NCBI GenBank assembly: GCA_903833275.1
Contig: CAILEP010000012.1
Span: forward strand, 62,001-126,000
Source: an uncultured Bdellovibrionales bacterium
GTDB lineage: Bacteria; Bdellovibrionota; Bdellovibrionia; Bdellovibrionales; UBA1609
Direction of reading: 5' to 3'
DNA length: 64,000 bases
Position 1 is the stretch's first letter; each line of letters opens with the position of its first letter. Below the pieces are notes generated by a model. It did not search any database, was not told the origin of the DNA, and saw nothing but the letters and a program-made list of their open reading frames with translations. Below are positions 1 to 64,000 of the stretch, in pieces. The position numbers and the translations under genes are program-made.

Positions 1-771
1 GCGTTTACGTTTTCGATCAATACCGCCGCGAGCCCGGGTATGTCGATTGCGGTCAATTTGACTTCACCCGCCAATACGCCGTACTTGTCTGGTTATGCGA
101 GTTACACGACGTTTGGGCCGACGGCACCGACTTTGAATATGGTCAGCCCGGTGATAACTACGGCTGGCGCACCAGCGCATTTCATCGCGAACCTTTCGGC
201 GCCTGCAGCTGGCCCGGTCAGTTTCTTTTATACAACGACAGATGGGACCGCGGCTTCACCGAGCAGTTATACTGCCAGATCAGGCACCATGACGATAATG
301 GCTGGAGCGACTTCGGTCACTTTGCCGCCCGTAACGACTCTTGCAAACGGGTTGGGTTGGAACTTTACCATGAACATAAGTGCGATTTCGGGCGCCACGC
401 CTGGCGTTGTGTCGGCGCTGACTACGCTGGGTAAGCCGACGGTCATGGTTTCGAGCCCTTCAACCACCGCGGGGGGGACATTGTTCTTCGTGGTCTCTCT
501 AATTGCGCCTGAAAATGCGAATATGCTGGTGACACCTTTAAGTATGGTGCTTTTTAATTACGCGACTGCAAGTGGCGCCGCCACGACGGTGGGTACGGAT
601 TACACGGCGGCCTCTGGCAGCGTAACGATTAATGCTGGCAGCTCTACGTCGACGATAATGGTAAATACGGCATCCCCAGCTGGTACTGGCAAAACGGTAC
701 AGCTCAATGTCACCGGGATTGTAAATGCGGCGCCTGCGGGCGGCACGGTGACGGGCATCGGCAGTTTCTAA
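1..771 (+). CDS. Calx-beta-repeat exported protein, 3' end
   Basis: The frame is open from the first base, so the gene starts upstream of this window; 256 residues are visible. The protein is rich in Ala, Thr, Ser and Gly and low in charge, as in secreted beta-sandwich proteins. Two related segments follow the Calx-beta pattern: a strand, then a 'DYTAASGSVTI'-like turn and strand, then a short Ser/Thr-rich strand (the clearest copy is near residues 185-230; a weaker one lies near 80-115). Calx-beta domains bind calcium or act as adhesive modules in large bacterial surface proteins. I infer a surface or secreted adhesin-type role. The acidic calcium ligands of classic Calx-beta domains are mostly absent, so calcium binding is doubtful. 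Confidence 0.6.
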   Translation, partial: AFTFSINTAASPGMSIAVNLTSPANTPYLSGYASYTTFGPTAPTLNMVSPVITTAGAPAHFIANLSAPAAGPVSFFYTTTDGTAASPSSYTARSGTMTIMAGATSVTLPPVTTLANGLGWNFTMNISAISGATPGVVSALTTLGKPTVMVSSPSTTAGGTLFFVVSLIAPENANMLVTPLSMVLFNYATASGAATTVGTDYTAASGSVTINAGSSTSTIMVNTASPAGTGKTVQLNVTGIVNAAPAGGTVTGIGSF

Positions 772-785
772 TATTGAATTTTGAC

Positions 786-809
786 GCGGCTGCGCATTGG
801 CGTGGCCGC
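786..809. other. GC-rich hairpin downstream of Calx-beta gene
   Basis: Arms GCGGC and GCCGC enclose a loop with further partial pairing, 14 bases after the stop codon. No T-run follows, so it is not a textbook intrinsic terminator, but its position suggests transcript-end processing or termination. Confidence 0.35.
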
Positions 810-820
810 TTACATTCCTC

Positions 821-846
821 ATTCAGCTAATCTATTCAGCTAATCT
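821..846. repeat. 13-bp tandem repeat, two copies
   Basis: ATTCAGCTAATCT occurs twice head to tail with no mismatch, in the gap before the leucine-dehydrogenase-like gene. Several other gaps in this window carry repeats of the same 13-bp period with unrelated sequence. Confidence 0.8.
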
Positions 847-917
847 ATTGACCGACAATTTACCACCGCATCATAATGCCCATTCAAAGCCTATTTTTGA
901 ATTTGAGGAGCATTAGG

Positions 918-2042
918 ATGCACACTTTTGAATTGATTGAAAAGCACGGCGACAACCACGAGCAGGTGGTTTTTTGTCGCAATAAAGAAGCCGGCCTTCG
1001 CGCCATCATTGCCATTCATAATACAGCCCTCGGCCCGGCCCTTGGCGGCACCCGCATGTGGCCGTATAAATCTGAAGAAGACGCGCTTGTCGACGTTCTG
1101 CGCTTATCAAAAGGCATGACGTACAAAGCCTCGGTCGCTGGTCTTAACTTGGGTGGCGGTAAAGCCGTCATTATTGGTGACCCAAAACGAGACAAAACTG
1201 AAGAAATGTTTCGCGCATTTGGGGCTTTTGTGAACTCTCTGGGTGGCGCTTACATTACGGCTGAAGACGTCGGTACGACAGAAAAAGAGATGGAATATAT
1301 TTTCATGGAGACTCCTTTTGTGACGGGCATCCCGGCTGCGTTTGGTGGTTCAGGCGACCCGAGCCCTTACACCGCCCACGGCGTATTTATGGCGATCAAG
1401 GCATCAGTAAAAGAAAAACTTGGTGCTGATAACCTTCAGGGGTTGCGAATCAACGTGCAGGGCCTTGGTAATGTTGGTCGCCATTTGGTTGAGTTTTTGG
1501 TCGGTGAGGGGGTGCACGTTGGCGTCGCCGATATCGATCAGGATAAAGTCAAAGCCATCACGGCCCGTTTTAAAGATCTTAAAGTTCTCGATGCCAATGA
1601 TATCGTCACGACGGAGTGCGACGTGTTCGCGCCATGTGCTTTGGGCGCCGTCATCAATGACCAAACAGTTTCAAAGTTAAAATGTAAAATCGTCTGCGGT
1701 GGGGCCAACAATCAGCTCGCCGAAGCGCGCCACGGCGATGCTCTGCGTGAATTGGGGATATTGTATGCTCCCGATTTCGTCGCTAACGCCGGTGGTTTGA
1801 TGAATGTATTTGTCGAATTAGAAGGCTACTCTTCTGACCGCGCCTTTGATAAAACCAAAAAGGTGTACGAAAATCTTATGCGGGTTTTCACCATGGCAAA
1901 AACGGAAGGTCTATCGACCCACGTGGCAGCCGATCGAATCGCCGAGGCTCGTTTGAGCAAAATTTCGAGTTTGCGCAGCCACCTGCAGGGGCGAACAGCT
2001 CGACCGTATTCGACACTGAAAGAAATGGTACTGCGAAGCTAG
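918..2042 (+). CDS. Leucine/Glu/Phe/Val dehydrogenase family
   Basis: NAD-dependent oxidative deamination of a branched-chain or related amino acid to its 2-oxo acid, in the cytoplasm. The 374-residue protein has the length of leucine dehydrogenases. Visible signatures are the glycine-rich substrate loop GGGKA with the likely catalytic Lys82, Lys70 upstream, the 'TAEDVGT' motif, a Rossmann nucleotide loop GLGNVG near residue 180, and 'GGANNQLAE' and 'NAGGL' near the C-terminus. Start at 918 is chosen because GAGGAG lies 7 bases upstream; an ATG at 876 would add 14 residues without a ribosome site. Leucine versus phenylalanine or valine preference cannot be settled by reading. It stands alone between a 13-bp repeat and the yfgM-like operon. 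Amino-acid deamination fits a predator living on prey protein, which is inference. Confidence 0.9.
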   Translation: MHTFELIEKHGDNHEQVVFCRNKEAGLRAIIAIHNTALGPALGGTRMWPYKSEEDALVDVLRLSKGMTYKASVAGLNLGGGKAVIIGDPKRDKTEEMFRAFGAFVNSLGGAYITAEDVGTTEKEMEYIFMETPFVTGIPAAFGGSGDPSPYTAHGVFMAIKASVKEKLGADNLQGLRINVQGLGNVGRHLVEFLVGEGVHVGVADIDQDKVKAITARFKDLKVLDANDIVTTECDVFAPCALGAVINDQTVSKLKCKIVCGGANNQLAEARHGDALRELGILYAPDFVANAGGLMNVFVELEGYSSDRAFDKTKKVYENLMRVFTMAKTEGLSTHVAADRIAEARLSKISSLRSHLQGRTARPYSTLKEMVLRS

Positions 2043-2115
2043 TTAATTAAAGTCGATAAGTTAAATAAATTTAGTGAAGTTACTTTAGTAAAGCAAAATT
2101 ACAGAGGCACAAAAA

Positions 2116-2943
2116 ATGACTACAGAAAAAACAACAGAAAACAAATCAGAACATAAGACTGCAAAAAAAGAGTTATCATTCGAGGCCCAGACGGCCCATT
2201 TTATTGCAAGTGCGGCGCGACCTTTTTTGTACACGGTGCTTGTTGCATTGGTAGCAGCCGGTAGCTATCTCGGTTATCGCCACTACCAGACAACGCTTGA
2301 GTCGAAATCCCAAGAAGAGCTTTTTTCACTTCAAAAAAATGTAGAAGATAAAGAGAAAAAAATAAATAGCGACGCTCAAGAGAAAGTTGAAGCCGGTAAA
2401 GAAAATAAAAAGGCCGACAAAAAGCCGGCGGCCAAGGTTGAAGTTGAGAAAACTCCGCAAAGTTTAGTTGCAACGTTTTCTGACGACTTAAAGCATTACG
2501 ACGAATTTATTCGCACCAACGCCAACAAAAAAGCGGCCTATATGGCGGCCATTCAGTCCGCCCGTCTCGCCAGTGACTATAAAGATTATGCGCGTGCCGA
2601 AAGCACATTGCGCCAGGTGGTGAACGCCCCTGAGAAAACTGATCTCTTTGCTGGCCTGTTGCGTGCCCAATTGAGTACGGTTTTGATTGAACAGAAAAAG
2701 TGCACTGAGGCGCTTGCTGAACTCAATCAAATCACCGACAACAAAGCGCAAAGTTACTTTCACCCACAAGCGTTGCTTCGTATGGGTGCCTGCTATATCG
2801 AAAATAAAGACTGGGATAAAGCGCAATCGGCGCTAACTCGAGTTGAAAAAGATTTTTCAAATACACAGGCGGCAGGCGACGCAAAGCAACTCAAACGTTT
2901 ACTTCTGCTTAAACGCGGGTCACCCGCTGGAGCAAAATCTTAA
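2116..2943 (+). CDS. YfgM-like single-pass periplasmic TPR protein
   Basis: The 275-residue protein has a charged cytoplasmic N-terminus (about 35 residues, Lys/Glu/Thr-rich), one transmembrane segment at about 37-55, a Lys/Glu-rich coiled stretch at about 65-115, then a helical TPR-like domain to the end. This is the layout of E. coli YfgM, an inner-membrane partner of SecYEG and periplasmic chaperones. The stop codon overlaps the start of the next gene (TAATG), and that gene is bamB-like; yfgM-bamB adjacency is also found in E. coli, which strengthens the call. A role in handing outer-membrane proteins from Sec to the Bam machine is inferred. The long charged coiled insertion is more extensive than in the E. 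coli protein. Confidence 0.7.
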   Translation: MTTEKTTENKSEHKTAKKELSFEAQTAHFIASAARPFLYTVLVALVAAGSYLGYRHYQTTLESKSQEELFSLQKNVEDKEKKINSDAQEKVEAGKENKKADKKPAAKVEVEKTPQSLVATFSDDLKHYDEFIRTNANKKAAYMAAIQSARLASDYKDYARAESTLRQVVNAPEKTDLFAGLLRAQLSTVLIEQKKCTEALAELNQITDNKAQSYFHPQALLRMGACYIENKDWDKAQSALTRVEKDFSNTQAAGDAKQLKRLLLLKRGSPAGAKS

Positions 2944-4124
2944 TGACAATACATCTTTTCAGGATCGTAGCTAGTGTTGCGCTGGCCCTTGGGTTGGTGG
3001 CGAATTTTGGCTGTAGCTCAGCGCATGTCAATGAAGTGAGCATACACGAGCCACGATCAAGTCGATTTACTTTTGAAAAATCGTGGGCACGGCAAACCAC
3101 AGCATCGCCTTATTATGGTTATCGCATTAACCATGTGTCACAGCCGGTGATTGTCGGCAAAGTTGTTATACAGGGCAATGAGATCGACGGCGTCACCGCC
3201 TACGATAAGAAATCAAGTCACATCAAATGGCGTCGTTACATTAGTGGCGGGGTCACGGCCGATATTGCGGTTAAGAACAAAGTTATATATTTCGGCGCCG
3301 GCGATGGTTTTTTCTACGCGCTTGATGTTGAGACGGGCACAACCCGATGGTCGTTTCCGATTCGGTCAGAAGGTATTGGGGCGCCCCTCGTTACCGATGA
3401 TGCTGTTTACTTTCTCACCGGTACCAACTCGGCTTATGCTCTTAATGCCGAGACCGGAACTCAGATTTGGTTTTACAATCGACAGGACTCTAATAGCCTA
3501 ACGGTGCGTGGGGCGAGTGAACCAACCATTTACAAAAATCGTGTGTATATCGGCTTTAGCGATGGTTATCTAGTCGCACTTGATAAAGACAAGGGCGCCC
3601 TGGTTTGGGAGAAGCAACTTTCGAGTGGCCAGCGGTTTCGAGATGTTGATTCGAAGCCAGTGCTCGATAACGGGCGTTTGTTTGTATCCAGTTACGATGG
3701 CCAACTTTTTTGTGTAAATGCTGAAAATGGTCAAACGATTTGGAATCACGATGAAGGCGGCTTTCTGCCGGTCACCATAGAAGGTGATACGCTCTATTAT
3801 TCGACTTCGACTCGCAAAATGCAGGCGCTTGATAAAAACTCAGGCAAAGTTATTTGGTCAGTGGACTTGCCCAATACCGTTGGCAGTCAGCCGGTGGTGT
3901 ATCGTGGCCTCTTGGTTTTTGGGGAGTGGTCGGGTCGGCTTCGAGCATTTGATATGCGCACGGGCGAGCCCGTAACTTCATTTATCACTGGTCGCGGTGT
4001 TACTTCTCGAGTGACCTACGACTCTGAGTTAGATCGTCTCTACGTGATGACACTCGACGCAAACTTATTTTCGCTGCGCTTGCGCCATAAGCCTCTGGTT
4101 GAAAGACAGCCGTGGGAGATTTGA
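2943..4124 (+). CDS. bamB: Outer-membrane assembly lipoprotein BamB
   Basis: A 393-residue exported beta-propeller. The N-terminus has a hydrophobic signal segment ending in 'VANFGC', so Cys24 is the probable lipidated residue, with Asn at -3, a relaxed lipobox. The rest contains repeated PQQ-like blades of the form 'ALDxxTGxxxW' (for example near residues 125-137, 165-177, 205-217, 260-270 and 300-310). Length matches E. coli BamB (about 390). BamB is a scaffold of the Bam complex that folds outer-membrane barrels, of which this window encodes several. It is translationally coupled to the yfgM-like gene upstream and overlaps the small lipoprotein gene downstream by 13 bases. Confidence 0.85.
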   Translation: MTIHLFRIVASVALALGLVANFGCSSAHVNEVSIHEPRSSRFTFEKSWARQTTASPYYGYRINHVSQPVIVGKVVIQGNEIDGVTAYDKKSSHIKWRRYISGGVTADIAVKNKVIYFGAGDGFFYALDVETGTTRWSFPIRSEGIGAPLVTDDAVYFLTGTNSAYALNAETGTQIWFYNRQDSNSLTVRGASEPTIYKNRVYIGFSDGYLVALDKDKGALVWEKQLSSGQRFRDVDSKPVLDNGRLFVSSYDGQLFCVNAENGQTIWNHDEGGFLPVTIEGDTLYYSTSTRKMQALDKNSGKVIWSVDLPNTVGSQPVVYRGLLVFGEWSGRLRAFDMRTGEPVTSFITGRGVTSRVTYDSELDRLYVMTLDANLFSLRLRHKPLVERQPWEI

Positions 4125-4486
4125 GTCGCCTGCTTAAATATTTGCTGGTGGTGGGCCTACTGACGGGCTGTGCCGCTGGCCATTGTCTTGGTAGCAAGAG
4201 GGCTCCGGTCGCCAATGCTGACGTTCATATTTTTGTATTCAAACCCGAGGGTAGCAAGCAGTGTCAGCCCACAACGGGCATACCCATAGATAAAGCGGCA
4301 GAAGATCTTGGTAAAATTGAGATTTTCAGCCGCAGCACCCGAGCCGATGGCAAAATGCACATCACTTTATGTGGGGCTGCAACCGGTCGAATTCATGTGT
4401 TTGAGATTCGGGCTGGCGACCTGGCCGTTGCAACAGGAACGGGCTTTCAGGTGCTCGAGCAAAAACTTGATAAAAGCGCCAAATAG
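4112..4486 (+). CDS. Small lipoprotein in bamB operon
   Basis: 124 residues with a short n-region, a hydrophobic core and the good lipobox 'LLTGC' (Cys20). The mature part contains two further cysteines that could pair and a predicted beta-rich fold ('VHIFVFKPEG', 'GRIHVFEIRAGD'). I do not recognise a family. The start is GTG at 4112, inside the end of bamB; a TTG at 4121 overlapping the bamB stop is an alternative that also has GGGAG just upstream. Overlap with bamB implies coupled translation, so a role in envelope assembly is possible but is inference. Confidence 0.65.
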   Translation: MGDLSRLLKYLLVVGLLTGCAAGHCLGSKRAPVANADVHIFVFKPEGSKQCQPTTGIPIDKAAEDLGKIEIFSRSTRADGKMHITLCGAATGRIHVFEIRAGDLAVATGTGFQVLEQKLDKSAK

Positions 4487-4501
4487 TTATCAGGGGCAAA
4501 T

Positions 4502-5017
4502 ATGACCATTGATCAAATCAATCGACTTGTACTTACGGTTCCGGACTTTCCAAAAAAAGGGATTTCGTTTAAAGATATCACGCCGATTCTTGAGAATTCT
4601 GAGGCGTTTCTATCATTGGCGAAATTGATGGCTGAAAGAATCCATAAGAATACAGATAAATTGATCGCGATTGAGAGTCGAGGCTTTATTCTTGGCGCAG
4701 CCGTTGCACAGCATTGCGGGTGCGGTTTGGTTTTAGTACGAAAGCCCGGCAAATTACCACGTGAAACAGTTCGAGAAACTTACGATCTCGAATACGGTAC
4801 CGACTCGCTTGAGATGCACAAGAATGCGCTAAAACCTGGCGATCGCGTGACCATAATTGACGATGTGTTGGCGACCGGTGGCACTGCCGCCGCAGTTGAA
4901 AAACTTTGCTTGCGTTTGGGCGCTCAAGTTTTGGGTTCAGTGATTTTGATGGAGATTGAAGCTCTTAATGGCCGCGCTAAACTTCAAAACCCCTTGGTCT
5001 CGTTAATCGCCATTTAG
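4502..5017 (+). CDS. apt: Adenine phosphoribosyltransferase
   Basis: Purine salvage: adenine plus PRPP gives AMP. The 171-residue protein has the usual length and the family landmarks: 'DFPKKGI.FKDITP' at the N-terminus, 'ESRGF' near residue 58, 'RKPGKLP' near 80, and the PRPP-binding loop 'IIDDVLATGGTA' near 117-128. An AGGGG Shine-Dalgarno site lies 5 bases before the ATG. It follows the small lipoprotein by 15 bases and may share the yfgM-bamB transcript. Its 3' end overlaps the convergent regulator gene by about 40 bases. Confidence 0.95.
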   Translation: MTIDQINRLVLTVPDFPKKGISFKDITPILENSEAFLSLAKLMAERIHKNTDKLIAIESRGFILGAAVAQHCGCGLVLVRKPGKLPRETVRETYDLEYGTDSLEMHKNALKPGDRVTIIDDVLATGGTAAAVEKLCLRLGAQVLGSVILMEIEALNGRAKLQNPLVSLIAI

Positions 5018-5495
5018 CTTTTCGCCAATTTAGATATTTGTTAATTCGCGCGGCCAACATGATGGCGTAGCCGATTCGTGGCTTTCGCATCACCGGCTCA
5101 GGCTTTTGGATCAGCGGCACGATATTATGGGCGAGCATTTCTGAGAACGTTTTGTGATCTTTAGGCACGAAGCCATAGATAAAATCACATCCATATAGTT
5201 CGGCCATTACTTTAAGGCTTGAGATCGTTATCGTAGAGGCGGCTTCTCTCACTTCAATTTGGTATGCCGCCTGTCGCGTGATCGCCAGCTTGGCGGCGAC
5301 ATCGGAGAGTGTCAGGCGAAGACCATTTCGAATTGCTTTAAGCCAAGTTTGGTTTTTCGCCGATTTTGGCTCAGCCAAAAACCTGGCGAGTCGGTCGTCA
5401 ATCTCATCCGTTTCGTAAGGGGTCTGCCAACCCCTGACAATATCAGCCAGCGTCACTTCGATATCGAATGTTTCGCACTTGAATATTTGTTTCAT
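4977..5495 (-). CDS. Mobile mystery protein A-type HTH regulator
   Basis: A 172-residue protein with an N-terminal region ('IDDRLARFL', then 'TWLKAIRNGLRLTLSDVAAKL') leading into a helix-turn-helix 'AITRQAAYQIEVREAASTI', followed by 'LKVMAELYGCDFIYGFVP'. This order is that of the 'mobile mystery protein A' family, Xre-like regulators normally encoded beside a Fic-domain partner (protein B) and linked to mobile DNA. No Fic gene is nearby: the next gene in its direction is apt on the other strand, which it overlaps at the 3' end. ATG at 5495 is preferred over the in-frame TTG at 5513 because GGAGGGG falls upstream of the ATG. A perfect 20-bp palindrome lies 23 bases upstream, suggesting autoregulation. 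The C-terminal 40 residues are unusually basic. Confidence 0.72.
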   Translation of the reverse strand: MKQIFKCETFDIEVTLADIVRGWQTPYETDEIDDRLARFLAEPKSAKNQTWLKAIRNGLRLTLSDVAAKLAITRQAAYQIEVREAASTITISSLKVMAELYGCDFIYGFVPKDHKTFSEMLAHNIVPLIQKPEPVMRKPRIGYAIMLAARINKYLNWRKAKWRLTRPRGFEV

Positions 5496-5517
5496 GTCTT
5501 TTGGCCCCTCCAAAATC

Positions 5518-5537
5518 TGCCAAGCTATAGCTTGGCA
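5518..5537. promoter_or_regulatory. Perfect 20-bp palindromic operator candidate
   Basis: TGCCAAGCTATAGCTTGGCA is its own reverse complement. It sits just upstream of the HTH gene start (5495) and in front of the divergent M14 peptidase gene. A dimeric Xre-type repressor commonly binds such a site in its own promoter, and the central TATAG could overlap a -10 element. Binding by the adjacent gene product is inference. Confidence 0.6.
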
Positions 5538-5581
5538 ACTTCTGGAGTGTCAAAGAAGGCGCAGTCGGCTTCTTCTATCGG

Positions 5582-5597
5582 CTAAAGCTCGCTTTAG
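5582..5597. promoter_or_regulatory. Second inverted repeat between regulator and peptidase
   Basis: CTAAAGC and GCTTTAG face each other across TC. Its sequence differs from the 5518 palindrome. It lies in the shared upstream region of the minus-strand regulator and the plus-strand peptidase and could be a further protein-binding site. Confidence 0.3.
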
Positions 5598-5713
5598 ATG
5601 TCCGTTTTTTTGTGAGAGATCCGGACACAGCCCTGCGGCACGGCCGACCCAGGGCGGTCTGATGCTTGACTGATACTTGACTATGGCAGCACTGATCGCA
5701 AGAATAGCCCTCG

Positions 5714-6682
5714 ATGAAAGCTGAAAATTTGCAGGTATTTATGGCAATGGTGACCGTTACGGCGTTAAGCGCGTGGAGCATGAGCGTGTCTGCGTCTCAG
5801 CCCGCGTCCGCACCGCCCGCGACGACCGCGCAAGCGACTGCGACTGCGCCAGCGACATCGACTGCGACAACGACCACGGCGGCGACATCAGAGGCCAAAA
5901 GGGCGGTTAAATTTTGCAACGAGCGGCTCTCTGGCATATCGGGCCCCTATGATGAGGCGGGTTTGAAGGCAGCGTGCGAAGCCGCCCAAACGATGAGTGG
6001 CTGCGATAGCGAAATGGGCGAGCCGATAATACATTTTGAGAAAATCGGCACTGATAAAAATCATGGCAAAAAGATTCTTTCTATTTCGTTAATTCATGGC
6101 GATGAGCGCCCGAGCGGAGCGGTGAATCGCGCCTGGCTTACGCGCCTTGGGCAAATTGACCCGCGCAATACGTGGAGGGTACTGCCCATCGTGAACCCTG
6201 ATGGGATGAGCGCCAATACGAGATACAATTCTCATAAGGTTGACCTCAATCGAAACTTTCCGTCGAAAGATTGGCAGCGTTCAGCCATTGCGTATTGGAA
6301 GACCTCAACACGTAGCGATGCCCGCCGTTATCCGGGAGAGGCCGCGGCTAGTGAATCTGAAACTCGCTGCGTGATGAAGCATATTGTTGATTTTAAACCT
6401 GACTTCATTATTTCAATTCATACTCCACTTGGCGTTTTAGATTTTGATGGGCCGAGTGTGGCAAACCCTGGCTTCAAGCCGTTGCCGTGGGTGGGGCTTG
6501 GTAACTTTCCGGGCAGTTTGGGGCGCTTTATGTGGATGGATCAAAAAGTGCCGGTGCTGACAATTGAGCTCAAGGGCAATGACGGCATTAAGCGGCTCGA
6601 AGATTTTGATAAACTGCAGGATATTGCGGGCACTGTGGCGATTCAGGCCGGCCGCGTTTTGCAAAAGGAAAAAAAGAAATGA
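5714..6682 (+). CDS. MpaA-like M14 zinc peptidase, periplasmic
   Basis: Predicted to cleave peptidoglycan-derived peptides. MpaA hydrolyses the gamma-D-Glu/meso-DAP bond; substrate here is inferred. The 322-residue protein has a signal peptide (about 1-28), an Ala/Thr/Pro-rich linker (about 29-60) and an M14 domain. Zinc ligands fit H128-G-D-E131 and H236; 'NPDG' (161-164), 'DLNRNF' (177-182) supplying the substrate-binding Arg/Asn, and catalytic Glu285 in 'TIELKG' are all present. The HGDE form matches MpaA rather than the Gln-type Csd4 enzymes. Export differs from cytoplasmic E. coli MpaA and suggests work on the cell's own or a prey wall. Its stop overlaps the cdd start (ATGA). Confidence 0.8.
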   Translation: MKAENLQVFMAMVTVTALSAWSMSVSASQPASAPPATTAQATATAPATSTATTTTAATSEAKRAVKFCNERLSGISGPYDEAGLKAACEAAQTMSGCDSEMGEPIIHFEKIGTDKNHGKKILSISLIHGDERPSGAVNRAWLTRLGQIDPRNTWRVLPIVNPDGMSANTRYNSHKVDLNRNFPSKDWQRSAIAYWKTSTRSDARRYPGEAAASESETRCVMKHIVDFKPDFIISIHTPLGVLDFDGPSVANPGFKPLPWVGLGNFPGSLGRFMWMDQKVPVLTIELKGNDGIKRLEDFDKLQDIAGTVAIQAGRVLQKEKKK

Positions 6683-7110
6683 AGCGCCAGGTAAAAGTTA
6701 AATTAAAAGTAGACGAGACATTTTCGAAATTGTTTCCGATCGCGAAGCGCGCGTTGGATAAGGCGTATTCTCCTTACAGCAAAGTGAAGGTGGCTTCGGC
6801 AGTGATGATGAGCGACGGCAAGGTCTATGTTGGCTGCAATGTTGAGAATGCGTCTTACGGGGCCACGATGTGCGGAGAGCGAACTGCTATTTTTAAAGCG
6901 GTAAGTGAAGGGCGCAAAAAAATAAAGGCCTTGCTGGTGGTAACAAATCAAAAAGACATTTGGCCACCGTGTGGTTTGTGCCGGCAGGTGATTGCTGAGT
7001 TTGCCGGCCCCAATGTGCCCATCTATTCTGCGAATCTTGAGAAAGAATATAAAAAAATGAAATTTTCTGAGCTGTTGCCGTTTGCATTTGGCCCGGCTTA
7101 TTTGAAATAA
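6679..7110 (+). CDS. cdd: Cytidine deaminase
   Basis: Cytidine or deoxycytidine is converted to uridine or deoxyuridine, part of pyrimidine salvage. The 143-residue protein has the tetrameric short form length and both zinc motifs: 'ENASYGATMCGERTA' (Cys ligand and catalytic Glu) and 'PPCGLCRQ' (two Cys ligands). 'AYSPYSKVKV' marks the N-terminal substrate region. Translation is coupled to the M14 peptidase through a 4-base ATGA overlap, an unexpected partner. Downstream lie two hairpin-forming 28-bp repeats that may terminate transcription. Confidence 0.93.
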   Translation: MKRQVKVKLKVDETFSKLFPIAKRALDKAYSPYSKVKVASAVMMSDGKVYVGCNVENASYGATMCGERTAIFKAVSEGRKKIKALLVVTNQKDIWPPCGLCRQVIAEFAGPNVPIYSANLEKEYKKMKFSELLPFAFGPAYLK

Positions 7111-7111
7111 T

Positions 7112-7167
7112 ATCAGGCGACTAACTTGGGTCGCCTGGCATCACGCGACTAACATAGGTCGCCTGGT
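7112..7167. repeat. Two 28-bp tandem hairpin repeats
   Basis: Two near-identical 28-bp units each contain facing arms (AGGCGAC / GTCGCCT in the first), so each can form a hairpin on either strand. A partial third unit continues into the last codons of the convergent gene at 7169. The site separates cdd from a minus-strand operon and could act as a bidirectional terminator. Confidence 0.65.
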
Positions 7168-7168
7168 A

Positions 7169-9232
7169 TCAGGCGACTTTGGCTCGGCCGGCGCGAATGA
7201 TTTCGATGTCTTCGCGGATGCGCATTTCGCCAACAGATTCGATAAACATCGCAATATTGATGTCGTGAGATAGAATCTCCCAGAACGCGTCACGACTGAC
7301 TCGTAAGACTTGGGTGGCTTCGATTGCGTAGATGGTCGCTGTGCGGGGGACGTCGGCGATCATTGAAATTTCGCCGAAGAAGCCACCTTGTTGAATGCGA
7401 GAGACAGGGTGGCCGTTGACGCTGACGCCGACCGAGCCTCTTAAGAGCAAATAGAATTCGTCGCCGCGTTCACCCTGTTTGAATACGACTTGGTCTGGCA
7501 CAAAACTGTCGATTTTGCCCTTAGATACAAACATTTGAACCACGTGCTCAGAGAGGTCGCGAAACACGGGGGCTGAGGTGAAGAACTGATTGACCATGAT
7601 GGCATTTCGAAAGCTTTCGAGTTCGCGAATATATTGGGCCTCTTCGGCGATTTGTCTCAGCATGCGGGCCGGGATTTCAACGACAATCGATTTTTGCATT
7701 GAGATCACACTTGCGGTGCGCTTTACCTCTTCAATGACAGCCACTTCGCCAAAGATACTTGGCGGTAAAATGTCGCCGACGACTTTGATGCGACCTGAGG
7801 GCAATTGTTTTTGAACGCGCAACTGGCCACTGAGTAATACGTAGAGATGCACCCCATCGTTGCCTTGAATGATGACCGGGGTGCCGGTTTTGTATTCGCG
7901 TATAATGCTTCTGTCGACAATCATATTGAGCAATTCGTGACTGAAGTAGCTGAAAAGTGGCAGCTCAGTCAGGGCGGCCAGAACTTCTTTATTTTCGAAA
8001 AATTCAACTTTATGCGACCGGCTGTGGCGCAGTGTGCGCATGGTGAATCGGGTTAAAGGCAAGACCATGGCGAGGTAGAGAACTTTAATCGCGTTGTAGA
8101 GAATCATTGCGGCCAGAGAGAGCAGTGCGGTGGCTGTAATGAGAGTGGCCGCGCGCTCATAGAGGGGGCCCGAGCGTAACACTGTATTTAGCATTGAATG
8201 GTGAAAGGCAATAGAGCGGTAGAGGGTATAAGAAACGGCGGCTGACCACAATAGGGCCACGTGGGTGAAGAAAAAGTAGAGGCTGTGGTCGCGGTTTCTT
8301 TCGAATGGGTGAAGCATCGAAAGAAGGGGCTTTTCTCGAAGATACGATGACAACTTATTGAGAGTGTCATCGTTAAAAAACGAGCGAAAGAGGTAGCTGA
8401 TTTCACTCTCGCGAAACGGGTCGAGTTCGAACAGAAAGAGAACGAAGCACAGGCCCATTGATTCGTTCATGTGCGGAAGATTCGGAAAGAAAAAGTAGGT
8501 CGCCCCTAAAAGCGGAAAGTAGCAAAGTGTCACGGCCAGATGAAAAAGGACTATGTAAAGGCGATTGGAGACTAGAAATAGTGAATCAGACTTAACACTA
8601 AAATAGGCCGCAAAGCCACTGAAGGTAAACGTGAAGTTATAGGCTCGGCCAGTGAGAAAAATAAGCAGCAGGCATTTTAGAAAACCCTTCATCGAGAGCA
8701 GCAGCGAGGCCATAAAAAACGTGAAGAGCAGGCCGCGAACATAAGAGCCATCGATTCTCAAAAACGAGAGGTTTAACCATTGTGAGTTGGCAAATTGAAA
8801 ACTTAAGATCGCCGCAATAATTGTGGCCATTGAAAAAACATAAAAAAGACCCGGAAAGTTTTGTTCATTAAAAATTCGTCGCCCAATTGGTAAATTAAAA
8901 AATGGCCGAAATGAGATGAAGTGAAATTCTTTGATCGCGTCAGCTGGCTCAGAGACTTCAAGTTCATCGCCATTTTGTAGAAAGTTTCGAGATTTTAAAT
9001 AATTGAGAGTTCGATAAATAGCTTTGAATTGAATTGTGCCCCGACGCTTATAAACCAGCTCGATGATGTCGGCCACCGTGTGCTCGCCATTGCAAAGAAG
9101 CATAAAATCGACAACTTCAACCGGCAAAACAATCTGGTCGAAGGGCTCTTCGATTTCAAAAATAACTTTCTCGCCGTGGGGGATAAGGCGGCCGGGCTTA
9201 AGCTGTGGTCTGTATTTTTCAAAATTAGCCAT
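7169..9232 (-). CDS. PqqD-like / degenerate M50-like membrane / tandem cNMP-binding protein
   Basis: A 687-residue multidomain protein. Residues about 36-86 resemble a PqqD-type winged helix ('LCNGEHTVADIIELV'). Residues about 125-415 are strongly hydrophobic with several transmembrane helices; 'SDSLFLVSNRLYIVLFHLA' and 'ELDPFRESEISYLF' echo the 'SDAW..R..V' and 'NPLLRLDGYY' landmarks of RiPP-type M50 metalloproteases, but I see no HExxH and the Asp motif is altered. The C-terminus holds two cyclic-nucleotide-binding domains, each with an FGE...RTA phosphate cassette ('FGEVAVIEEVKRTAS', 'FGEISMIADVPRTAT'). The start at 9232 (ATGGCTAA) overlaps the end of the PilZ gene by 8 bases; an upstream in-frame ATG at 9286 is less likely. 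I infer a membrane sensor of cAMP, cGMP or another nucleotide without proteolysis. Confidence 0.65.
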   Translation of the reverse strand: MANFEKYRPQLKPGRLIPHGEKVIFEIEEPFDQIVLPVEVVDFMLLCNGEHTVADIIELVYKRRGTIQFKAIYRTLNYLKSRNFLQNGDELEVSEPADAIKEFHFISFRPFFNLPIGRRIFNEQNFPGLFYVFSMATIIAAILSFQFANSQWLNLSFLRIDGSYVRGLLFTFFMASLLLSMKGFLKCLLLIFLTGRAYNFTFTFSGFAAYFSVKSDSLFLVSNRLYIVLFHLAVTLCYFPLLGATYFFFPNLPHMNESMGLCFVLFLFELDPFRESEISYLFRSFFNDDTLNKLSSYLREKPLLSMLHPFERNRDHSLYFFFTHVALLWSAAVSYTLYRSIAFHHSMLNTVLRSGPLYERAATLITATALLSLAAMILYNAIKVLYLAMVLPLTRFTMRTLRHSRSHKVEFFENKEVLAALTELPLFSYFSHELLNMIVDRSIIREYKTGTPVIIQGNDGVHLYVLLSGQLRVQKQLPSGRIKVVGDILPPSIFGEVAVIEEVKRTASVISMQKSIVVEIPARMLRQIAEEAQYIRELESFRNAIMVNQFFTSAPVFRDLSEHVVQMFVSKGKIDSFVPDQVVFKQGERGDEFYLLLRGSVGVSVNGHPVSRIQQGGFFGEISMIADVPRTATIYAIEATQVLRVSRDAFWEILSHDINIAMFIESVGEMRIREDIEIIRAGRAKVA

Positions 9233-9983
9233 AACTACCAGTGCGTGTGTTGGGGCGCTGCGGGCTAACGATGTTAGTTTCGGCATTCAGGGCTTCAACA
9301 AGTTGTTTCACATTCGGCGATAACTTCGGGAAGTTCGCCAGCAATACTAATGTTTCTTGCACTTGAACGCTTGAGATCGGTTTCTTGGTCAAAGCTGAAA
9401 TTGTTTTCGAGCCACTTTTGATCAGAATTTTCTCTTTGTTTATGGACAATTCGGCTGGGTTTTCTTTCGAGGTAAAGACCAAAGATTCACCAGTCGGCCC
9501 CACCCACATTTCTTCGGCTTGCAGCGTGCCCGAGTCGTTGTGCACTCGGTGAAAGCGCTGGCCCATGTGGCCGGCTTTTACGATCTGGCCAATTCTTAAA
9601 AATGCCTGCGGGTTGAAGTCGACGAATTGAATGTGCCGGCGTTGCAAGTTCGCGCCTACGAGGCGGCAGCGAATTTTTGTCGAGAAGTCGGGCCAGAAGA
9701 AGCCAAGAACGACCACCTCTCCGACCTCATCGCCGAATTCGTCAGTGTCATCGACAACCAGAAGACCGCCGAGACTGATGTTGTTAACATTAAGTTCGTG
9801 GCCGAGGTAAGACACCCGGGGGTAGAGGCCTACAGCGCCGACGTACGGATAGTTAATGCGAACATTTTTTCGTTTATTGAGTTGGTTTTGATTCACCATG
9901 CGGTGAATTGAAATTTCGCCGTCTGGAGAGTCAGAGTCTTCTGAATGAATTCTAAATAATTTCTTTAGCTTACTCCACACCAT
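9225..9983 (-). CDS. PilZ-domain protein (c-di-GMP receptor candidate)
   Basis: 252 residues. The N-terminal half holds a PilZ domain with the two canonical binding elements, an RxxxR box ('RKNVR') and, 40-odd residues on, 'NNISLGG' fitting (D/N)xSxxG. The C-terminal half is an unassigned Ser/Lys-rich extension with possible helical segments. The predicted role is to sense cyclic di-GMP and act on motility, attachment or a partner, plausibly the cNMP-binding membrane protein whose start it overlaps. The ATG at 9983 overlaps the end of the DTW gene by 14 bases; an in-frame ATG at 10031 would lie deeper in that gene. No signal peptide is visible. Confidence 0.75.
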   Translation of the reverse strand: MVWSKLKKLFRIHSEDSDSPDGEISIHRMVNQNQLNKRKNVRINYPYVGAVGLYPRVSYLGHELNVNNISLGGLLVVDDTDEFGDEVGEVVVLGFFWPDFSTKIRCRLVGANLQRRHIQFVDFNPQAFLRIGQIVKAGHMGQRFHRVHNDSGTLQAEEMWVGPTGESLVFTSKENPAELSINKEKILIKSGSKTISALTKKPISSVQVQETLVLLANFPKLSPNVKQLVEALNAETNIVSPQRPNTRTGSYG

Positions 9984-10626
9984 ATGGCGACTTTTCGGCC
10001 GAATGAGAGCGCGTCTTGAGAGTGCGCTCAACCATTATGTGAAACACTTCTTCAAGTTTTACTTGAAGGTCGGGGCTTTCAATTACAGCCAGAGCACGAG
10101 CCATGGCCTCGAGTGTTGCAAGACCCCGAGGGTCGTGTTCACGGCGAAGTTTATAGCGCGACAAAGGGCCGGGTGCCAATTGCACCCAAGGGATATTTTG
10201 AAGTTCGGGTTCGCGTTTGCCCACTTTGCTGGCTTGGCGCCAACTTCCGTCGGGGACGATCAGATGAAGTGGTTTTGTTTGCTTGGCGACCCATTCGCTG
10301 GTGAGAGTTTCACTGCGCTCGTTGAGCGTCAGCAAAACAGATTGATGGTCGGGGTGATGAACTGGCGAAAGATCGAGTTCGTTGTCTTTTACTCCGCGAA
10401 TTAAGATGCGACTGTTTTTGAGCGCGAGGCAAGCAAGGCGGGCGGTGTTGGTCGTCTTGCGGCTCTCGCGGTAGTGCATAATGACCGTGACCGGTGTACG
10501 ATTGTGGAGTGTGGGTATCAGGTCACAAATGCAGTGCTCTTCTCGCATATAGCAAGTGGTGCAGCGACCCGGATACATGTGCGGGTGATAGTTATCGAGA
10601 GTATTGGTATTGAAAGTCTTGGTCAT
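9970..10626 (-). CDS. tapT: DTW-domain tRNA-uridine aminocarboxypropyltransferase
   Basis: Family members transfer the 3-amino-3-carboxypropyl group of SAM onto a tRNA uridine (acp3U). The 218-residue protein carries an N-terminal cysteine cluster 'CTTCYMREEHCICD' and the active-site 'PDGSWRQASK', the DxTW/DxSW signature, then 'QLAPGPLSRYKLRRE' and 'LATLEA', all typical of the TapT/YfiP branch. It heads an overlapping operon with the PilZ and cNMP genes. Its start is only 14 bases from the divergent barrel gene at 10641, so each promoter must lie at least partly inside the other gene. Confidence 0.85.
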   Translation of the reverse strand: MTKTFNTNTLDNYHPHMYPGRCTTCYMREEHCICDLIPTLHNRTPVTVIMHYRESRKTTNTARLACLALKNSRILIRGVKDNELDLSPVHHPDHQSVLLTLNERSETLTSEWVAKQTKPLHLIVPDGSWRQASKVGKREPELQNIPWVQLAPGPLSRYKLRREHDPRGLATLEAMARALAVIESPDLQVKLEEVFHIMVERTLKTRSHSAEKSPYGVE

Positions 10627-10640
10627 GAGGGTGCTTTAGC

Positions 10641-11426
10641 ATGTTCAGACGGTTACGAGCAAATCGCTTTGTTGTAAGCCTTGCGATTGTTCTTCAATTT
10701 GGAGTTGCGAGGGCTGATTTCGATGCAGCCGTCAGTGGCAGTTATAGATCTTACCCACTGAGTGGGGTTGCCGAAACCACCGTTGGCTACGGCGAGCTGC
10801 TTTGGGGCACTGAAGCTGACGCGCTTTACGGCTTTGTGCGGCTGGCCGCTGACTTCGATGCGATCACGCAATATCAGGCCACGGCCGTGCGCTTTGAATT
10901 TTTTCCGATCTCAATACTGGGTGCTCGCGTCGGGCAATTGTGGCAACAAAATCATCAAGATTACAGCAGTTATGATTGTGTGAATAATGTGTGCCGCGGT
11001 TATTTTTCTGAGAAGTACGCCGAGGGGCAGTTGTTTCTTGGAGTCGGCCCCTTGAAGCTCTCAGGTTCGTATCGTTACACAATTAAATCGGCCGGTGAAG
11101 TTTCAAACCCGAATGCTCTGACTTATTATATCGACCCCGAAAGTGGGCTGCAGTTTACCAACGGGCAAATCGATCACTCGTGGCGAGCTCGAGGCGCGGC
11201 CTTAGTTGAACTTTCGCCCGAATACAGCTTGGGCTATAGCCAAACACAATTTGTCAGCGATCGCTCGGATGAAAAAAGTAATCTCTGGATTGCTTTTGCC
11301 CAAGGCGCATGGGGCCCGGCGAAATTAGTGGTCGGCGGCGGCGAGTATGATTCGTCGTTACACACCTCGCACTCAACCGTCATCGCTTACGGCCAGTGGA
11401 CATTTTGGCCGAAGCTTGGTTTTTAG
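10641..11426 (+). CDS. Predicted outer-membrane beta-barrel protein
   Basis: 261 residues with a signal peptide ('FVVSLAIVLQFGVARA', cleavage after about residue 25) and a run of alternating hydrophobic/polar strands rich in Tyr, Gly and Trp, ending in a C-terminal Phe as needed for Bam recognition. A loop with 'DCVNNVC' could carry a disulphide. I do not recognise a family. GAGGG lies upstream of the ATG. It stands alone, divergent from tapT. Confidence 0.6.
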   Translation: MFRRLRANRFVVSLAIVLQFGVARADFDAAVSGSYRSYPLSGVAETTVGYGELLWGTEADALYGFVRLAADFDAITQYQATAVRFEFFPISILGARVGQLWQQNHQDYSSYDCVNNVCRGYFSEKYAEGQLFLGVGPLKLSGSYRYTIKSAGEVSNPNALTYYIDPESGLQFTNGQIDHSWRARGAALVELSPEYSLGYSQTQFVSDRSDEKSNLWIAFAQGAWGPAKLVVGGGEYDSSLHTSHSTVIAYGQWTFWPKLGF

Positions 11427-11459
11427 AAATACCCGACGCCCTTTCTGGTGGACGGCGCG

Positions 11460-12464
11460 TTAGTTGATTGCTCCAAATCCGATAGTAACCACATCGGGCG
11501 TCACGTTGATTGTTGAGCCACCTTGAATTGGGTCAAAGAGTGGAGTTGTGGTAAGCGGCGTTGCGCCCAGTGGGCCGGCGGGCAGAGTGCCAGGTCGTGC
11601 AAAGATCGGGGCGGTGCCCGTGATGGTCGCCCAGGCGAGGCCTGTATTGGGGTCTTCGTTGCCGATACCTGTGGTGGCAGCCGAGCGAACGTAGAGGTGA
11701 AGGCCGGCGATATTGACCGCCACCGTGTTGCCCGCAATTTTTGGGTTAGCAAAACGATATTCGTTACCGTTTTCATTTCGCACTTCAACCTCAAGAATGG
11801 CGTTACTGAGTGAGGCGACGGCCGGCTTAAGAGCAGACAACTGAAATCGAATTACCGACGGGGTGGCGGAGGACATAAGTGTCGCAAGTGTTGTCGGCAA
11901 AGAAACTGAACCGGTCATATAGGCCGGGCCCGACGTTGCCCCACCACCGGGGCCAGGGGCCGGCGGGGGCGCTGCATTTTCTGCATTCACCCACGTGGTG
12001 ATCAAGCCTTGTACGGTTGGGTCAATGGCAGGGCTCGAGCATGAAGTGCCACCGCAATGCCCGTTGCCAGCATAAGTAATGATAAGCGAACTCGCCGGAG
12101 TCGTAAAATTAACAAACGGTTTGGCCGCGAGGTAAGCGGCATTGACATCGGTTACAGCAAATAGCGGCGCGTTCGAATTACCGTGGCAAACGGCGCAGCC
12201 TTGGGTCTGCGCAAACGCATAAAGCCCAGATTGAAAAGCGGCGAGCCCGGCCGCCGAGACTGGCCCCGTTGAGCTACTCGAGTTGGCATTTTGTTGGGCC
12301 GCCGGTTTTTGTGCGCAACCCGTGTTAAGGCTTATGGCGCCAAACAAGATCACGCTGGTCAAAAGGAGTGTCGCTAGGTTTTTAGTCGCCAAAGTTTTAG
12401 CCGTAAAAGTTGTAACGGCCAAAGTTTTAGTCGTTAAGTTTTTTATCAAGTCGATAAATTTCAT
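11460..12464 (-). CDS. c-type heme lipoprotein of exported redox cluster
   Basis: 334 residues. A long signal region with a repetitive n-part ('KTLA' repeats) leads to a lipobox-like 'SLNTGC' near residue 50. A heme-binding CAVCH motif follows near residue 93, with Cys-rich 'HCGGTSC' beyond, a Pro/Gly linker ('PPPAPGPGGG') and a C-terminal beta-rich domain. It looks like an outer-leaflet or periplasmic electron carrier with a second, possibly binding, domain. GGGGGAG stands 3 bases before the ATG. It is last in a four-gene minus-strand run (16079 to 11460) whose other members are also exported. Confidence 0.6.
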   Translation of the reverse strand: MKFIDLIKNLTTKTLAVTTFTAKTLATKNLATLLLTSVILFGAISLNTGCAQKPAAQQNANSSSSTGPVSAAGLAAFQSGLYAFAQTQGCAVCHGNSNAPLFAVTDVNAAYLAAKPFVNFTTPASSLIITYAGNGHCGGTSCSSPAIDPTVQGLITTWVNAENAAPPPAPGPGGGATSGPAYMTGSVSLPTTLATLMSSATPSVIRFQLSALKPAVASLSNAILEVEVRNENGNEYRFANPKIAGNTVAVNIAGLHLYVRSAATTGIGNEDPNTGLAWATITGTAPIFARPGTLPAGPLGATPLTTTPLFDPIQGGSTINVTPDVVTIGFGAIN

Positions 12465-12497
12465 TTACTCCCCCGTAAATATCACCAATTAATATTA

Positions 12498-13994
12498 TTA
12501 AATAAGAACCGTTTTAGTTCGGGCTGTTGCGCCGGCAACACCCGCCGCATTCATCGCTGTCAGCGCGGACTGAGGTAGAGTGCCATTGTTGATCCATTTC
12601 AAAGCTGACAGATAAAGACCGGCCATGGCTTCTTGTGACGAACCGACAGTCGGGTCAACTTTGACGCTGCCGTCAGTGGCGTTTACAGTGCCTGTAAATT
12701 GCGCCACTGGCGGAGCGCCCTTGGGGTCATAAAATATAATGAGGCCGCCGTTATACGCACCACCGGCATCATCTTGTGCCACGGGCGCGTTAACGTTTAC
12801 AGCGGCACCGTTGATTGTGGTGGCAACGGATTGCACTCCACTCGATATTGCTTGGCCGTTGGTGGTATAAATAAAAGCGCCGCGAGCTTGGGCCGCATCG
12901 CAAGCTGCGAGAAACATCACCACTTGGCGAGCTTCAGCAATATCGGCTGGAGCAATTGTGTTCGCCGGGCTTGTACCGTGATAGTCCATACCATTATTTT
13001 GAATGATTACGCCGCCGGCAACACCCATGGCAGATTGATAAAAAGCTGCGAGATAAGCTTGTTCAGCCGTCGTTAAATTGGCCACTGTCATTTTTGAAGT
13101 GAGGGCCGCAATATTGGTCGGAGTAAACAACGTTGACCCATATGTCGGGTTGGCAAGTGGTACGTTATTGGTGAAGCCGCAACCCGCGCTTGTCAAAAGC
13201 TGCGAGCCACCTATTCGGGCCGTGATGCCGAGTACAGGGTCCATCGCGTTCGCCAAGGCGTTCGATGCATCAGTGGCATTTTGCAAGGCCCCTGCGTTGG
13301 TAAGGCCAGTCGCGGCCGGGGTTAAGCTGAAGGTTGCCGCCAGAGCCGCCGGAGTCGGAGATCTTGACAGTGTGTGCGCCGATAAACCGTTGGCCCATTT
13401 TGCGAGCGTTACGTTAACGCCCAACTTTAAATCGGCGCCCATTTGCGAAGCTTTAAATAAACCAATGTCGCCGACGAGGCCGGTGTTTTCACCGGCGCCG
13501 TCATCTTGATTCATTGGGCCCAGATGGCCCCCACCACTTAGCTTGTTCAATACATTTGCCTGCCATGCGGTAGGGCCACCTGTGTAGCCTGGGGGCCCTT
13601 GTAATAGTGTGAAACCAAAAGCGCTTGTTCCATCAATAACTAGATTTGGGCCAAGCTTAACTAAGTTTGCGCCGGTGATGCCGTAGTTGTTGGCCATGGT
13701 CTTGCTGACGGCCGCTGAAGCCGCTTGAGCTTCGCTGATAAAACGCGAGCCGATCGACGACCCGCCGTTTGAAAAAATCTGCCCGATGGCACCCGGGGTT
13801 AGCGTCGGAGGCGGGCACACCAGTGCGGCGGCCTGCGCCTTGTTGGCAAAATCAGTCAGAAAAATATCGGGGAGTGCGACGCCGAATGCGACCGTCGCAA
13901 GGCCGCGAGACAAAAAGGTTCTGCGGTCGGTGCCCTCGTGTCTTGGTTTATTGTCTCTTAAATCTTTCCAGGTTTTTTTAACTTTGATTAACAT
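12498..13994 (-). CDS. Tat-exported protein, DUF1501-like (tentative)
   Basis: 498 residues with a twin-arginine signal: 'DRRTFLSRGLATVAFGVALP' with Arg24-Arg25, cleaved near 'AQA'. Tat export implies a folded, often cofactor-bearing, protein. The body is Ala/Gly/Asn-rich. 'NNGMDYHGTSPANT' followed by a helix recalls the 'GWDTHG' segment of DUF1501 proteins of the alkaline-phosphatase superfamily, and DUF1501 genes elsewhere pair with c-type cytochrome genes, as here. The resemblance is weak and I offer it only as a lead. GGGGAG precedes the ATG. Neighbours are a lipoprotein gene 28 bases upstream and the heme lipoprotein 33 bases downstream. Confidence 0.55.
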   Translation of the reverse strand: MLIKVKKTWKDLRDNKPRHEGTDRRTFLSRGLATVAFGVALPDIFLTDFANKAQAAALVCPPPTLTPGAIGQIFSNGGSSIGSRFISEAQAASAAVSKTMANNYGITGANLVKLGPNLVIDGTSAFGFTLLQGPPGYTGGPTAWQANVLNKLSGGGHLGPMNQDDGAGENTGLVGDIGLFKASQMGADLKLGVNVTLAKWANGLSAHTLSRSPTPAALAATFSLTPAATGLTNAGALQNATDASNALANAMDPVLGITARIGGSQLLTSAGCGFTNNVPLANPTYGSTLFTPTNIAALTSKMTVANLTTAEQAYLAAFYQSAMGVAGGVIIQNNGMDYHGTSPANTIAPADIAEARQVVMFLAACDAAQARGAFIYTTNGQAISSGVQSVATTINGAAVNVNAPVAQDDAGGAYNGGLIIFYDPKGAPPVAQFTGTVNATDGSVKVDPTVGSSQEAMAGLYLSALKWINNGTLPQSALTAMNAAGVAGATARTKTVLI

Positions 13995-14022
13995 TTGAGT
14001 TCTCCCCTTAAAATAAAATATT

Positions 14023-14703
14023 CTAGAAGCCCATCAGTGTACTGCCAGCCGAATTGGCCGCGATACAGACTGACATAAAAGCGATCGTGCTGGTGTTGGC
14101 AGCTGTAGCCGAAACTTGTGTTAGTAAAGTTGTGAAGGCCGCGGTCACTTGCGCACTGGTCGGGCCTTGAGAGGCTAAACTCGCGGTGTATTGATCGAGC
14201 ATCAAAACCCCGGCAGCGATGAGTGCGGGCTGGTTCGTCGCGATTGAGCTTGCAGGCACAATTTTGTATTTTGATTGCATTAGGGGTGTTGTGCCGGTGG
14301 TGAGATCTGAGCAAGCGGCGTAGATAAGAAGTTGCGCTTGATCAAAGCCAGTTGCTTTGGTCGGGTCGGCCACTTTAGGCAAGTTGCTGCGTACTTGTAA
14401 AAGGCTCTTGGCATAATTGCCGGCGAGTGGGCTCACGTTACCTTGCAAACCATTAGTGACTCTCGCCACTAATCCTTCGGTGGTGCCAATGCTCAGTGCG
14501 CCAGTGCCTGCGACGTTTGCGCCGCTACCGGCGACAACACTGGAGGCAACGGGAGGCGTTGTTGAGCCGCCAGGGCCGCCAACGATTGAAGAAGAAGATG
14601 AGCTGTCGATTAAAGCATTCGTGCCCTTAAAACCTGTGCAGCCCGTGGTGATGAGTGCCATTGCCCAAAGTGTTGTCATTATTTTATTAAGTGTGTTTTT
14701 CAT
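14023..14703 (-). CDS. Small lipoprotein of exported redox cluster
   Basis: 226 residues with signal peptide and lipobox 'ALITTGC' (Cys23), followed by a Ser- and Pro/Gly-rich linker and an Ala/Thr-rich domain with two cysteines. No recognised family. ATG at 14703 is preferred (GGGAA upstream); an in-frame ATG at 14739 would lie within the last codons of the gene upstream. It lies between the CLACH-containing gene and the Tat-exported gene, so it probably belongs to the same complex or pathway. Confidence 0.6.
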   Translation of the reverse strand: MKNTLNKIMTTLWAMALITTGCTGFKGTNALIDSSSSSSIVGGPGGSTTPPVASSVVAGSGANVAGTGALSIGTTEGLVARVTNGLQGNVSPLAGNYAKSLLQVRSNLPKVADPTKATGFDQAQLLIYAACSDLTTGTTPLMQSKYKIVPASSIATNQPALIAAGVLMLDQYTASLASQGPTSAQVTAAFTTLLTQVSATAANTSTIAFMSVCIAANSAGSTLMGF

Positions 14704-14729
14704 GTTTGTTCCCAACTTTATATTTATTA

Positions 14730-16079
14730 TTATTGGCACGTTGAATTTGCAGCGACCAAGGCGACGATTGTGCGTACGTCATCAGTGCCGGGGGTTGTAT
14801 TAAACGGGTTGGCGGCTGCGGCAATTGTGTTCACGTCGTTTTGTGTGAACATACCCATGGGGCAGATTTCGCCAATCACGCGTTCGGTAAGATATTGAAA
14901 AACAACCGCGGCTTTGCCAAGGTTGGCGCCGAGAGAGTTAAGACCATTACCGCTCGTTGAGCCTGACCAACCCATTTTTGTGAGCACCCCAGTCTGAGCC
15001 CAAGTGGTGTTGACGTCCCAGGCTTGGGCAGTGCCGACGCCCGAACTATCGGGGTTACAAACGGCTGTAGGGTTCGTTACCAAATTACAGTTTGAGTTTG
15101 CTGTTCGCTTCGTGGCATCTGAGCCGAGTGATTTCATCGTCGCTGTTGTGGGAGCGCCGATGTAGGCAAGACCATTTGCAGAAGTGTAATCGAAAATATC
15201 TGCGACGGTGGCATAGCCGTGGTTAATAGATGAGAAGCCGCCGCCGTGACAGGCAAGACAAGCTGTTTGCCCTTGGCCGACAAAAAAGTTTGAATTGTAT
15301 TCAGGTATAAATCTCGGGGCCACAGTGGGGCTTGCCGAGGTCGAGGCGGTGTCAATCAGTTGAAGGCCAGTCGAGATCTCCCACATCCCTTCGATCATGC
15401 GAAGGTTGGTGCCAGCGGTCGCGCCGTACTGCGCGTACGATGTGTCATTTGGTCGATCACTCAACGTTAAGTAACCACCAACACTCGCTGCCGGAATTGC
15501 AATCGGGGTCGCCGTGATCTTACCCGCAACCGTCGTAAGTGCTTTTGCGGTTTGACCAGGTGTTTGTACGAGGTCGGTCGTCCAATTGACAGCTGCGAGT
15601 TGAGCAGCCGTTAGACTCGCGGTGTGGGTGGGAGTGACGACTCCACCAACATTGATGTTAACAAGATAGGTCGAGTTGTCTGACCATATTGTGCTGATTG
15701 ACGGTTTTACAGTCGTGCCGGCTGTTGAACCTGCTGAGCCTACAAAGTGCGCTACGATAAATGTAGTCGGGTCGCTGTCGATTGAAGCGCTGGCATCGAG
15801 AGCTGGGTTTTGCATCTGAAGAGCCAAACGACGGCCAAGATATTTGGCAAAATAAGCGCTATTGGCAGCGAGAGAGGCCGCGCCTGCGGTGTCGCCGGCG
15901 GCAATCTTAGCCACCATCTGCGCAAATATCGGGTCAGACGTTGGCATCAATCCGCCAGTAATGGTGTTTGAAAGTCGCAGCGCTTTCGTCGTTGAGGCGG
16001 CATCGATCGCAAGAGCGTTTGATGATGAAAAAATCGCGGTCAAAATAATGGTCGCAGAAAAAAGATGCCATCTTGGCAT
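14730..16079 (-). CDS. Exported c-type heme protein, first gene of cluster
   Basis: 449 residues with a signal peptide (cleavage near 'SNALA', residue 24) and one heme-binding motif CLACHGG around residue 280. Flanking regions are Ala/Thr-rich without other motifs; the last 50 residues contain two Cys. It resembles large periplasmic cytochromes only in the heme site, so function is unknown. The start has GGGGGAG 4 bases upstream and a promoter-like sequence at 16117-16146. It opens the operon of four exported proteins. Confidence 0.6.
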   Translation of the reverse strand: MPRWHLFSATIILTAIFSSSNALAIDAASTTKALRLSNTITGGLMPTSDPIFAQMVAKIAAGDTAGAASLAANSAYFAKYLGRRLALQMQNPALDASASIDSDPTTFIVAHFVGSAGSTAGTTVKPSISTIWSDNSTYLVNINVGGVVTPTHTASLTAAQLAAVNWTTDLVQTPGQTAKALTTVAGKITATPIAIPAASVGGYLTLSDRPNDTSYAQYGATAGTNLRMIEGMWEISTGLQLIDTASTSASPTVAPRFIPEYNSNFFVGQGQTACLACHGGGFSSINHGYATVADIFDYTSANGLAYIGAPTTATMKSLGSDATKRTANSNCNLVTNPTAVCNPDSSGVGTAQAWDVNTTWAQTGVLTKMGWSGSTSGNGLNSLGANLGKAAVVFQYLTERVIGEICPMGMFTQNDVNTIAAAANPFNTTPGTDDVRTIVALVAANSTCQ

Positions 16080-16116
16080 ATACTCCCCCTTAAATTCCGT
16101 TTCTGGCTCTATTTTT

Positions 16117-16146
16117 TAGATAAGCTACATAGACTTAGCATTGCAA
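16117..16146 (-). promoter_or_regulatory. Promoter of heme/Tat cluster
   Basis: Read on the minus strand: TTGCAA, an 18-base spacer, then TATCTA, ending about 38 bases before the first start codon of the cluster. The same -35 hexamer and spacer length occur before the nrdA leader (54930-54959). Confidence 0.45.
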
Positions 16147-16245
16147 TGAGGGGGCCAGGCTAGAAGGCCTATAGTCGTCACCGTTGTATTGTTCTTGGAC
16201 AGTGTCTAGAAATAGCACGACAGCTGTATCGGTTTACGTGGGGAT

Positions 16246-16701
16246 TTAGTTATTTTGCGAACCGGCAGCGATCCACGCTAGGATTGTGGTTTTCTCGGTC
16301 GCAGTGAGAGCTGTAGAGGTCGCAGGAGGCATCGGGTTGTGGCCGGCAACTCCGTTTATGTCATTGGCCATGGCGCCCGCAACGGCAAAAGCTTGCACGG
16401 TCGAAAACATCGTAAAATTATTCGCCTGTACAGTTCCGTTGTGACAGCCATTGCATTTAGCTTGTAGAATTGGGTAAACGGCGCCCGCATAGCTTGGGCC
16501 TGTGGTTTTGACTGTGCCGCCGCCAGCTGAAGCGTTAGGCAATGAGCCGATCAAGACATCTGAATTAATGTTCGTGGACAGAAGCCATTGGCGAATGATT
16601 TCGATTTCACCGGCTGAAAGTGCAGTGTTCGAGCTGCCCTGAACGCCGACATCTCTGGGTTCAACTCCATTGATCTTTGGCGGCCAATCTTCTTTGTGCA
16701 A
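16246..16701 (-). CDS. Cytochrome c domain protein, apparently 5'-truncated
   Basis: 151 residues from a weak TTG start. It begins in the middle of a PSCyt-like cytochrome domain ('EDWPPKINGVE...LSAGEIEIIRQWL', the segment that normally follows a heme motif), then has one complete second domain with 'CNGCHNG', 'MPP' methionine region and 'LTATEKTTILAWI'. There is no signal peptide, although c-type heme attachment needs export. Upstream the frame stays open for about 20 codons with no ATG or GTG. I read it as the remnant of a longer exported di-heme gene whose front was lost. It overlaps a zinc-ribbon reading frame by 41 bases. Confidence 0.5.
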   Translation of the reverse strand: MHKEDWPPKINGVEPRDVGVQGSSNTALSAGEIEIIRQWLLSTNINSDVLIGSLPNASAGGGTVKTTGPSYAGAVYPILQAKCNGCHNGTVQANNFTMFSTVQAFAVAGAMANDINGVAGHNPMPPATSTALTATEKTTILAWIAAGSQNN

Positions 16702-16945
16702 TTGTCGCTTCGAGAATTTGCAGCCGAGCCTGCCATTGCGCCAAGAAGGCCTGGTTGTTAATTGTTACACAGGCGAGCTCGTCGAATGAAGGCATCAAAA
16801 GGTGGCACTGTTCGCATTCGATTTGAAAGGCGTTTGTTTTTGAATTTGCGCTGACTCTTAACGAAGCACTCTTGCATTTCGGGCATCGAATAATGGCGAT
16901 GATGTTTTTTAGATCTTGTTCTGTTCGAGTATTATCCGACAACAT
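16661..16945 (-). CDS. Small zinc-ribbon protein (Trm112-like)
   Basis: 94 residues. 'IIRCPKCKSASLRV' and 'IECEQCHLLMP' place two CxxC pairs about 24 residues apart, a zinc ribbon like that of Trm112/YcaR proteins, followed by a helical tail. Function unknown. It starts at an ATG at 16945 and its 3' end overlaps the truncated cytochrome frame, suggesting that a rearrangement joined two unrelated sequences here. Confidence 0.45.
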   Translation of the reverse strand: MLSDNTRTEQDLKNIIAIIRCPKCKSASLRVSANSKTNAFQIECEQCHLLMPSFDELACVTINNQAFLAQWQARLQILEATIAQRRLAAKDQWS

Positions 16946-17209
16946 ATATAGACAGAAACTACAGGTCTAAAGGCAAGGGCGACCTTGCGACGTAGGCGGC
17001 CGAACTCGTGCTACAGTCATCTGATGTAAAGCTCGCCACTGTTGTGATAACTGCGGCGATAATAGTATATTTCATTTAATATAACCCATCGTAATCATGA
17101 TTTCTCAGCGAGTGGCTAACGGTCAAGCCCTCTATTTTGGTTGAGGGGCGATAGTTGCGGGCATGGATTTATTGGGGGCTGGGGTGCTGGGTGGAATTCG
17201 CTGATAAGT

Positions 17210-17290
17210 TATATTATGTTGCACAAAAGGTATGGGCTTGATTTTGGGCGTTCGAAGACTGTGTCATACCTTTTGCGACAACATAATATA
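17210..17290. repeat. 81-bp long inverted repeat
   Basis: The left arm 17210-17234 (TATATTATGTTG..AAAAGGTATG) and right arm 17265-17290 pair over 22 of about 25 positions, with a 30-base loop. The folded form would be a long AT-rich hairpin on either strand. It is not followed by a T-run. It could be a small non-autonomous mobile element or a structured RNA. Confidence 0.65.
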
Positions 17291-17294
17291 TTTG

Positions 17295-17372
17295 GGCTCT
17301 TCGGGCGCCTCGCTTTGCTTGGCTCTTCGGGCGCCTCGCTTTGCTTGGCTCTCGGATCGCCTCGCTTCGCTT
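17295..17372. repeat. 26-bp tandem repeat, three copies
   Basis: Units start at 17295, 17321 and 17347; the first two are identical (GGCTCTTCGGGCGCCTCGCT then TTGCTT), the third diverges slightly. The array ends about 10 bases before the stop codon of the minus-strand gene at 17382. The 26-bp period is twice the 13-bp period seen elsewhere in this window. Confidence 0.85.
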
Positions 17373-17381
17373 GGTTATTTT

Positions 17382-17996
17382 TTACTTTGATTGCCCTTGA
17401 TACTCACAGGTTGTGCAGCTTTCAGGCTCTGAATGTGGTTTTTTATCATAATCACATGTTGAGCATTTCGCGGCCTCAGGGCCGTGAGGCTTCTGTATTC
17501 TAAGGCCTATAATTTCGGTGGCTATATTTTGTGATTCTTTGGGCGAAAAATGGTAGCGGTCGATCAATATTTTTTGAACTTCACTTTGCGAATTATCACT
17601 TAGCACGAGCTCTTGAATTCGCGTCCTAACTCGAGTAACGCCTTGGCCTTCAAAGGCACGAATTAGACTTTGCAACCGAGTGCCACGGGAGGGCGCAATT
17701 GAATTGCCGTAGCTAAATCCCGGGGCTTTGTCGGCCCGGCCGGCCTCTAATTGTCGAATATCTTGGCTGATGTCGTTTAATTTAAGTTGAAGCTCCATTT
17801 TGACTTCAGATTTCTGTAGATTCTCATTTGCCGCCGATTCTAATTGCTTCATTTCAATTTGCACTTGTTGATATTGCTGGCGCAAATATTTAAGTTCGCG
17901 CGTCTCCTCTTTCGAAAGATCGGCTTGTGCAACTATTGCGGCGGTAGCTAGCAAAAAAATCCCGACCAACCGAAGGCGAGAAAAGAAGCTGTTCAT
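17382..17996 (-). CDS. Exported coiled-coil protein with two CxxC motifs
   Basis: 204 residues: signal peptide ('LVGIFLLATAAIVAQA', cleavage near 25), a Leu/Gln/Glu-rich coiled coil (about 28-85), a basic middle region, and a C-terminal tail with 'CSTCDYDKKP' and 'CTTCEYQGQ'. Two near-repeats of CxxC in a periplasmic protein could bind metal or take part in disulphide exchange. I do not recognise a family. Its ATG overlaps the stop of a 46-codon ORF (ATGA), so the two are translationally coupled. Confidence 0.6.
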   Translation of the reverse strand: MNSFFSRLRLVGIFLLATAAIVAQADLSKEETRELKYLRQQYQQVQIEMKQLESAANENLQKSEVKMELQLKLNDISQDIRQLEAGRADKAPGFSYGNSIAPSRGTRLQSLIRAFEGQGVTRVRTRIQELVLSDNSQSEVQKILIDRYHFSPKESQNIATEIIGLRIQKPHGPEAAKCSTCDYDKKPHSEPESCTTCEYQGQSK

Positions 17997-18133
17997 ATGA
18001 TCGCTCTTTTTGGCGAGCTTAAATGTTTAAAAAGAGATTGCTTCTCGTTTAAGCAATTAGGGCGCGCGAAGCAGCTAGTGAAAGGTACTAATAGAAACAA
18101 TATTAACGCGATGAAATTGAGGCCCGGCTTCAT
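17993..18133 (-). CDS. 46-residue exported peptide or lipoprotein
   Basis: ATG at 18133 is preceded by GGAGG with 6-base spacing and by a good promoter. The product has a Lys-bearing n-region, a hydrophobic core 'FIALILFLLVPF' and 'TSC' (Cys21) that could be lipidated, or a signal-peptidase I site after 'CFA'. The mature peptide would be about 23-26 residues and basic. Stop and downstream start overlap as ATGA. The combination of promoter, ribosome site, signal peptide and coupling is unlikely by chance, though no homologue is known to me. Confidence 0.6.
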   Translation of the reverse strand: MKPGLNFIALILFLLVPFTSCFARPNCLNEKQSLFKHLSSPKRAII

Positions 18134-18155
18134 TTAAATCCTCCGCCTTAGAAAG

Positions 18156-18184
18156 ATTATATCTTAAACTTCTAATTGCAAAAA
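18156..18184 (-). promoter_or_regulatory. Promoter of the small-peptide/coiled-coil operon
   Basis: Minus strand: TTTTTG, 17 bases, then a perfect TATAAT at 18156-18161, about 23 bases before the start codon at 18133. A similar TTTTTG with a 17-base spacer precedes the small RNA near 24197. Confidence 0.5.
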
Positions 18185-18425
18185 CGATCGCCTGCGCCCT
18201 GCTGTGATCTCTAGACCAAGGGCCACAGGGCTACCATTTGAGCTTAAAGCCCCCTCGCCCGCCCAAGCACGCTCTAAATCCGTTTTTATCCCGTTCAATT
18301 TGCCAACGAGCGGATCTCGTTTATTATAAAATTGTCGGCGAACGATCTACAAGATGCCTTATATGTTTAAATCTTTCAAAAATCTAAAGTTTGAAATAGC
18401 AGGCCATCAAGACTAAGCTTTCGCT

Positions 18426-18722
18426 ATGACATTCAATATTTTTCAAGCCAGCCGCTGGACGAGCGCAAATCATCTTTTTCCGACTGTGATTGAGGTCACC
18501 GATCAATCGGTGGTGCGCCGCAAGCGATCGTGGTTCAGCACAGATGAAATCAGTATCGCCATCTTGAAGGTGGCTTCTATTCATATCAAGACCGGGCTAT
18601 TTTGGTCTGATTTGATTATCGAGTCGAGCGGCGGTAGTGACCCGTTAGAAAGCCACGGGCACACCAAGGTAGACGCACGTCGAATCAAAGAATTGATTGA
18701 GGGCTACCAGCAAAAGGCTTGA
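18426..18722 (+). CDS. Small PH-like domain protein
   Basis: 98 residues, no signal peptide. 'TVIEVTDQSVVRRKRSWFSTDEISIAILKVASIHIKTGLFWSDLIIESSGG' has the strand pattern of short bacterial PH-like domains (bPH family), ending in a helix 'DARRIKELIEGYQQ'. It is probably cytoplasmic; ligand unknown. No clear ribosome site precedes the ATG. It stands alone between minus-strand genes. Confidence 0.5.
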   Translation: MTFNIFQASRWTSANHLFPTVIEVTDQSVVRRKRSWFSTDEISIAILKVASIHIKTGLFWSDLIIESSGGSDPLESHGHTKVDARRIKELIEGYQQKA

Positions 18723-18795
18723 TGATCATGAGCAATGATCCTTAGGTCATGACTTTTTTGGACCCCTGCGAAAGGTCCAACCTGAAATTCGCCGA

Positions 18796-19560
18796 CTAAA
18801 ATTCGACGCGTAGGCCTGCGCCTAAATGGGTGCCGCTTATATCCACGGCAACGGCTGAGCCGGTGTTTGCATCAGGTAGCGTTTGGCCACTCACAATTGG
18901 GTTGCCACTGATCGTCGTTGAGTAGTTACTGGCCGCTGTCAGTTTTGAGGCCTTTACTGACTCGTAATACGCCTCAGCGAAAAGGCCGACAAAATCGGCA
19001 AATTTATAATTAACGGTCAACCCTGCTCGAATCGGAATCGGATTGGCAACCCATTTAACCAGTTCTCCATTGCCTCCGGTATTCTGTTGGGCAAATTGAA
19101 ATTCGGCCGCATAACCCAATCCGGCTCGCAAAGAAATCACTAAAGAATCAAATAAATGAAATGGCAGGTCGGCCAATAGAAGAATCGGCTTGTAGGTGAA
19201 AGAATCGGCGATTGTATATGACGCGCCCGAAATTGTGGTTGTGGGCAAAGTTTGGCTAAAGCTTTCGTAGCGAAGAATAAGGTAGACCGGGTCAAAAAAT
19301 CTATAGCCAAGACTAACGCCAAAGCCGCTCAGTCGATTGATTGTACCGCTAGAAGGGGTCGTGTTGTTCCATAAAAACGACTTTCGTGCGGAATTCAAAT
19401 CTGTAGCGCTAACAGAATCAATGTCATAGGCCGCTTCGACCAAAAAACTCGAACCGCCGCTACCCGAACTTTTCGCCCCGGGTCGACTCGCCGCGTTTGC
19501 GAATTGCGAGAACTGTGAAAGCGCGAAAGCATAAACCAAAGCCCAAATTAGTTTTTTCAT
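18796..19560 (-). CDS. Outer-membrane beta-barrel protein (OmpA/OmpW-like size)
   Basis: 254 residues with a signal peptide ('LIWALVYAFALSQFSQFANA') and eight or so amphipathic strands: 'FGVSLGYRFFDPVYLILRYESF', 'LVISLRAGLGYAAEF', 'FVGLFAEAYYESV', ending 'THLGAGLRVEF' with C-terminal Phe. It fits a small eight-strand barrel. Function unassigned. A hairpin at 19618 separates it from the lipoprotein gene upstream. Confidence 0.65.
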   Translation of the reverse strand: MKKLIWALVYAFALSQFSQFANAASRPGAKSSGSGGSSFLVEAAYDIDSVSATDLNSARKSFLWNNTTPSSGTINRLSGFGVSLGYRFFDPVYLILRYESFSQTLPTTTISGASYTIADSFTYKPILLLADLPFHLFDSLVISLRAGLGYAAEFQFAQQNTGGNGELVKWVANPIPIRAGLTVNYKFADFVGLFAEAYYESVKASKLTAASNYSTTISGNPIVSGQTLPDANTGSAVAVDISGTHLGAGLRVEF

Positions 19561-19617
19561 GACTACATTTTGAGCTCATCGAAATTACTTTGACAAGAAT
19601 TTTTGAAAAAAAATGGC

Positions 19618-19635
19618 CTCGGCCCGCGGGCCGAG
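19618..19635. terminator. Perfect GC palindrome with T-runs on both sides
   Basis: CTCGGCCCGCGGGCCGAG is a perfect 18-bp palindrome. On the plus strand TTTTT follows directly; on the minus strand an eight-T run follows five bases later. It probably ends the minus-strand lipoprotein transcript (gene at 19685) and may work in both directions. Confidence 0.75.
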
Positions 19636-19645
19636 TTTTTGACAA

Positions 19646-19684
19646 TGCGTTTAGTTGCTGCGTTTAGTTGCTGCGTTTAGTTGC
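19646..19684. repeat. 13-bp tandem repeat, three copies
   Basis: TGCGTTTAGTTGC is repeated three times without mismatch, abutting the stop codon of the minus-strand gene at 19685. Confidence 0.9.
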
Positions 19685-20101
19685 CTAGTTTTTCGCCTGC
19701 TGGGCCGGTTCGATTTTTGGGGTCGCGCAAAGCTCGCTAACATCAAATGGCGTTTTTGCATCGTAAGCTTGGCTGCCTGAGCTATCGACTAATATACCGA
19801 TAATGCCGCCAAAAATAATGTTGCCGAAGCCACCGAGTAGCACGTCAAATTCAGTCGGGATGACAGTCTTTTTTGTCGTACCATTGCAAGTGACCTCAAT
19901 CGGGATGTCATCTTTGCTTCTTGGTAACATCACGGTTGTTGAACCATCCGTTAAGGTGAAGCTGCCTGTAGGCGTCGACACTTTTGTTGAGCTGTCTTTT
20001 TGGCCGCCTGTCAGAAGTATGGATTGAGTGTGATCTTTTACAATCGTGGCGCAGCCGCTTAAAAGTGTGAGCGCAATCATTGTGAGCAGGTGTTTTTTCA
20101 T
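19685..20101 (-). CDS. Small lipoprotein with PEGA-like/GGIIG fold
   Basis: 138 residues. ATG at 20101 has GGAG 8 bases upstream; a longer frame reaching 20275 lies inside the neighbouring gene and is not convincing. Signal peptide and lipobox 'LLSGC' (Cys17) are good. The mature part reads as a small beta domain ('TGSFTLTDGSTTVMLPRSKDDIPIEVTCNG') followed by a Gly-rich hydrophobic stretch 'FGNIIFGGIIGILVDSSGSQAYD', a pattern seen in a common class of bacterial lipoproteins of unknown function. A GTTT microsatellite lies just upstream. Confidence 0.65.
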   Translation of the reverse strand: MKKHLLTMIALTLLSGCATIVKDHTQSILLTGGQKDSSTKVSTPTGSFTLTDGSTTVMLPRSKDDIPIEVTCNGTTKKTVIPTEFDVLLGGFGNIIFGGIIGILVDSSGSQAYDAKTPFDVSELCATPKIEPAQQAKN

Positions 20102-20117
20102 TTTGGTACTCCGTATG

Positions 20118-20137
20118 GTTTGTTTGTTTGTTTGTTT
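20118..20137. repeat. Tetranucleotide microsatellite (GTTT)5
   Basis: Five perfect GTTT units, followed by GTGTATTTG, lie in the 52-bp gap between two minus-strand genes, just upstream of the ribosome site of the lipoprotein gene. Such tracts can slip in replication and alter spacing or promoter strength. Confidence 0.85.
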
Positions 20138-20153
20138 GTGTATTTGTTTATTT

Positions 20154-20729
20154 TTAAAATTTGAATTCAACGAGACTGAATGTGAATTTGTCGGTGTCGA
20201 ACGTTTTGAGATCGCGATTGGCAAATAGATTGGTAGGCTCAGTTGAGGTCTCGGCCATTTCTGCTGGCACCCCATTATATATGTTCACGGCTTTTTGCAG
20301 ATGGTTTATGGCATGGCCACCTATGATGCTCGCGATAACGATGGGGCCCAAATAAGCCGCGGTGAATGTTAATGCGCTAAATGATCCTGAGCCGACTCGT
20401 GTGACGAGGTAAGTAACGCCAGCCACCGGGCCAGCCCAGAAGATGTAAGGCACCCAGCGGTTTATTTGTTGGTACTGAACGTATTCGGCTTGGGCCAAGG
20501 GGTCGTTTTTAAATGTGTCGCCGTAGTCGATTTTGCCCCAGCTCACTGTCACCGGCTTTCCGTCAGCCAAAGTTTGCCCCTTGGTCACGCTATAGTAGAT
20601 GCGGGGTGGGCTTTTGGTGTCTTCGGTTTTAGTTTGGGCTTGGCTGCTGAGGCCCACAAGATTGGTGGTTGCTATAAGCGAAACGGCCATGAGCGCGTTG
20701 CACTTCACTGCTTTTAATAAATTAATCAC
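20154..20729 (-). CDS. Exported membrane-associated protein, unknown
   Basis: 191 residues from a GTG at 20729 with AAGGAG 6 bases upstream. An N-terminal signal segment ('ALMAVSLIATTNLVGLSSQAQA'-like region, cleavage near 31) is followed by a polar domain and two adjacent hydrophobic stretches ('VPYIFWAGPVAGVTYLVTRVG' and 'LTFTAAYLGPIVIASIIGG'), then a polar tail ending in Phe. No family recognised. It sits 52 bases upstream of the lipoprotein gene and is probably cotranscribed. Confidence 0.55.
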   Translation of the reverse strand: MINLLKAVKCNALMAVSLIATTNLVGLSSQAQTKTEDTKSPPRIYYSVTKGQTLADGKPVTVSWGKIDYGDTFKNDPLAQAEYVQYQQINRWVPYIFWAGPVAGVTYLVTRVGSGSFSALTFTAAYLGPIVIASIIGGHAINHLQKAVNIYNGVPAEMAETSTEPTNLFANRDLKTFDTDKFTFSLVEFKF

Positions 20730-20920
20730 TTTATTCTCCTTTAAGAATGTTCGCGAAGGGGGTGATTGCAAGACCCTCGCCACGATAAAAAATTCAAGGC
20801 ACGAGCTCAGTGCGCTCTATTTTCGATTTGATGAATTTGTTTTGTTTTAAATCTCGGACAGAGTCTTAAAGTGTGGATTAAAATTGCGTCGTCGATCTGT
20901 AGGTCACCGACTCGAGTTTC

Positions 20921-21451
20921 TTAGAGGTCCTGTAACAGCGCACCAAGGGTGTCCCAGAATTTTGCTTGTGTCATAGCGGAATTTAGATCTTCAAATACAT
21001 TTTTATGTTCTTTGTTCGCGGTCAATTCAAGAACCGCGCAATGGCTATCAGGGTCTGGTTTCAAGGCCGCGCCGAATTCTTCAACGAAGGTATTGATGGC
21101 CTCGAGGTCGGCTTGATTTCGAATCGTGACGTGGCTGCTCGTGCGAATAATGATTGTGGCCGGGTCTTTTAATATAGCGGTCAATTCATCGTTAAGAGTT
21201 TTGCGGGCTGACGGGGTTACCTCACCACTGGCACTGGGCTCGTTTGGGGTTGACGTGTCTTTTCTATTTATAATGAGTTGATCGCCCAATCGCGAAAGAG
21301 CAATAAAAAATGCCGATGACTCTTTATGGGTTCGAGTATTGCAAATTCGAAATTCGGGGGTCGCTTGAGCCTGCATTTCATATTTCGACAAATTCTCAGC
21401 AAAAGCTGAGAGGCTTGCGAACATCATGGCGAGGGTAAATATGTGCTTCAT
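20921..21451 (-). CDS. Exported protein, paralogue of its neighbour
   Basis: 176 residues: signal peptide ending 'LSAFA', then a mature domain with two cysteines about 110 residues apart ('FRICNTRTHKESSAFFIAL' and 'DSHCAVLELTANK'). Start ATG at 21451 has AAGGAG 8 bases upstream. The order of features, including a central 'SSHVTIRNQADLE' helix region, matches the next gene (21471-21947) closely enough to call a tandem duplication. Function unknown; a periplasmic disulphide-bonded protein is likely. Confidence 0.6.
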   Translation of the reverse strand: MKHIFTLAMMFASLSAFAENLSKYEMQAQATPEFRICNTRTHKESSAFFIALSRLGDQLIINRKDTSTPNEPSASGEVTPSARKTLNDELTAILKDPATIIIRTSSHVTIRNQADLEAINTFVEEFGAALKPDPDSHCAVLELTANKEHKNVFEDLNSAMTQAKFWDTLGALLQDL

Positions 21452-21470
21452 AATCAAAACTCCTTAGAGC

Positions 21471-21947
21471 CTAAATCTGATAAACGGCTTTCATTTTTTC
21501 GAGTACATCGCGACCGACGCGAATTTGTTCACGATTGAGAACGATCTCAGCAGGGTGCAATTTAATTTGAATGCAGTTGCTGTTCTCGGTCGGCGACACG
21601 GTTGCAGCTTGAAAGTGATTTTTTAAAGCCAAACCGAGTTCGGTTTTTTCTTGCTCAGTGAGCGTCGCGTGGCTCTCTAGGTTTACAACGTGGGCCTGGT
21701 CATCTCGGATTGAATTGACCGTCGCCTTGATAAGCGAAGATGACGGGTCAAAAGTTTCAAGTGTGCTCATGTTCATTTCAATAGTTTTTTGTTCTCGGTG
21801 TATAGCAAGGCTAAAGAGCAGGCCACTATTTGCTTTGGCGTCAGTGGCTGCGCTGCAGACTTCGTATGTTTTTGCGGCTGAAAAGTTTGTTGCGCCGTGG
21901 GCGGCAAACCCGACAAAGGCAATTAGATAGCTGAGAACCCGTTTCAT
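21471..21947 (-). CDS. Exported protein, tandem paralogue
   Basis: 158 residues from ATG at 21947 with AGGAGG upstream; signal peptide 'SYLIAFVGFAAHGA'. It shares with the gene at 20921 the pattern 'YEVCSAATDAKANSGLLFSLAIH', a central 'SHATLTEQEKTELGLAL' helix and 'NCIQIKL' with the second Cys. The two genes are 19 bases apart and cotranscribed. Function unknown. Confidence 0.6.
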   Translation of the reverse strand: MKRVLSYLIAFVGFAAHGATNFSAAKTYEVCSAATDAKANSGLLFSLAIHREQKTIEMNMSTLETFDPSSSLIKATVNSIRDDQAHVVNLESHATLTEQEKTELGLALKNHFQAATVSPTENSNCIQIKLHPAEIVLNREQIRVGRDVLEKMKAVYQI

Positions 21948-22162
21948 AAAGCCTCCTGTTTCACCTTTATGTATTTCAATTCTGGGGCCGCGCTGGCGAC
22001 GAATGTGTTGGGGCTGAAGTGAGCCCATCGAGGGCATCATAGGCGACAGCACTCCCCGATTTAGATTTGCCGCAATAATTCAATAAGTTAGGCTGTAAAA
22101 AAACATAACAGCGCGACTGGCTGATTTGGCGCAAAAGCGGCAATCAAAAAGCAACGAATTGA

Positions 22163-23704
22163 TTATAGGCAGCCTGTGGCTTGCGGGAAGGTGTTTTCGC
22201 AACCCGCGTGTTCGGGCGAGCAATTGAGGCGAACATGCATGTGGTTGTCGTGGGCGTCGCTGGTGGCGTAGAGCACGTTTTCAACCTGCTCGTCGCTCGG
22301 TGAATTTAAGTGATTCTGATTTTTATATTGGCACAGCGATTTCAAAACGGCCGTGTGAACAAAAATAACGTTCGTGATGTATTCACGGTCGGGCAAGGTT
22401 GAATTTGCCAAAAATTTAATCCAGTCGTAATTGCATTTGGCGGCGAAATCTTTTGTCGTGCTTTGCCCGTGCACCACCGAGGTCAGATCGGGCAATGTTA
22501 AGTAGGCTAGGTCAAAATCTAAGCCGTTTTGGTGGCTTGCTGACCGAGAATGACCATTGGTTGGGCTATCAAACAACATCGGCCCACCTGTTTCTTTTGA
22601 AACGTTTCGCACGACTACGGGCCCACACGCTTGGTGTGACCTTACAAATTCGTGCGCCGCACTTTCTAAAAAAGAAACCGAATAGCCCGTACCCCAAGCT
22701 TTCGAGTCGCCGCTAACGCGCAATAGGCCGTCTGATTGGCGTGGCAGAAGTGTGGCAGGGCCATTAATAATTCGGCCGTTCTGAGTTAGCTTGAAAGACT
22801 GACCGCCGCCCGTTAGCAATAGATTTGAAAATACTGTGGTGCTGTGGTCGGCGTCGATTTTAACCGGTGTAGTCTTTTGGCCGCTCGGTTTGGTGTCGAT
22901 AGGCTTGGGCTGCGGGGGTTTACTGTCTGTTTTCTTGTCGGTTTCTTTGTCGGTTTTTAAAACGACATCTTTTTTTAAATCGCTGTAGAATTTATCGTCA
23001 AGTTTTGGCGTCACAAAATGGCTATTGTCGGACTCAACAAACTCTTCTTCGACGCCGTGGGTTTCTTCGGTTTCACTGCCCTGGGCGGCAGCGTCTGGTG
23101 CGGCCGCTTTTTCAGGCGTCAGGGGTAGAGCCGGCTGTCGCGTTTCGTGAGCCGCGGTGGAATAGTTTTTTACTGCAAACTGTCGAGTTCTCAATTCGCC
23201 GTCGAGATAGAAGTACAGGTTGACGTAAAGTTCAGAGCAGGTTTTTTTACCATCAACATCAATGCCGACACACTCGGCATAGGCTTTCATGCCGGAAATC
23301 CCGTTGATGGCATGAGTGTCGACAAGCTTCGCCGTTAAATTTTTGTCGAGGGGCCCGCTGAGTTCAAAGTGCTCGTGCCCTTTCGGCGCCGAGGTTTTGG
23401 CTTTGTCAGTGTTTGGCTTGTCAATGATCATTTCAGTTTTATCGAGACTTACGTTGATAATGTCATTCTTGACTTGAACTTTTGTGTTGCTGATTTCAAC
23501 GTTGGTGAAGCTCAAGTTGTTGTTGATAGTCGAAGGGCGTTGATCGGCCAAACGCATGGCGACTTCATCGCCTGAGCGTGGGTCTTGATATTTGTACTCG
23601 GGGCCCATCTTAATTTTGGCGCCATTTCTGGGGCTCATTTGAAAAGCGGGCCCGCAGGCCGAGATAAAAAGCGCGATAAGAAATGAACCTAAAACTGTAC
23701 GCAC
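22163..23704 (-). CDS. MepA-type murein endopeptidase lipoprotein
   Basis: MepA (peptidase M74) cuts D,D and L,D cross-links between peptidoglycan stems. This 513-residue protein begins with a lipobox 'FISAC' (Cys17), has about 300 residues of low-complexity and beta-rich sequence (Lys/Asp/Pro-rich at about 240-290), and ends in an M74 domain: 'SASHQNGLDFDLAYL' gives His391 and Asp398 with the correct 7-residue spacing, and 'HDNHMHVRLNCSPEHAGC' (from 485) gives the final His ligand and the family's Cys-rich end. E. coli MepA is about 270 residues, periplasmic and not lipidated, so the N-terminal extension and lipid anchor are unusual. It may remodel the cell's own wall or that of prey. Confidence 0.8.
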   Translation of the reverse strand: MRTVLGSFLIALFISACGPAFQMSPRNGAKIKMGPEYKYQDPRSGDEVAMRLADQRPSTINNNLSFTNVEISNTKVQVKNDIINVSLDKTEMIIDKPNTDKAKTSAPKGHEHFELSGPLDKNLTAKLVDTHAINGISGMKAYAECVGIDVDGKKTCSELYVNLYFYLDGELRTRQFAVKNYSTAAHETRQPALPLTPEKAAAPDAAAQGSETEETHGVEEEFVESDNSHFVTPKLDDKFYSDLKKDVVLKTDKETDKKTDSKPPQPKPIDTKPSGQKTTPVKIDADHSTTVFSNLLLTGGGQSFKLTQNGRIINGPATLLPRQSDGLLRVSGDSKAWGTGYSVSFLESAAHEFVRSHQACGPVVVRNVSKETGGPMLFDSPTNGHSRSASHQNGLDFDLAYLTLPDLTSVVHGQSTTKDFAAKCNYDWIKFLANSTLPDREYITNVIFVHTAVLKSLCQYKNQNHLNSPSDEQVENVLYATSDAHDNHMHVRLNCSPEHAGCENTFPQATGCL

Positions 23705-23986
23705 GATTTTTAAACCCTCTTCACTGGTCTTTGTGGTTATTCACCGTTGTCTTCTACAGCAATTTCGAGGCCCTATTAGTAAGTGAAGGCAAGCAACTGG
23801 GGGCCCGCAAAGGGGTTCAGGGCATAAACTTAAAGTAAAGTCTTCAGGGTGGTGACAATTAAGGCGAAGATTGCGATCTTGTTTCAGCAACGGCCCCGCT
23901 ACTGTGGGGCTGCCGTCTGTGGACTGAAACTGATATTATCCCCAAATACTCCACTAAAAATAGAAAGAACCCGAAGGTTACAGCAA

Positions 23987-24016
23987 ATAAAAAAGGCCGA
24001 GTTTTCACTCGGCCTT
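23987..24016 (-). terminator. Intrinsic terminator
   Basis: On the minus strand AAGGCCGAG pairs with CTCGGCCTT around a six-base loop and is followed by a T-run. It has no protein gene directly upstream, which is the main reason to propose an RNA gene there. Confidence 0.8.
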
Positions 24017-24197
24017 CCCAGGGGTGGCCAATGCCAATCTTATGAGAGACAAGCTCTCGGGAGATGGCTTAGGTTACATCCCTTTCACGTGACACATGTC
24101 AGATAGCTAAAAATTAGCTAAGAGACACGCACCTCCATGAGAATGGTTTTACATAACTGAACCATTACACCACCTCCTTTCTTGCCCTGAGAAGGGC
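23987..24197 (-). ncRNA. Candidate small RNA or short-peptide transcript
   Basis: A minus-strand unit of about 210 nt: TTTTTG-17-TAAACT with the -10 at 24204-24209, then hairpins at 24184-24197 (GCCCT/AGGGC) and 24142-24166 (AATGGTT/AACCATT), and an intrinsic terminator at 23987-24016. AGGAGG at 24173-24178 stands 7 bases before an ATG at 24165 that opens a 15-codon ORF (24118-24165); its start codon falls in the second hairpin. I do not recognise an RNA family; 6S, SRP and cyclic-di-GMP riboswitch signatures are absent. Confidence 0.4.
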
Positions 24198-24326
24198 ACC
24201 TACAGTTTACCACTAATGCTCCACAGCAAAAAAGGCTCGCGTGCAGGGTTTGAGATCGCTTCGATTTTAGGGCCCCATAATGTGCCAGCTTGATTCAACT
24301 GGCGATCAGACCTAGACTTTTGTTCT

Positions 24327-25400
24327 ATGCGAATACTTTTGTTAGCCATAATTTTATCTTTCTTATGGGGCGCCTGGTGGGGCTTTTTCAATTTTGAAAA
24401 AGAACATCCGCGATCCCCCAAGGGCAGCGAAGTGAGGGTGCTGACTGAAGCTCATTATTTTTCGCCCGAATTCGTAAGTGAATTCGAGAAGAACTTTAAG
24501 CTTCGTCTGGTCGTTACCGAACGCGCGACAACGCAAGAGTTATTGCGGGATGCACTCTCGCATTTTCAAGATTACGACCTTATGGTTGTGCCGTCGTTTG
24601 CTCTTAAATCTTTTTTAATTGAGAATCTTTTTAGCCCACTTGAAAGCAATATCACTCGACAATTTGCAAACGTCTCAATTGATTTTCAGCATCTTGATTT
24701 TGACCCCGACAATCGATTCTTGATGCCGCTGTCTTGGTCGATCACCGGCTTTCTGGTAAATTCAAAGACAGTTTCTATTAAAGACGAGACCTTAGGTGAA
24801 GTATTGCAAGCAAAGCATTCAGCTGTTGGTGGTAAGCCGATGGCCATCGGGCTACTTGATTCTCCGGTTGAGCTTTTTTCACTGGTTAGTAAATTAAAGC
24901 CGGTTTTAAAGAATTGGGTTGAGACCGATCAGGCCGACTCTATTGCTGAGGCGCTAAAAGAATTACGCAAAAAAAATATTGTTTTGGTGTCAGACCCGCG
25001 TGAACAGTTAAAAGCCGGTACATTAGAACTTGCCCAAATTCAGCAAGGCCGCGCGGCCCATCTTGTCGGCGGCAGTTCGGCTTACCGCTTTGTACTACCC
25101 AAAGAGCGCGGCACGCTTAAGATTTCATTTGTTGGGGTCAGTCGCTCGGCCAAAGATCGCACTTTAGCTCAAAACGTCGTCGACATTCTTCTGCGCCCGG
25201 CCTGGAACAAAAAGCTCGTCGAGCAAAATGAAGAGGCTGCGGTTGTGACAACATTAAATGACAGCGATCTGCCGCTTATGCAAAAACCGCGCTTTATTCG
25301 TGAGGTGCCCCTCTCGCGTGTTGATTTATTTATTCTTCATGAAGCGCTTGAGCCGACTTGGTTACAGGCTCTTTCGAAAGAATTTAAGGCAGCAAAGTAA
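24327..25400 (+). CDS. PotD-like periplasmic substrate-binding protein
   Basis: 357 residues with an N-terminal hydrophobic segment (1-20, signal or anchor). 'VRVLTEAHYFSPEFVSEFEKNF', 'DLMVVPSFALKSFLIENLFSPL' and 'FLMPLSWSITGFLVNSKTV' follow the N-lobe pattern of polyamine/iron binding proteins, with 'AHLVGGSSAYRFVLPKERG' in the C-lobe. No ATP-binding or permease gene is near, so it either serves a distant transporter or acts as a sensor. Its end overlaps a convergent lipoprotein gene by 17 bases. Ligand cannot be told by reading. Confidence 0.6.
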   Translation: MRILLLAIILSFLWGAWWGFFNFEKEHPRSPKGSEVRVLTEAHYFSPEFVSEFEKNFKLRLVVTERATTQELLRDALSHFQDYDLMVVPSFALKSFLIENLFSPLESNITRQFANVSIDFQHLDFDPDNRFLMPLSWSITGFLVNSKTVSIKDETLGEVLQAKHSAVGGKPMAIGLLDSPVELFSLVSKLKPVLKNWVETDQADSIAEALKELRKKNIVLVSDPREQLKAGTLELAQIQQGRAAHLVGGSSAYRFVLPKERGTLKISFVGVSRSAKDRTLAQNVVDILLRPAWNKKLVEQNEEAAVVTTLNDSDLPLMQKPRFIREVPLSRVDLFILHEALEPTWLQALSKEFKAAK

Positions 25401-25869
25401 GCGCGGTCGAAGTGGCATTTGCGTTTGAGTTTACGCCGGTGGCAAGTATACCGACAATGTGCATGTGAAGCGAGTACGTGGCCGCGAGCCCCGAGCAAGA
25501 AAAGCCGGGAGTACAGGGCACGGTCACCACAACTCCAAATTGGCCGCTTGAACAAGTCGATAGGTAGTTTTGCCCGCCTGCGATATAAGAATCCCAAATA
25601 TCGACCCCTGCAGCATTTTCTATCGTCCACCAGATCGTGGTCTGTGGGTAAATGTCAGTATTGCAAGCACCAGTAAGGGTAAATTGGCTAATACCGGGGC
25701 CAACCGTGATGCTTGTCGGGCCGCTGGGCTGAACTGAAAGTGCTGAAGTCGAATTTGATGATTGCTGACCTGCCCCACTCAGATTATTAACAGGGTCACA
25801 GTTATTAAAGGGTGAGACTATCGCAAATAAGAAAAACATCAGGGCTAAATGCCTTTTTAAACCGCGCAT
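25384..25869 (-). CDS. Small Cys-containing lipoprotein
   Basis: 161 residues: hydrophobic signal 'LALMFFLFAIVSPF' and relaxed lipobox 'FNNC' (Cys24), Ser/Gln-rich linker, then a beta-rich domain with four cysteines ('GACNTD', 'STCSSG', 'PCTPGFSC'). No family recognised. It is convergent with the PotD-like gene and divergent from the oligopeptide-binding-type gene at 25901. Confidence 0.55.
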   Translation of the reverse strand: MRGLKRHLALMFFLFAIVSPFNNCDPVNNLSGAGQQSSNSTSALSVQPSGPTSITVGPGISQFTLTGACNTDIYPQTTIWWTIENAAGVDIWDSYIAGGQNYLSTCSSGQFGVVVTVPCTPGFSCSGLAATYSLHMHIVGILATGVNSNANATSTALTLLP

Positions 25870-25900
25870 ATCTTCTTTATCGTCTGCTTTAGGTCTCGAC

Positions 25901-27394
25901 TTGAGTCGGGGCTACGTGTTTCGCGGTGTTTTGTTTTTTGCGATAGTTATTATGTTACATATTGAGACGTTTGCGGCTTTTCGCTTTCATGTGCAAGAAG
26001 AACCCATGACTCTAGACCCGCTACACTCGCATAGCACAATTTCGTCGTATGTGCTGAGTACGCTTTACACTCCACTTATGCAGTATCAGGATGGGCGTTT
26101 AAAGCCACTAGGTGCTCGTCGTTGCGACTGGCTTAGCGGCACGACCCTAAGGTGTCAGTTGAGAACTGATTGGCTGTGGAGTGACGGTCAGCCGGTCACT
26201 GCTGACGAAATCGTTTTCGCGGTTCGCGAGATGTTTGAGCAGAAATCAACCAGAGTCGACTCGTTTTTGGGTTTAAAGAATTCCGCTGAGATTTTAAGAC
26301 ATGAAAAACCAATTGAGCAACTTGGCGTTTTGGCCATCAGTCGAAGTGCCGTTGAATTTGAGTTAACAAAACCTGATATCGAGTTTCAGTATCGTTTGAT
26401 TGACCCTGTTGTGAGCCCTCGTCGCAAAGATATTTTGGCTGATGGCCATGTTTCAGCTGGGCCTTTTATATTTGAGAAACGAGTGCCGGGTCGCTCATTG
26501 CTTTTTCATAACAATCCGAAATATTTTGTTAAAAAGCCTCGCCCTGATGTTGAAGTGATGGTTGTTGAAGCTGACGATACGGCCTTAAAAATGTTTGATA
26601 AAGGCGAGCTCAACTTTCACCGCCGTTTGCCTGTTGAAGCCGCGCCAGCTTACCAAAATAAGCCTGGGTTTATTAAACAACCACTCTTGCGGTTTGACTA
26701 TATTGGGGTAGGCCCCGAACTTGAATATCAACCTGAGCTTCGTCGGCGCCTAGCCCTGTCGCTCGCCCCACAGTATCGGGCCATGATGAAGATTTTCGCA
26801 AGCCTTGGGCCTCCAGGCTGCATCGGCCTACCGAAAGCCTTGTTGCCCCACTCTATGTGTTTTGAAAAGACCGCGGTGAGCCCGTATGACTCGAAAGAGC
26901 TCGCTTTGCTACCGCGTTTAAGTTTAACCATTGCCACTCAAGGTGGTGACACTGTGGTTCGCCAAGCTGAACTCTTTCAATCGGGCTGGCGCAAAAATTT
27001 AGGCCTTGATGTCGAAATCAAATTAAAAGAAGTAAAACAACTTGAAGGGGATTTGCGAAAATCTCCACCCGCGCTTTTTCGACGCGGGGTCAACCTCGAG
27101 CGCCCCACCTGTCTTGCGGCTCTTGAACTGTTTCAATCGAAAAGCCTTAATAATTTTGTGCACTTTGAAAACAAAATTTACGACTCCATTCTCGATAAAA
27201 TGCGCACCACTCGCGAGCGCTCGGCTATGGCCGCACTTTGCCAAAAAGGCTCCGAGCTTCTATTAAAGAGCTACCGAATCATACCGCTCGGCGAAATTCA
27301 GTTCTTTATGCTGAGTGATCAAAAGTTCGACGGTTTTCGCATCAATGAACTCAACCAACTCGACCTTTCTCACCTCGCCGAACGTCGGCATTAA
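25901..27394 (+). CDS. Family-5 (OppA/DppA-type) substrate-binding protein
   Basis: 497 residues with a signal peptide ('GVLFFAIVIMLHIETFAAF'). 'EEPMTLDPLHSHSTISSYVLSTLYTPLMQYQDGRLKPLGA' and 'WSDGQPVTADEIVFAVREMF' are the family signature, and 'GPFIFEKRVPGRSLLFHNNPKYF' matches the usual middle segment. Ligands are typically peptides. No oligopeptide permease genes are present in the window. The start is a TTG at 25901; a GTG at 25916 is an alternative. Confidence 0.8.
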   Translation: MSRGYVFRGVLFFAIVIMLHIETFAAFRFHVQEEPMTLDPLHSHSTISSYVLSTLYTPLMQYQDGRLKPLGARRCDWLSGTTLRCQLRTDWLWSDGQPVTADEIVFAVREMFEQKSTRVDSFLGLKNSAEILRHEKPIEQLGVLAISRSAVEFELTKPDIEFQYRLIDPVVSPRRKDILADGHVSAGPFIFEKRVPGRSLLFHNNPKYFVKKPRPDVEVMVVEADDTALKMFDKGELNFHRRLPVEAAPAYQNKPGFIKQPLLRFDYIGVGPELEYQPELRRRLALSLAPQYRAMMKIFASLGPPGCIGLPKALLPHSMCFEKTAVSPYDSKELALLPRLSLTIATQGGDTVVRQAELFQSGWRKNLGLDVEIKLKEVKQLEGDLRKSPPALFRRGVNLERPTCLAALELFQSKSLNNFVHFENKIYDSILDKMRTTRERSAMAALCQKGSELLLKSYRIIPLGEIQFFMLSDQKFDGFRINELNQLDLSHLAERRH

Positions 27395-27462
27395 CCTCGA
27401 CCTACCGATACTAAAGGCGCGTCGACTTACGTCCGATAGGCCTAATATAAAGCGAGGTTACT

Positions 27463-27660
27463 ATGGCAAAAGACAATAAAGCAGCAGCACCAACAACTGA
27501 TCGATGCCCTGTTGAGGATTGCAAAAAGCCCGTACAGCGTATGCATTTTTGCAACGACCACTTCTCTTGGTATAAAGAGGGTCTTATCAATAAGCACGGC
27601 GTGCGCCCGACTGATTTTGATAAGAAATATCAACAGTTCATGCGTAAAAAAGCCGCCTAG
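27463..27660 (+). CDS. Small zinc-binding protein
   Basis: 65 residues with 'CPVEDCKKPVQRMHFCNDHF', a C-x4-C...C-x2-H arrangement suited to one zinc, followed by an aromatic helix 'SWYKEGLI' and a basic C-terminus. It looks like a cytoplasmic nucleic-acid or protein adaptor; function unknown. GAGG lies 5 bases before the ATG and a strong hairpin follows 12 bases after the stop. Confidence 0.65.
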   Translation: MAKDNKAAAPTTDRCPVEDCKKPVQRMHFCNDHFSWYKEGLINKHGVRPTDFDKKYQQFMRKKAA

Positions 27661-27672
27661 ACAACTTCGCTG

Positions 27673-27697
27673 CCAAAAGGTGCTTGGCGCCTTTTGG
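27673..27697. terminator. Hairpin terminator with TTG loop
   Basis: CCAAAAGGTGC, loop TTG, then GCGCCTTTTGG form an 11-bp stem (one G-U pair). It ends the transcript of the small zinc protein. The core AAAAG..TGCTTGGCGC..TTTT recurs at 62454-62472. Confidence 0.65.
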
Positions 27698-27737
27698 TGG
27701 TGGACAAAATCGGTTCTCAAAGCTAAAACCTGACCCC

Positions 27738-28232
27738 ATGAGTCAGCAGCCTTCTAAAACCTATCGTGTCGCCCGCCGAGTCTATTTTAGTGCGGCCCAT
27801 CAACTTCGTAATCAAGCGCTCACTCACGAAGAAAATCTCAACCTATTTGGTATTCAAGCCGCCACCCATGGTCTCGGTCATAACTATATTCTCGAAGCCT
27901 ATATTGAAGGGGCTCTCAACGAACAGTCGGCCATGATCATGCCGGTCGCGCAGCTCGACGCATTACTTAAAGAGGTCGTTACGGGCCTCGATCATAAGTT
28001 TTTAAATAAAGATGTGCCCTATTTTCGAGAAAAATTGCCGACCACTGAAAATGTGGCGCGCTACTGCCACGATTTTCTCAGCCTGTTGATTCAGAAGTAT
28101 TCAGCTCAAAAATCTACGACTGAGAAATCTCAATCCGTCGACCACCCACCTGTGACTCTACAGAAAATCAGACTCTACGAAACCGAAGATCTATGGGTGG
28201 ATTGCGGCCCGGCACTACAACCTGAGTTTTGA
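27738..28232 (+). CDS. 6-pyruvoyltetrahydropterin synthase/QueD family, copy 1
   Basis: 164 residues from ATG at 27738. Zinc-site elements are 'FSAAHQL' and 'HGLGHNY' (His ligands), with 'ENLNLFG' in between and 'TTENVA' later, all PTPS-family hallmarks. The catalytic Cys that usually sits before the HGH motif is missing (the segment reads 'FGIQAATHGLGH'), so it may not perform the QueD reaction. A second PTPS-like gene follows 4 bases downstream. With queG 6 kb away, a link to queuosine or a related pterin is plausible. Confidence 0.75.
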   Translation: MSQQPSKTYRVARRVYFSAAHQLRNQALTHEENLNLFGIQAATHGLGHNYILEAYIEGALNEQSAMIMPVAQLDALLKEVVTGLDHKFLNKDVPYFREKLPTTENVARYCHDFLSLLIQKYSAQKSTTEKSQSVDHPPVTLQKIRLYETEDLWVDCGPALQPEF

Positions 28233-28236
28233 GATT

Positions 28237-28611
28237 ATGAGCCCACACCAATTCTTACTGACTCGCCGATACAAAATGAGTCTGGTTCACCAGATACCGG
28301 CTGAATTTGTTGGTAACGAATGCAGCCAACTTCACGGTCATGATTTCAAGGTCGACGTGGTTGTGGCTGGCATGCCCGACCCAGTTACGGGGTTTCTAAT
28401 TTCGCGCCTAGAGCTCGATCGTATTGTCGAAACCACCCTCTTGAAGCCTTATCGAGAAAAACCCCTTCACGAACTTCAAAATAAAATGACCGGAGAAGCC
28501 ATTGCCGCTCGCCTTTTTGAGTTACTGCGCGCCCCGTCAGCCCTGGGCGAGAGCTGCGTTTCAGTCAATCTTATTGAAACTCGTAAAAACCGATTTCAGG
28601 CGACAGTCTAA
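28237..28611 (+). CDS. 6-pyruvoyltetrahydropterin synthase/QueD family, copy 2
   Basis: 124 residues, the size of compact QueD proteins. 'NECSQLHGHDFKVDVVVAG' holds a Cys upstream of the HGH zinc motif, an upstream His in 'LVHQIPAE', then 'SRLELDRIVETTLL', 'LHEL' and 'IETRKNRF', the C-terminal Glu region of the family. Unlike copy 1 it keeps the candidate catalytic Cys. The two could form a hetero-oligomer, which is inference. Role in making 6-carboxytetrahydropterin (queuosine) or another pterin cannot be separated here. Confidence 0.7.
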   Translation: MSPHQFLLTRRYKMSLVHQIPAEFVGNECSQLHGHDFKVDVVVAGMPDPVTGFLISRLELDRIVETTLLKPYREKPLHELQNKMTGEAIAARLFELLRAPSALGESCVSVNLIETRKNRFQATV

Positions 28612-28826
28612 AGGTTACCCTCGCATGACATGGTCATGACTCAGAATATAGAAAAATAGGATTAGAATAAAAAGCACTCCGCCAGAAAAAGTGAGCATGA
28701 CAGCTACGTCGAGCGTAGACGCCGCTCGAGTCATTGCTGAAGGCTTTTTGTGCTTTACGGTCCGATTTGGTGTTGTCATGTCGTGTCTGTAATATTAGCA
28801 TCTTAATGTCAAATTTGGAGTCAATT

Positions 28827-29528
28827 ATGGGCAAAGGCTGGAAGCAATCAATTAAAACGGCGCAGGCGCAAAAAAAAGGCCAAGCGTTTACCAAATTGGC
28901 ACGTGAGATTGCCGTTGCGGCAAAACTCGGCGGTGCCGACCCAGAAGGGAACAGTCGTCTCAAAATGGCCATCGTAGCCGCGCGTGAGGCCTCTTGCCCG
29001 AAAGACACAATTGAACGTGCAATTCGCAAAGGTGCGGGCCTCGATAATGACGGGTCACAGATCGAAGAACTCACATATGAGGGCCTGGCCCCATTCGGAG
29101 TCGGCGTAATTGTCGAATGCCAAACCGACAACAAAAATCGCACAGTCAGCGAATTGCGAAATATGTTTAAACGCGCCGGCGGCTCGCTCGGCGAATCAGG
29201 CTCTTGCCTCTGGATGTTTGATCGGGTTTGTCTCGTCACAGGCACTAAAGCTGGTCTCGGCGACCCTGAAGAAGAGGCTATTGAAGTAAACGCGAATTCG
29301 GTCGAAAAAAACGATGACGGCAGTTATTCGTTTTACGGTGCACTCAATGATCTCGATCAAATGCGCGCCAATTTGACAGCCCGAGGTTGGGCCGTACAAG
29401 CCGCCGAACGTTCGTACCTTGCAAAAAACACCACCGATCTTTCAGAAGAACAGCTTAAAGAAGTTCATGAGCTTCTCGAAGAGATCGACGGGTGTGATGA
29501 TTCGCACCGCGTACACGCTACTATTTAG
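28827..29528 (+). CDS. YebC/PmpR-family regulator
   Basis: 233 residues with 'MGKGWKQSIKTAQAQKKGQAFTK' at the start, 'GGADPEGNSRLK', 'PKDTIERAIRKGAG' and 'YEGLAPFGVGVIVECQTDN', the continuous signature of YebC proteins, and the acidic C-terminal domain. Members act as transcription regulators or, in the YebC2 branch, help ribosomes at proline stretches. The ATG at 28827 has TTGGAG 6 bases upstream; a longer frame from 28734 lacks this. Repeats at 29531 follow the stop. Confidence 0.9.
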   Translation: MGKGWKQSIKTAQAQKKGQAFTKLAREIAVAAKLGGADPEGNSRLKMAIVAAREASCPKDTIERAIRKGAGLDNDGSQIEELTYEGLAPFGVGVIVECQTDNKNRTVSELRNMFKRAGGSLGESGSCLWMFDRVCLVTGTKAGLGDPEEEAIEVNANSVEKNDDGSYSFYGALNDLDQMRANLTARGWAVQAAERSYLAKNTTDLSEEQLKEVHELLEEIDGCDDSHRVHATI

Positions 29529-29530
29529 TT

Positions 29531-29579
29531 GGCTACGCGCTGCTTCGCATTTGCTTAGATGGCTACGCTCTGCTTCGCA
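29531..29579. repeat. 19-bp direct repeat pair
   Basis: GGCTACGCGCTGCTTCGCA at 29531-29549 and the same sequence with one change at 29561-29579, in the gap between convergent yebC and sufE genes. Function unknown. Confidence 0.75.
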
Positions 29580-30008
29580 CTATCTAGTGGCCAGCAAAGA
29601 TTGATAAGCTAACGCATAATATTTAATTTGCTTGATCATCGCCTGTAAGCCATTGGCGCGACTGGGCGATAAATTACCTTCAAAACCCAGCTCGGCGATA
29701 AAGTTGGGTTGGGTTTCGAGAATTTCTTGGGGAGTGAGCCCCGAATAGACCCTAAGAAGTAAAGCGATCAAGCCCTTCACAATCAGGGCGTCGCTATCAG
29801 CCAAAAAATGCACGTGGCCCGCGGCATCAAGATCGGCCTTCAACCAAACCTGCGACTGACAGCCTTTTACTAATAGGTCTGGTTTTTTAAACTCTTCGGG
29901 CAGCGGCTTGAGGGCTTTGCCCAGCGCTATGATTTTTTGATACCTTTGCTCCCACGATGAGATTGCGGAGAATTCTTGTATCAGTTTCGCCTGTTCTGAA
30001 TTTTTCAT
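29580..30008 (-). CDS. sufE: SufE-family sulphur acceptor
   Basis: 142 residues. SufE takes persulphide sulphur from a SufS-type cysteine desulphurase for Fe-S cluster assembly. 'FSAISSWEQRYQKIIALGKALKPLPEE' and 'LLVKGCQSQVWL' with catalytic Cys50 are diagnostic, as is 'DSDALIVKGLIALLL'. AGGTGAG precedes the ATG. No sufBCDS genes are nearby. The first 40 codons overlap the end of the Cys-rich gene upstream by 122 bases, which is unusual, yet the family alignment needs these residues. Confidence 0.9.
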   Translation of the reverse strand: MKNSEQAKLIQEFSAISSWEQRYQKIIALGKALKPLPEEFKKPDLLVKGCQSQVWLKADLDAAGHVHFLADSDALIVKGLIALLLRVYSGLTPQEILETQPNFIAELGFEGNLSPSRANGLQAMIKQIKYYALAYQSLLATR

Positions 30009-30765
30009 CACTCACCTGTTTTCTGAGCGTCATAGCATGTTTTAGCACAAATGCATAAGTCGCCTTATAATAACCTTCTATATCGTCATGGTGATGCGCC
30101 CAAATCTGCGACCAACCGAGCGCGCCCGTTTGCCAAGCCGCCCCCGAAGGCTGTTCGGGCGGCTGCCGAATAAAGGTCAAATTGGTGTCTATTTCACTTG
30201 AAGAAAAACCCTTAAACAACATCGCCTCTTGCGAAAGATACATCTCGGTGTAGTGCAAAAGGTTACGCACTTCGTGCCAAAAACTCTCGCCGCGCTGCCC
30301 ATAGCTCGAGGTGCAGAAAAACGTCGCACATTCGTGGCCGCGATGGCGCCAGACTCCGCATTGACCGGTCTTAAAAATATAGAAAGGGCAAAGCAATTCG
30401 GGGTCTCGCCCGAAGGCTTCGCTACGAGTGGCATTAAATTTCTCTTGATAACCTGGGGGCGCGCAAACCCCAATGGGTAGAGTAAATCTTCGTTCGCGAA
30501 TGAGCCCACGTATTCGACTCGAACCTTCGGTTTCTAAGCCAGCGTCGCTGGCTTCAGTTAAAATTGCTCCGACAAGGTAGTTTGGCAAAAACGGATAATA
30601 GGTGCAGCACTTGAGTCGCGCGTCGTAATAAGGGGCCGCCACGTCGGGGCCCGGTCGTGATTTCAAACAATTTGAGCACGTTGCTTTGGTTTCTTGCGGA
30701 TTAAGATTAAGAAAATCACTCGGCAAGATCTGCTGGTAAATATCGGGTAAAATTTCGCGCAACAT
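29887..30765 (-). CDS. Cys-rich metal- or cluster-binding protein
   Basis: 292 residues with nine clustered cysteines: C30-x2-C33, C53-C54, C101, C126, C136, C146 and C151, several next to aromatic residues ('CCTYYP', 'CPFYIF', 'ECATFFC'). This suggests zinc or an Fe-S cluster, in the manner of YkgJ-type proteins but not clearly of that family. It is cytoplasmic (no signal). The C-terminal 40 residues are read from DNA that also encodes the start of sufE; they may be extraneous read-through after loss of an earlier stop. Cotranscription with sufE makes an iron-sulphur link attractive but unproven. Confidence 0.5.
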   Translation of the reverse strand: MLREILPDIYQQILPSDFLNLNPQETKATCSNCLKSRPGPDVAAPYYDARLKCCTYYPFLPNYLVGAILTEASDAGLETEGSSRIRGLIRERRFTLPIGVCAPPGYQEKFNATRSEAFGRDPELLCPFYIFKTGQCGVWRHRGHECATFFCTSSYGQRGESFWHEVRNLLHYTEMYLSQEAMLFKGFSSSEIDTNLTFIRQPPEQPSGAAWQTGALGWSQIWAHHHDDIEGYYKATYAFVLKHAMTLRKQVSDEKFRTGETDTRILRNLIVGAKVSKNHSAGQSPQAAARRV

Positions 30766-31049
30766 GACTTAGTTATTAAGCGACGCTCATTGGTTGGCAA
30801 CGCCTATTTAGAAGGCCGCATAGCACGACGAGCAGAGCGAACGACCGAGGCGCAGGTTAGAGAACAGGCCAGGGCCCTGTCGAAGTTTTGATCACCTGGC
30901 TTACAGAAATGAGCCCCGGCGACTCAAAACGCCCCCGCTAAATACGGCCCCTATTTCAAAAAACATCAATCGTACCAGGCATTTAACGCTGAAAACCGCT
31001 TGGCCCCCAACTTGCCTTTATAGGTCTGTAAGAGACAAATGGAGGTCTT

Positions 31050-31394
31050 ATGAACAAGGTAAACTATCTGAAGCCCACGAACCTATTAAGAGCTTTTCTT
31101 GTACTTGGAGTGCTCTACTTCGCACACAATGCAATGGCTTCAGTATCCTACGATGAGCGCGAACTTTCGAGTGTTGGCTCAGCCAGCAACAGCGAAAGAG
31201 CTCACACCGAGATTTACACCATTAATGATGGTTATGGCGAATACCGTGGCCAAGGTAAAACCAAGATCCAAGCTCAGAGCGGCGCACGCGAAGCTTGTGT
31301 GATATCAAAAGTAGCGGCCTACGAGTCTCGGTTCGGAGTCACCCCTGACGCTGACACCGCCGACTTGATGATCGATGCCTGTATCAATAAGTAG
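31050..31394 (+). CDS. Small exported protein
   Basis: 114 residues with a signal peptide ('LRAFLVLGVLYFAHNAMA') and a mature domain of about 80 residues containing two Cys and a conserved-looking 'NDGYGEYRGQGKTKIQAQSGAREACV' stretch. No recognised family. GGAGGT lies just before the ATG. Its TAG overlaps a possible GTG start of the next gene, so the two are one operon. Confidence 0.6.
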   Translation: MNKVNYLKPTNLLRAFLVLGVLYFAHNAMASVSYDERELSSVGSASNSERAHTEIYTINDGYGEYRGQGKTKIQAQSGAREACVISKVAAYESRFGVTPDADTADLMIDACINK

Positions 31395-31402
31395 TGAATG
31401 AA

Positions 31403-31930
31403 ATGAAAAACACAGCTCGCCAACCACAACCGACCCTCACTTCGCTCGTGCGCGGCGTTGGTCTCTTGGCGTTTTCAGTGGCGATCGGCTGTGCCCCACG
31501 CAGTGACACAAATTATACCACCAACACCAATCTCGCTTTTCAATGCACAAGTATTCAATCACCAGCTTGCGTTTCAGCAAACGCTGGCAAAAAAGTTTTT
31601 ATCGGGCTTCAGCAAGATACGAACATCTCTTGCGCCAATCTTTTCAACGGTCGCTCGGGTGATCAACTTTTTATTCGATTCACTTACTCCGCATGGACAA
31701 CCACTGTCGATCAGGGCGGTCTTCTGGCCGGCTCAGTCCAACAGTGGGTCGACGCCAACCAGGCTCCCATGTACGAGCTCTCAATTAAACCATATCGCGT
31801 TTGCGCCTTTATCGACCTCAACGGCAATGCCGCGCTCGACCCCGGTGAGCCTATTCAAGATTCAATCATTAGTCTTAGTGGGCCCCTCAGTACTATTTAT
31901 GCTCCTCTTACCAGTTGGGTTACGTTCTAG
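31403..31930 (+). CDS. Small lipoprotein
   Basis: 175 residues from ATG at 31403 (GTG at 31394 is an alternative). Signal with lipobox 'VAIGC' near residue 30, then a mature beta-rich domain with three or four cysteines and 'CAFIDLNGNAALDPGEPI', which resembles a calcium-binding D-x-N-x-N loop as in the Calx-beta/SdrD-type 'FxDxNxNGxxDxGE' repeats. No family assigned. Confidence 0.55.
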   Translation: MKNTARQPQPTLTSLVRGVGLLAFSVAIGCAPRSDTNYTTNTNLAFQCTSIQSPACVSANAGKKVFIGLQQDTNISCANLFNGRSGDQLFIRFTYSAWTTTVDQGGLLAGSVQQWVDANQAPMYELSIKPYRVCAFIDLNGNAALDPGEPIQDSIISLSGPLSTIYAPLTSWVTF

Positions 31931-31989
31931 GTTCATTGACTCGAATTGCAATTTGGTGCAAATTTAAGTCATCAGCTAGAGGTGCTCTT

Positions 31990-32163
31990 ATGGGTAAAAT
32001 TCTTGATTTTTTGTTCGGCAAAGATCCGAAAATTTTCGATCGCGATGGCAAAGTGCGCCACGATCTCCCAAAAGAGAAATTTGACGCCTGGAACAACCGT
32101 TACCAACAGGGCTCAGAATACAACTGGCGCAATCACACGGGCATGAAGGCCCCACAGAAATAA
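31990..32163 (+). CDS. 57-residue conserved-looking cytoplasmic protein
   Basis: ATG at 31990 with GAGG 7 bases upstream. The product begins 'MGKILDFLFGKDPKIFDRDG', then 'HDLPKEKFDAWNNRY' and 'YNWRNHTGMK', rich in aromatic and charged residues. I believe related short proteins occur in Bdellovibrio-like bacteria, but cannot verify that here. Function unknown. Confidence 0.6.
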   Translation: MGKILDFLFGKDPKIFDRDGKVRHDLPKEKFDAWNNRYQQGSEYNWRNHTGMKAPQK

Positions 32164-32243
32164 TTTGACTCCCCACCTATAGCATCGTGAAATCGAGGCA
32201 GCGCAATTAGTGCCGCGCTTTCACACGTCTCACAGGGGGGATT

Positions 32244-32729
32244 ATGAAAAATTTCACAAAGGGCCTTCTCGCAAATGTTGGCCTGGCTATTGTTCTAGCG
32301 CTTTCGATCGGGTCTTTTTTACCTAAGGCAAATGCCGCACTTGGCTTCAGCGAAGCTGAAGATATGTTTGCGCTGCAAAAATCAGATCGCCTGACATTGA
32401 ATTCGCCGCTCGGCTTTTGGGAGCTTCCTGATGAATTTCAAAATGGCTTTCAATTTAGCCTGCGCTTTAAACTCAACACTTCCGAAGTAACTGTCGCCAA
32501 TCGTTGTATCTACAATGGTCAGGTCGCTTATGTGTCGACAACGGCACCCGCCATTTTAACAAATCAGACCCTTCAAATTACTGGCTCAGCCCGAAACACA
32601 GTGAATATTGGTGGGATGAATTGCAATGTTTCGATCACCGCCGGCCCGCCACAACAGTACAGTGTGGTAAACGGCATCATGAGCCTCGAGGGCTCACCTG
32701 CAACGGCCCTAAAGCTACAAGACCTTTAG
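32244..32729 (+). CDS. Exported protein, unknown
   Basis: 161 residues: signal peptide 'NVGLAIVLALSIGSFLPKANA', mature beta-rich domain with two cysteines ('ANRCIYNG', 'GMNCNVSI') likely disulphide-bonded. No recognised family. The 3' end overlaps the convergent nucleotidyltransferase gene by 15 bases. A GGGGGG tract lies just before the ATG. Confidence 0.6.
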   Translation: MKNFTKGLLANVGLAIVLALSIGSFLPKANAALGFSEAEDMFALQKSDRLTLNSPLGFWELPDEFQNGFQFSLRFKLNTSEVTVANRCIYNGQVAYVSTTAPAILTNQTLQITGSARNTVNIGGMNCNVSITAGPPQQYSVVNGIMSLEGSPATALKLQDL

Positions 32730-33980
32730 GCGCTCGGCCATTGCGAGAAGCTCGTCGCGATTCTTAATTTTATTGTTAATTTGATTCATAAAAAGTTCGT
32801 TCAAGACCTCTCCCATTCGCGGAGAGGCCTTAAATCCTAACCTCAACAAATCATCGCCCACCACAAGTGGTTTGGGCAAAGCCCCGTTGTCATCGGCTAT
32901 ATCTAAAAAGCGTGTAATCCAATTGCCCACAGCGCCTTTTTCGAACAAGCCGGCCGAGGTGAGCGCCAGACACATTTCTGTTAATAGCGGCCCGTCGTTG
33001 TGGTTAAGATCAAGCAAACCCTGAAATTCGTTTCGAGCCAAATGCTCGCGACCGTGTACCAAGAAATCAATGCGCCTTTGTTGATCGCGCGAAAGTATCA
33101 GCGGGGCCCGCACCGCCTCACTAACGGCGGCAACTTCGGGCTGTTTAGTGAGATGCTGTCGATTGAAAATTTCAAGCAGGGCGAGCAACATTTCGAACGA
33201 GCCCGACGCCTGGCTCACACTCGCCATAAAGGCCGCAAGTAAACGGCTGTCATTTTGAAAACTAAGTTTTGGCCAAATGGCTTTAAAAAGCCCGACCTCA
33301 AGCAATACTTCAATACCGTGCCGTAGATTTTTACTGCCCGCCATCTTAAAGAGCTCATCGGTGATGCGCTCACGCGAAACCACGGTGATGAGTGGCGCGC
33401 ACTGTTTCATTGCCTGTAATGTTTTAGGATCAATGGCAAAATCGAGTTGGGTGCTCAACCGAGCGGCTCGCAAAATACGCAATTTGTCTTCATTGAAGCG
33501 AGCTAGGGGGTCACCCACCGCTCTCAACGTATGGACTTTAAGGTCTTTAAGCCCATCAACAAAATCGATAATCTCATCTTTAAGTGGGTCGTAGAAAAGT
33601 GCATTGACGGTAAAATCACGGCGGCGCGAATCTTCTTCGGCTGAAGAATAGTGAATTTCGGTGGGGTGCCGTCCATCGCCATATTCGCCGTCTCGACGAA
33701 AAGTTGCCACTTCGATTTGAAAATCACCGAAAGGCAACATCATGACCCCGAATTGACGACCGACTCCGATTGCGTTCTTAAAAAGTTTCTCAATTTCTTC
33801 AGGGTGAGCATCAGTCGCAATATCAAAATCATGGGCCTCGCGACCAAGAAGAGCGTCGCGAATCGCCCCGCCCGCCAAATAGGCAACAAAACCGTGTGAA
33901 TCGAGTTTCTTAACGATTCTCTCAACATCAGGCCAGTGCGAGTGATTTAAAAATAGATCTTTTAATTTAGGCCGCTGCAC
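32715..33980 (-). CDS. CCA-adding enzyme / poly(A) polymerase family
   Basis: 421 residues from a GTG at 33980 with AGGA upstream. The class II nucleotidyltransferase head is clear: 'YLAGGAIRDALLGREAHDFDIATDA' (GG...RD and DxD metal ligands), 'RRDFTVNALFYDP', 'DKLRILRAARLS' and 'ITDELFKM'. It adds CCA to tRNA 3' ends or A tails to RNA; the sequence alone does not decide. A C-terminal helical region of about 200 residues follows. Its start faces queG across only 15 bases. Confidence 0.85.
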   Translation of the reverse strand: MQRPKLKDLFLNHSHWPDVERIVKKLDSHGFVAYLAGGAIRDALLGREAHDFDIATDAHPEEIEKLFKNAIGVGRQFGVMMLPFGDFQIEVATFRRDGEYGDGRHPTEIHYSSAEEDSRRRDFTVNALFYDPLKDEIIDFVDGLKDLKVHTLRAVGDPLARFNEDKLRILRAARLSTQLDFAIDPKTLQAMKQCAPLITVVSRERITDELFKMAGSKNLRHGIEVLLEVGLFKAIWPKLSFQNDSRLLAAFMASVSQASGSFEMLLALLEIFNRQHLTKQPEVAAVSEAVRAPLILSRDQQRRIDFLVHGREHLARNEFQGLLDLNHNDGPLLTEMCLALTSAGLFEKGAVGNWITRFLDIADDNGALPKPLVVGDDLLRLGFKASPRMGEVLNELFMNQINNKIKNRDELLAMAERLKVL

Positions 33981-33998
33981 AGTAATAATCCTACTGTG
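33978..33998. promoter_or_regulatory. Inverted repeat spanning both divergent start codons
   Basis: CACAGTA and TACTGTG face each other across seven bases; the outer three bases of each arm are the GTG start codons of the two divergent genes. A protein or a structure at this site could affect both. It may also be coincidence. Confidence 0.35.
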
Positions 33999-35009
33999 AC
34001 TTCGCCCAACCCACAACCAATTCAAGCGGTGCTCGAAGCGCATGGCTTCACTCATTTTGGCTTTGCTTCGCTTCAGCGGCCGCCAACACTTGATATCTAT
34101 CGGCAATGGCTTGATCAAAATTATCATGGCGGGATGGAGTACCTGCGCCGCCATCTCTCAGCCAAAGAAAACCCCGAGTCGCTGCTAAAGGGCGCGCGCT
34201 CGGCGATTGTGGTGGCAGCACCTTACCCAGAAACCTTCCCAGATAACTTCGTGGCGCCATTTCGCTCGCTGAAAGTTGCCGGTTATGCTCAGGGCGAAGA
34301 CTACCATTTTTGGCTTAAACAGAAACTTGAAGGTGTTGTGGCATCCCTCAAACAGCACTACCCAACTGACGATTTTTTTATCGCCACCGATTCTTCACCA
34401 ATTCTTGAGCGCGATCTTGCCTACCGCGCCGGGCTGGGTTGGGTCGGTAAAAACACCTGTCTCATCGATCAAAAACGCGGCAGCTTCTTTCTGCTAGGTG
34501 AAATACTAACCACCATTTCGCTCTCCGCCCCCGAAATGCCTCACCCTGATCGTTGCGGCACGTGCACCCGGTGCATCGACGCCTGCCCCACTGGCGCTCT
34601 CGTAGCCCCTCGAAAAATGGACGCTCGCCTTTGCATTTCTTATCTAACTATTGAATCCAAAGATATTCCAGACCAAGACCTTCGCCCTAAAATTGGCGAT
34701 CATTTTTTTGGCTGTGATATCTGTCAAACCGTTTGCCCATGGAATGATAAACCCATAGTGGCCGCCCCAGATCAGACTGAAACTCTACGCGAGCTTAAAT
34801 ATATTCTTTCAGCTCCAGACGAAGAGCTCCAAAGTCACATTAAACGCTCGCCGCTCGAACGCTCACGCGCTATCGGATTAAAACGTAACGCCATAATCGT
34901 AGCCGCGAATCTAAAACTTCACGAATTACATGAAGAAATATCTTTACTCGCAAAAGAACCGCGGCTTAGTGAAATCTCGGCCTGGGCCCTCAAGCAGCTT
35001 CAGCATTGA
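33996..35009 (+). CDS. queG: Epoxyqueuosine reductase
   Basis: The last step of queuosine synthesis in tRNA: reduction of epoxyqueuosine, using cobalamin and two 4Fe-4S clusters. The 337-residue protein shows 'GYAQGEDYHFWL', 'DSSPILERDLAYRAGLGWVGKNT', the ferredoxin-type 'CGTCTRCIDACPTGAL' and 'CDICQTVCPWN'. These features are diagnostic. It starts with GTG in the inverted repeat at 33978, without a clear ribosome site. QueD-like genes at 27738 and 28237 belong to the same pathway. Confidence 0.93.
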   Translation: MTSPNPQPIQAVLEAHGFTHFGFASLQRPPTLDIYRQWLDQNYHGGMEYLRRHLSAKENPESLLKGARSAIVVAAPYPETFPDNFVAPFRSLKVAGYAQGEDYHFWLKQKLEGVVASLKQHYPTDDFFIATDSSPILERDLAYRAGLGWVGKNTCLIDQKRGSFFLLGEILTTISLSAPEMPHPDRCGTCTRCIDACPTGALVAPRKMDARLCISYLTIESKDIPDQDLRPKIGDHFFGCDICQTVCPWNDKPIVAAPDQTETLRELKYILSAPDEELQSHIKRSPLERSRAIGLKRNAIIVAANLKLHELHEEISLLAKEPRLSEISAWALKQLQH

Positions 35010-35034
35010 TAATTCTGTGATTTGATTCATACTT

Positions 35035-35985
35035 ATGCCTATGGCAGATTACGCCCCTATACGTGTTAGCACCCTGCGCGGTGATCAGAAAATCCCCTTC
35101 GATGCCTATGTGCACGTCGCCGGTAAGTACATTTTGATGTGCCGTGAGGGCGACAGTTTTGAGGGTGATCGAATCGAGCGGCTTCGTGGCAAAAAGCTTG
35201 TCAAAATGTATATTGCTGCCAAAAAAGCCCAAGTTTACCAAGACTACCTGCACGAGAACATTAAGCGGGCTTACGAAGCCTCCAATAACACCTCACTTGA
35301 AATTCGCACTCAGATTATTCACGGTGCCCTTCAAGCGGCCGCCGAAGACTTAACCGAAGACCCCGAGTCTAAGGCGCTGTACAATGTGGCTCTCGATGGC
35401 GCCAAACGTTTCAATAAATTTTTTACCGCTGAACCTAAAAGTCTTGAGCATCTTCTGGCGATTAAAAATGTCGACTTCAATATCGCCCATCACGGGGTTA
35501 TCGTCGCCGCCCTTTCGCTGGCGATCTGCCAAGAGCTTGGCCTGGTTGAGGCGCGGCCAATGCAAATCGACGCGATGCTCGTCGGCTGCCTTATTCATGA
35601 CATTGAACACAACTACAATAATGTGGGTCGTTCAGAGCGGCCCGACCTTCTCGGGCGGGCCGAAAAGAATATCTATCTCAAACACTCGGTCGACGGGCAC
35701 GACCGCATTAAGGGCTTTATTCACTTTGACCCACTTGTTCGCGACATCATTCTTAACCACGAAGAAAAAATCGACATGTCGGGGCCCCGAAAGCGCCGAG
35801 AAAAAGATCTCGATGTTTTTATGCTTGTGACTGCAACTGCGAATGCTTTTGATACGAGCCTCACCTACGAGGGTCAAACACCGCGAGAGGCGCTCAAGAA
35901 ATTCTTGATCGACAAAATGGGCGTGCTTCAGCTCGAAACCATGCACGGGCTTCAAAATGCGCTTAAAAAACGCGGGCTCGTTTAA
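35035..35985 (+). CDS. HD-domain protein, degenerate HD-GYP type
   Basis: 316 residues. An N-terminal 'FDAYVHVAGKYILMCREGDSFEGDRIERLRGKKLVKMYIA' segment resembles the small domain often found before HD-GYP domains. The HD core has 'HHGVIVAALSLAICQELGL', 'GCLIHDIEH', 'HSVDGHDRIKG' and then 'LNHEEKIDMSGPRK', where HHE..DGxGYP would stand in an active phosphodiesterase. The loss of GYP suggests a non-canonical activity or a sensor. The metal-binding HD pair is kept. It follows queG by 25 bases. No ribosome site is obvious. Confidence 0.7.
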   Translation: MPMADYAPIRVSTLRGDQKIPFDAYVHVAGKYILMCREGDSFEGDRIERLRGKKLVKMYIAAKKAQVYQDYLHENIKRAYEASNNTSLEIRTQIIHGALQAAAEDLTEDPESKALYNVALDGAKRFNKFFTAEPKSLEHLLAIKNVDFNIAHHGVIVAALSLAICQELGLVEARPMQIDAMLVGCLIHDIEHNYNNVGRSERPDLLGRAEKNIYLKHSVDGHDRIKGFIHFDPLVRDIILNHEEKIDMSGPRKRREKDLDVFMLVTATANAFDTSLTYEGQTPREALKKFLIDKMGVLQLETMHGLQNALKKRGLV

Positions 35986-35988
35986 CTT

Positions 35989-36354
35989 TTATTTCGAATT
36001 CAAAAACGAATAGAGCGCTTCAACCTTATCTTTTAGGTCGGGCAGAGCCACCATAAGATGGGTTTCGCGCTTTGGTTTATAACCTGTTGGGTATTCAGCT
36101 CTCAAAACTCGAGCCTCTATAAGCTCTCGACTGCTGCCATAGACATCAGGCCCCACGCTGCCAACCTGGTGCGGGTCAGGGTTGTGACAAGCGATGCAGC
36201 GACTCATGTAAATTACTTTACCGTCATCATAAAGAGCTTGCTGAGGGTTACTCACCTCACTCTCTTTTTTACAGGCACTTAACAAAGTCGCAACGGCCAC
36301 TACCAAGACAGTCGCCGCCAGGCTGATATTTTTTAAAATATTTTTCAAAACCAA
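35989..36354 (-). CDS. Cytochrome c lipoprotein, partner of PuuD-like protein
   Basis: 121 residues from a TTG start. Signal with lipobox 'LLSAC' (Cys28), then one c-type heme site 'CIACHN', and 'GPDVYGSSRELI' and 'PDLKDKVEALYSFL', a compact cytochrome c. It lies 6 bases after the PuuD-like gene on the same strand. In many PuuD proteins a cytochrome c domain is fused at the C-terminus, so here the two appear split, with electrons passed from the membrane protein to this lipoprotein. Confidence 0.75.
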   Translation of the reverse strand: MVLKNILKNISLAATVLVVAVATLLSACKKESEVSNPQQALYDDGKVIYMSRCIACHNPDPHQVGSVGPDVYGSSRELIEARVLRAEYPTGYKPKRETHLMVALPDLKDKVEALYSFLNSK

Positions 36355-36360
36355 TGTCTT

Positions 36361-37050
36361 TTACGCTAAGAATTTAACAACTGCAAAAAGCACAATGGCG
36401 AGGGCAAATGCGCAATGAATAACACCGCGAACGGTAGTCATTGGCCCCAGCTTGCCTTTGATCGCATTGAGCTCAAGCGCCCCAACAACCACCAAAACGG
36501 CCGCCCAAAGCGGTGTCGAGTTACCACTGAGGCTAAATGAAAAGTGTGACGCCATACCCATAAACAGAAGCATGGGGCCTGAAAACATTGTATTGGTTCT
36601 TGAAGCTAGCAACGCGCGAGCCCCCGCCGCTGCTGCCGCCGGGTTTGGAGCCCCACCGGCGAGAATTTGGTTAGCATTGGCAATCACGATCTTTTGATTG
36701 GGCCAAATAATGAGCCAAACGTTCAAAAACATAATTGTGCCAAGTAATGAGCCTACCAAAATGCTCACTCCCCAAGACGTCGAATAGATACCGAAGCCGG
36801 CCTGATGACCTTTTAAGCCGAGTATCAAAACCCCTGCCAAAAATGTATAGAGCGCCGCCATTCGAAAATAAAGCAAAGCGCGTGGAACAAGTTTTGAAAT
36901 GGCGATATTTTTAGTTGGGCCGTCAATTTCAGCGAAAAAGGCACCCTGAATAAAGTTAAAATAGTACAGAAGACCAATCCAGGTCACTCCGACAAAAAAG
37001 TGAATCCAGCGAAGAACCATTAGCGAGTAATCTACAACCACAGGGTTCAT
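36361..37050 (-). CDS. PuuD-type urate-oxidase membrane domain
   Basis: 229 residues, almost wholly transmembrane (about 6-7 helices). 'LMVLRWIHFFVGVTWIGLLYYFNFIQGAF' is the signature of the PuuD/urate oxidase N-terminal membrane domain, with His residues in the first and fourth helices that may bind heme or substrate. The family oxidises urate to 5-hydroxyisourate in the inner membrane. The cytochrome c partner is the separate gene immediately downstream. GAGG lies before the ATG. No other purine catabolism gene is visible nearby, so substrate is uncertain. Confidence 0.7.
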   Translation of the reverse strand: MNPVVVDYSLMVLRWIHFFVGVTWIGLLYYFNFIQGAFFAEIDGPTKNIAISKLVPRALLYFRMAALYTFLAGVLILGLKGHQAGFGIYSTSWGVSILVGSLLGTIMFLNVWLIIWPNQKIVIANANQILAGGAPNPAAAAAGARALLASRTNTMFSGPMLLFMGMASHFSFSLSGNSTPLWAAVLVVVGALELNAIKGKLGPMTTVRGVIHCAFALAIVLFAVVKFLA

Positions 37051-37133
37051 AATTTACCTCTTTAATTTTACAATGTTGAGTTGGTGTTTCGATCTAAAGC
37101 TGCACGTCATATTGATACTTAGTTTAGGCCAAT

Positions 37134-37688
37134 TTAATTGGCCTGCAAGTTATTTTCAGAGCCCTCACCCGAGCTCGCTTCGCCGCTGTCGTCAGCTGCT
37201 TTCGCAGGGTTTACCGAATCTTCTGAAGCAAATTTCTCTGCCGCCCGCTCAAGACGTGTTTCAAGAATGCGCTTTAAATCGGCGCGACCATAGAAGTCGT
37301 CTGCCAAGCGACCCAAAATACCAAATGGCATTTCATAGTCGACCAAATCGGTGACTAGGGTTTCATTTTGCCCATGCTCTTCAAATTTCATTGTATGAAT
37401 AAGTCGAGCATAGACCCCACTCACCTGGCGATAAGTCATTTGATTGCCAATCACCAACCGATCGACAACGAAACGAACGGGCTGTTCGATCCCGAAGCGT
37501 GACATTAGAAAAAGAAACTCGCAGCCTTGCTTAACTTCGATGCCTGGGTTTTGCCAGGTAACTTCAATATGATCCTTAAGCAGCTCGGCAAGGCATTCTG
37601 GATTGGTCAGGTAGTTGTAAACATCAAATTTATTTGCGGATATGACTTTTGCACACTGTATATGAGCCACAAGGTCCTCTTTATTCAC
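37134..37688 (-). CDS. SRPBCC (START-like) domain protein
   Basis: 184 residues from a GTG. 'VISANKFDVYNYLTNPECLAELL' at the N-terminus and 'VTDLVDYEMPFGILGRLADDFYGRADLKRILETRLERA' near the C-terminus are the opening and closing helices of the polyketide cyclase/SRPBCC ligand-binding fold. A disordered Ser/Glu-rich tail of about 30 residues follows. Cytoplasmic; ligand unknown. Confidence 0.7.
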   Translation of the reverse strand: MNKEDLVAHIQCAKVISANKFDVYNYLTNPECLAELLKDHIEVTWQNPGIEVKQGCEFLFLMSRFGIEQPVRFVVDRLVIGNQMTYRQVSGVYARLIHTMKFEEHGQNETLVTDLVDYEMPFGILGRLADDFYGRADLKRILETRLERAAEKFASEDSVNPAKAADDSGEASSGEGSENNLQAN

Positions 37689-37779
37689 TCGCCGCCGCGC
37701 TGCGCGTTAACTGGCGTATGGGTTCAATTCTTCTGATCTGCATGTTATCAATCTCTAGACTTAAGGCAAGGCGAACATT

Positions 37780-38700
37780 ATGCGAAAATTTGAATCTCCT
37801 CCACGTGCTCTATTTTTTAAAAGCCCACGCGCCAACGACTCACGCATTGGTGAACTCGTTCGCATGGTCACCGATACAACCGTCGAAGGCGCAAAGCCCG
37901 GCTACGTGTTGCTTGGCTACCCCGATGATGAAGGCATTCGTATTAACTACGGACGGCCCGGAAGTCGCGAGGCACCGGACTCAATCCGCTCAGCACTCTA
38001 CAAGCTCACGCCAGGGCGACATGACTTCCCGAACGTTTACGACCTGGGCAACCTGATAATCGACAGCGCTCATCGCGAGCGACATGAAATTGCTCTTGAG
38101 GTCATTAAAGGCCTTCACAAAGCAGGCCATCGCACCATCTCGCTCGGTGGCGGTCACGACTACGCCTACCCCGATATCGCGGGCTTTCTTGAGTCGACAA
38201 AGAAGCGCCCCTTAATTATTAATTTTGACGCCCACCTTGATGTGCGGCCTGACACCGAGGGCCCCAATAGCGGGTCAGCCTTTTATCGCCTGCTCGAGAA
38301 ATATAAGAACTTTGATCTCGTTGAAGTCGGCATTCAACCCTTCTGCAACAGTCGCAATCACCGCGCCTATGCCGAGAAGAAAAAAGTGAAAATCTTTGAT
38401 ATGGCTGATGTGCACGGCCGCCTGTTGAAGACATTATCCCCCCTTGCCAAAGCGAAACGCCCGGCCTTTCTGAGCATCGATATTGACGCTTTTTCTTCTG
38501 CCGTTGCTCCGGGTGCCAGCGCCTCTTATGGGCCTGGCTTTGAACCAAATGAATTTTTGTCGGCGATGCGCGAACTGATTCGAAAACTTGATGTTCGCGG
38601 TATCGGCATTTATGAAGTGTCACCGCCGCTGGATTTTCAAAATAAGACCTCACAACTCGCTGCGATTCTAGCCCACACCTATTTGCACACGGCCCCCTGA
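37780..38700 (+). CDS. Ureohydrolase (arginase/agmatinase/formimidoylglutamase) family
   Basis: 306 residues with the three manganese-site motifs: 'GGGHDYAYPD', 'NFDAHLDVRP' and 'SIDIDAFSSAVAPGAS'. The second motif has 'DAHLD' as in HutG-type and agmatinase enzymes. Substrate is not certain; the genes next to it degrade amino acids, and formimidoylglutamase or agmatinase are the leading options. The stop overlaps the start of the next gene (TGATG), so the two are coupled. Confidence 0.8.
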   Translation: MRKFESPPRALFFKSPRANDSRIGELVRMVTDTTVEGAKPGYVLLGYPDDEGIRINYGRPGSREAPDSIRSALYKLTPGRHDFPNVYDLGNLIIDSAHRERHEIALEVIKGLHKAGHRTISLGGGHDYAYPDIAGFLESTKKRPLIINFDAHLDVRPDTEGPNSGSAFYRLLEKYKNFDLVEVGIQPFCNSRNHRAYAEKKKVKIFDMADVHGRLLKTLSPLAKAKRPAFLSIDIDAFSSAVAPGASASYGPGFEPNEFLSAMRELIRKLDVRGIGIYEVSPPLDFQNKTSQLAAILAHTYLHTAP

Positions 38701-39764
38701 TGGCATCGGCGCAGCCTCGATTCAGCTTAGGCAGCGATAATCACTCGGGGGTCCACCCACAGGTTTGGGCCGCAATGTCACAGCTGAGCCAGAGCCACGC
38801 CCCCAGCTATGGCAGCGACCCCTTGACCGAAAAAGTTACGACCGACTTAAAAAAGCATCTCGGTGCGAACGCCAGCATTCACTTTGTTTTCAACGGGACA
38901 GCCGCAAACGTACTTTGCTTGCAAACTTTATTAAAAAGTTATGAAGCCGTGATCTGCGCAGAAACTGCCCACCTACACCTCGACGAGTGCGGCGCCCCTG
39001 AGAAAAACATTGGCTGTAAAGTTCTCACTGTGCCGACATCGGATGGCAAGATCGCGCCTGAGCAGATCGAGAAATTTTTAATTCGCGGCGGAGACCAGCA
39101 CTACGCACAACCGCGCCTAGTGACCCTTACTCAACCCACTGAATATGGCACGGTCTACTCACTCGATGAACTTCGCCGCTGGCGGCAATTTACTCGCGAG
39201 CATAATTTACTTTTGCATATTGATGGCGCGCGTTTGATTTATGCCGCGCACGCCTTGAACTGTTCACTGCATGATTTAACCGGCGGTCTCGAGATCGACG
39301 CTCTCTCGCTGGGCGGCACCAAAAATGGACTGCTTTTTGGTGAAGCCGTGGTCATCTACAATTCGACAGCAAGTGCCTCAACAAAGTTTTATAGAAAACA
39401 GATGATGCAACTGCCGTCAAAAATGCGCTTTCTCTCGTCGCAATTTAACGAGCTCATTAATAAAGAACTTTGGCGCGAAATCACAACACATGGTTATGAC
39501 CTCGCAAAATATTTAGGTGCTCAGCTAGAAGGCTTCAGCGAGATCTCGATCACTCAAAAAATTCAGGCCAATAGCGTGTTTGCACGTTTACCCCGACAAT
39601 GGGTAAAGCCTTTGCGCGAGAATGTATTCTTTTATGTCTGGGACGAAGCCACTTTTGAGGTTCGACTGATGATTTCTTATGATGTCACTCGAGAGGATAT
39701 TGATTTTTTTATTGGTGAGATTGAGCGCATTCGTGAATTGCACAAAACGGTCGTTAAACAATAA
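38700..39764 (+). CDS. L-threonine aldolase / beta-eliminating lyase family
   Basis: 354 residues, PLP-dependent fold type I. 'FSLGSDNHSGVHPQVWAAM', 'SYGSDPLTEKVTTDLKKHLG', 'FVFNGTAANVLCLQ', 'LHIDGARLIYAAHA' and 'LSLGGTKNGLLFGEAVV' with the PLP-binding Lys in GGTKNG match low-specificity threonine aldolases. In a cluster with a ureohydrolase and tryptophan dioxygenase, a role in amino-acid breakdown is likely. A lyase on a kynurenine-pathway substrate cannot be excluded. Confidence 0.8.
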   Translation: MASAQPRFSLGSDNHSGVHPQVWAAMSQLSQSHAPSYGSDPLTEKVTTDLKKHLGANASIHFVFNGTAANVLCLQTLLKSYEAVICAETAHLHLDECGAPEKNIGCKVLTVPTSDGKIAPEQIEKFLIRGGDQHYAQPRLVTLTQPTEYGTVYSLDELRRWRQFTREHNLLLHIDGARLIYAAHALNCSLHDLTGGLEIDALSLGGTKNGLLFGEAVVIYNSTASASTKFYRKQMMQLPSKMRFLSSQFNELINKELWREITTHGYDLAKYLGAQLEGFSEISITQKIQANSVFARLPRQWVKPLRENVFFYVWDEATFEVRLMISYDVTREDIDFFIGEIERIRELHKTVVKQ

Positions 39765-39795
39765 TTCTTTTATAGCTAGGCATTAGCGAGGGTCT

Positions 39796-40881
39796 ATGAG
39801 TCAACCGCCCTTAAGTTACGAAAAATATTTAAAACTCGACACGCTTCTAAGCGCCCAAAGCCCGCTCAGTTTTGAGCGAGGTCGCCCAGCCCACGAAGAG
39901 ATGCTCTTTATCACGACCCATCACACCTATGAGATCTGGTTTAAACAGATTCTTTTCGAGCTCGATTCAATTCTTGAACTTTTTGGCAGCCCGGTTGTCG
40001 ATGAGCGCAGCATGGAGACTGTCGTCTCTCGTCTTGGTCGCATCAATCTTATTTTTCGCGTGCTCGTTCAGCAGGTTGAAATTCTCGAAACGATGACTCC
40101 GATGGATTTTCTTGAGTTTCGCGATCTGATTTTTGCCGCGTCGGGGTTTCAAAGCTTTCAGTTTCGTCTTCTTGAAAACAAATTGGGTCTACGCTCAGCT
40201 GACCGCCTGCCGTTTCACGAAAAACCCTATTATGTCGAGCTGAGCCAAGAAAAGGCTAAGCTGGCCCGTGATGCCGAGTCAAAACCATCACTTTTCGACG
40301 GCCTTAACGCTTGGCTCGCGCGCACTCCATTTTTAAAGTCAGAAGATTTTCAGTTTTGGAAAGAGTATCAGGCTGCAACAAATATTATGTTTCAACACGA
40401 TCAAGATTTCATTCAACAAAACGATAATCTAAATGCGGCAGAAAAGACTCGCTTACTTGAAAATATCGCCGGCTCTCGTCGAATGTTTGAGTCTCTGTTC
40501 GATAAGAACGAGTACGATCGGCGCCTTAAAAACGCCGAATGGCGCCTCAGTTACGATGCCATTCATGCCGCACTTTTAATTCAGCTTTATCGTGAACAAC
40601 CGATCTTTCAGCTGCCTTTTCGATTGATTACTGAAGTGTTGAATCTAGATTCACTCATGACTCAATGGCGCTATCGCCACTCGATTCTGGTAAAACGGAT
40701 GTTAGGGCAGCGAATCGGCACCGGAGGCTCTTCGGGCGAGGACTACTTGCGCCGCGCCACCGATCAACACAAAATTTTCGAAGACTTCTACAAACTCACT
40801 ACGTTCTTTATACCCCGATCACGCCGCCCTGAGTTGCCAAAATCCTTCGCCAGCCAGCTTGATTTCGCTTTTAAGGGCTAG
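39796..40881 (+). CDS. Tryptophan 2,3-dioxygenase
   Basis: Heme enzyme opening the indole ring of L-tryptophan to N-formylkynurenine. The 361-residue protein shows 'LFITTHHTYEIWFKQILFELDS', 'RDLIFAASGFQSFQFRLLE' and 'WRYRHSILVKRMLGQRIGTGGSSGEDYL', which includes the proximal heme His region. It is longer than most bacterial forms (about 280) and nearer the length of longer relatives, because of insertions in the middle. No formamidase or kynureninase is recognised beside it, although the preceding PLP enzyme or ureohydrolase-like enzyme might serve the same route. Confidence 0.9.
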   Translation: MSQPPLSYEKYLKLDTLLSAQSPLSFERGRPAHEEMLFITTHHTYEIWFKQILFELDSILELFGSPVVDERSMETVVSRLGRINLIFRVLVQQVEILETMTPMDFLEFRDLIFAASGFQSFQFRLLENKLGLRSADRLPFHEKPYYVELSQEKAKLARDAESKPSLFDGLNAWLARTPFLKSEDFQFWKEYQAATNIMFQHDQDFIQQNDNLNAAEKTRLLENIAGSRRMFESLFDKNEYDRRLKNAEWRLSYDAIHAALLIQLYREQPIFQLPFRLITEVLNLDSLMTQWRYRHSILVKRMLGQRIGTGGSSGEDYLRRATDQHKIFEDFYKLTTFFIPRSRRPELPKSFASQLDFAFKG

Positions 40882-40962
40882 CTAGACCTGTACCAAATTG
40901 AGACTTCAGCGCCTCACGGTTCAAGCCGAAAAGAAGAATGCCATAACCGAGGAGGCCTGTTC

Positions 40963-41256
40963 ATGCATACGCCCGAAGAAATCAAACTTTTGTGCGATTT
41001 TCTAAAGCAAACCCCAGAAGGCAATCTGAGAAAAATGTTAGTTGCCACCGATCTCACTGATGCCCACTTTCGATTACTAATGAAGCTTGCAAAAGGTGGC
41101 CCCGAAGCCGACTTCGTCGAAGCCTTTACCAAAGAAGACATGGGTAAACTGCGTCTTTCTGCCAAAGAAGCCCCACTCAAAGAGACTGTTTGGCCAGTTT
41201 GCAAGAAGAAATTAGTCGCCCTTGGCCTACTTCCGGCCGAGAAAAAGGCCGCCTAG
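40963..41256 (+). CDS. Small cytoplasmic helical protein
   Basis: 97 residues, mostly helical by appearance ('EEIKLLCDFLKQTPEGNLRKMLVATDLTDAHFRLLMKLAKGG'), with a basic Lys/Ala tail. AGGAGG stands 7 bases before the ATG, so it is well translated. No recognised family. Confidence 0.6.
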   Translation: MHTPEEIKLLCDFLKQTPEGNLRKMLVATDLTDAHFRLLMKLAKGGPEADFVEAFTKEDMGKLRLSAKEAPLKETVWPVCKKKLVALGLLPAEKKAA

Positions 41257-41297
41257 AATAGACTCAGCCGAATTTCGCTGGCAAGATTGCTCTTGCC

Positions 41298-42383
41298 ATG
41301 ACGTCTTCAACAAATGACTCTTCTAGCAAAATCTTTCCACGTGCATCGATAGAAATGGTGCGCCGTCGCTACCTTATTATTCGATTTTCGAGTTTTGGCG
41401 ATATTATGCAGGCGCTACCCGCCGCGACTCTTATTCGCGAAAAAGACCCGACGGCTGAAATACATTGGCTGACGCGCTCCGATTTTGCTCCTGTGGTCAA
41501 AAGCCTTGAGGCCATCGATCAGGTTTGGGCCTTGCGACGCCAAGATGGCTGGCGGGGCCTTTTTCGGTTAATCGGCGAACTCAGGCGTGAGCGCTTTACC
41601 CATTTGTACGACGCCCATTCAAATTTACGATCCGGCCTCATTATCTTCGCCCTCAAACTAAACGCCTGGGTAACCGGCCAGTTTTCGACCGAGTGGGCCC
41701 ATCGATCCAAAGATCGCCTCAAGCGCATTTTGCTTTTTCGTTTTCGAATTAATCTCTTTGAGAAACCCTTTCGTGGGGCACATTCTTATTTAGCCCCGCT
41801 AAAAAAATGGTTTGGTTCGGCGGCCCTTTTGCAAAACGTCAGCCTCAATCTTGATTCAGAAATACTGCAACTGCCCGTTGGCTTCGATCTTGAAAATACC
41901 ATCGCTCTCGCCCCGGGTGCCGCGTGGGGGTTAAAACTTTGGCCGACAGAGAATTGGCAAAAATTGGTGCGCGCCAACCCTCAATTTTCTTATGTGCTTC
42001 TCGGCGGGCCGGACGACAAAATGTGCGAAGAGATTGTCGCTGCCGCAACTTCGCCCGCGGTCAACTTAGCTGGCCGCCTCTCGTGGCTTCAAAGTTTGCA
42101 ATTGATCGAACTCAGCAGAGGGCTCGTGGCTGGTGACACCGGGCTCTTGCATGCGGCTGACTTGATGCAGAAACCGGCCGTCGCCATTATTGGCCCCACT
42201 GCTTTTGGCTACCCCAGCCATGACTCAACCCTCGTTGCTGAAATTGACCTGCCCTGCCGCCCCTGCACAAAAGACGGTCGCGGTCGGTGCCACAATTCAG
42301 TTATGAAGCGTTGTCTGGTTGAATTATCTGCTGATAGAGTGTCGGTCTTAATGAACCAATTACGCCCCAACTCTGAGTTTTAA
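41298..42383 (+). CDS. Family-9 (heptosyltransferase-type) glycosyltransferase
   Basis: 361 residues. 'RYLIIRFSSFGDIMQALPAATLIREKDPTAEIHWLT' is the N-terminal nucleotide-sugar fold start of GT9 enzymes; 'IALAPGAAWGLKLWPTENWQKLV', 'YVLLGGPDDK', 'VAGDTGLLHAADLMQKPAVAIIGPT' and a final Cys-rich 'LPCRPCTKDGRGRCHN' are typical. It adds heptose or a similar sugar to the lipid A core. It ends 3 bases before waaA, so the two form an LPS-core operon. An in-frame ATG at 41355 is an alternative start. Confidence 0.88.
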   Translation: MTSSTNDSSSKIFPRASIEMVRRRYLIIRFSSFGDIMQALPAATLIREKDPTAEIHWLTRSDFAPVVKSLEAIDQVWALRRQDGWRGLFRLIGELRRERFTHLYDAHSNLRSGLIIFALKLNAWVTGQFSTEWAHRSKDRLKRILLFRFRINLFEKPFRGAHSYLAPLKKWFGSAALLQNVSLNLDSEILQLPVGFDLENTIALAPGAAWGLKLWPTENWQKLVRANPQFSYVLLGGPDDKMCEEIVAAATSPAVNLAGRLSWLQSLQLIELSRGLVAGDTGLLHAADLMQKPAVAIIGPTAFGYPSHDSTLVAEIDLPCRPCTKDGRGRCHNSVMKRCLVELSADRVSVLMNQLRPNSEF

Positions 42384-42386
42384 AAG

Positions 42387-43667
42387 ATGCGGCCCGAGCC
42401 ATTTCAAATACTATTTTTCTTTATCTACAGATTTATTTTTTGGCCGGTTATGCTTTTTGCACTTTCAATTTTTGGCGCATTGCACGCCAAGGTACGTGCC
42501 GGCCTCAAGCTTAGGCGAGACACAAAACCAATGCCGACTTTTGCTCGGCGACCAATCTGGATTCACGCCTCATCTGGTGAGTTCGAATACGCCAAGCCAG
42601 TTATACGCGCCTTAAATAGCGATGACCCTACCCAGCCTATTGTCGTCACTTACTTTTCGCCATCCTATGCCAAGACGATCGAAAGCTTTGAGGGCATTGC
42701 GCACTCCCAACCCTTACCGCTCGACTTACCCGGCCCATCGCGCAGCTTTCTCAAGAAACTAAACCCTCGCGCCTTGCTGATTGCTCGCACTGACCTCTGG
42801 CCCGAGATTTTACACGAAGCCCAAGAAAAAAATATCCCGAGCTTGTTGTTCTCGGCCACTGCTCGGCCCTTTGAGGGGCGACGCTACTGGGCGAAAGCTT
42901 ATCTTCGAATGATCTACAATTTTATTTCGCGTATTTACGCCGTTTCGAAAGCTGACGGTGAAGCGTTGCGCTCGATCGGAGTTCGAGAGGTCGAGGTTAA
43001 AGGCGACACTCGCTTTGACCAGGTTATCCATCGTCTTCAAAACCCAAAGCCCATCAAGGGGATCTTGCGACAAAATAAACCCTTGATTCTAGTTGCTGGC
43101 TCAACCTGGCCCGAAGATGAGGCGGTTTTACTTGCGGCCACAGCCCCTTTGCTTCGTGAGAATTTATTGTCACTGATCTTAATCCCTCACGAGCCTGATA
43201 TTGAACACGTTAGGCAATTGCGAAATGATTTTCTTGCGCGCGACATCAGTTGTGCCGTTTACTCAGAAATGAAAGAGTGGCAAACCTCAGTTCTGATTGT
43301 CGATCAACTGGGCATTCTGGCCGAAGTCTATACCGCCGGCGATGTGGCTTTTGTTGGCGGTTCATTTCGCAGCAAAGTTCACAGCGTAATGGAGCCCCTG
43401 GCGGCTGGGCTCTTTACGCTAGTTGGCCCCTTTCACAAAAACAATCGTGAAGCGATAGAATTTCAAAATATAAAAATAGACCAAACCGATTTTTCGGCGG
43501 TCGTTAGCGTCGAGGACGCAAACAATATGGAGCAAACTCTTCGTGCTCTAGCTCAAAGTGTACCTGACCTCGCCGCGGCCCACGAGCGCATCCGGCAAGA
43601 AGTTCAAAAATGCTCTGGGGCAACAGCCGAGGTCTTGCGCTGGCTTAAAAATCTACCTATAAATTGA
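42387..43667 (+). CDS. waaA: Kdo transferase (lipid A 3-deoxy-manno-octulosonate transferase)
   Basis: 426 residues, the normal length. An N-terminal membrane anchor ('FFFIYRFIFWPVMLFALSIFGAL') is followed by 'IWIHASSGEFEYAKPVI', 'YFSPSY', 'LLIARTDLWPEIL', 'VEVKGDTRFDQV', 'LVAGSTWPEDE' and 'FVGGSFRSKVHSVMEPLAAGLFTLVGPFHKNN', all diagnostic of WaaA. It transfers Kdo to the lipid A precursor at the inner membrane. Typical WaaA has 'GSxxxxGGHNPLEPA'; here 'KVHSVMEPLAAG' diverges slightly. Confidence 0.93.
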   Translation: MRPEPFQILFFFIYRFIFWPVMLFALSIFGALHAKVRAGLKLRRDTKPMPTFARRPIWIHASSGEFEYAKPVIRALNSDDPTQPIVVTYFSPSYAKTIESFEGIAHSQPLPLDLPGPSRSFLKKLNPRALLIARTDLWPEILHEAQEKNIPSLLFSATARPFEGRRYWAKAYLRMIYNFISRIYAVSKADGEALRSIGVREVEVKGDTRFDQVIHRLQNPKPIKGILRQNKPLILVAGSTWPEDEAVLLAATAPLLRENLLSLILIPHEPDIEHVRQLRNDFLARDISCAVYSEMKEWQTSVLIVDQLGILAEVYTAGDVAFVGGSFRSKVHSVMEPLAAGLFTLVGPFHKNNREAIEFQNIKIDQTDFSAVVSVEDANNMEQTLRALAQSVPDLAAAHERIRQEVQKCSGATAEVLRWLKNLPIN

Positions 43668-43671
43668 GGCT

Positions 43672-45003
43672 ATGAAAGAAATGAAAACACCAACTCATTA
43701 CGAAACAGAATATTTTGCACTTCGCAATCTCGCCCCCCGACCCCCTTACGGCCCCGGCGACACTCTTGTTATATTCGGTGAAGTTTTCGAACGCGGCTAC
43801 GTAAACGGGTTAATCGATGAAGCCAAAAAAGCGGGGCTGAAAGTTATTTTTTCGACTGTCGGCCGGCGCGATGAAAACCTAAATTTGCGCGCCCTCACGA
43901 GCGATGAGCTGACCGCAAAAGGCCATTCGCCAATTATCAACATTCCTCTTGAGGCCGGCTTTGACCTTGAACTTGATGACAAAGGCAGGCGACCAGTCGA
44001 TCAATTAAAAGAATATGGGCTCTCCGGGTGGGAAGACGCCCACCTCGACTGGCCTAGCATCGAACAAGCTCGCCTTCGCGGCATCGAACGCATGCGAACA
44101 AACATAAAGCTGTTTATTAACGAACTTCGGCAACATGTCGACCTTAAGAAAAATTTGATTTTTGCGCACACCATGGCTGGTGGCTTTCCGAGAGCGCGCG
44201 TCGTAATGCCAATCGCCAATCGTGTTTTTAAGGGCTCGGGGCCTCGATATTTTTCAAGCGAAACCTTTTGGAAGAGCGAAATTGGCCAACTCTGCGAAAA
44301 AAGTTTTAACGAGGTGACAGCCGAAACGCTTCACCACCTTCTCGACCTCACGGGCGATCTGCGAAAGGCCATTGAGGGCAATGGCGCTCAAGTTAGCTAT
44401 ACGGCGTTTGGCTATCATGGCAACGAAGTGCTCGTCGGAGATAAATTTGAATGGTACTCGTACTCACCTTACCTTCAAGGCTTTGCCAAAGTTCGCCTCG
44501 AGCAAATCGCTAACCAGGCAACTCAAAATGGCATCAATTGCTGCGTGTTCAACGTGCCCGAGATTCTTACTAACAGCAGTAGTATTTTCTTAGGGGTTGA
44601 GGTCGTTCTTTACCCGCTGATGCGAGCCCTACGTAAGGCCGCCCCTCAGTCAGCTACCGTTAAGAACCTGTTGGCCCAATGCCAAAGTAAACTTAAGGAT
44701 GGCGCCACGGTCGACGATATCGATCGTATCACTCAAGACTATTTGCACAACCCGACAGTGCGCCAATGGCCAAGTTACAAGAAATGGCCACAACACAACG
44801 GGCCTGAACAAATGGAACTTATGCGAAACTGCTCCTCAGCACTTATTGATTTACACAAAAGCCCAAACGACTTAATGACTGCCGACTTAAGCGAAATTGT
44901 GTTTCGCGCCTGCGGAAAGATTATGTTTCATGAAATTGCAAAACCCGCAAAACCGGCTGTTTGGATTTGTCACGATCTAGTAACCAAAGTTACGCTTGCG
45001 TAA
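43672..45003 (+). CDS. Unassigned enzyme, possibly FabMG-like enoyl-ACP reductase
   Basis: 443 residues, cytoplasmic. The N-terminus has a Rossmann-like start ('DTLVIFGEVFERGYVNGLIDEAKKAGLKVIFSTVGRRDE'), then 'LIFAHTMAGGFPRARVVMPIANRVFKGSGPRYFSSETFW' and a Tyr/Phe-rich middle with 'YTAFGYHGNE'. I associate this pattern with the FabMG-type enoyl-ACP reductase group reported from Bdellovibrio-like bacteria, but that is memory without alignment. It follows waaA by 4 bases, which would couple fatty-acid or lipid A acyl supply with LPS assembly. Confidence 0.5.
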   Translation: MKEMKTPTHYETEYFALRNLAPRPPYGPGDTLVIFGEVFERGYVNGLIDEAKKAGLKVIFSTVGRRDENLNLRALTSDELTAKGHSPIINIPLEAGFDLELDDKGRRPVDQLKEYGLSGWEDAHLDWPSIEQARLRGIERMRTNIKLFINELRQHVDLKKNLIFAHTMAGGFPRARVVMPIANRVFKGSGPRYFSSETFWKSEIGQLCEKSFNEVTAETLHHLLDLTGDLRKAIEGNGAQVSYTAFGYHGNEVLVGDKFEWYSYSPYLQGFAKVRLEQIANQATQNGINCCVFNVPEILTNSSSIFLGVEVVLYPLMRALRKAAPQSATVKNLLAQCQSKLKDGATVDDIDRITQDYLHNPTVRQWPSYKKWPQHNGPEQMELMRNCSSALIDLHKSPNDLMTADLSEIVFRACGKIMFHEIAKPAKPAVWICHDLVTKVTLA

Positions 45004-45027
45004 AGCGCCTGCAAAAAAACAGCAGAA

Positions 45028-47562
45028 TCAGTTTTCTTCCGGCCGCGGCTCTCGGCGGACTACGGCGGCGTTGGTTGCCGCAGTTTGTGCATTAACCATC
45101 GCCAGAACCTTTAGCACATTGAGCAAGCCAACTCGATCCACTCGCAAGGTGGGTGTTTTCGCTGTCGAGACTTGCCCGCTCTCGCCCGGCTCGTATTGAT
45201 TGAGATCGTTGTCGAAATAGCGATACTTATTCCAATAAAGAGTAAGAGCGTCGGTGCTTGTGGGTAAATTCTGGTGCTCAACAAGGTAGGCGAAAATCGA
45301 CTTTAAAAGCGAAATACTCACATCTTTGTGTTCGGTAGCACGAGCCTGTCTGGCCAGATAACCACTGAACCGCTTAAAAGAATGCATGACCTCGACGTCA
45401 GTAAGAACGTTGTCGTGATTACCGTCATAGATCGTAAAGATGGCCTCAAGATAGTGCAGCACCGTCACCATAGTCGCAATTTCACCCAGCTCAATATATT
45501 TCGCATCAGGTGTCGGCGATTTGCCGATTACCTCTAGCGCATCGGTGATCTGCTTTTTCTCACTCGCCTTGCGCGCAAGAAAGTCGTCGCGTAAATGCGG
45601 CAAGTTATCGAGTTCTGCTAATTTTAAATTAAAGAAGTGAGAAGTAAAACACTTGCGATCAAGCATGGGCACACCGAAAACATCAGATGGGCCATCCTTA
45701 AAGCCTTCTTGTCGGCAAAGGTTGCCAATATCGGAGTAAAACATATCCCGCACTTTGCCGCCCGACCAAATCGTAGACAACAGATCAAGCGCCTGAACAA
45801 AATTGAGTAGATGTGAGTTCTGCGCGTCGGGCTCGTTAATCCCGTTGCCGGCGAAGGTGAAAAGCTTGCCCTCAACAAATGATCGGCGTCCCACGCCAGC
45901 CCTTCGCGGGTCAAAGAGCTTTAAATCGATACCAAGGTTGCGAATCTTATTAAAAAACTCATCCATCTCGTCTTCTGTGACGCCGGTGTGTTGCCAATCC
46001 TTGTTCATCATCACGATACGATCGTCAGAGGCGGCCGATCGAATCAAAAGACGAACCAAGCCCCTCATTATGTTGAGCCGAGTCAGATCAAAAATACCGT
46101 CATAGACACCAGCATCGCCAAGCTCTTGCGGCGGCATTATGAAGGCCCGCTCATCACCAACCCGAAAAAAGGCCGGCACACTATGCACGATGCGCTCAAT
46201 TTCTCGACTGCGGGCATCCTTTTGATCGACTCCGCGATCTATGAACTGACGAAAATCAAAACTCTCAAGAGCCTTAGCAATCGGATCAAGCAAGCTATCG
46301 CCAGCACCAAACTTAAGCCCCAAAGAGCGGCGCGCATTGTCGCTTAAGTACTGTTGGCCTTCAGCCCATAAATAGAACTCAGCATGAATCTCATTTAGCT
46401 CTTGCCACGAAAGGCCTGAAACTTGTTCGTTTCTCGTCGTGCTGACTGGGTTGCGAAATGCTTTTTGAATTAAAAACTTATAGGTTTCTTTGATCGAATC
46501 AACCCGAACACCCGAAGGCAAACCCTGAATATCGTTAAGCGCATCAAACAGCTTGTCAGTTGCCGAAAACGAAATCAATTTAGATGGGTTCTGATCGATC
46601 ACCCGACCCAAAAGAGCCATGGCCTCATTGATACTCGCCACGAAAGAATCAAGCCCCGCCCCATAAGTCAGCGGAAGATCTTTCAACTGCAACTGAAAAT
46701 CAACCCAAATTCCGAATAGCGATGCCGCAGAGTCCATCAACATGACCCAGTCCTGCGGCAAAATTGTCAGCGAATCTTGACCCGTGACAATGGCTTTGTG
46801 CGCGGCGAACAGATTTACAATCTGCTCGGGGGTTTTATTGTCGGGTCGAATCTGCTCCCATCGCAGAAACTTGTGCATCTCCGTTAAAAGCCGTTCAAGT
46901 GAAGGCATATCGTAGCTTTGACCCTGAATGCGAAATCGATCGGCGATATGCTGCCCAGTTTGACGCAATTGATTTCGCATATTCGATAGTTCGAATCGCG
47001 AAATCTTAGCCCGCTCAAGATGCGGCGACTGCGTATAGAAATCTAGGTAAGGCAAATTGGCGATTGATTCGGCCTCAATAAAAGTAATGAGGTCGACGAG
47101 ACCGTTCATTTCTTGATCGGTAATCTGCTCTATTGACCCGCCCAAAGCCAAAACCTTGACCTTCATAATTTCGCGTACAAACGGTGGCGTCAATTGTTGC
47201 TCGTGCAAATACCATTTGTTTAAAAAAATCGCCAATTCATCAGGAGTGTAAAGACCCTTCGACCGACCGTCCACGGTATCAACAAACCGATGAAGTGCCG
47301 TACGAAGGCAGCCGCCAAATAGGTGAACATCCCGTTCTGACATTCGACCCGATAGGTAATCATCAACCCTCTTGCCCATTTCAGACATACAAGAGTACTT
47401 CGATAGATCAATTTGAATTGAACCAGGAGCCGGGCTTTTATCGCCAACACGTAGATTCTTAAAAGGTTGCCACTGACAAGCACCCAATTGACAGGCCGTA
47501 AATATCATCGCCGCAATGCACAACGAGGTTGAAAATACTTTGGCCAAGCTTTTAAAATACAT
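45028..47562 (-). CDS. Large EF-hand lipoprotein, copy 2 of duplicated module
   Basis: 844 residues: signal and lipobox near 'IFTAC' (Cys24), then a long helical protein. A near-perfect EF-hand calcium loop 'DGNHDNVLTDVE' sits at about 713-724 between helices. An N-terminal 'VDTVDGRSKGLYTPDELAIFLNKWY' and a middle 'GVTEDEMDEFFNKI' look like degenerate EF-hands. The C-terminal 'SIFAYLVEHQNLPTSTDALTLYWNKYR' and 'VDRVGLLNVLKVLAM' match the copy at 49136 segment by segment. It overlaps the upstream barrel gene by 11 bases. A calcium-responsive outer-membrane lipoprotein acting with that barrel is inferred; the family is not one I can name. Confidence 0.6.
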   Translation of the reverse strand: MYFKSLAKVFSTSLCIAAMIFTACQLGACQWQPFKNLRVGDKSPAPGSIQIDLSKYSCMSEMGKRVDDYLSGRMSERDVHLFGGCLRTALHRFVDTVDGRSKGLYTPDELAIFLNKWYLHEQQLTPPFVREIMKVKVLALGGSIEQITDQEMNGLVDLITFIEAESIANLPYLDFYTQSPHLERAKISRFELSNMRNQLRQTGQHIADRFRIQGQSYDMPSLERLLTEMHKFLRWEQIRPDNKTPEQIVNLFAAHKAIVTGQDSLTILPQDWVMLMDSAASLFGIWVDFQLQLKDLPLTYGAGLDSFVASINEAMALLGRVIDQNPSKLISFSATDKLFDALNDIQGLPSGVRVDSIKETYKFLIQKAFRNPVSTTRNEQVSGLSWQELNEIHAEFYLWAEGQQYLSDNARRSLGLKFGAGDSLLDPIAKALESFDFRQFIDRGVDQKDARSREIERIVHSVPAFFRVGDERAFIMPPQELGDAGVYDGIFDLTRLNIMRGLVRLLIRSAASDDRIVMMNKDWQHTGVTEDEMDEFFNKIRNLGIDLKLFDPRRAGVGRRSFVEGKLFTFAGNGINEPDAQNSHLLNFVQALDLLSTIWSGGKVRDMFYSDIGNLCRQEGFKDGPSDVFGVPMLDRKCFTSHFFNLKLAELDNLPHLRDDFLARKASEKKQITDALEVIGKSPTPDAKYIELGEIATMVTVLHYLEAIFTIYDGNHDNVLTDVEVMHSFKRFSGYLARQARATEHKDVSISLLKSIFAYLVEHQNLPTSTDALTLYWNKYRYFDNDLNQYEPGESGQVSTAKTPTLRVDRVGLLNVLKVLAMVNAQTAATNAAVVRREPRPEEN

Positions 47563-48961
47563 ACGAAAAGCTCCCGATCATGCGATCGTTGCCACGAAAT
47601 TTCGAAATGAAACTGGCGTTAGCATCAATCACGCCCGAGGCGCCAAAGATGTCTCCAGATAAATTCCAGAGCCAGCGCCGGTCGTATTGATAAGAAATGT
47701 CACCATGCAGCCACTCGCCCTGATCATCGACTGAATAAAAGTAGCCGACAGCGGCGTCGAGACTGTTGATAAAGTTATGAAAGATATTTTTCTCAAATTG
47801 CAAACCAGCCAGGCGCGAAAAAGAGAGCCGCTGGCTCGACGATTCTACACTGCCCTGTACAATAGTCTCTTTAGCCGCTGATGTCGCCTTGGTTCGCTGC
47901 ACATAACTCAGGTCTATATTCGCATTATGCAAACCAAAATTTGAGAGGTCGTGATTAAAAACTGCGCCCGTATATTGCGAGTCGATCAACTCTGACTGCT
48001 GAAACTTATCTGGCAAATTAGGGTTTTCAAATTTCTCCCACGTTTGAGAGAGCACAAACTGCCCCTCGTTAAATCTGTAGCCAGATTCGAGAGTGTAGAG
48101 ATTATGTTTCACAACGTAAGGATGCACGGTCACCGAGATGACCCCAGATGCCGCGGCAATAGTGGGCTCAAGACCTAAATGAAACTGGTTCATGGGCTTA
48201 TCAGCCACTGAAGCCTTAGCAAAAAGACCGTCGTTTCTTTGCCCAACTTCAACCATAAGCGCTTGGCTACCCTGATTCACCACGCTGGCTGTTGACGGTG
48301 TGTCGACGGCATAAAATATCTGAGCCTCGGTATTCTTAATTTCAGCCTGATCGACGGGCGGCCGAAACCATCGATTCGAAGAGGTGAATCGCCCGCCCTT
48401 GACACTAAAACCCGGCCCCTGATCAGGCAAAAATACCGAAGAAGCAAAATAAACAATGCGAAATTTTTGATCTTCGACCGTAGCAAACAGCCCCGTAAGG
48501 CCCTGGCTTATGGGTCGAACGGCATCCCAACGAGCGAGCGGTTGCCACAAACCTAAGTGACTGTGATCATCAAGCGACGACCAATCTTCTCGGTACCGAC
48601 CAAGGGTGAAATTCAAACGATGTGGTTCTGCCGTGTACCTGAAGTACATTTGTGGAACGGCCAACTGCTGGTCAACGCCGCCACTCGCTGGGATTACCGC
48701 CAAACCCTCTATCCCAATCTCGGAGTGCGGCGCATTCTCGTCCTGACCGAGTCGATGAGAATATGAAAATGTAGGAGCGAAATCGACATATTGATTTTGT
48801 TGTTCAGCGGTCGTGCCGGCCGTGCCGTAATTAAATTGCTCAGCCGAAAACTCAAAACGGTTCTGAGGGTCACCGGCGGCAGAAGTCGAACCAGTCATCT
48901 GATTCGAAAGCGATGTCGACAGCAATGGCGACATCGGTAGTGACATTGAATACGCCCCCAC
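47552..48961 (-). CDS. Outer-membrane barrel, copy 2 of duplicated module
   Basis: 469 residues as drawn, beta-strand-rich, ending 'SFSYVF' with C-terminal Phe. Segments 'LGRYREDWSSLDDHSHLGLWQPLARWDAVRPISQGLTGLF' and 'SSVFLPDQGPGF' align with the copy at 51339. The drawn GTG start gives no signal peptide. Upstream in the same frame, back to a stop at 49037-49039, lies a clear signal sequence ('KRLTRRLFLLIGSFYTLLCGVGAYS') with no ATG, GTG or TTG before it, so the true start uses an unusual codon or the front is mutated. The stop overlaps the EF-hand gene start by 11 nt. Confidence 0.6.
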   Translation of the reverse strand: MGAYSMSLPMSPLLSTSLSNQMTGSTSAAGDPQNRFEFSAEQFNYGTAGTTAEQQNQYVDFAPTFSYSHRLGQDENAPHSEIGIEGLAVIPASGGVDQQLAVPQMYFRYTAEPHRLNFTLGRYREDWSSLDDHSHLGLWQPLARWDAVRPISQGLTGLFATVEDQKFRIVYFASSVFLPDQGPGFSVKGGRFTSSNRWFRPPVDQAEIKNTEAQIFYAVDTPSTASVVNQGSQALMVEVGQRNDGLFAKASVADKPMNQFHLGLEPTIAAASGVISVTVHPYVVKHNLYTLESGYRFNEGQFVLSQTWEKFENPNLPDKFQQSELIDSQYTGAVFNHDLSNFGLHNANIDLSYVQRTKATSAAKETIVQGSVESSSQRLSFSRLAGLQFEKNIFHNFINSLDAAVGYFYSVDDQGEWLHGDISYQYDRRWLWNLSGDIFGASGVIDANASFISKFRGNDRMIGSFSYVF

Positions 48962-49135
48962 CCCGCAAAGGAGGGTATAAAACGACCCAATTAGTAGAAA
49001 AAGACGACGAGTTAAACGCTTAAAAGTACACCCCGTTTACTGGCCTTGGGATATACCATTTTGCTCAGGGCAAAACGAGTTTGAGAGCTAAAAAATATTC
49101 TTAACTAGAAGAAATTACAGGCCATTGGGGCAATC

Positions 49136-51349
49136 TTATAAACCCATTTTTGTTAGAATCGCGATGATCTGCAATATAGCAGCTCTGTCGATACCGAGCT
49201 CCCAATGGTCGCGCTTTAACTTCCAATTTTCGTATCTAACTGCCGAAAGAGGGTCGTCGGCACTGGGCAGCTCTCCATAGTGCAATAAATACGTGAAAAG
49301 CGACTCAAGCTCAGGCTGATCGCGTTCGGGGTCAAGGCCCAGCTTTGAGGCCACTGTCCCAGCCAAAAGCTTTAGTAAACTAAGCGACTCTTGCAGATTC
49401 AATTGCCCGTCGCGATCAACATCAAATCGTAACATTAAAACTTCTATGTAGCCCAATAGCACAAATGATTCATATATCGCCGAACGCGACATCGGAGTCG
49501 GAGCATCGCCCTCTTTGCGATTTACGATTTCTAAATTTCTAATATATTTCTGCCAACTCTTATCGCTCATCTTTTTTGCGTACTTTAGATGGATCGGCAT
49601 GTGCGCCAACATAGTGTCGGCTTTCGCCTGAAAATCTTTACGAAAACAATTTACATCGACGTTATTAGCATCAACATAACAAGATTTTTGCATGCCATCG
49701 ACCAATAAATGCCCAGCATCTATCCCTGAAAAAACAAAATGCACGTATTCAATAAGCTCGTTAAAGCTTAAAAATTTATCGCCATCGCTTCGGGGCATAA
49801 ATAAATTAGCGTCGCGAAATATTTTTTTATCGAAGGCCGTGTCGTCTTTACCCACCAAACCAAAAATCACAAGAAGTGGTTTTAGATCTAAATAGGCGGT
49901 GTGAAGCTCTGCGGGGTTAATTTCAAGCGTAACTTCGCGCCGATCTTTATCTTGAACGTAGGCATTGAAGACGAGGTGAAATAGAGCTCGCGCCCAATTC
50001 AATCGAGAATTGCTGTCAATATTCGGCGTCGCCTTTGCATTACCATCAAGAACAATGCGCCCATTAGGATCAAGACTCAGCGGCCAGGGGCCATTAATGA
50101 CCCCAACCATTTCGCCCCACGCTGGGTTGCCTGGCAATTGTACATTCATGACCAAGGCCCGCTGCACGCTCGCCCAATCGTCGATCTGAGCCTCGACATA
50201 ATCGATTTTTCGCGTGCTAATGCCAGACTCTGGAAACTGTTTCTGCGGGTTAAGAACAAAATTAACCATGCGACTTACGAAATTCTTAGCTGTGTCTTCG
50301 TCGATACCAGCTGGCAACAATTTTAGGTTTGCGGCCTCCGTGATAACATTATCGATATCCGAAAGCGGAAACGGCGCCCCCTTGCGACTCAAAATCCCCT
50401 GCCTTAGAATCTCAGTCAGGTCGAGCATCATGGCACGTATTTCAGAAAGCGGATCAATCGAAAGTAAACTATTGCCGCTCATATAGTAACTCGCCCGCAA
50501 GTAAACCGAATAGGCCCTTGCAAGTAGCGGCCCCAACGCCGACCAATCACTCGCCTCAACGCGCGAGCGATCTGAATTCATAAGAGCCCCTTTTATCTGA
50601 GCGAGCATAGGCACATAAGTTGAATAATCGCGAAAGGTCGACTTAGGGTTTTGATTGTGAAAATAAAGATAGAGCTCGTGCAAAAGACTGCTCAAATCCG
50701 AAAACTGATAGCGCGAATGATCGGTATTTAATAAATGAGTGAGCTGGTTGGCGGCTGAGCCAAAAGAACTCAAACCTTGGTCGGCAGACTCAGATGGAGG
50801 CATTGCGGGATGCCCGGGGCCATTAAAAAGCAACCCCGAATGGGGCACAAGCTCGAGAGATATGGCTTTAAAGGATTGGATTACCCCATAAGTTTGGTCG
50901 ATTTCTGTTCGACTCAGGGCCGCCGTCGAACCGCCTAGAAATAGACGCTTTAACTGCATCATCTGAGCCAATAGTTTATCGGAGATCACGTGCGTATCGC
51001 CAGGGGCCACTTTTGAGTCTTGCAAAAAATAATTCTCTAGAAACTCACGTATCTCTTCACCACTGTACTTCGCCTTGTCGGTGCCTTTAACGTAAGTTGA
51101 AAAACTATTGACAGCATAGTGAAGACAGCTCCACATGCCCGAAATCTCGGCTGACGAACCAGCCCCATTAAAGAAATTTTCGATGGCCACCGGCGCCTCT
51201 TTTAAGCAGCCGGCCCCTTTCAACTCGACCTGCGGAACTTGATAGTAAGGCTCTGATTGCTTAGCGCAACCCAATGGCGCTAAAACGGTGAGCGTCGAAA
51301 CAGCCAAAAGTAAAATCGAACGAAACGACTTTAATAAACTAATAAACAT
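49136..51349 (-). CDS. Large EF-hand lipoprotein, copy 1 of duplicated module
   Basis: 737 residues: signal and lipobox 'APLGC' (Cys28), long helical body. A textbook EF-hand loop 'DVDRDGQLNLQE' lies at about 643-654; 'PRSDGDKFLSFNE' near 540 is a partial one with Arg in the first position, and 'VKGTDKAKYSGEEI' near residue 95 is a vestige. Aligned by eye with the protein at 45028 along its whole length, for example 'LESLFTYLLHYGELPSADDPL' and 'IDRAAILQIIAIL' at the C-terminus. Calcium probably stabilises or switches the protein. It overlaps its own barrel gene by 11 bases. Confidence 0.6.
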   Translation of the reverse strand: MFISLLKSFRSILLLAVSTLTVLAPLGCAKQSEPYYQVPQVELKGAGCLKEAPVAIENFFNGAGSSAEISGMWSCLHYAVNSFSTYVKGTDKAKYSGEEIREFLENYFLQDSKVAPGDTHVISDKLLAQMMQLKRLFLGGSTAALSRTEIDQTYGVIQSFKAISLELVPHSGLLFNGPGHPAMPPSESADQGLSSFGSAANQLTHLLNTDHSRYQFSDLSSLLHELYLYFHNQNPKSTFRDYSTYVPMLAQIKGALMNSDRSRVEASDWSALGPLLARAYSVYLRASYYMSGNSLLSIDPLSEIRAMMLDLTEILRQGILSRKGAPFPLSDIDNVITEAANLKLLPAGIDEDTAKNFVSRMVNFVLNPQKQFPESGISTRKIDYVEAQIDDWASVQRALVMNVQLPGNPAWGEMVGVINGPWPLSLDPNGRIVLDGNAKATPNIDSNSRLNWARALFHLVFNAYVQDKDRREVTLEINPAELHTAYLDLKPLLVIFGLVGKDDTAFDKKIFRDANLFMPRSDGDKFLSFNELIEYVHFVFSGIDAGHLLVDGMQKSCYVDANNVDVNCFRKDFQAKADTMLAHMPIHLKYAKKMSDKSWQKYIRNLEIVNRKEGDAPTPMSRSAIYESFVLLGYIEVLMLRFDVDRDGQLNLQESLSLLKLLAGTVASKLGLDPERDQPELESLFTYLLHYGELPSADDPLSAVRYENWKLKRDHWELGIDRAAILQIIAILTKMGL

Positions 51350-52814
51350 AGCTCACATCCAATCCAACCGTGCTGTTTGCGTGGTAAGTCTGAATAAAAC
51401 CTGTGCTGTACGGGTTCGAAGCATCTGAGAAAACGCCCAAAATATCGGCCCGCGCGCGAGTTTGCAGTTCACGACTCCAGCGATATCGAACTTGGCTTAA
51501 TAAAACGCCGCCATTTTGGCGCGGGTCAACGGTGCCTTCGACACCATAACCCAATTCGCGGCCTTGGGCCTTTTCTTGGGAGTGATCAAAGCCCATGCGA
51601 ATGGCCGAAAGCCAAGTTGGTCGCAATTCAAACTGAGAGGCCGACTGCGCATTCTCACCGCGATCAGGTGGGAAGTCGGTCCAATCATACATTACACCGC
51701 CATAGATCACATCACGGCGCGAGCCATCGGGGTGCCAGTTGAGAGTGAGTGATGCTAACACCGAAGGCGCCATATCTTGAGCAATCCATTGCGCCGGAGT
51801 GTCTTTAACTTGGGGAGCATCATAGGTCACCGATGGTATGATCGCAACATCCCCGGTCTTCATCTGACTTTCAATGGTCGCAATGTGGTGGTAAATAAAT
51901 TGCGGTTCAACTGTTGCCTGCATAAGGGTCGAACTGGCCAACGCCGTTAAGTAATAACTATACCCCAAAATCGGGCTATTCATTGGCTTATAGGCATATG
52001 ATCCACGCAACCAAGTGTCGTTCTCGGCATGAATTTCAGACCTTAAGGCAATTGAGGGCTTAAACACAGTGTCTGGCACCGAAGGGCTGTCGATCGAGAC
52101 GTGAACATCAGTGGCGCGCTTAAATAGATCCACGACCGGTGGCGGTGTTTTAAACCAGGGGTTGTTCGAAACAATCTGATCGTTCTGTTCTCTAAAGTTG
52201 GCGCCCATCGAAGGTAAATAAATCGGGGTGACAAAAACCGAAACCTTGACCGAGTTGTCCAAGTCAGTTTGAACAAAAACACCGGTTAGGCCGTTTTCAT
52301 CAGGCCGAAGTTTGTCCCAATTAAATTGAGGCTGCCAATAACCCATGCGCCAAAACGAATCGGCCTGTGACCACTCTTCAAGATGTCGGCCAAACCAAAT
52401 ATTGTAATTTTCGCGATGAAAATCGTGACTCGCCTCACGCACGTCAAAATAATGAAAGTCTTCTTGGCTAGAATAAAACCAACTGCCGTCGACAAAATTA
52501 TCATTACTTTGACCAACGACCGAAGCGCCGATGGTCGTTAAACCGCTGGTTTTTTCTTTCGCTCCAAAATAGGGCTTATCTGAATCCGGAAAAGCATCAT
52601 AGTTCAAATCGAGAGTGCCTTTAATTTGGCCCGGCTTAGCTAATTTCAAGGCTGTGACTGAGAGCTCTTGGGCATGGGCCCCTGGCAAATAAAACAATGC
52701 TGTCGCCAAAATGGATGCAAACAGCGGCCACAACGTGACCCGTGTCATCATTAACGATGTCACTTCTTGCGGTCTTGCCTTGTTTTTTTTAGTAGCCTTG
52801 TGCATTCTCTTCAC
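51339..52814 (-). CDS. Outer-membrane barrel, copy 1 of duplicated module
   Basis: 491 residues with a long n-region and signal sequence ('LWPLFASILATALFYLPGAHA', cleavage near 48), then porin-like beta strands to a C-terminal 'VSYVY'. 'FGRHLEEWSQADSFWRMGYWQPQFNWDKLRPDENGLTGVF' and 'NPWFKTPPPV' correspond to the second barrel's 'LGRYREDW...' and 'NRWFRPPV'. The protein may be a channel or a platform that carries the lipoprotein. It heads the minus-strand four-gene region and is divergent from acs. Confidence 0.62.
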   Translation of the reverse strand: MKRMHKATKKNKARPQEVTSLMMTRVTLWPLFASILATALFYLPGAHAQELSVTALKLAKPGQIKGTLDLNYDAFPDSDKPYFGAKEKTSGLTTIGASVVGQSNDNFVDGSWFYSSQEDFHYFDVREASHDFHRENYNIWFGRHLEEWSQADSFWRMGYWQPQFNWDKLRPDENGLTGVFVQTDLDNSVKVSVFVTPIYLPSMGANFREQNDQIVSNNPWFKTPPPVVDLFKRATDVHVSIDSPSVPDTVFKPSIALRSEIHAENDTWLRGSYAYKPMNSPILGYSYYLTALASSTLMQATVEPQFIYHHIATIESQMKTGDVAIIPSVTYDAPQVKDTPAQWIAQDMAPSVLASLTLNWHPDGSRRDVIYGGVMYDWTDFPPDRGENAQSASQFELRPTWLSAIRMGFDHSQEKAQGRELGYGVEGTVDPRQNGGVLLSQVRYRWSRELQTRARADILGVFSDASNPYSTGFIQTYHANSTVGLDVSYVY

Positions 52815-52845
52815 TTCTTAAAGTCTATCACCGGGGGCATTTTGT

Positions 52846-54786
52846 ATGTCAAATGAACTCTACAGAACGAAGCCAGAATGGCAGCGGCACGCATTAGTTA
52901 AACCTGATGACCGGCACCGAATACTCAATGAATCGGCTGACGACCCCGATGCTTTTTGGCAACACCAGGCTCGGCGCCTTCATTGGTTCAAACCCTTCGA
53001 TACGGTACGCGATATAAGCTTCAAAACACCGGTGCGAATCGGCTGGTATCTCGGCGGAGAACTTAACGCCTCATACAACGCTCTTGATCGCCATGTTTTG
53101 GCCGGATTAGGTGAGCGAATCGCCTACAAATGGGTGCCTGAAAACCCTGAAGAAAAACCCGAAGAAATAACCTACTCTGACCTTCTTGAGCGCGTGTGCC
53201 GCCTCGCCAATGTTCTCAAATCAAGCGGAGTCAAAAAGGGCGATCGAGTTACAATATATATGCCAATGATTGTTGAAGCCGTCGTGGCACTCTTGGCCTG
53301 CGCGCGGATCGGCGCCGTACACTCCGTGGTATTTGGTGGCTTTTCGCCAACAAGCTTGGCCGATCGAATTCGAGATTGTGAAAGTCACGTAGTTATCACC
53401 GCAGACGAAGGCCTTCGCGGTGGCCGCACCGTCCACTTGAAGAAAAATGTCGACGAAGCTCTTAAGCATGTCGATATCGTTCGGCATGTTATTGTTGTTC
53501 GACGAACGGGCAACGAAGTGAATTGGCAGCACGGTCGTGATATTTGGTATCACGAGGCTGCTGGACGCGCCGACGCCGAATGCCCGCCTGCGATCATGAA
53601 TAGTGAAGACCCGCTTTTCATTCTCTACACCTCGGGCTCAACTGGTAAACCGAAAGGTGTCTTGCACACGACGGGCGGTTATTTAGTCTACGCCGCCCTC
53701 ACCCATGAAATTGTCTTCGACTATCACGAAAACGATGTCTACTGGTGTGCCGCCGATATTGGCTGGGTCACTGGGCACAGCTACATCGTTTATGGGCCAC
53801 TTTGCAATGGCGCCACGTCGATTTTATATGAGGGGCTGCCCACATACCCTGATGCCTCTCGGCTTTGGCAGATAGTTGACGAGCACAAAGTAAATATCCT
53901 CTACACCGCCCCGACTCTCATTCGCGCTCTCATGCGCGAGGGGCACGAATGGGTCGAAAAAACCTCGCGCGAATCGCTGCGCATCTTGGGCTCAGTTGGC
54001 GAACCGATCAACCCCGAGGCTTGGCTTTGGTACTACCGAGTTGTTGGCAATGAGCGCTGCCCCATCGTCGATACGTGGTGGCAAACAGAAACCGGCGGCA
54101 TATTGATTTCGCCACTCCCCGGGGCGACAGATTTAAAACCGGGCTCGGCAAGCTTTCCGCTTTTTGGGATAAAACCATTGCTTCTCAACGACAGAAGCGA
54201 AGAACTTGTGGGCGAAGGCACTGGGCACTTGTGCCTCGCCGAATCTTGGCCAGGGCAAATGCGCACAGTTTATAAAGATCACAAGCGTTTTGAAGAAACC
54301 TATTTCAGCCAATTCCCTGGCAAGTACTACACCGGCGACGAATGCCGACGAGATAAAGATGGTTATTTTTGGATAATAGGCCGCGCTGATGACGTCATTA
54401 ATGTCTCAGGCCACCGCCTTGGCACTGCTGAAGTCGAAAGCGCATTAGTGTCGCATAAGTCGGTCGCGGAGAGTGCGGTCGTCGGCTACCCGCACTCTAT
54501 TAAAGGGCAAGGGATTTACGCTTTTGTAACACTTAAGAACGGCATCACAGCCAGCGACGATCTTAAAAAAGAGTTGGTAGCGCACGTTCGAAATGAGATT
54601 GGCGCTATCGCCGCCCCCGATCTACTTCAGTGGGCCCCTGGCTTACCAAAAACCCGCAGTGGCAAAATTATGCGCCGAATTTTGAAGAAAATCGCGGCCA
54701 ATGATTACCAAGATTTAGGTGATATCACCACATTGGCAGAACCGGCGGTCGTCGAAAATTTGATTGAGGGGCGAGTTCACCGTTAA
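52846..54786 (+). CDS. acs: Acetyl-CoA synthetase
   Basis: Acetate plus CoA plus ATP to acetyl-CoA, AMP and PPi. The 646-residue protein has the usual length (about 650). Landmarks: '[22 protein letters not shown]' (ATP-binding motif A3), 'WWQTETGG' (A5), '[32 protein letters not shown]' (A7/A8) and '[17 protein letters not shown]' with the conserved Lys that is acetylated to switch the enzyme off. It stands alone, divergent from the barrel operon. Confidence 0.96.
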
Positions 54787-54929
54787 GATTTCGCCACCTA
54801 TCTAGTGGTTGCGAATTGGTGATCGTCAAAAATCAAACAAAATATTCTTACAAATTCTGTGCCCGACAGTTTTCTGACTGCAAAGTCGCGTCACACATTT
54901 TTTTGACGGCATTTTCACTAAAAATGGCA

Positions 54930-54959
54930 TTGCAATGGCCCAAATTTATTGCCTATCAT
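54930..54959 (+). promoter_or_regulatory. Promoter of nrdA leader
   Basis: TTGCAA at 54930-54935, an 18-base spacer, TATCAT at 54954-54959. Predicted start near 54966 gives a leader of about 280 nt before nrdA. Confidence 0.5.
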
Positions 54960-54968
54960 TTAAGCACA

Positions 54969-55003
54969 GGGGCTGTTGCTTAAAAAGCACGTAGCGACAC
55001 CCC
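54969..55003 (+). other. 5' leader hairpin upstream of nrdA
   Basis: GGGG-C-TGTTGCT pairs with AGCGACACCCC (about 11 pairs with one bulge and one G-U) around a 12-base loop, right at the predicted transcript start. Could protect the RNA end or be part of a regulatory leader. Confidence 0.5.
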
Positions 55004-55019
55004 GAGTTGAAAGGTAACT

Positions 55020-55139
55020 ATGCGGTTTGCAATCGAAATCATACTGTCACGGTTAACAATTAAGCAGCTCGAAAAAGTTATTCGTAAGAATTTGACAGAA
55101 ATTTCGGTCGACCCTATCGTCACTGTTAGATTTTGTTGA
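55020..55139 (+). CDS. 39-residue ORF in nrdA leader
   Basis: ATG at 55020 follows AAAGG by 5 bases. The product begins 'MRFAIEIILSRLTIKQLEK' and ends in Cys; it is basic and amphipathic, with no signal peptide. It lies within the predicted transcript, about 105 bases before nrdA. It may be a regulatory upstream ORF or a free small protein. Confidence 0.45.
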   Translation: MRFAIEIILSRLTIKQLEKVIRKNLTEISVDPIVTVRFC

Positions 55140-55165
55140 GGGACAAAATCACAGACTTGTTTTGA

Positions 55166-55191
55166 TTTCAGGTCTGCGTTTCAGGTTTGCG
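55166..55191. repeat. 13-bp tandem repeat, two copies plus partial
   Basis: TTTCAGGTCTGCG and TTTCAGGTTTGCG stand head to tail, followed by TTTCAG, in the nrdA leader. Confidence 0.75.
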
Positions 55192-55244
55192 TTTCAGATA
55201 GATCGTCGCGCCACTAAAGACAATGTCAATATTCGGAGGGGAAT

Positions 55245-57764
55245 ATGGATGTAACTCACGAAAATGAAAATAATTTGAATCACGCGGTTTTGCCTGGCGA
55301 TACTATGATCGCCCCGCTCTATTACAATGACCCTGACCCCGATCAGCTCGCTCTCTCAAAAGAGTTCGAGACTGAAGACGAGAACCCTAAAATCATGCGC
55401 GTTCAAAAACGCGACGGCTCACTTTCGCCAGTCGACGTGAACAAAATCGTCAATGTAGTGATCGCCTGCTCTTCGGGCCTAAAAGAAGTCGACCCCATGC
55501 GCGTCGCCACCAAGGTCATCAGCGGGCTTTACGATGGCGCCTCAACTAAAGAACTCGATGAACTCTGCATTCAAACCGCATCACTATTAATCGGCGAAGA
55601 GCCAGCCTATTCAAAACTCGCCGCTCGCTTGCTGGCGCGCTTTGTCGACGAAGAGGTCGGAAACCAAAATATTCGCTCTTTTTCAGATTCAATCAAAGCC
55701 GGTTTTGAAAAAGGCCTTATCTCGAAAGAAAAATACGATTTTATCCGCGACAACAAAGAAGCTCTCAATATTATTATCGACCCAACGCGAACTCGAAAGT
55801 TTGAGTATTTCGGGCTGCGCACGGTTTATGACCGCTACCTCTTAAAAGACCCTGTCACCCGCGACGTCATCGAAACCCCGCAATATTTCTTTTTACGCGT
55901 GGCCTGTGGTCTTTCAAAGAACTTCGAAGAAGCCAAAGAATTCTATGAACTCATGTCTTCGCTCGATTATCTGCCCAGCTCTCCGACTCTATTTAATTCT
56001 GCAACTGAACGTTCGCAATTGTCGTCGTGTTACCTGCTCGATTCGCCGCTCGATGATTTGTCGTCTATTTATGATAAGTACAAAGACATCGCGCTGCTTT
56101 CGAAGTTTGCCGGTGGCATAGGCATTTCTTTTTCACGAGTTCGCTCGCGCGGTTCGTTGATTAAGGGCACAAATGGGCATTCTAATGGGCTCGTACCCTG
56201 GATGAAAACTCTTGATTCTTCAGTTGCGGCAGTCAATCAAGGCGGTCGACGCAAGGGCGCCGCCTGTGTGTATCTCGAATCTTGGCATGGCGATATTGAA
56301 GAATTCTTACAACTTCGCGACAATACCGGCGACGAAGGTCAGCGCACTCACAATTTAAACCTCGCCAATTGGGTCCCTGACCTTTTCATGAAGAGAGTCG
56401 AGGCCAATGCACAGTGGTCATTGTTTGACCCAAAAACAACTCCGCACCTGGTTGACCTTTACGGGGCGGCTTTTGAGAAAGCTTATACCGAGGCTGAAGA
56501 GCAAAAACTTTTCGTCAAACAAGTCAGCGCTCGAGATCTCTATGGCCGCATGATGAAAACCCTGGCCCAAACGGGCAACGGATGGATCACCTTTAAAGAC
56601 GCTTCGAATACCAAGTGCAATCAAACGGGCGAACCAGGCAACACTGTTCACCTTTCAAATCTCTGCACTGAAATTCTCGAAGTGACCCATGACAAAGAGA
56701 CAGCGGTTTGTAATTTGGGGTCAATCAACCTTGGCAACCATTTGTCTGAAGGCCATTTTGATTTTGAAAAACTGGCCCAGTCGACAAAAACGGCCATTAA
56801 GTATTTAGATCGAGTGATCGACATCAATTTTTACCCGATCGCGACTGCTAAATCATCGAATGCTAAATGGCGCCCGGTGGGCCTTGGCATTATGGGTCTA
56901 CAAGATGTCTTTTTTAAATTGAATTTGCCGTTTGATTCGGCCCCGGCGAAGAAACTTTCGACCGCGATTCAAGAGTGTATTTACTATCACGCCCTTAAGA
57001 CTTCATGTGAACTCGCCGAACGGCATGGCCCGCACGAATCATTTAAAATGACCCGCGCAGCGAAAGGCGAGTTGCAATTCGACAGCTGGGGCGTCGTACC
57101 TGAAGACATGGAGAAGTGGGAGAAACTTCGCCGCAAAATAAAAACTGTCGGCCTCCGAAATTCGCTCATGCTTGCAATCGCCCCGACGGCCACAATTGCC
57201 TCAATAACCGGCGCTTACGAAGCCATTGAGCCGCAGATTTCAAATTTGTTTAAACGCGAAACCCTTTCGGGTGAGTTTATCCAGATCAATCGCTACCTCG
57301 TGACCCGCTTAAAGCAATTAGGCCTATGGAACGAAGACATGCGAAACCGCATTAAAACGGCAGAAGGTTCAATTCAGAATATTTCTGAAATACCAGAGGA
57401 CGTCAGAGCTGTTTACCGCACAGTTTGGGAGATCCCGCAAAAGTCTTTGATCGATATGGCGGCGGCTCGCGGGCCTTATATTGACCAAAGTCAGAGTTTA
57501 AATTTGTTTATGGAGTCACCCACGATTGGCAAACTTTCGAGCATGTACATGTATGCTTGGAAGTCAGGCGTGAAAACCACCTATTATATGCGCTCGCGAC
57601 CCGCTACTAAAATTGCGCAGGTTACGACTGGCGCAGGCGCCGAACAGGGCGTGGCGACAGAAGACACCACCATTGAACTTGCAGCCCCCGCTACAACGTA
57701 CACCGCGTCTGAAGCGATCGCTTGCTCTCTCGAAAACCCCGAATCTTGCGAGGCCTGCCAGTAA
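55245..57764 (+). CDS. nrdA: Ribonucleoside-diphosphate reductase alpha chain (class Ia)
   Basis: Reduces NDPs to dNDPs with NrdB. The 839-residue protein has an N-terminal ATP-cone ('IMRVQKRDGSLSPVDVNKIVNVVIAC', about 50-140) for allosteric control, active-site Cys in 'LSSCYLLD' near 262, 'NLCTEIL' and 'CNLGSINL' near 480-490, and a C-terminal 'CEAC' pair for thioredoxin. AGGGG lies before the ATG. A structured leader with a short ORF precedes it. nrdB follows after 37 bases. Confidence 0.95.
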   Translation: MDVTHENENNLNHAVLPGDTMIAPLYYNDPDPDQLALSKEFETEDENPKIMRVQKRDGSLSPVDVNKIVNVVIACSSGLKEVDPMRVATKVISGLYDGASTKELDELCIQTASLLIGEEPAYSKLAARLLARFVDEEVGNQNIRSFSDSIKAGFEKGLISKEKYDFIRDNKEALNIIIDPTRTRKFEYFGLRTVYDRYLLKDPVTRDVIETPQYFFLRVACGLSKNFEEAKEFYELMSSLDYLPSSPTLFNSATERSQLSSCYLLDSPLDDLSSIYDKYKDIALLSKFAGGIGISFSRVRSRGSLIKGTNGHSNGLVPWMKTLDSSVAAVNQGGRRKGAACVYLESWHGDIEEFLQLRDNTGDEGQRTHNLNLANWVPDLFMKRVEANAQWSLFDPKTTPHLVDLYGAAFEKAYTEAEEQKLFVKQVSARDLYGRMMKTLAQTGNGWITFKDASNTKCNQTGEPGNTVHLSNLCTEILEVTHDKETAVCNLGSINLGNHLSEGHFDFEKLAQSTKTAIKYLDRVIDINFYPIATAKSSNAKWRPVGLGIMGLQDVFFKLNLPFDSAPAKKLSTAIQECIYYHALKTSCELAERHGPHESFKMTRAAKGELQFDSWGVVPEDMEKWEKLRRKIKTVGLRNSLMLAIAPTATIASITGAYEAIEPQISNLFKRETLSGEFIQINRYLVTRLKQLGLWNEDMRNRIKTAEGSIQNISEIPEDVRAVYRTVWEIPQKSLIDMAAARGPYIDQSQSLNLFMESPTIGKLSSMYMYAWKSGVKTTYYMRSRPATKIAQVTTGAGAEQGVATEDTTIELAAPATTYTASEAIACSLENPESCEACQ

Positions 57765-57801
57765 GGCAAGCCTTTTTTTTAAACCGACAACAGGAGGAAC
57801 A

Positions 57802-58800
57802 ATGATTCTCGACCCCGGCTTTGATCTCACCCTACGCCCAATGAAGTATCCGATCTTCTTTGAAATGTATAAAAACGCCCTTAAAAACAATTGGGTTGTC
57901 GACGAAGTTGATTTCAGCTCTGACGTTGTCGACTTGCATATGAAATTGAACCCGGCTGAGCGATTCTTGATTCAGCGCCTCGTGGCCTTTTTTGCGACCG
58001 GCGACTCGATCGTCAGCAACAACCTAGTGCTCAATCTTTACAAGCACGTGAACTCGCCCGAAGCGCGCCTTTATCTTTCGCGCCAACTCTTCGAAGAATC
58101 TTTACACGTGCAATTTTACCTCACTCTGCTCGACACCTACATCCAAGACCCGAAAGAGCGAGAGGCCGCATTTGCCGCTCTCGAAAATATCCCGTCAATA
58201 CATAAAAAGGGGCAGTTCTGTTTTAAATGGATGGATTCAATCAATAAGCTCGAAAGCCTTAATACAGTTAACGACCGCCGCCAGTTTTTAATGAATCTTA
58301 TTTGTTTTGCAAATTGCATCGAAGGTTTGTTCTTTTTTGCCGCTTTTGCTTACGTCTACTATCTTCGCTCAAAGGGCCTCCTAAGCGGCCTGGCCTCTGG
58401 CACCAACTGGGTATTTCGCGATGAGAGTTGCCATATTGATTTTGCCAACAAAGTCATCGATACCGTTCGCGAAGAAGAGCCCGGCCTGATGGATGATCGC
58501 ATGCGCGAAATGATCAAAGTGATGATGGAAGAAGCCATCGACGCCGAAATGAGCTTTGCCCAAGACATTCTATCGCAGGGGCTCGCTGGCCTTAGCCTAA
58601 AAGATATGAAAACCTATTTACAGTTTATTGCTGGCCAACGACTTGAGCGCCTCGGCATTGCTTCGCCTTACAAAGTTAAAAACCCTTTTGGCTTTATGGA
58701 GCTTCAAGACACTCAAGAGCTTACCAACTTCTTCGAACGTCGTGTATCGGCCTACCAAATGGGCGTTACCGGCGATGTTACTTTTGATGAGAGCTTTTAA
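57802..58800 (+). CDS. nrdB: Ribonucleoside-diphosphate reductase beta chain
   Basis: 332 residues carrying the di-iron site and tyrosyl radical. Ligands: Asp in 'FATGDSIV', Glu and His in 'LFEESLHVQFY' with the radical Tyr 4 residues after the His, and 'RDESCHIDF' with Glu and His. All are present, so a normal Fe-Tyr subunit is expected. AGGAGG lies 4 bases before the ATG. The stop overlaps the convergent lgt gene by 4 bases. Confidence 0.94.
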   Translation: MILDPGFDLTLRPMKYPIFFEMYKNALKNNWVVDEVDFSSDVVDLHMKLNPAERFLIQRLVAFFATGDSIVSNNLVLNLYKHVNSPEARLYLSRQLFEESLHVQFYLTLLDTYIQDPKEREAAFAALENIPSIHKKGQFCFKWMDSINKLESLNTVNDRRQFLMNLICFANCIEGLFFFAAFAYVYYLRSKGLLSGLASGTNWVFRDESCHIDFANKVIDTVREEEPGLMDDRMREMIKVMMEEAIDAEMSFAQDILSQGLAGLSLKDMKTYLQFIAGQRLERLGIASPYKVKNPFGFMELQDTQELTNFFERRVSAYQMGVTGDVTFDESF

Positions 58801-59858
58801 GCCGTTTTATTAGCGACGCTTTTATCCCAACCGCCAGTAGGCTCAGTCTTCTGGCGCGAAACCCAAATAAAATAGAGTATCGAGCCAACAAGCATCCCTA
58901 CCGAGAGCCATTGCCCTCGGGTTAGGCCCAAAGCTTGGTAGCCAATATCGTGATCTGGCAAACGAAATTGCTCGCCAATAATTCTCGCGATGGAGTACAT
59001 AATGCCGAAGCTTGCCGAAATAAAACCCGGCTTTCGCGGCTTTCGCCACAGCCAGGCAAGAACAAGAACAACAATAAGACCTTCGAGCAGAGACTGAATC
59101 AGCTGCGATGGGTAACGCGGGGTCAGAATGGGCCGCAAAGCTTCAATCACCGCGTGATTGTGCTTTTGAGTCGCCAGTACAATTGTCTCTTTCGCCACAT
59201 CGATACCGCGTTGAGCCTCAATCGAAAAAGAATTGAGCCAAGTCGCCCACTGATCTCGACTGCCGGCGCCAACAACCTCAACCGCGTTGCCCATGCCCCG
59301 AAGTTTGTCGATTTCGCCCGGCCCCCACGTGTAAATTTCAGATGGGAACTTAACCGCCAACCACAAATCAGCCGCACATTCGCGACCGTACAATTCGCCG
59401 TTGATAAAATTAGCGATACGACCAAAAAATACTCCAAGGCCGCCGCCGAAAACGCAAATATCCACGAGATGAGTCGCTCTTACTTTGTGCTTTCGGGCGT
59501 AGAGAATGCAGCCGATTATCAATCCGGCCATGCCGCCATGAGAGGCCATCCCGCCTTTATTGACCTCGAGCAGACCCCACCAGGGCGCGCCAGCATGAAA
59601 GGTGGTAAATAATTCGGGAGCGTAAAAAAGCGCGTAGCCCAACCGACCGCCCGCCAGCGTGCCGATCGCGGCGTAGGTGATAAAATCAGCCACCTGTTCG
59701 CGTGTTAACTGCGTCGTGCCTCTTTTGGCCATCAGATCGGTAAGGTAGTATGCAATAAAGAACCCGGTCAGATAGGCAAGGCCGTACCACCGAATTCCGA
59801 AGGTTTCGGAAAATTGAATAACAAAAGGCGACATGTTGTGAACCCAAGCTGTACCCAT
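58797..59858 (-). CDS. lgt: Prolipoprotein diacylglyceryl transferase
   Basis: Adds diacylglycerol from phosphatidylglycerol to the lipobox Cys, the first step for the many lipoproteins here. 353 residues, longer than E. coli Lgt (291), because of an insertion of about 75 residues between 'IANFINGELYGREC' and the last helices. 'GIRWYGLAYLTGF', 'GGRLGYALFY' and 'GGMASHGGMAGLIIG' are invariant motifs. Start at 59858 ('MGTAWVHNMSPF') fits the family N-terminus better than the in-frame ATG at 59945. Confidence 0.92.
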   Translation of the reverse strand: MGTAWVHNMSPFVIQFSETFGIRWYGLAYLTGFFIAYYLTDLMAKRGTTQLTREQVADFITYAAIGTLAGGRLGYALFYAPELFTTFHAGAPWWGLLEVNKGGMASHGGMAGLIIGCILYARKHKVRATHLVDICVFGGGLGVFFGRIANFINGELYGRECAADLWLAVKFPSEIYTWGPGEIDKLRGMGNAVEVVGAGSRDQWATWLNSFSIEAQRGIDVAKETIVLATQKHNHAVIEALRPILTPRYPSQLIQSLLEGLIVVLVLAWLWRKPRKPGFISASFGIMYSIARIIGEQFRLPDHDIGYQALGLTRGQWLSVGMLVGSILYFIWVSRQKTEPTGGWDKSVANKTA

Positions 59859-59945
59859 TGAGGTATTTTGATTTTTATAACTAGCTGTGACAACAAAATT
59901 CGGTAGAAAGTTGGCCGAAAAATGGGCAATAGAGTTGATAGCCAT

Positions 59946-60530
59946 ATGAAGATAATTTTAGCCTCCACTTCACCCTACCGCGCTGCTCAACTTAAGGCCT
60001 TCGGTCTTTCTTTTTCAGCTCGGCGCCCTGGCATTGACGAAGAAGCCCTAAAAAATAGTTTAGCTCTCACGCCACGCGGGCTGTCTCGCCGCTTAGCTCT
60101 TGAGAAAGCACGCAGCCTCGTTAAAAAAAACCCGAAAGATGCCATTATAGGCGCCGATCAACTTCTCGACTTTGAAGGGGCCGTGCTTGGTAAACCCGGA
60201 AGCCTCGAGCAAAACATTCGAATACTATCAAAACTTCAGGGCCGAACACATAAACTGATTACGAGCATGGCTTTGGTTTGCGGCGAGAGGTCAGCTCTTA
60301 GTACCGTGGTGGCCCAGATCACTCTCAAAAAACTCACGCGAGCCGAAATCGCAGCCTATGTTAAGCGCGACCGGCCCATGGATTGCGCCGGTGGCTATCG
60401 CTTCGAAAGCTCGGGGTTTAGCTTGGTCGAGAGCCTGCGGGTCAGCGACCCCTCGAGTCTAATAGGCTTAAGTCTGATCGAGCTGCCAAAGTTATTTTCT
60501 AAGCTCAATTTGCCGATAATGTTCAAGTAG
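59946..60530 (+). CDS. Maf/YceF-type nucleotide pyrophosphatase
   Basis: 194 residues. Opens 'MKIILASTSPYRAAQLKAFGLSFS', then 'IIGADQLLDFEGAVLGKP', 'DRPMDCAGGYRFES' and 'LIGLSLIELP'. The 'STSP' and 'CAG' variants match the YceF subgroup, which hydrolyses 7-methyl-GTP and similar non-canonical nucleotides. An in-frame ATG at 59922 lies inside the divergent lgt region and is less likely. hemB follows after 12 bases. Confidence 0.85.
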   Translation: MKIILASTSPYRAAQLKAFGLSFSARRPGIDEEALKNSLALTPRGLSRRLALEKARSLVKKNPKDAIIGADQLLDFEGAVLGKPGSLEQNIRILSKLQGRTHKLITSMALVCGERSALSTVVAQITLKKLTRAEIAAYVKRDRPMDCAGGYRFESSGFSLVESLRVSDPSSLIGLSLIELPKLFSKLNLPIMFK

Positions 60531-60542
60531 AGGTCAATCATA

Positions 60543-61547
60543 GTGAAAATCAAAGCCCGACCCCGTCGCTTGCGACGCACAACTAATATTCGCGAACTTG
60601 TGCATGAGACCACTCTCACCGCGCAGCGCTTTGTATGGCCGGTGTTTATCACCACAGGCCGTGGTCAACGTGTGCCCATTCAATCTATGCCTGGCGTTTT
60701 TCGCCTTTCGGTCGATGAGCTCCTTAAAGACTTGAAAGAGTGTGTAAGCCTTGGCGTCGGAGCGATTGCGCTCTTTCCGCACCTCGAAGAAGAACTCAAA
60801 GACTCGATGGCCAAAGAATCAACGAATGAGAAAGGGCTGCTCCCGCAAGCGGTTAAGAAAATCAAAGAAGCATACCCCGAACTTTGTGTCATCACCGATG
60901 TGGCAATGGACCCCTACTCGTCAGATGGGCACGACGGCATCGTGCGAAAAACAAAATCTAAGAGTGGCGATCAAGCTGAAATTTTAAATGATGAAACACT
61001 CGAAGTATTGGCTGAAATGGCCGTGACCCAAGCGTGCGCCGGGGCTGATTTTGTCGCCCCCTCTGACATGATGGATGGCCGCATCGGCTTTATTCGCAAG
61101 CGCCTCGACAAAGAGGGCTTTTCGAATGTCGGGATTATTTCGTATGCCGCCAAATATGCATCGGCCTTCTACGGGCCCTTTCGCGAAGCCCTCGACTCAG
61201 CGCCAAAGTTTGGCGATAAAAAAACTTATCAGATGGACCCTCGCAATCAAAAAGAAGCTCTGCGCGAAGTGCGCCTTGATATCGCCGAGGGCGCCGATAT
61301 TGTGATGGTAAAACCCGCGCTTTCGTACCTCGACGTTATTGCCCGAGTGAAAGAGGCCTCGTCTGTGCCGGTCGCTGCCTACAACGTGAGCGGAGAGTAC
61401 GCCATGCTCAAACTGACCGCGCAGAAGGGCTATCTCGACGAGAAAAAGGCCATTCTCGAAGTGTTGACCTCGATTCATCGGGCTGGTGCCGACCTGATTT
61501 TCACCTATCATGCGATCGAAGCCGCCCGCTGGCTGGCTGAAAAATAG
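60543..61547 (+). CDS. hemB: Delta-aminolevulinic acid dehydratase
   Basis: Condenses two 5-aminolevulinates to porphobilinogen for heme synthesis. 334 residues with a GTG start and GAGG upstream. 'DVAMDPYSSDGHDGI' replaces the Cys-rich zinc site seen in zinc-type enzymes with Asp and Ala, so it is a magnesium/zinc-free form. Schiff-base lysines fall in 'SYAAKYASAFYGPFR' and 'DIVMVKPALSYLD', and 'AYNVSGEYAM' is conserved. Heme demand fits the several c-type cytochromes in this window. Confidence 0.96.
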   Translation: MKIKARPRRLRRTTNIRELVHETTLTAQRFVWPVFITTGRGQRVPIQSMPGVFRLSVDELLKDLKECVSLGVGAIALFPHLEEELKDSMAKESTNEKGLLPQAVKKIKEAYPELCVITDVAMDPYSSDGHDGIVRKTKSKSGDQAEILNDETLEVLAEMAVTQACAGADFVAPSDMMDGRIGFIRKRLDKEGFSNVGIISYAAKYASAFYGPFREALDSAPKFGDKKTYQMDPRNQKEALREVRLDIAEGADIVMVKPALSYLDVIARVKEASSVPVAAYNVSGEYAMLKLTAQKGYLDEKKAILEVLTSIHRAGADLIFTYHAIEAARWLAEK

Positions 61548-61625
61548 CCAATCCAAATCAGATTAACCCAACTCAAAAAATCAATTTATCAAATTGAGCC
61601 AATCTCGATTTGAGACAGTCCCTCG

Positions 61626-62423
61626 TTGAGACGCACGACAAAAGTTTGGTCGATTTCAGTCAAGTCCCAATATCTCTCTGCCGAGAAGTTATATACTGGT
61701 TCAAAGCTGTACGTGACTTCGCTTATTCTCGTTGGATTCAAAAATTTGGAATACTTGAAGAAGCATGGGGTGCGTATGTCTTCAGACCAATTGCCTACGT
61801 GGGCGCCAGATGTGGCCACCGCGCTATTACAGACAGTTCTTAAAAAAGACCCATTTACTTTCTTTCATTGCTGTCGCGTCGGGCAAGCCGCTCGCAGTCT
61901 TGGTCAAGCTCTTGGTATGCCCGAATTTGAACTCGCCATTATGGAGTACTCGGGCCTCTTTCACGATATCGGCAAGGTTGGCCTTCCGGATAATGTACTT
62001 TTGAAGCCAGGCCGCCTCACTGAAGACGAACATAATCAAATGAAAAATCACGCCGAAATGAGCGTTCAGATAATTCGGCCGCTAACGAAAACTGCATTTT
62101 TTAGATTTTTAATCCCTGGCGTTCGCTACCATCACGAACGCTTCGACGGCAAAGGTTACCCTGTCGGTTTGGTCGGCGAGAAAATCCCGCTCATGGCACG
62201 AGCCATCGCAGTGGTCGATGCGGTAGATGCCATGATGAATACGCGCCCCTATCGGCAAGGGCTCAGTCTTGAGTATGTTAAAAAAGAACTTGTCGATTAT
62301 AGTGGCACCCAGTTCGACCCAAACATCGTGCAAGTTTATTTGAAGGCTTTGAACGAAGGCCATTTCGAAAAAGACAATCGCGCCCACGAAGTCGTCGTAC
62401 CGCAAATTCTACGCGTCGCTTAA
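61626..62423 (+). CDS. HD-GYP domain cyclic-di-GMP phosphodiesterase
   Basis: 265 residues as drawn from a TTG; an ATG at 61776 gives 215 residues and may be the true start. The HD-GYP core is complete: 'HCCRVGQAARSLGQALGM', 'GLFHDIGKVGLPDNVLLKPGRLTEDE', 'KNHAEMSVQII', 'GVRYHHERFDGKGYPVGL' and 'AVVDAVDAMMNTRPYR'. Predicted to hydrolyse c-di-GMP to pGpG or GMP, in contrast to the degenerate copy at 35035. The N-terminal 50 residues match nothing I know. Confidence 0.88.
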   Translation: MRRTTKVWSISVKSQYLSAEKLYTGSKLYVTSLILVGFKNLEYLKKHGVRMSSDQLPTWAPDVATALLQTVLKKDPFTFFHCCRVGQAARSLGQALGMPEFELAIMEYSGLFHDIGKVGLPDNVLLKPGRLTEDEHNQMKNHAEMSVQIIRPLTKTAFFRFLIPGVRYHHERFDGKGYPVGLVGEKIPLMARAIAVVDAVDAMMNTRPYRQGLSLEYVKKELVDYSGTQFDPNIVQVYLKALNEGHFEKDNRAHEVVVPQILRVA

Positions 62424-62453
62424 TTGGCTCAGGCTTTGTAATAATTTCTACCC

Positions 62454-62472
62454 AAAAGTGCTTGGCGCTTTT
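62454..62472. terminator. Hairpin between convergent HD-GYP and uvrA genes
   Basis: AAAAGTGC, loop TTG, then GCGCTTTT with T-rich flank on the plus strand and A-run counterpart giving T-run on the minus strand. Likely a bidirectional terminator. The core is shared with 27673-27697. Confidence 0.6.
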
Positions 62473-64000
62473 TAAACCAAGACTCTTTTCAGATATTTGC
62501 CCGTTTCGCTGCGGGCGATTTTACTGATTTTCTCAGGAGTGCCTTCCGCTACGATCTCACCACCGGCGCGACCGCCGTCGGGGCCCAGGTCGATAACGTG
62601 GTCACAACTTTTGACCACATCAAGATTGTGTTCAATAACGACAACCGTATTGCCTTGGCCCGCTAGCTCTTGCAGCAACTCAATCAATTTTCGGATGTCG
62701 TCAAAATGCAAACCCGTCGTGGGCTCATCCAAAATATACAGCGTGTTGCCTGTGGCCCGCTTTGATAGTTCTTTCGAAAGTTTAATGCGCTGAGCTTCGC
62801 CGCCCGACAGCGTTGTCGAACTCTGACCGAGAGTTAAATAGTCGAGGCCCACTCGATTCAAGGTCTGCAACTTTCGGTATATCACCGGGTGATTTTTGAA
62901 GAAATCGAGGGCTTCAGCCACGGTCATTTGCAAAACATCGGCGATTGATTTCTCTCGATACTTAATCGATCGCGTTTCGGGGTTGTAGCGCCCCCCCTGA
63001 CAAGTGTCGCAGGTCACGTAGACATCTGAAAGAAAATGCATTTCAACGCGCTTTAAACCGCCACCTTCACAAGCTTCGCAGCGGCCACCTTTTACATTGA
63101 AGCTAAATTGCCCTGGTTTAAAACCGCGAATTTTTGAATCTGGGATAATAGCAAACAAATCTCGCACCAGCGTAAAGAGCCCCACATAGGTCGACGGCGT
63201 CGATCGCGGAGTACGCCCAATGGGCTTTTGATTAATCTGAATCACTCGGTCGATGTGCTCAAGCCCTTCGATTCGTTTGTGCGCCGCCGGCTCATAACTT
63301 GAGTTATAAAACTGCTTCGCAAGGGCGCGGTAAAGCGTATCAATAATAAGTGTCGACTTACCGCTACCCGAAACCCCGGTGATGCCGCAAAGGGTGCCGA
63401 GCGGTATGCGCAAGTCCACATTTTTCAGATTGTTGCCCGAGGCCCCAAGCACATTCAAAAATTTACCCGAGCCCTTACGGCGTTCACGTGGCACTTCGAC
63501 CTTCATGCGGCCGCTGAGATATTGGCCAGTCAAGCTGTTCGGCAACTTCTCGATATCCTCTGGTGTGCCCACCCCCATCACTTCACCACCGAGTCGACCG
63601 GCTCGTGGGCCCAAATCCACAACGTAGTCTGCGCTGCGAATTGTGTCTTCATCATGCTCGACCAAGATCACAGTGTTGCCGCGATCGCGCAGCTCTTTTA
63701 AAATATCAAGTAACCGATGATGGTCACGCGGGTGCAACCCAATGCTTGGTTCGTCGAGCACATAGAGAACCCCAATAAGGCTCGAGCCCACCTGAGTTGC
63801 CAATCGAATGCGCTGCACCTCACCGCCCGACAAAGTGCGGGTTGGGCGCTCAAGAGACAGGTAGCCCGTGCCGACCCGAAGCATATATTTTAAGCGAAAT
63901 TGAATCTGCTGGATGATTTTTTCTGAAACCAAAAGATCACGATCAACAAACTTAAGGGTGCCCAAAAACTCGTTCAAATCTTGGGCTGCCATTCGCGAAA
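62472..64000 (-). CDS. uvrA: Excinuclease ABC subunit A, C-terminal part
   Basis: The gene continues past the window end; about 509 residues are visible. UvrA finds DNA lesions and loads UvrB in nucleotide excision repair. Visible: ABC signature '[14 protein letters not shown]' and '[15 protein letters not shown]' of the first ATPase, 'GVSGSGKST' Walker A, a zinc finger 'CEACEGGG...CDTCQGG', and '[18 protein letters not shown]' with '[15 protein letters not shown]' of the second ATPase. Confidence 0.96.

Follow-up and report, generated by a model that had tools for sequence, protein, structure and literature searches.

The Pseudomonas alginate exporter pairs an outer-membrane barrel, AlgE, with AlgK, a lipoprotein built of TPR repeats (PMC9734138). 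A barrel characteristic of Bdellovibrio is found in the lipid-trapping porin-like PopA/Bd0427 family, a 16-strand pentamer of about 350 amino acids (PMC12228718). In SusC/SusD systems the genes for a barrel and a lipoprotein again lie side by side. For the lipoprotein described below, the nearest known folds are the penta-EF-hand proteins calpain-3, sorcin and ALG-2. The locus examined here resembles each of these systems in part.

A duplicated barrel–lipoprotein module

The window, that is, the whole stretch of 64,000 nucleotides that was analysed, contains two consecutive minus-strand gene pairs (52814–49136 and ~49020–45028), each composed of a predicted barrel (BAR1, BAR2) and a large predicted lipoprotein (LIP1, LIP2; Table 1). 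The duplicated module proposed in the initial annotation is borne out: all four genes are in place, the barrels match at 29% over 228 amino acids (E=2e-30) and the lipoproteins at 20% in a full-length alignment (E=7e-22). The quoted barrel motifs ('GRYREDW'/'GRHLEEW', 'LWQPLARWD'/'YWQPQFNWD' and 'GLTGLF'/'GLTGVF') are also present, and across the phylum-wide family they mark the stretch that is best conserved. The listed GTG start of BAR2 (48961) omits a signal peptide encoded in frame upstream without an ATG, GTG or TTG; the real start may lie elsewhere upstream, or the assembly may contain a frameshift. As had been suggested at the outset, the pair belongs to no named family: Pfam and NCBIfam cover neither protein, the sole matches being sub-threshold EF-hand hits, and a literature search did not find the pair described in any paper.

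Table 1. Positions of the two barrel–lipoprotein pairs and of their features in the window
Feature	Coordinates	Strand	Basis
BAR1, predicted outer-membrane beta-barrel, 491 aa, C-terminal YVY	51339..52814	-	ORF; AlphaFold2; BAR2 homology
BAR1 conserved segment GRHLEEWSQADSFWRMGYWQPQFNWDKLRPDENGLTGVF (strand, long loop, strand)	52275..52391	-	highest conservation in the family
BAR1 second conserved long loop, residues 197-232	52119..52226	-	conservation above barrel mean; loop in model
BAR1/LIP1 overlap of 11 bases; LIP1 ATG within BAR1 final codons TAT GTT TAT TAG	51339..51349	-	sequence
LIP1, predicted lipoprotein of EF-hand-like pairs, 737 aa, lipid cysteine C28	49136..51349	-	ORF; AlphaFold2
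LIP1 EF-hand-like pair 1 (units U1-U2)	50822..51160	-	hhalign against pair 2: probability 95.4, E=1.7e-8, in register
LIP1 EF-hand-like pair 2 (units U3-U4)	50480..50800	-	repeat analysis
LIP1 EF-hand-like pair 3 (units U5-U6)	50144..50464	-	in-register match to pairs 1 and 2: probability 13-22, judged against a column-shuffle null maximum of 2.6
LIP1 EF-hand-like pair 4 (units U7-U8)	49691..50020	-	repeat analysis
LIP1 degenerate second EF site DANLFMPRSDGDKFLSFNE, within pair 4	49757-49813	-	
LIP1 predicted EF-hand pair 5 (units U9-U10)	49325..49570	-	sub-cut-off Pfam EF-hand_1, residues 637-654; model
LIP1 canonical EF-hand loop DVDRDGQLNLQE, residues 643-654	49388..49423	-	ligand positions kept, 76 homologues
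BAR2, second predicted barrel, 469 aa from GTG 48961; signal peptide in frame upstream to ~49020	47552..49020	-	
BAR2 conserved segment GRYREDWSSLDDHSHLGLWQPLARWDAVRPISQGLTGLF	48485..48601	-	family conservation
BAR2/LIP2 overlap of 11 bases; LIP2 ATG within BAR2 final codons TAT GTA TTT TAA	47552..47562	-	sequence
LIP2, second predicted lipoprotein of EF-hand-like pairs, 844 aa	45028..47562	-	ORF; LIP1 homology
LIP2 canonical EF-hand loop DGNHDNVLTDVE, residues 713-724	45391..45426	-	ligand conservation

Comparison of the barrel with exporters and porins

The AlphaFold2 model of BAR1 (pLDDT 88.4, pTM 0.83) shows roughly 20 strands closed into a barrel, and most of its homologues, which measure 450–530 amino acids, end in YVF. 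As modelled, BAR is an outer-membrane beta-barrel with a C-terminal aromatic signal. Its Foldseek matches are porins and exporters; AlgE, an 18-strand exporter fold, is among the best, with a TM of 0.45–0.47 and an rmsd of 8–9 Å, scores that many porins reach as well, so that the match is generic. No sequence homology to AlgE was found with the Pfam alginate exporter family or with the barrel profile run against PDB chains, none of which matched at E<=1. Membership of the PopA family was considered and rejected, as there is no PDB sequence match, PopA is absent from the best 50 folds listed, and BAR exceeds it in strand number and length.

The likeness to AlgE–AlgK is one of layout, in that an outer-membrane barrel adjoins an all-helical repeat lipoprotein. 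The repeats themselves differ, being EF-hand-like in LIP and TPR in AlgK, and no TPR match was obtained in LIP1, LIP2 or 42 homologues. Neither alginate genes near the pair nor a polysaccharide synthase in its loci were noticed. The best reading of this comparison is that BAR–LIP is arranged like AlgE–AlgK, yet is unrelated to it.

A porin-like fold could also suit nutrient uptake, with BAR as a diffusion or substrate-specific channel and LIP as a substrate-capturing surface lid in the manner of SusC/SusD. Fold matches of BAR include Occ/OprD-type and other porins in addition to AlgE, and its two conserved long loops could hold such a lid. However, Pfam and NCBIfam reveal no TonB-dependent receptor, plug or SusD domain, and substrate-specific uptake pairs normally vary greatly in copy number, whereas BAR–LIP stays at about one to three per genome across Bdellovibrionota. 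We therefore regard uptake as unlikely.

Architecture of the lipoprotein and its calcium-type loop

Judged from its sequence, LIP conforms to a bacterial lipoprotein with a signal peptide followed by a lipobox cysteine: the lipid cysteine comes after an N-terminal hydrophobic stretch and is invariant (76/76), with a lipobox-like motif in 50 of the 76 homologues. Four further cysteines of LIP1 (C48, C75, C557 and C568) are kept in 75–76 of 76. The AlphaFold2 model of LIP1 (pLDDT 89.7) is all-helical and punctuated by short strands or bridges at residues 94–96, 144–146, 214–215, 263–264, 327, 377, 477–478, 527–528, 620–621, 650 and 720, including short beta bridges located at position 8 of the loops (the pairing partners were not read from coordinates). 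The predicted helix-loop-helix units would thus be paired through a short beta bridge, as in EF-hand proteins. Among the Foldseek matches listed, all those with a probability of 0.8 or more are EF-hand proteins (calpain-3, sorcin and others), but with E-values of 0.2 or worse. LIP1 alone retrieved nothing useful from the PDB by sequence and scored at best 19.8 bits against Pfam EF-hand models, under the curated cut-off of 25.4, while the LIP profile reached GCAP-2 (E=7e-5) and ALG-2 (E=4e-4). The repeats are in register above a column-shuffle null (a match between U9 and U10 was discarded because their windows overlap), and lipoproteins of 950 amino acids or more, the ~1000-residue versions, contain additional modules. 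From the in-register repeats, the EF-hand-only fold matches and the extra modules of the long versions, LIP looks like a series of EF-hand-like pairs arranged in tandem.

The canonical loop, the loop-to-loop beta bridges of the model and the high-probability fold matches all liken LIP to the penta-EF-hand proteins. It departs from the EF-hand superfamily in having about eleven helix-loop-helix units with a single canonical loop and in being exported, whereas the known members that it matches have far fewer units. To our knowledge, none of these is an outer-membrane lipoprotein with a cognate barrel. A structural solenoid of mostly degenerate EF-hands would be an unusual architecture.

By residue pattern, the 12-residue loop agrees with the EF-hand superfamily (ligands at positions 1, 3, 5 and 12, hydrophobic at 8). 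Position 1 is D in 71 of 76 homologues, position 3 is D/N/S in 69, position 5 is D/N/S in 67 and position 12 is E/D in all 76; position 8 is always hydrophobic (76/76), and positions 2, 4, 10 and 11 vary. The strict canonical pattern is absent in 10 of 42 lipoproteins. The EF-hand loops first reported thus hold up as a calcium-type loop under selection, although there is one canonical loop per lipoprotein plus a degenerate second site; the EF-hand character also extends further than had been noted, the remainder of LIP being EF-hand-like in both its repeats and its predicted fold. On this conservation, LIP probably binds calcium. The one canonical loop may do no more than stabilise the fold, and calcium is probably a structural part rather than a signal. 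That LIP is instead a calcium-responsive EF-hand superhelix which opens or guides its paired barrel, making the pair a calcium-controlled transport machine, seems to us rather improbable.

Distribution, linkage and proposed function

Profile searches of 369 Bdellovibrionota genomes detected the barrel in 296 genomes and the lipoprotein in 295; 291 genomes have both, five only the barrel, four only the lipoprotein and 69 neither. The pair is present in about 80% of the phylum's genomes and in >120 genera, and the absence of co-occurrence that might have spoken against a functional pair is clearly not what is seen. In all 17 genomes sampled, 15 of them outside the class, the barrel adjoins the lipoprotein, in some divergently. 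Homologous loci were located by searching DNA with a degenerate pattern for the barrel motif. Nearly all of the loci examined have the two genes side by side, and 71 of the 77 adjacent pairs in them have an in-frame LIP ATG 11 bases before the barrel end. In 84,980 species, this DNA motif pattern, as opposed to profiles, gave no occurrence outside Bdellovibrionota, and so far the pair appears restricted to that phylum. Two diverged copies, types 1 and 2, occur in the window's lineage and likewise in most relatives. The genome taken as Bdellovibrio bacteriovorus HD100 also has two pairs; interpolation from the bd2368-bd2377 gliding cluster suggests that they lie at roughly Bd2355-2358 and Bd2410-2418. 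Literature searches found no mention of Bd241x tags and, for Bd235x tags, one paper, which gives Bd2354 as a THIF-family protein.

BAR and LIP distances are correlated (r=0.87), a value reached in 0 of 1000 trials in which partners were swapped within loci. Linkage and tree agreement would, however, also follow from simple co-inheritance, with BAR an ordinary porin and LIP a separate calcium-stabilised periplasmic scaffold. Tree agreement by itself shows no contact, and in one family (f8) the two genes are present yet unlinked. Against this, both genes stay co-present even where unlinked, and linkage outlasts changes from the usual order of barrel then lipoprotein (divergent in part of family f12, reversed in locus L088). 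We consider mere neighbourhood doubtful at best. Since the two are retained together across most of Bdellovibrionota, they are probably one envelope machine, and a physical complex of BAR and LIP is quite probable.

The initial annotation had suggested adhesion or prey contact using calcium. The pair does occur in predatory genera including Bdellovibrio, and the calcium-type loop is conserved. However, it is spread over >120 genera of the phylum at a stable copy number, the barrel loops are conserved rather than variable, and a literature search found no paper linking the pair to predation. Type-2 loci, moreover, adjoin LPS-core glycosyltransferase genes (GT9/KdtA) in three families, a setting that points to envelope export or biogenesis more than to prey contact, even if this vicinity could be old synteny. 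Given the genus spread and the LPS-gene setting, prey contact is not supported and was dropped as the favoured function; we hold it to be very unlikely.

Our overall reading, held with moderate confidence, is a two-part outer-membrane complex so far known only from Bdellovibrionota, with a layout like that of AlgE–AlgK and envelope export as its most likely role; taken separately, transport or export is a tentative assignment. The overlapping genes would allow BAR and LIP to be made together. LIP would be anchored via its N-terminal cysteine and form a solenoid with at least five EF-hand-like pairs. Conserved cysteine pairs would lock this solenoid, as would a single canonical EF loop that lies close to the C-terminus and is loaded with calcium. 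It would dock on BAR as a scaffold, gate or guide, and the complex would most likely carry a glycan or lipid of the envelope or surface into the outer membrane or through it.

A gene pair that has no Pfam or NCBIfam model is thus kept in most genomes of a phylum, apparently including the model predator B. bacteriovorus HD100. Were the calcium-responsive reading true, the pair would be an ancestral envelope transport system that marks Bdellovibrionota. BAR and LIP provide a short gene list for asking what these bacteria do differently at the outer membrane, and they also bear on whether calcium matters there.

Two barrel–lipoprotein units

On the minus strand, the window carries two consecutive units, each consisting of an outer-membrane barrel gene and, after it, the gene for a large lipoprotein. 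The barrels BAR1 and BAR2 are 29% identical over 228 residues (E=2e-30) and the lipoproteins LIP1 and LIP2 20% identical across their length (E=7e-22), which confirms the duplicated module proposed in the initial annotation. In both units the lipoprotein ATG lies within the final codons of the barrel gene, giving an 11-base overlap. The same annotation knew of no named family for the pair, and indeed no Pfam or NCBIfam family covering any of the four proteins was found, the matches being limited to sub-threshold EF-hand hits and other weak, unconvincing ones. The open-licence literature on Bdellovibrio yielded no description of the pair; an earlier mention elsewhere is possible. Upstream of the GTG of BAR2 lies an in-frame signal-peptide stretch (KRLTRRLFLLIGSFYTLLCGVGA) devoid of an ATG, GTG or TTG start. 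As an ATG sits in another reading of the same DNA, the assembly may contain a frameshift, or BAR2 may use a rare start codon.

Features of the two units and their surroundings (window coordinates)
Feature	Position	Strand	Remark
FabMG-type enoyl-ACP reductase gene	43672-45003	+	recurrent neighbour of pairs in family f1
LIP2	45028-47562	-	lipoprotein; canonical loop at residues 713-724
BAR2	47552-49020	-	barrel; listed GTG at 48961
BAR2 signal-peptide stretch	48961-49060	-	in frame
LIP1	49136-51349	-	lipoprotein; canonical loop at residues 643-654
BAR1	51339-52814	-	barrel

Distribution and inheritance of the pair

LIP1 alone as query found matches in 121 of the 144 genomes of the class. Profiles of 42 sequences each, A1 for the barrel and A2 for the lipoprotein, were searched against 369 genomes of the phylum and were found in 296 and 295, respectively. 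Both genes occur together in 291 genomes and neither in 69; since the genomes are related, these counts are not independent events. Single occurrence is rare, with the barrel only in five (G076, G250, G275, G276 and G342) and the lipoprotein only in four (G044, G198, G214 and G358), so the co-occurrence in related genomes on which the proposed pairing depended holds. Two pairs (loci L033 and L034) are present in G004, which we take to be B. bacteriovorus HD100. Among one genome each from 84,980 species, a degenerate DNA pattern of the barrel motif, for which ~4 chance matches are expected, matched 89 stretches, 83 with a barrel by profile and six without. The barrel-bearing records shown had Bdellovibrionota-type or generic names, bar one titled Streptomyces griseus. 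This 15,507-base contig (L194), from a metagenome-assembled genome and carrying a pair, is probably a mislabelled bin, because its size equals that of a contig of this order (G030:C74).

An in-frame ATG 11 bases before the barrel end was observed in 71 of 77 adjacent pairs from loci of the class and in 67 of 74 from the DNA-pattern set, the two sets overlapping in some genomes. Every one of 17 genomes sampled has at least one barrel beside a lipoprotein; 15 of these genomes lie outside the class and two belong to a different family within the order. The genes are divergent in three genera of family f12 (non-tandem in G144:C85, G147:C2 and G186:C1), reversed in one genome (L088), and both present, unlinked, in family f8. 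As linkage outlasts changes of gene order, and co-presence persists where linkage is lost, these patterns point to a shared function. Pairwise distances of barrels and lipoproteins agree across 75 full-length pairs (r=0.87; shuffled maximum 0.18), and swapping partners between two pairs of one locus lowered the agreement in 1000 of 1000 trials. At the level of sequence distances, this shows a module inherited as a unit; such agreement alone does not demonstrate protein contact. Further lipoproteins of the family lack an adjacent barrel match (G320:C3:262854-266432; G171:C2:230159-231868).

Predicted structures

BAR1 is confidently predicted to form a barrel of ~20 strands (pLDDT 88.4, pTM 0.83). 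Because MOMP, AlgE and Occ/OprD porins stand side by side among its closest PDB folds (TM ~0.45), the model implies no specific family; by sequence, the barrel profile matched no PDB chain. The surface loops of porins are usually their most variable part, whereas conservation here peaks in a pair of long loops (residues 145-175 and 197-232), suggesting that they act as plug, gate or binding surface for a partner.

All 76 lipoproteins carry the N-terminal cysteine, and four other cysteines are kept in 75. At position +2 most have S, G or A, and five homologues including HD100 have D; in E. coli, D at this position would retain lipoproteins in the inner membrane. For LIP1 an all-helical structure is confidently predicted (pLDDT 89.7, pTM 0.82), in which short strands or bridges, mostly ~50 residues apart within a pair, occupy the expected pairing sites of EF-hand loops. 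The protein-family EF-hand signal is confined to one place, and repeat analysis widens it. Residues 64-176 and 184-290, compared as profiles, align in register (probability 95.4, E=1.7e-8; maximum probability of column-shuffled controls 2.6), weaker in-register matches extend to residues 296-402, and site 513-531 aligns with the canonical loop. Two or three module matches occur in 58 of 58 lipoproteins below 900 residues, and four or five, as extra copies, in 14 of 15 with at least 950. In family f3, lipoproteins of ~1000-1120 residues (L033, L038, L069-L087) hold two additional EF-hand-like pair modules, a duplication within the array. With the whole LIP1 chain, Foldseek gave no significant E-value; among the matches listed, those with probability of at least 0.8 were all EF-hand proteins (calpain-3, sorcin, an ALG-2-like protein and URE3-BP). 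By sequence, the lipoprotein profile matched GCAP-2 (E=7e-5) and ALG-2 (E=4e-4) in the PDB. Judged from the alignment, the canonical loop is clearly constrained, since ligand positions 1, 3, 5 and 12 are kept while 2, 4, 10 and 11 vary freely. Taking repeats, modules, predicted structure, fold and profile matches and loop constraint together, we infer that the whole lipoprotein is an EF-hand-like array.

Gene neighbourhood and possible role

Pairs are flanked by opposite-strand genes. The BAR2–LIP2 (type-2) pair adjoins genes for the FabMG reductase, a Kdo transferase and a GT9 heptosyltransferase, and 16 of the loci retrieved, 15 from family f3 and one from f1, have GT9 and KdtA genes near the type-2 pair. 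In eight f8 loci (L042, L045, L052, L089 and L091-L094), a GT9 gene is directly divergent from a lone lipoprotein gene, the barrel being elsewhere in the genome. These surroundings hint at lipopolysaccharide or surface-glycan biology; they could also be retained synteny.

Membership of the pair in AlgE, AlgK, SusC/SusD or PopA was rejected by the tests made, and PopA is a different barrel (PMC12228718). In layout, the pair is comparable to AlgE–AlgK, a barrel with a helical-repeat lipoprotein. We propose that barrel and lipoprotein would form a two-part outer-membrane complex, with the lipoprotein as a calcium-stabilised helical scaffold sitting on the barrel. A physical complex is likely, as is the predicted binding of calcium by the lipoprotein; a transport role is more doubtful, a tentative suggestion. 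Such a complex may serve export or envelope biogenesis.
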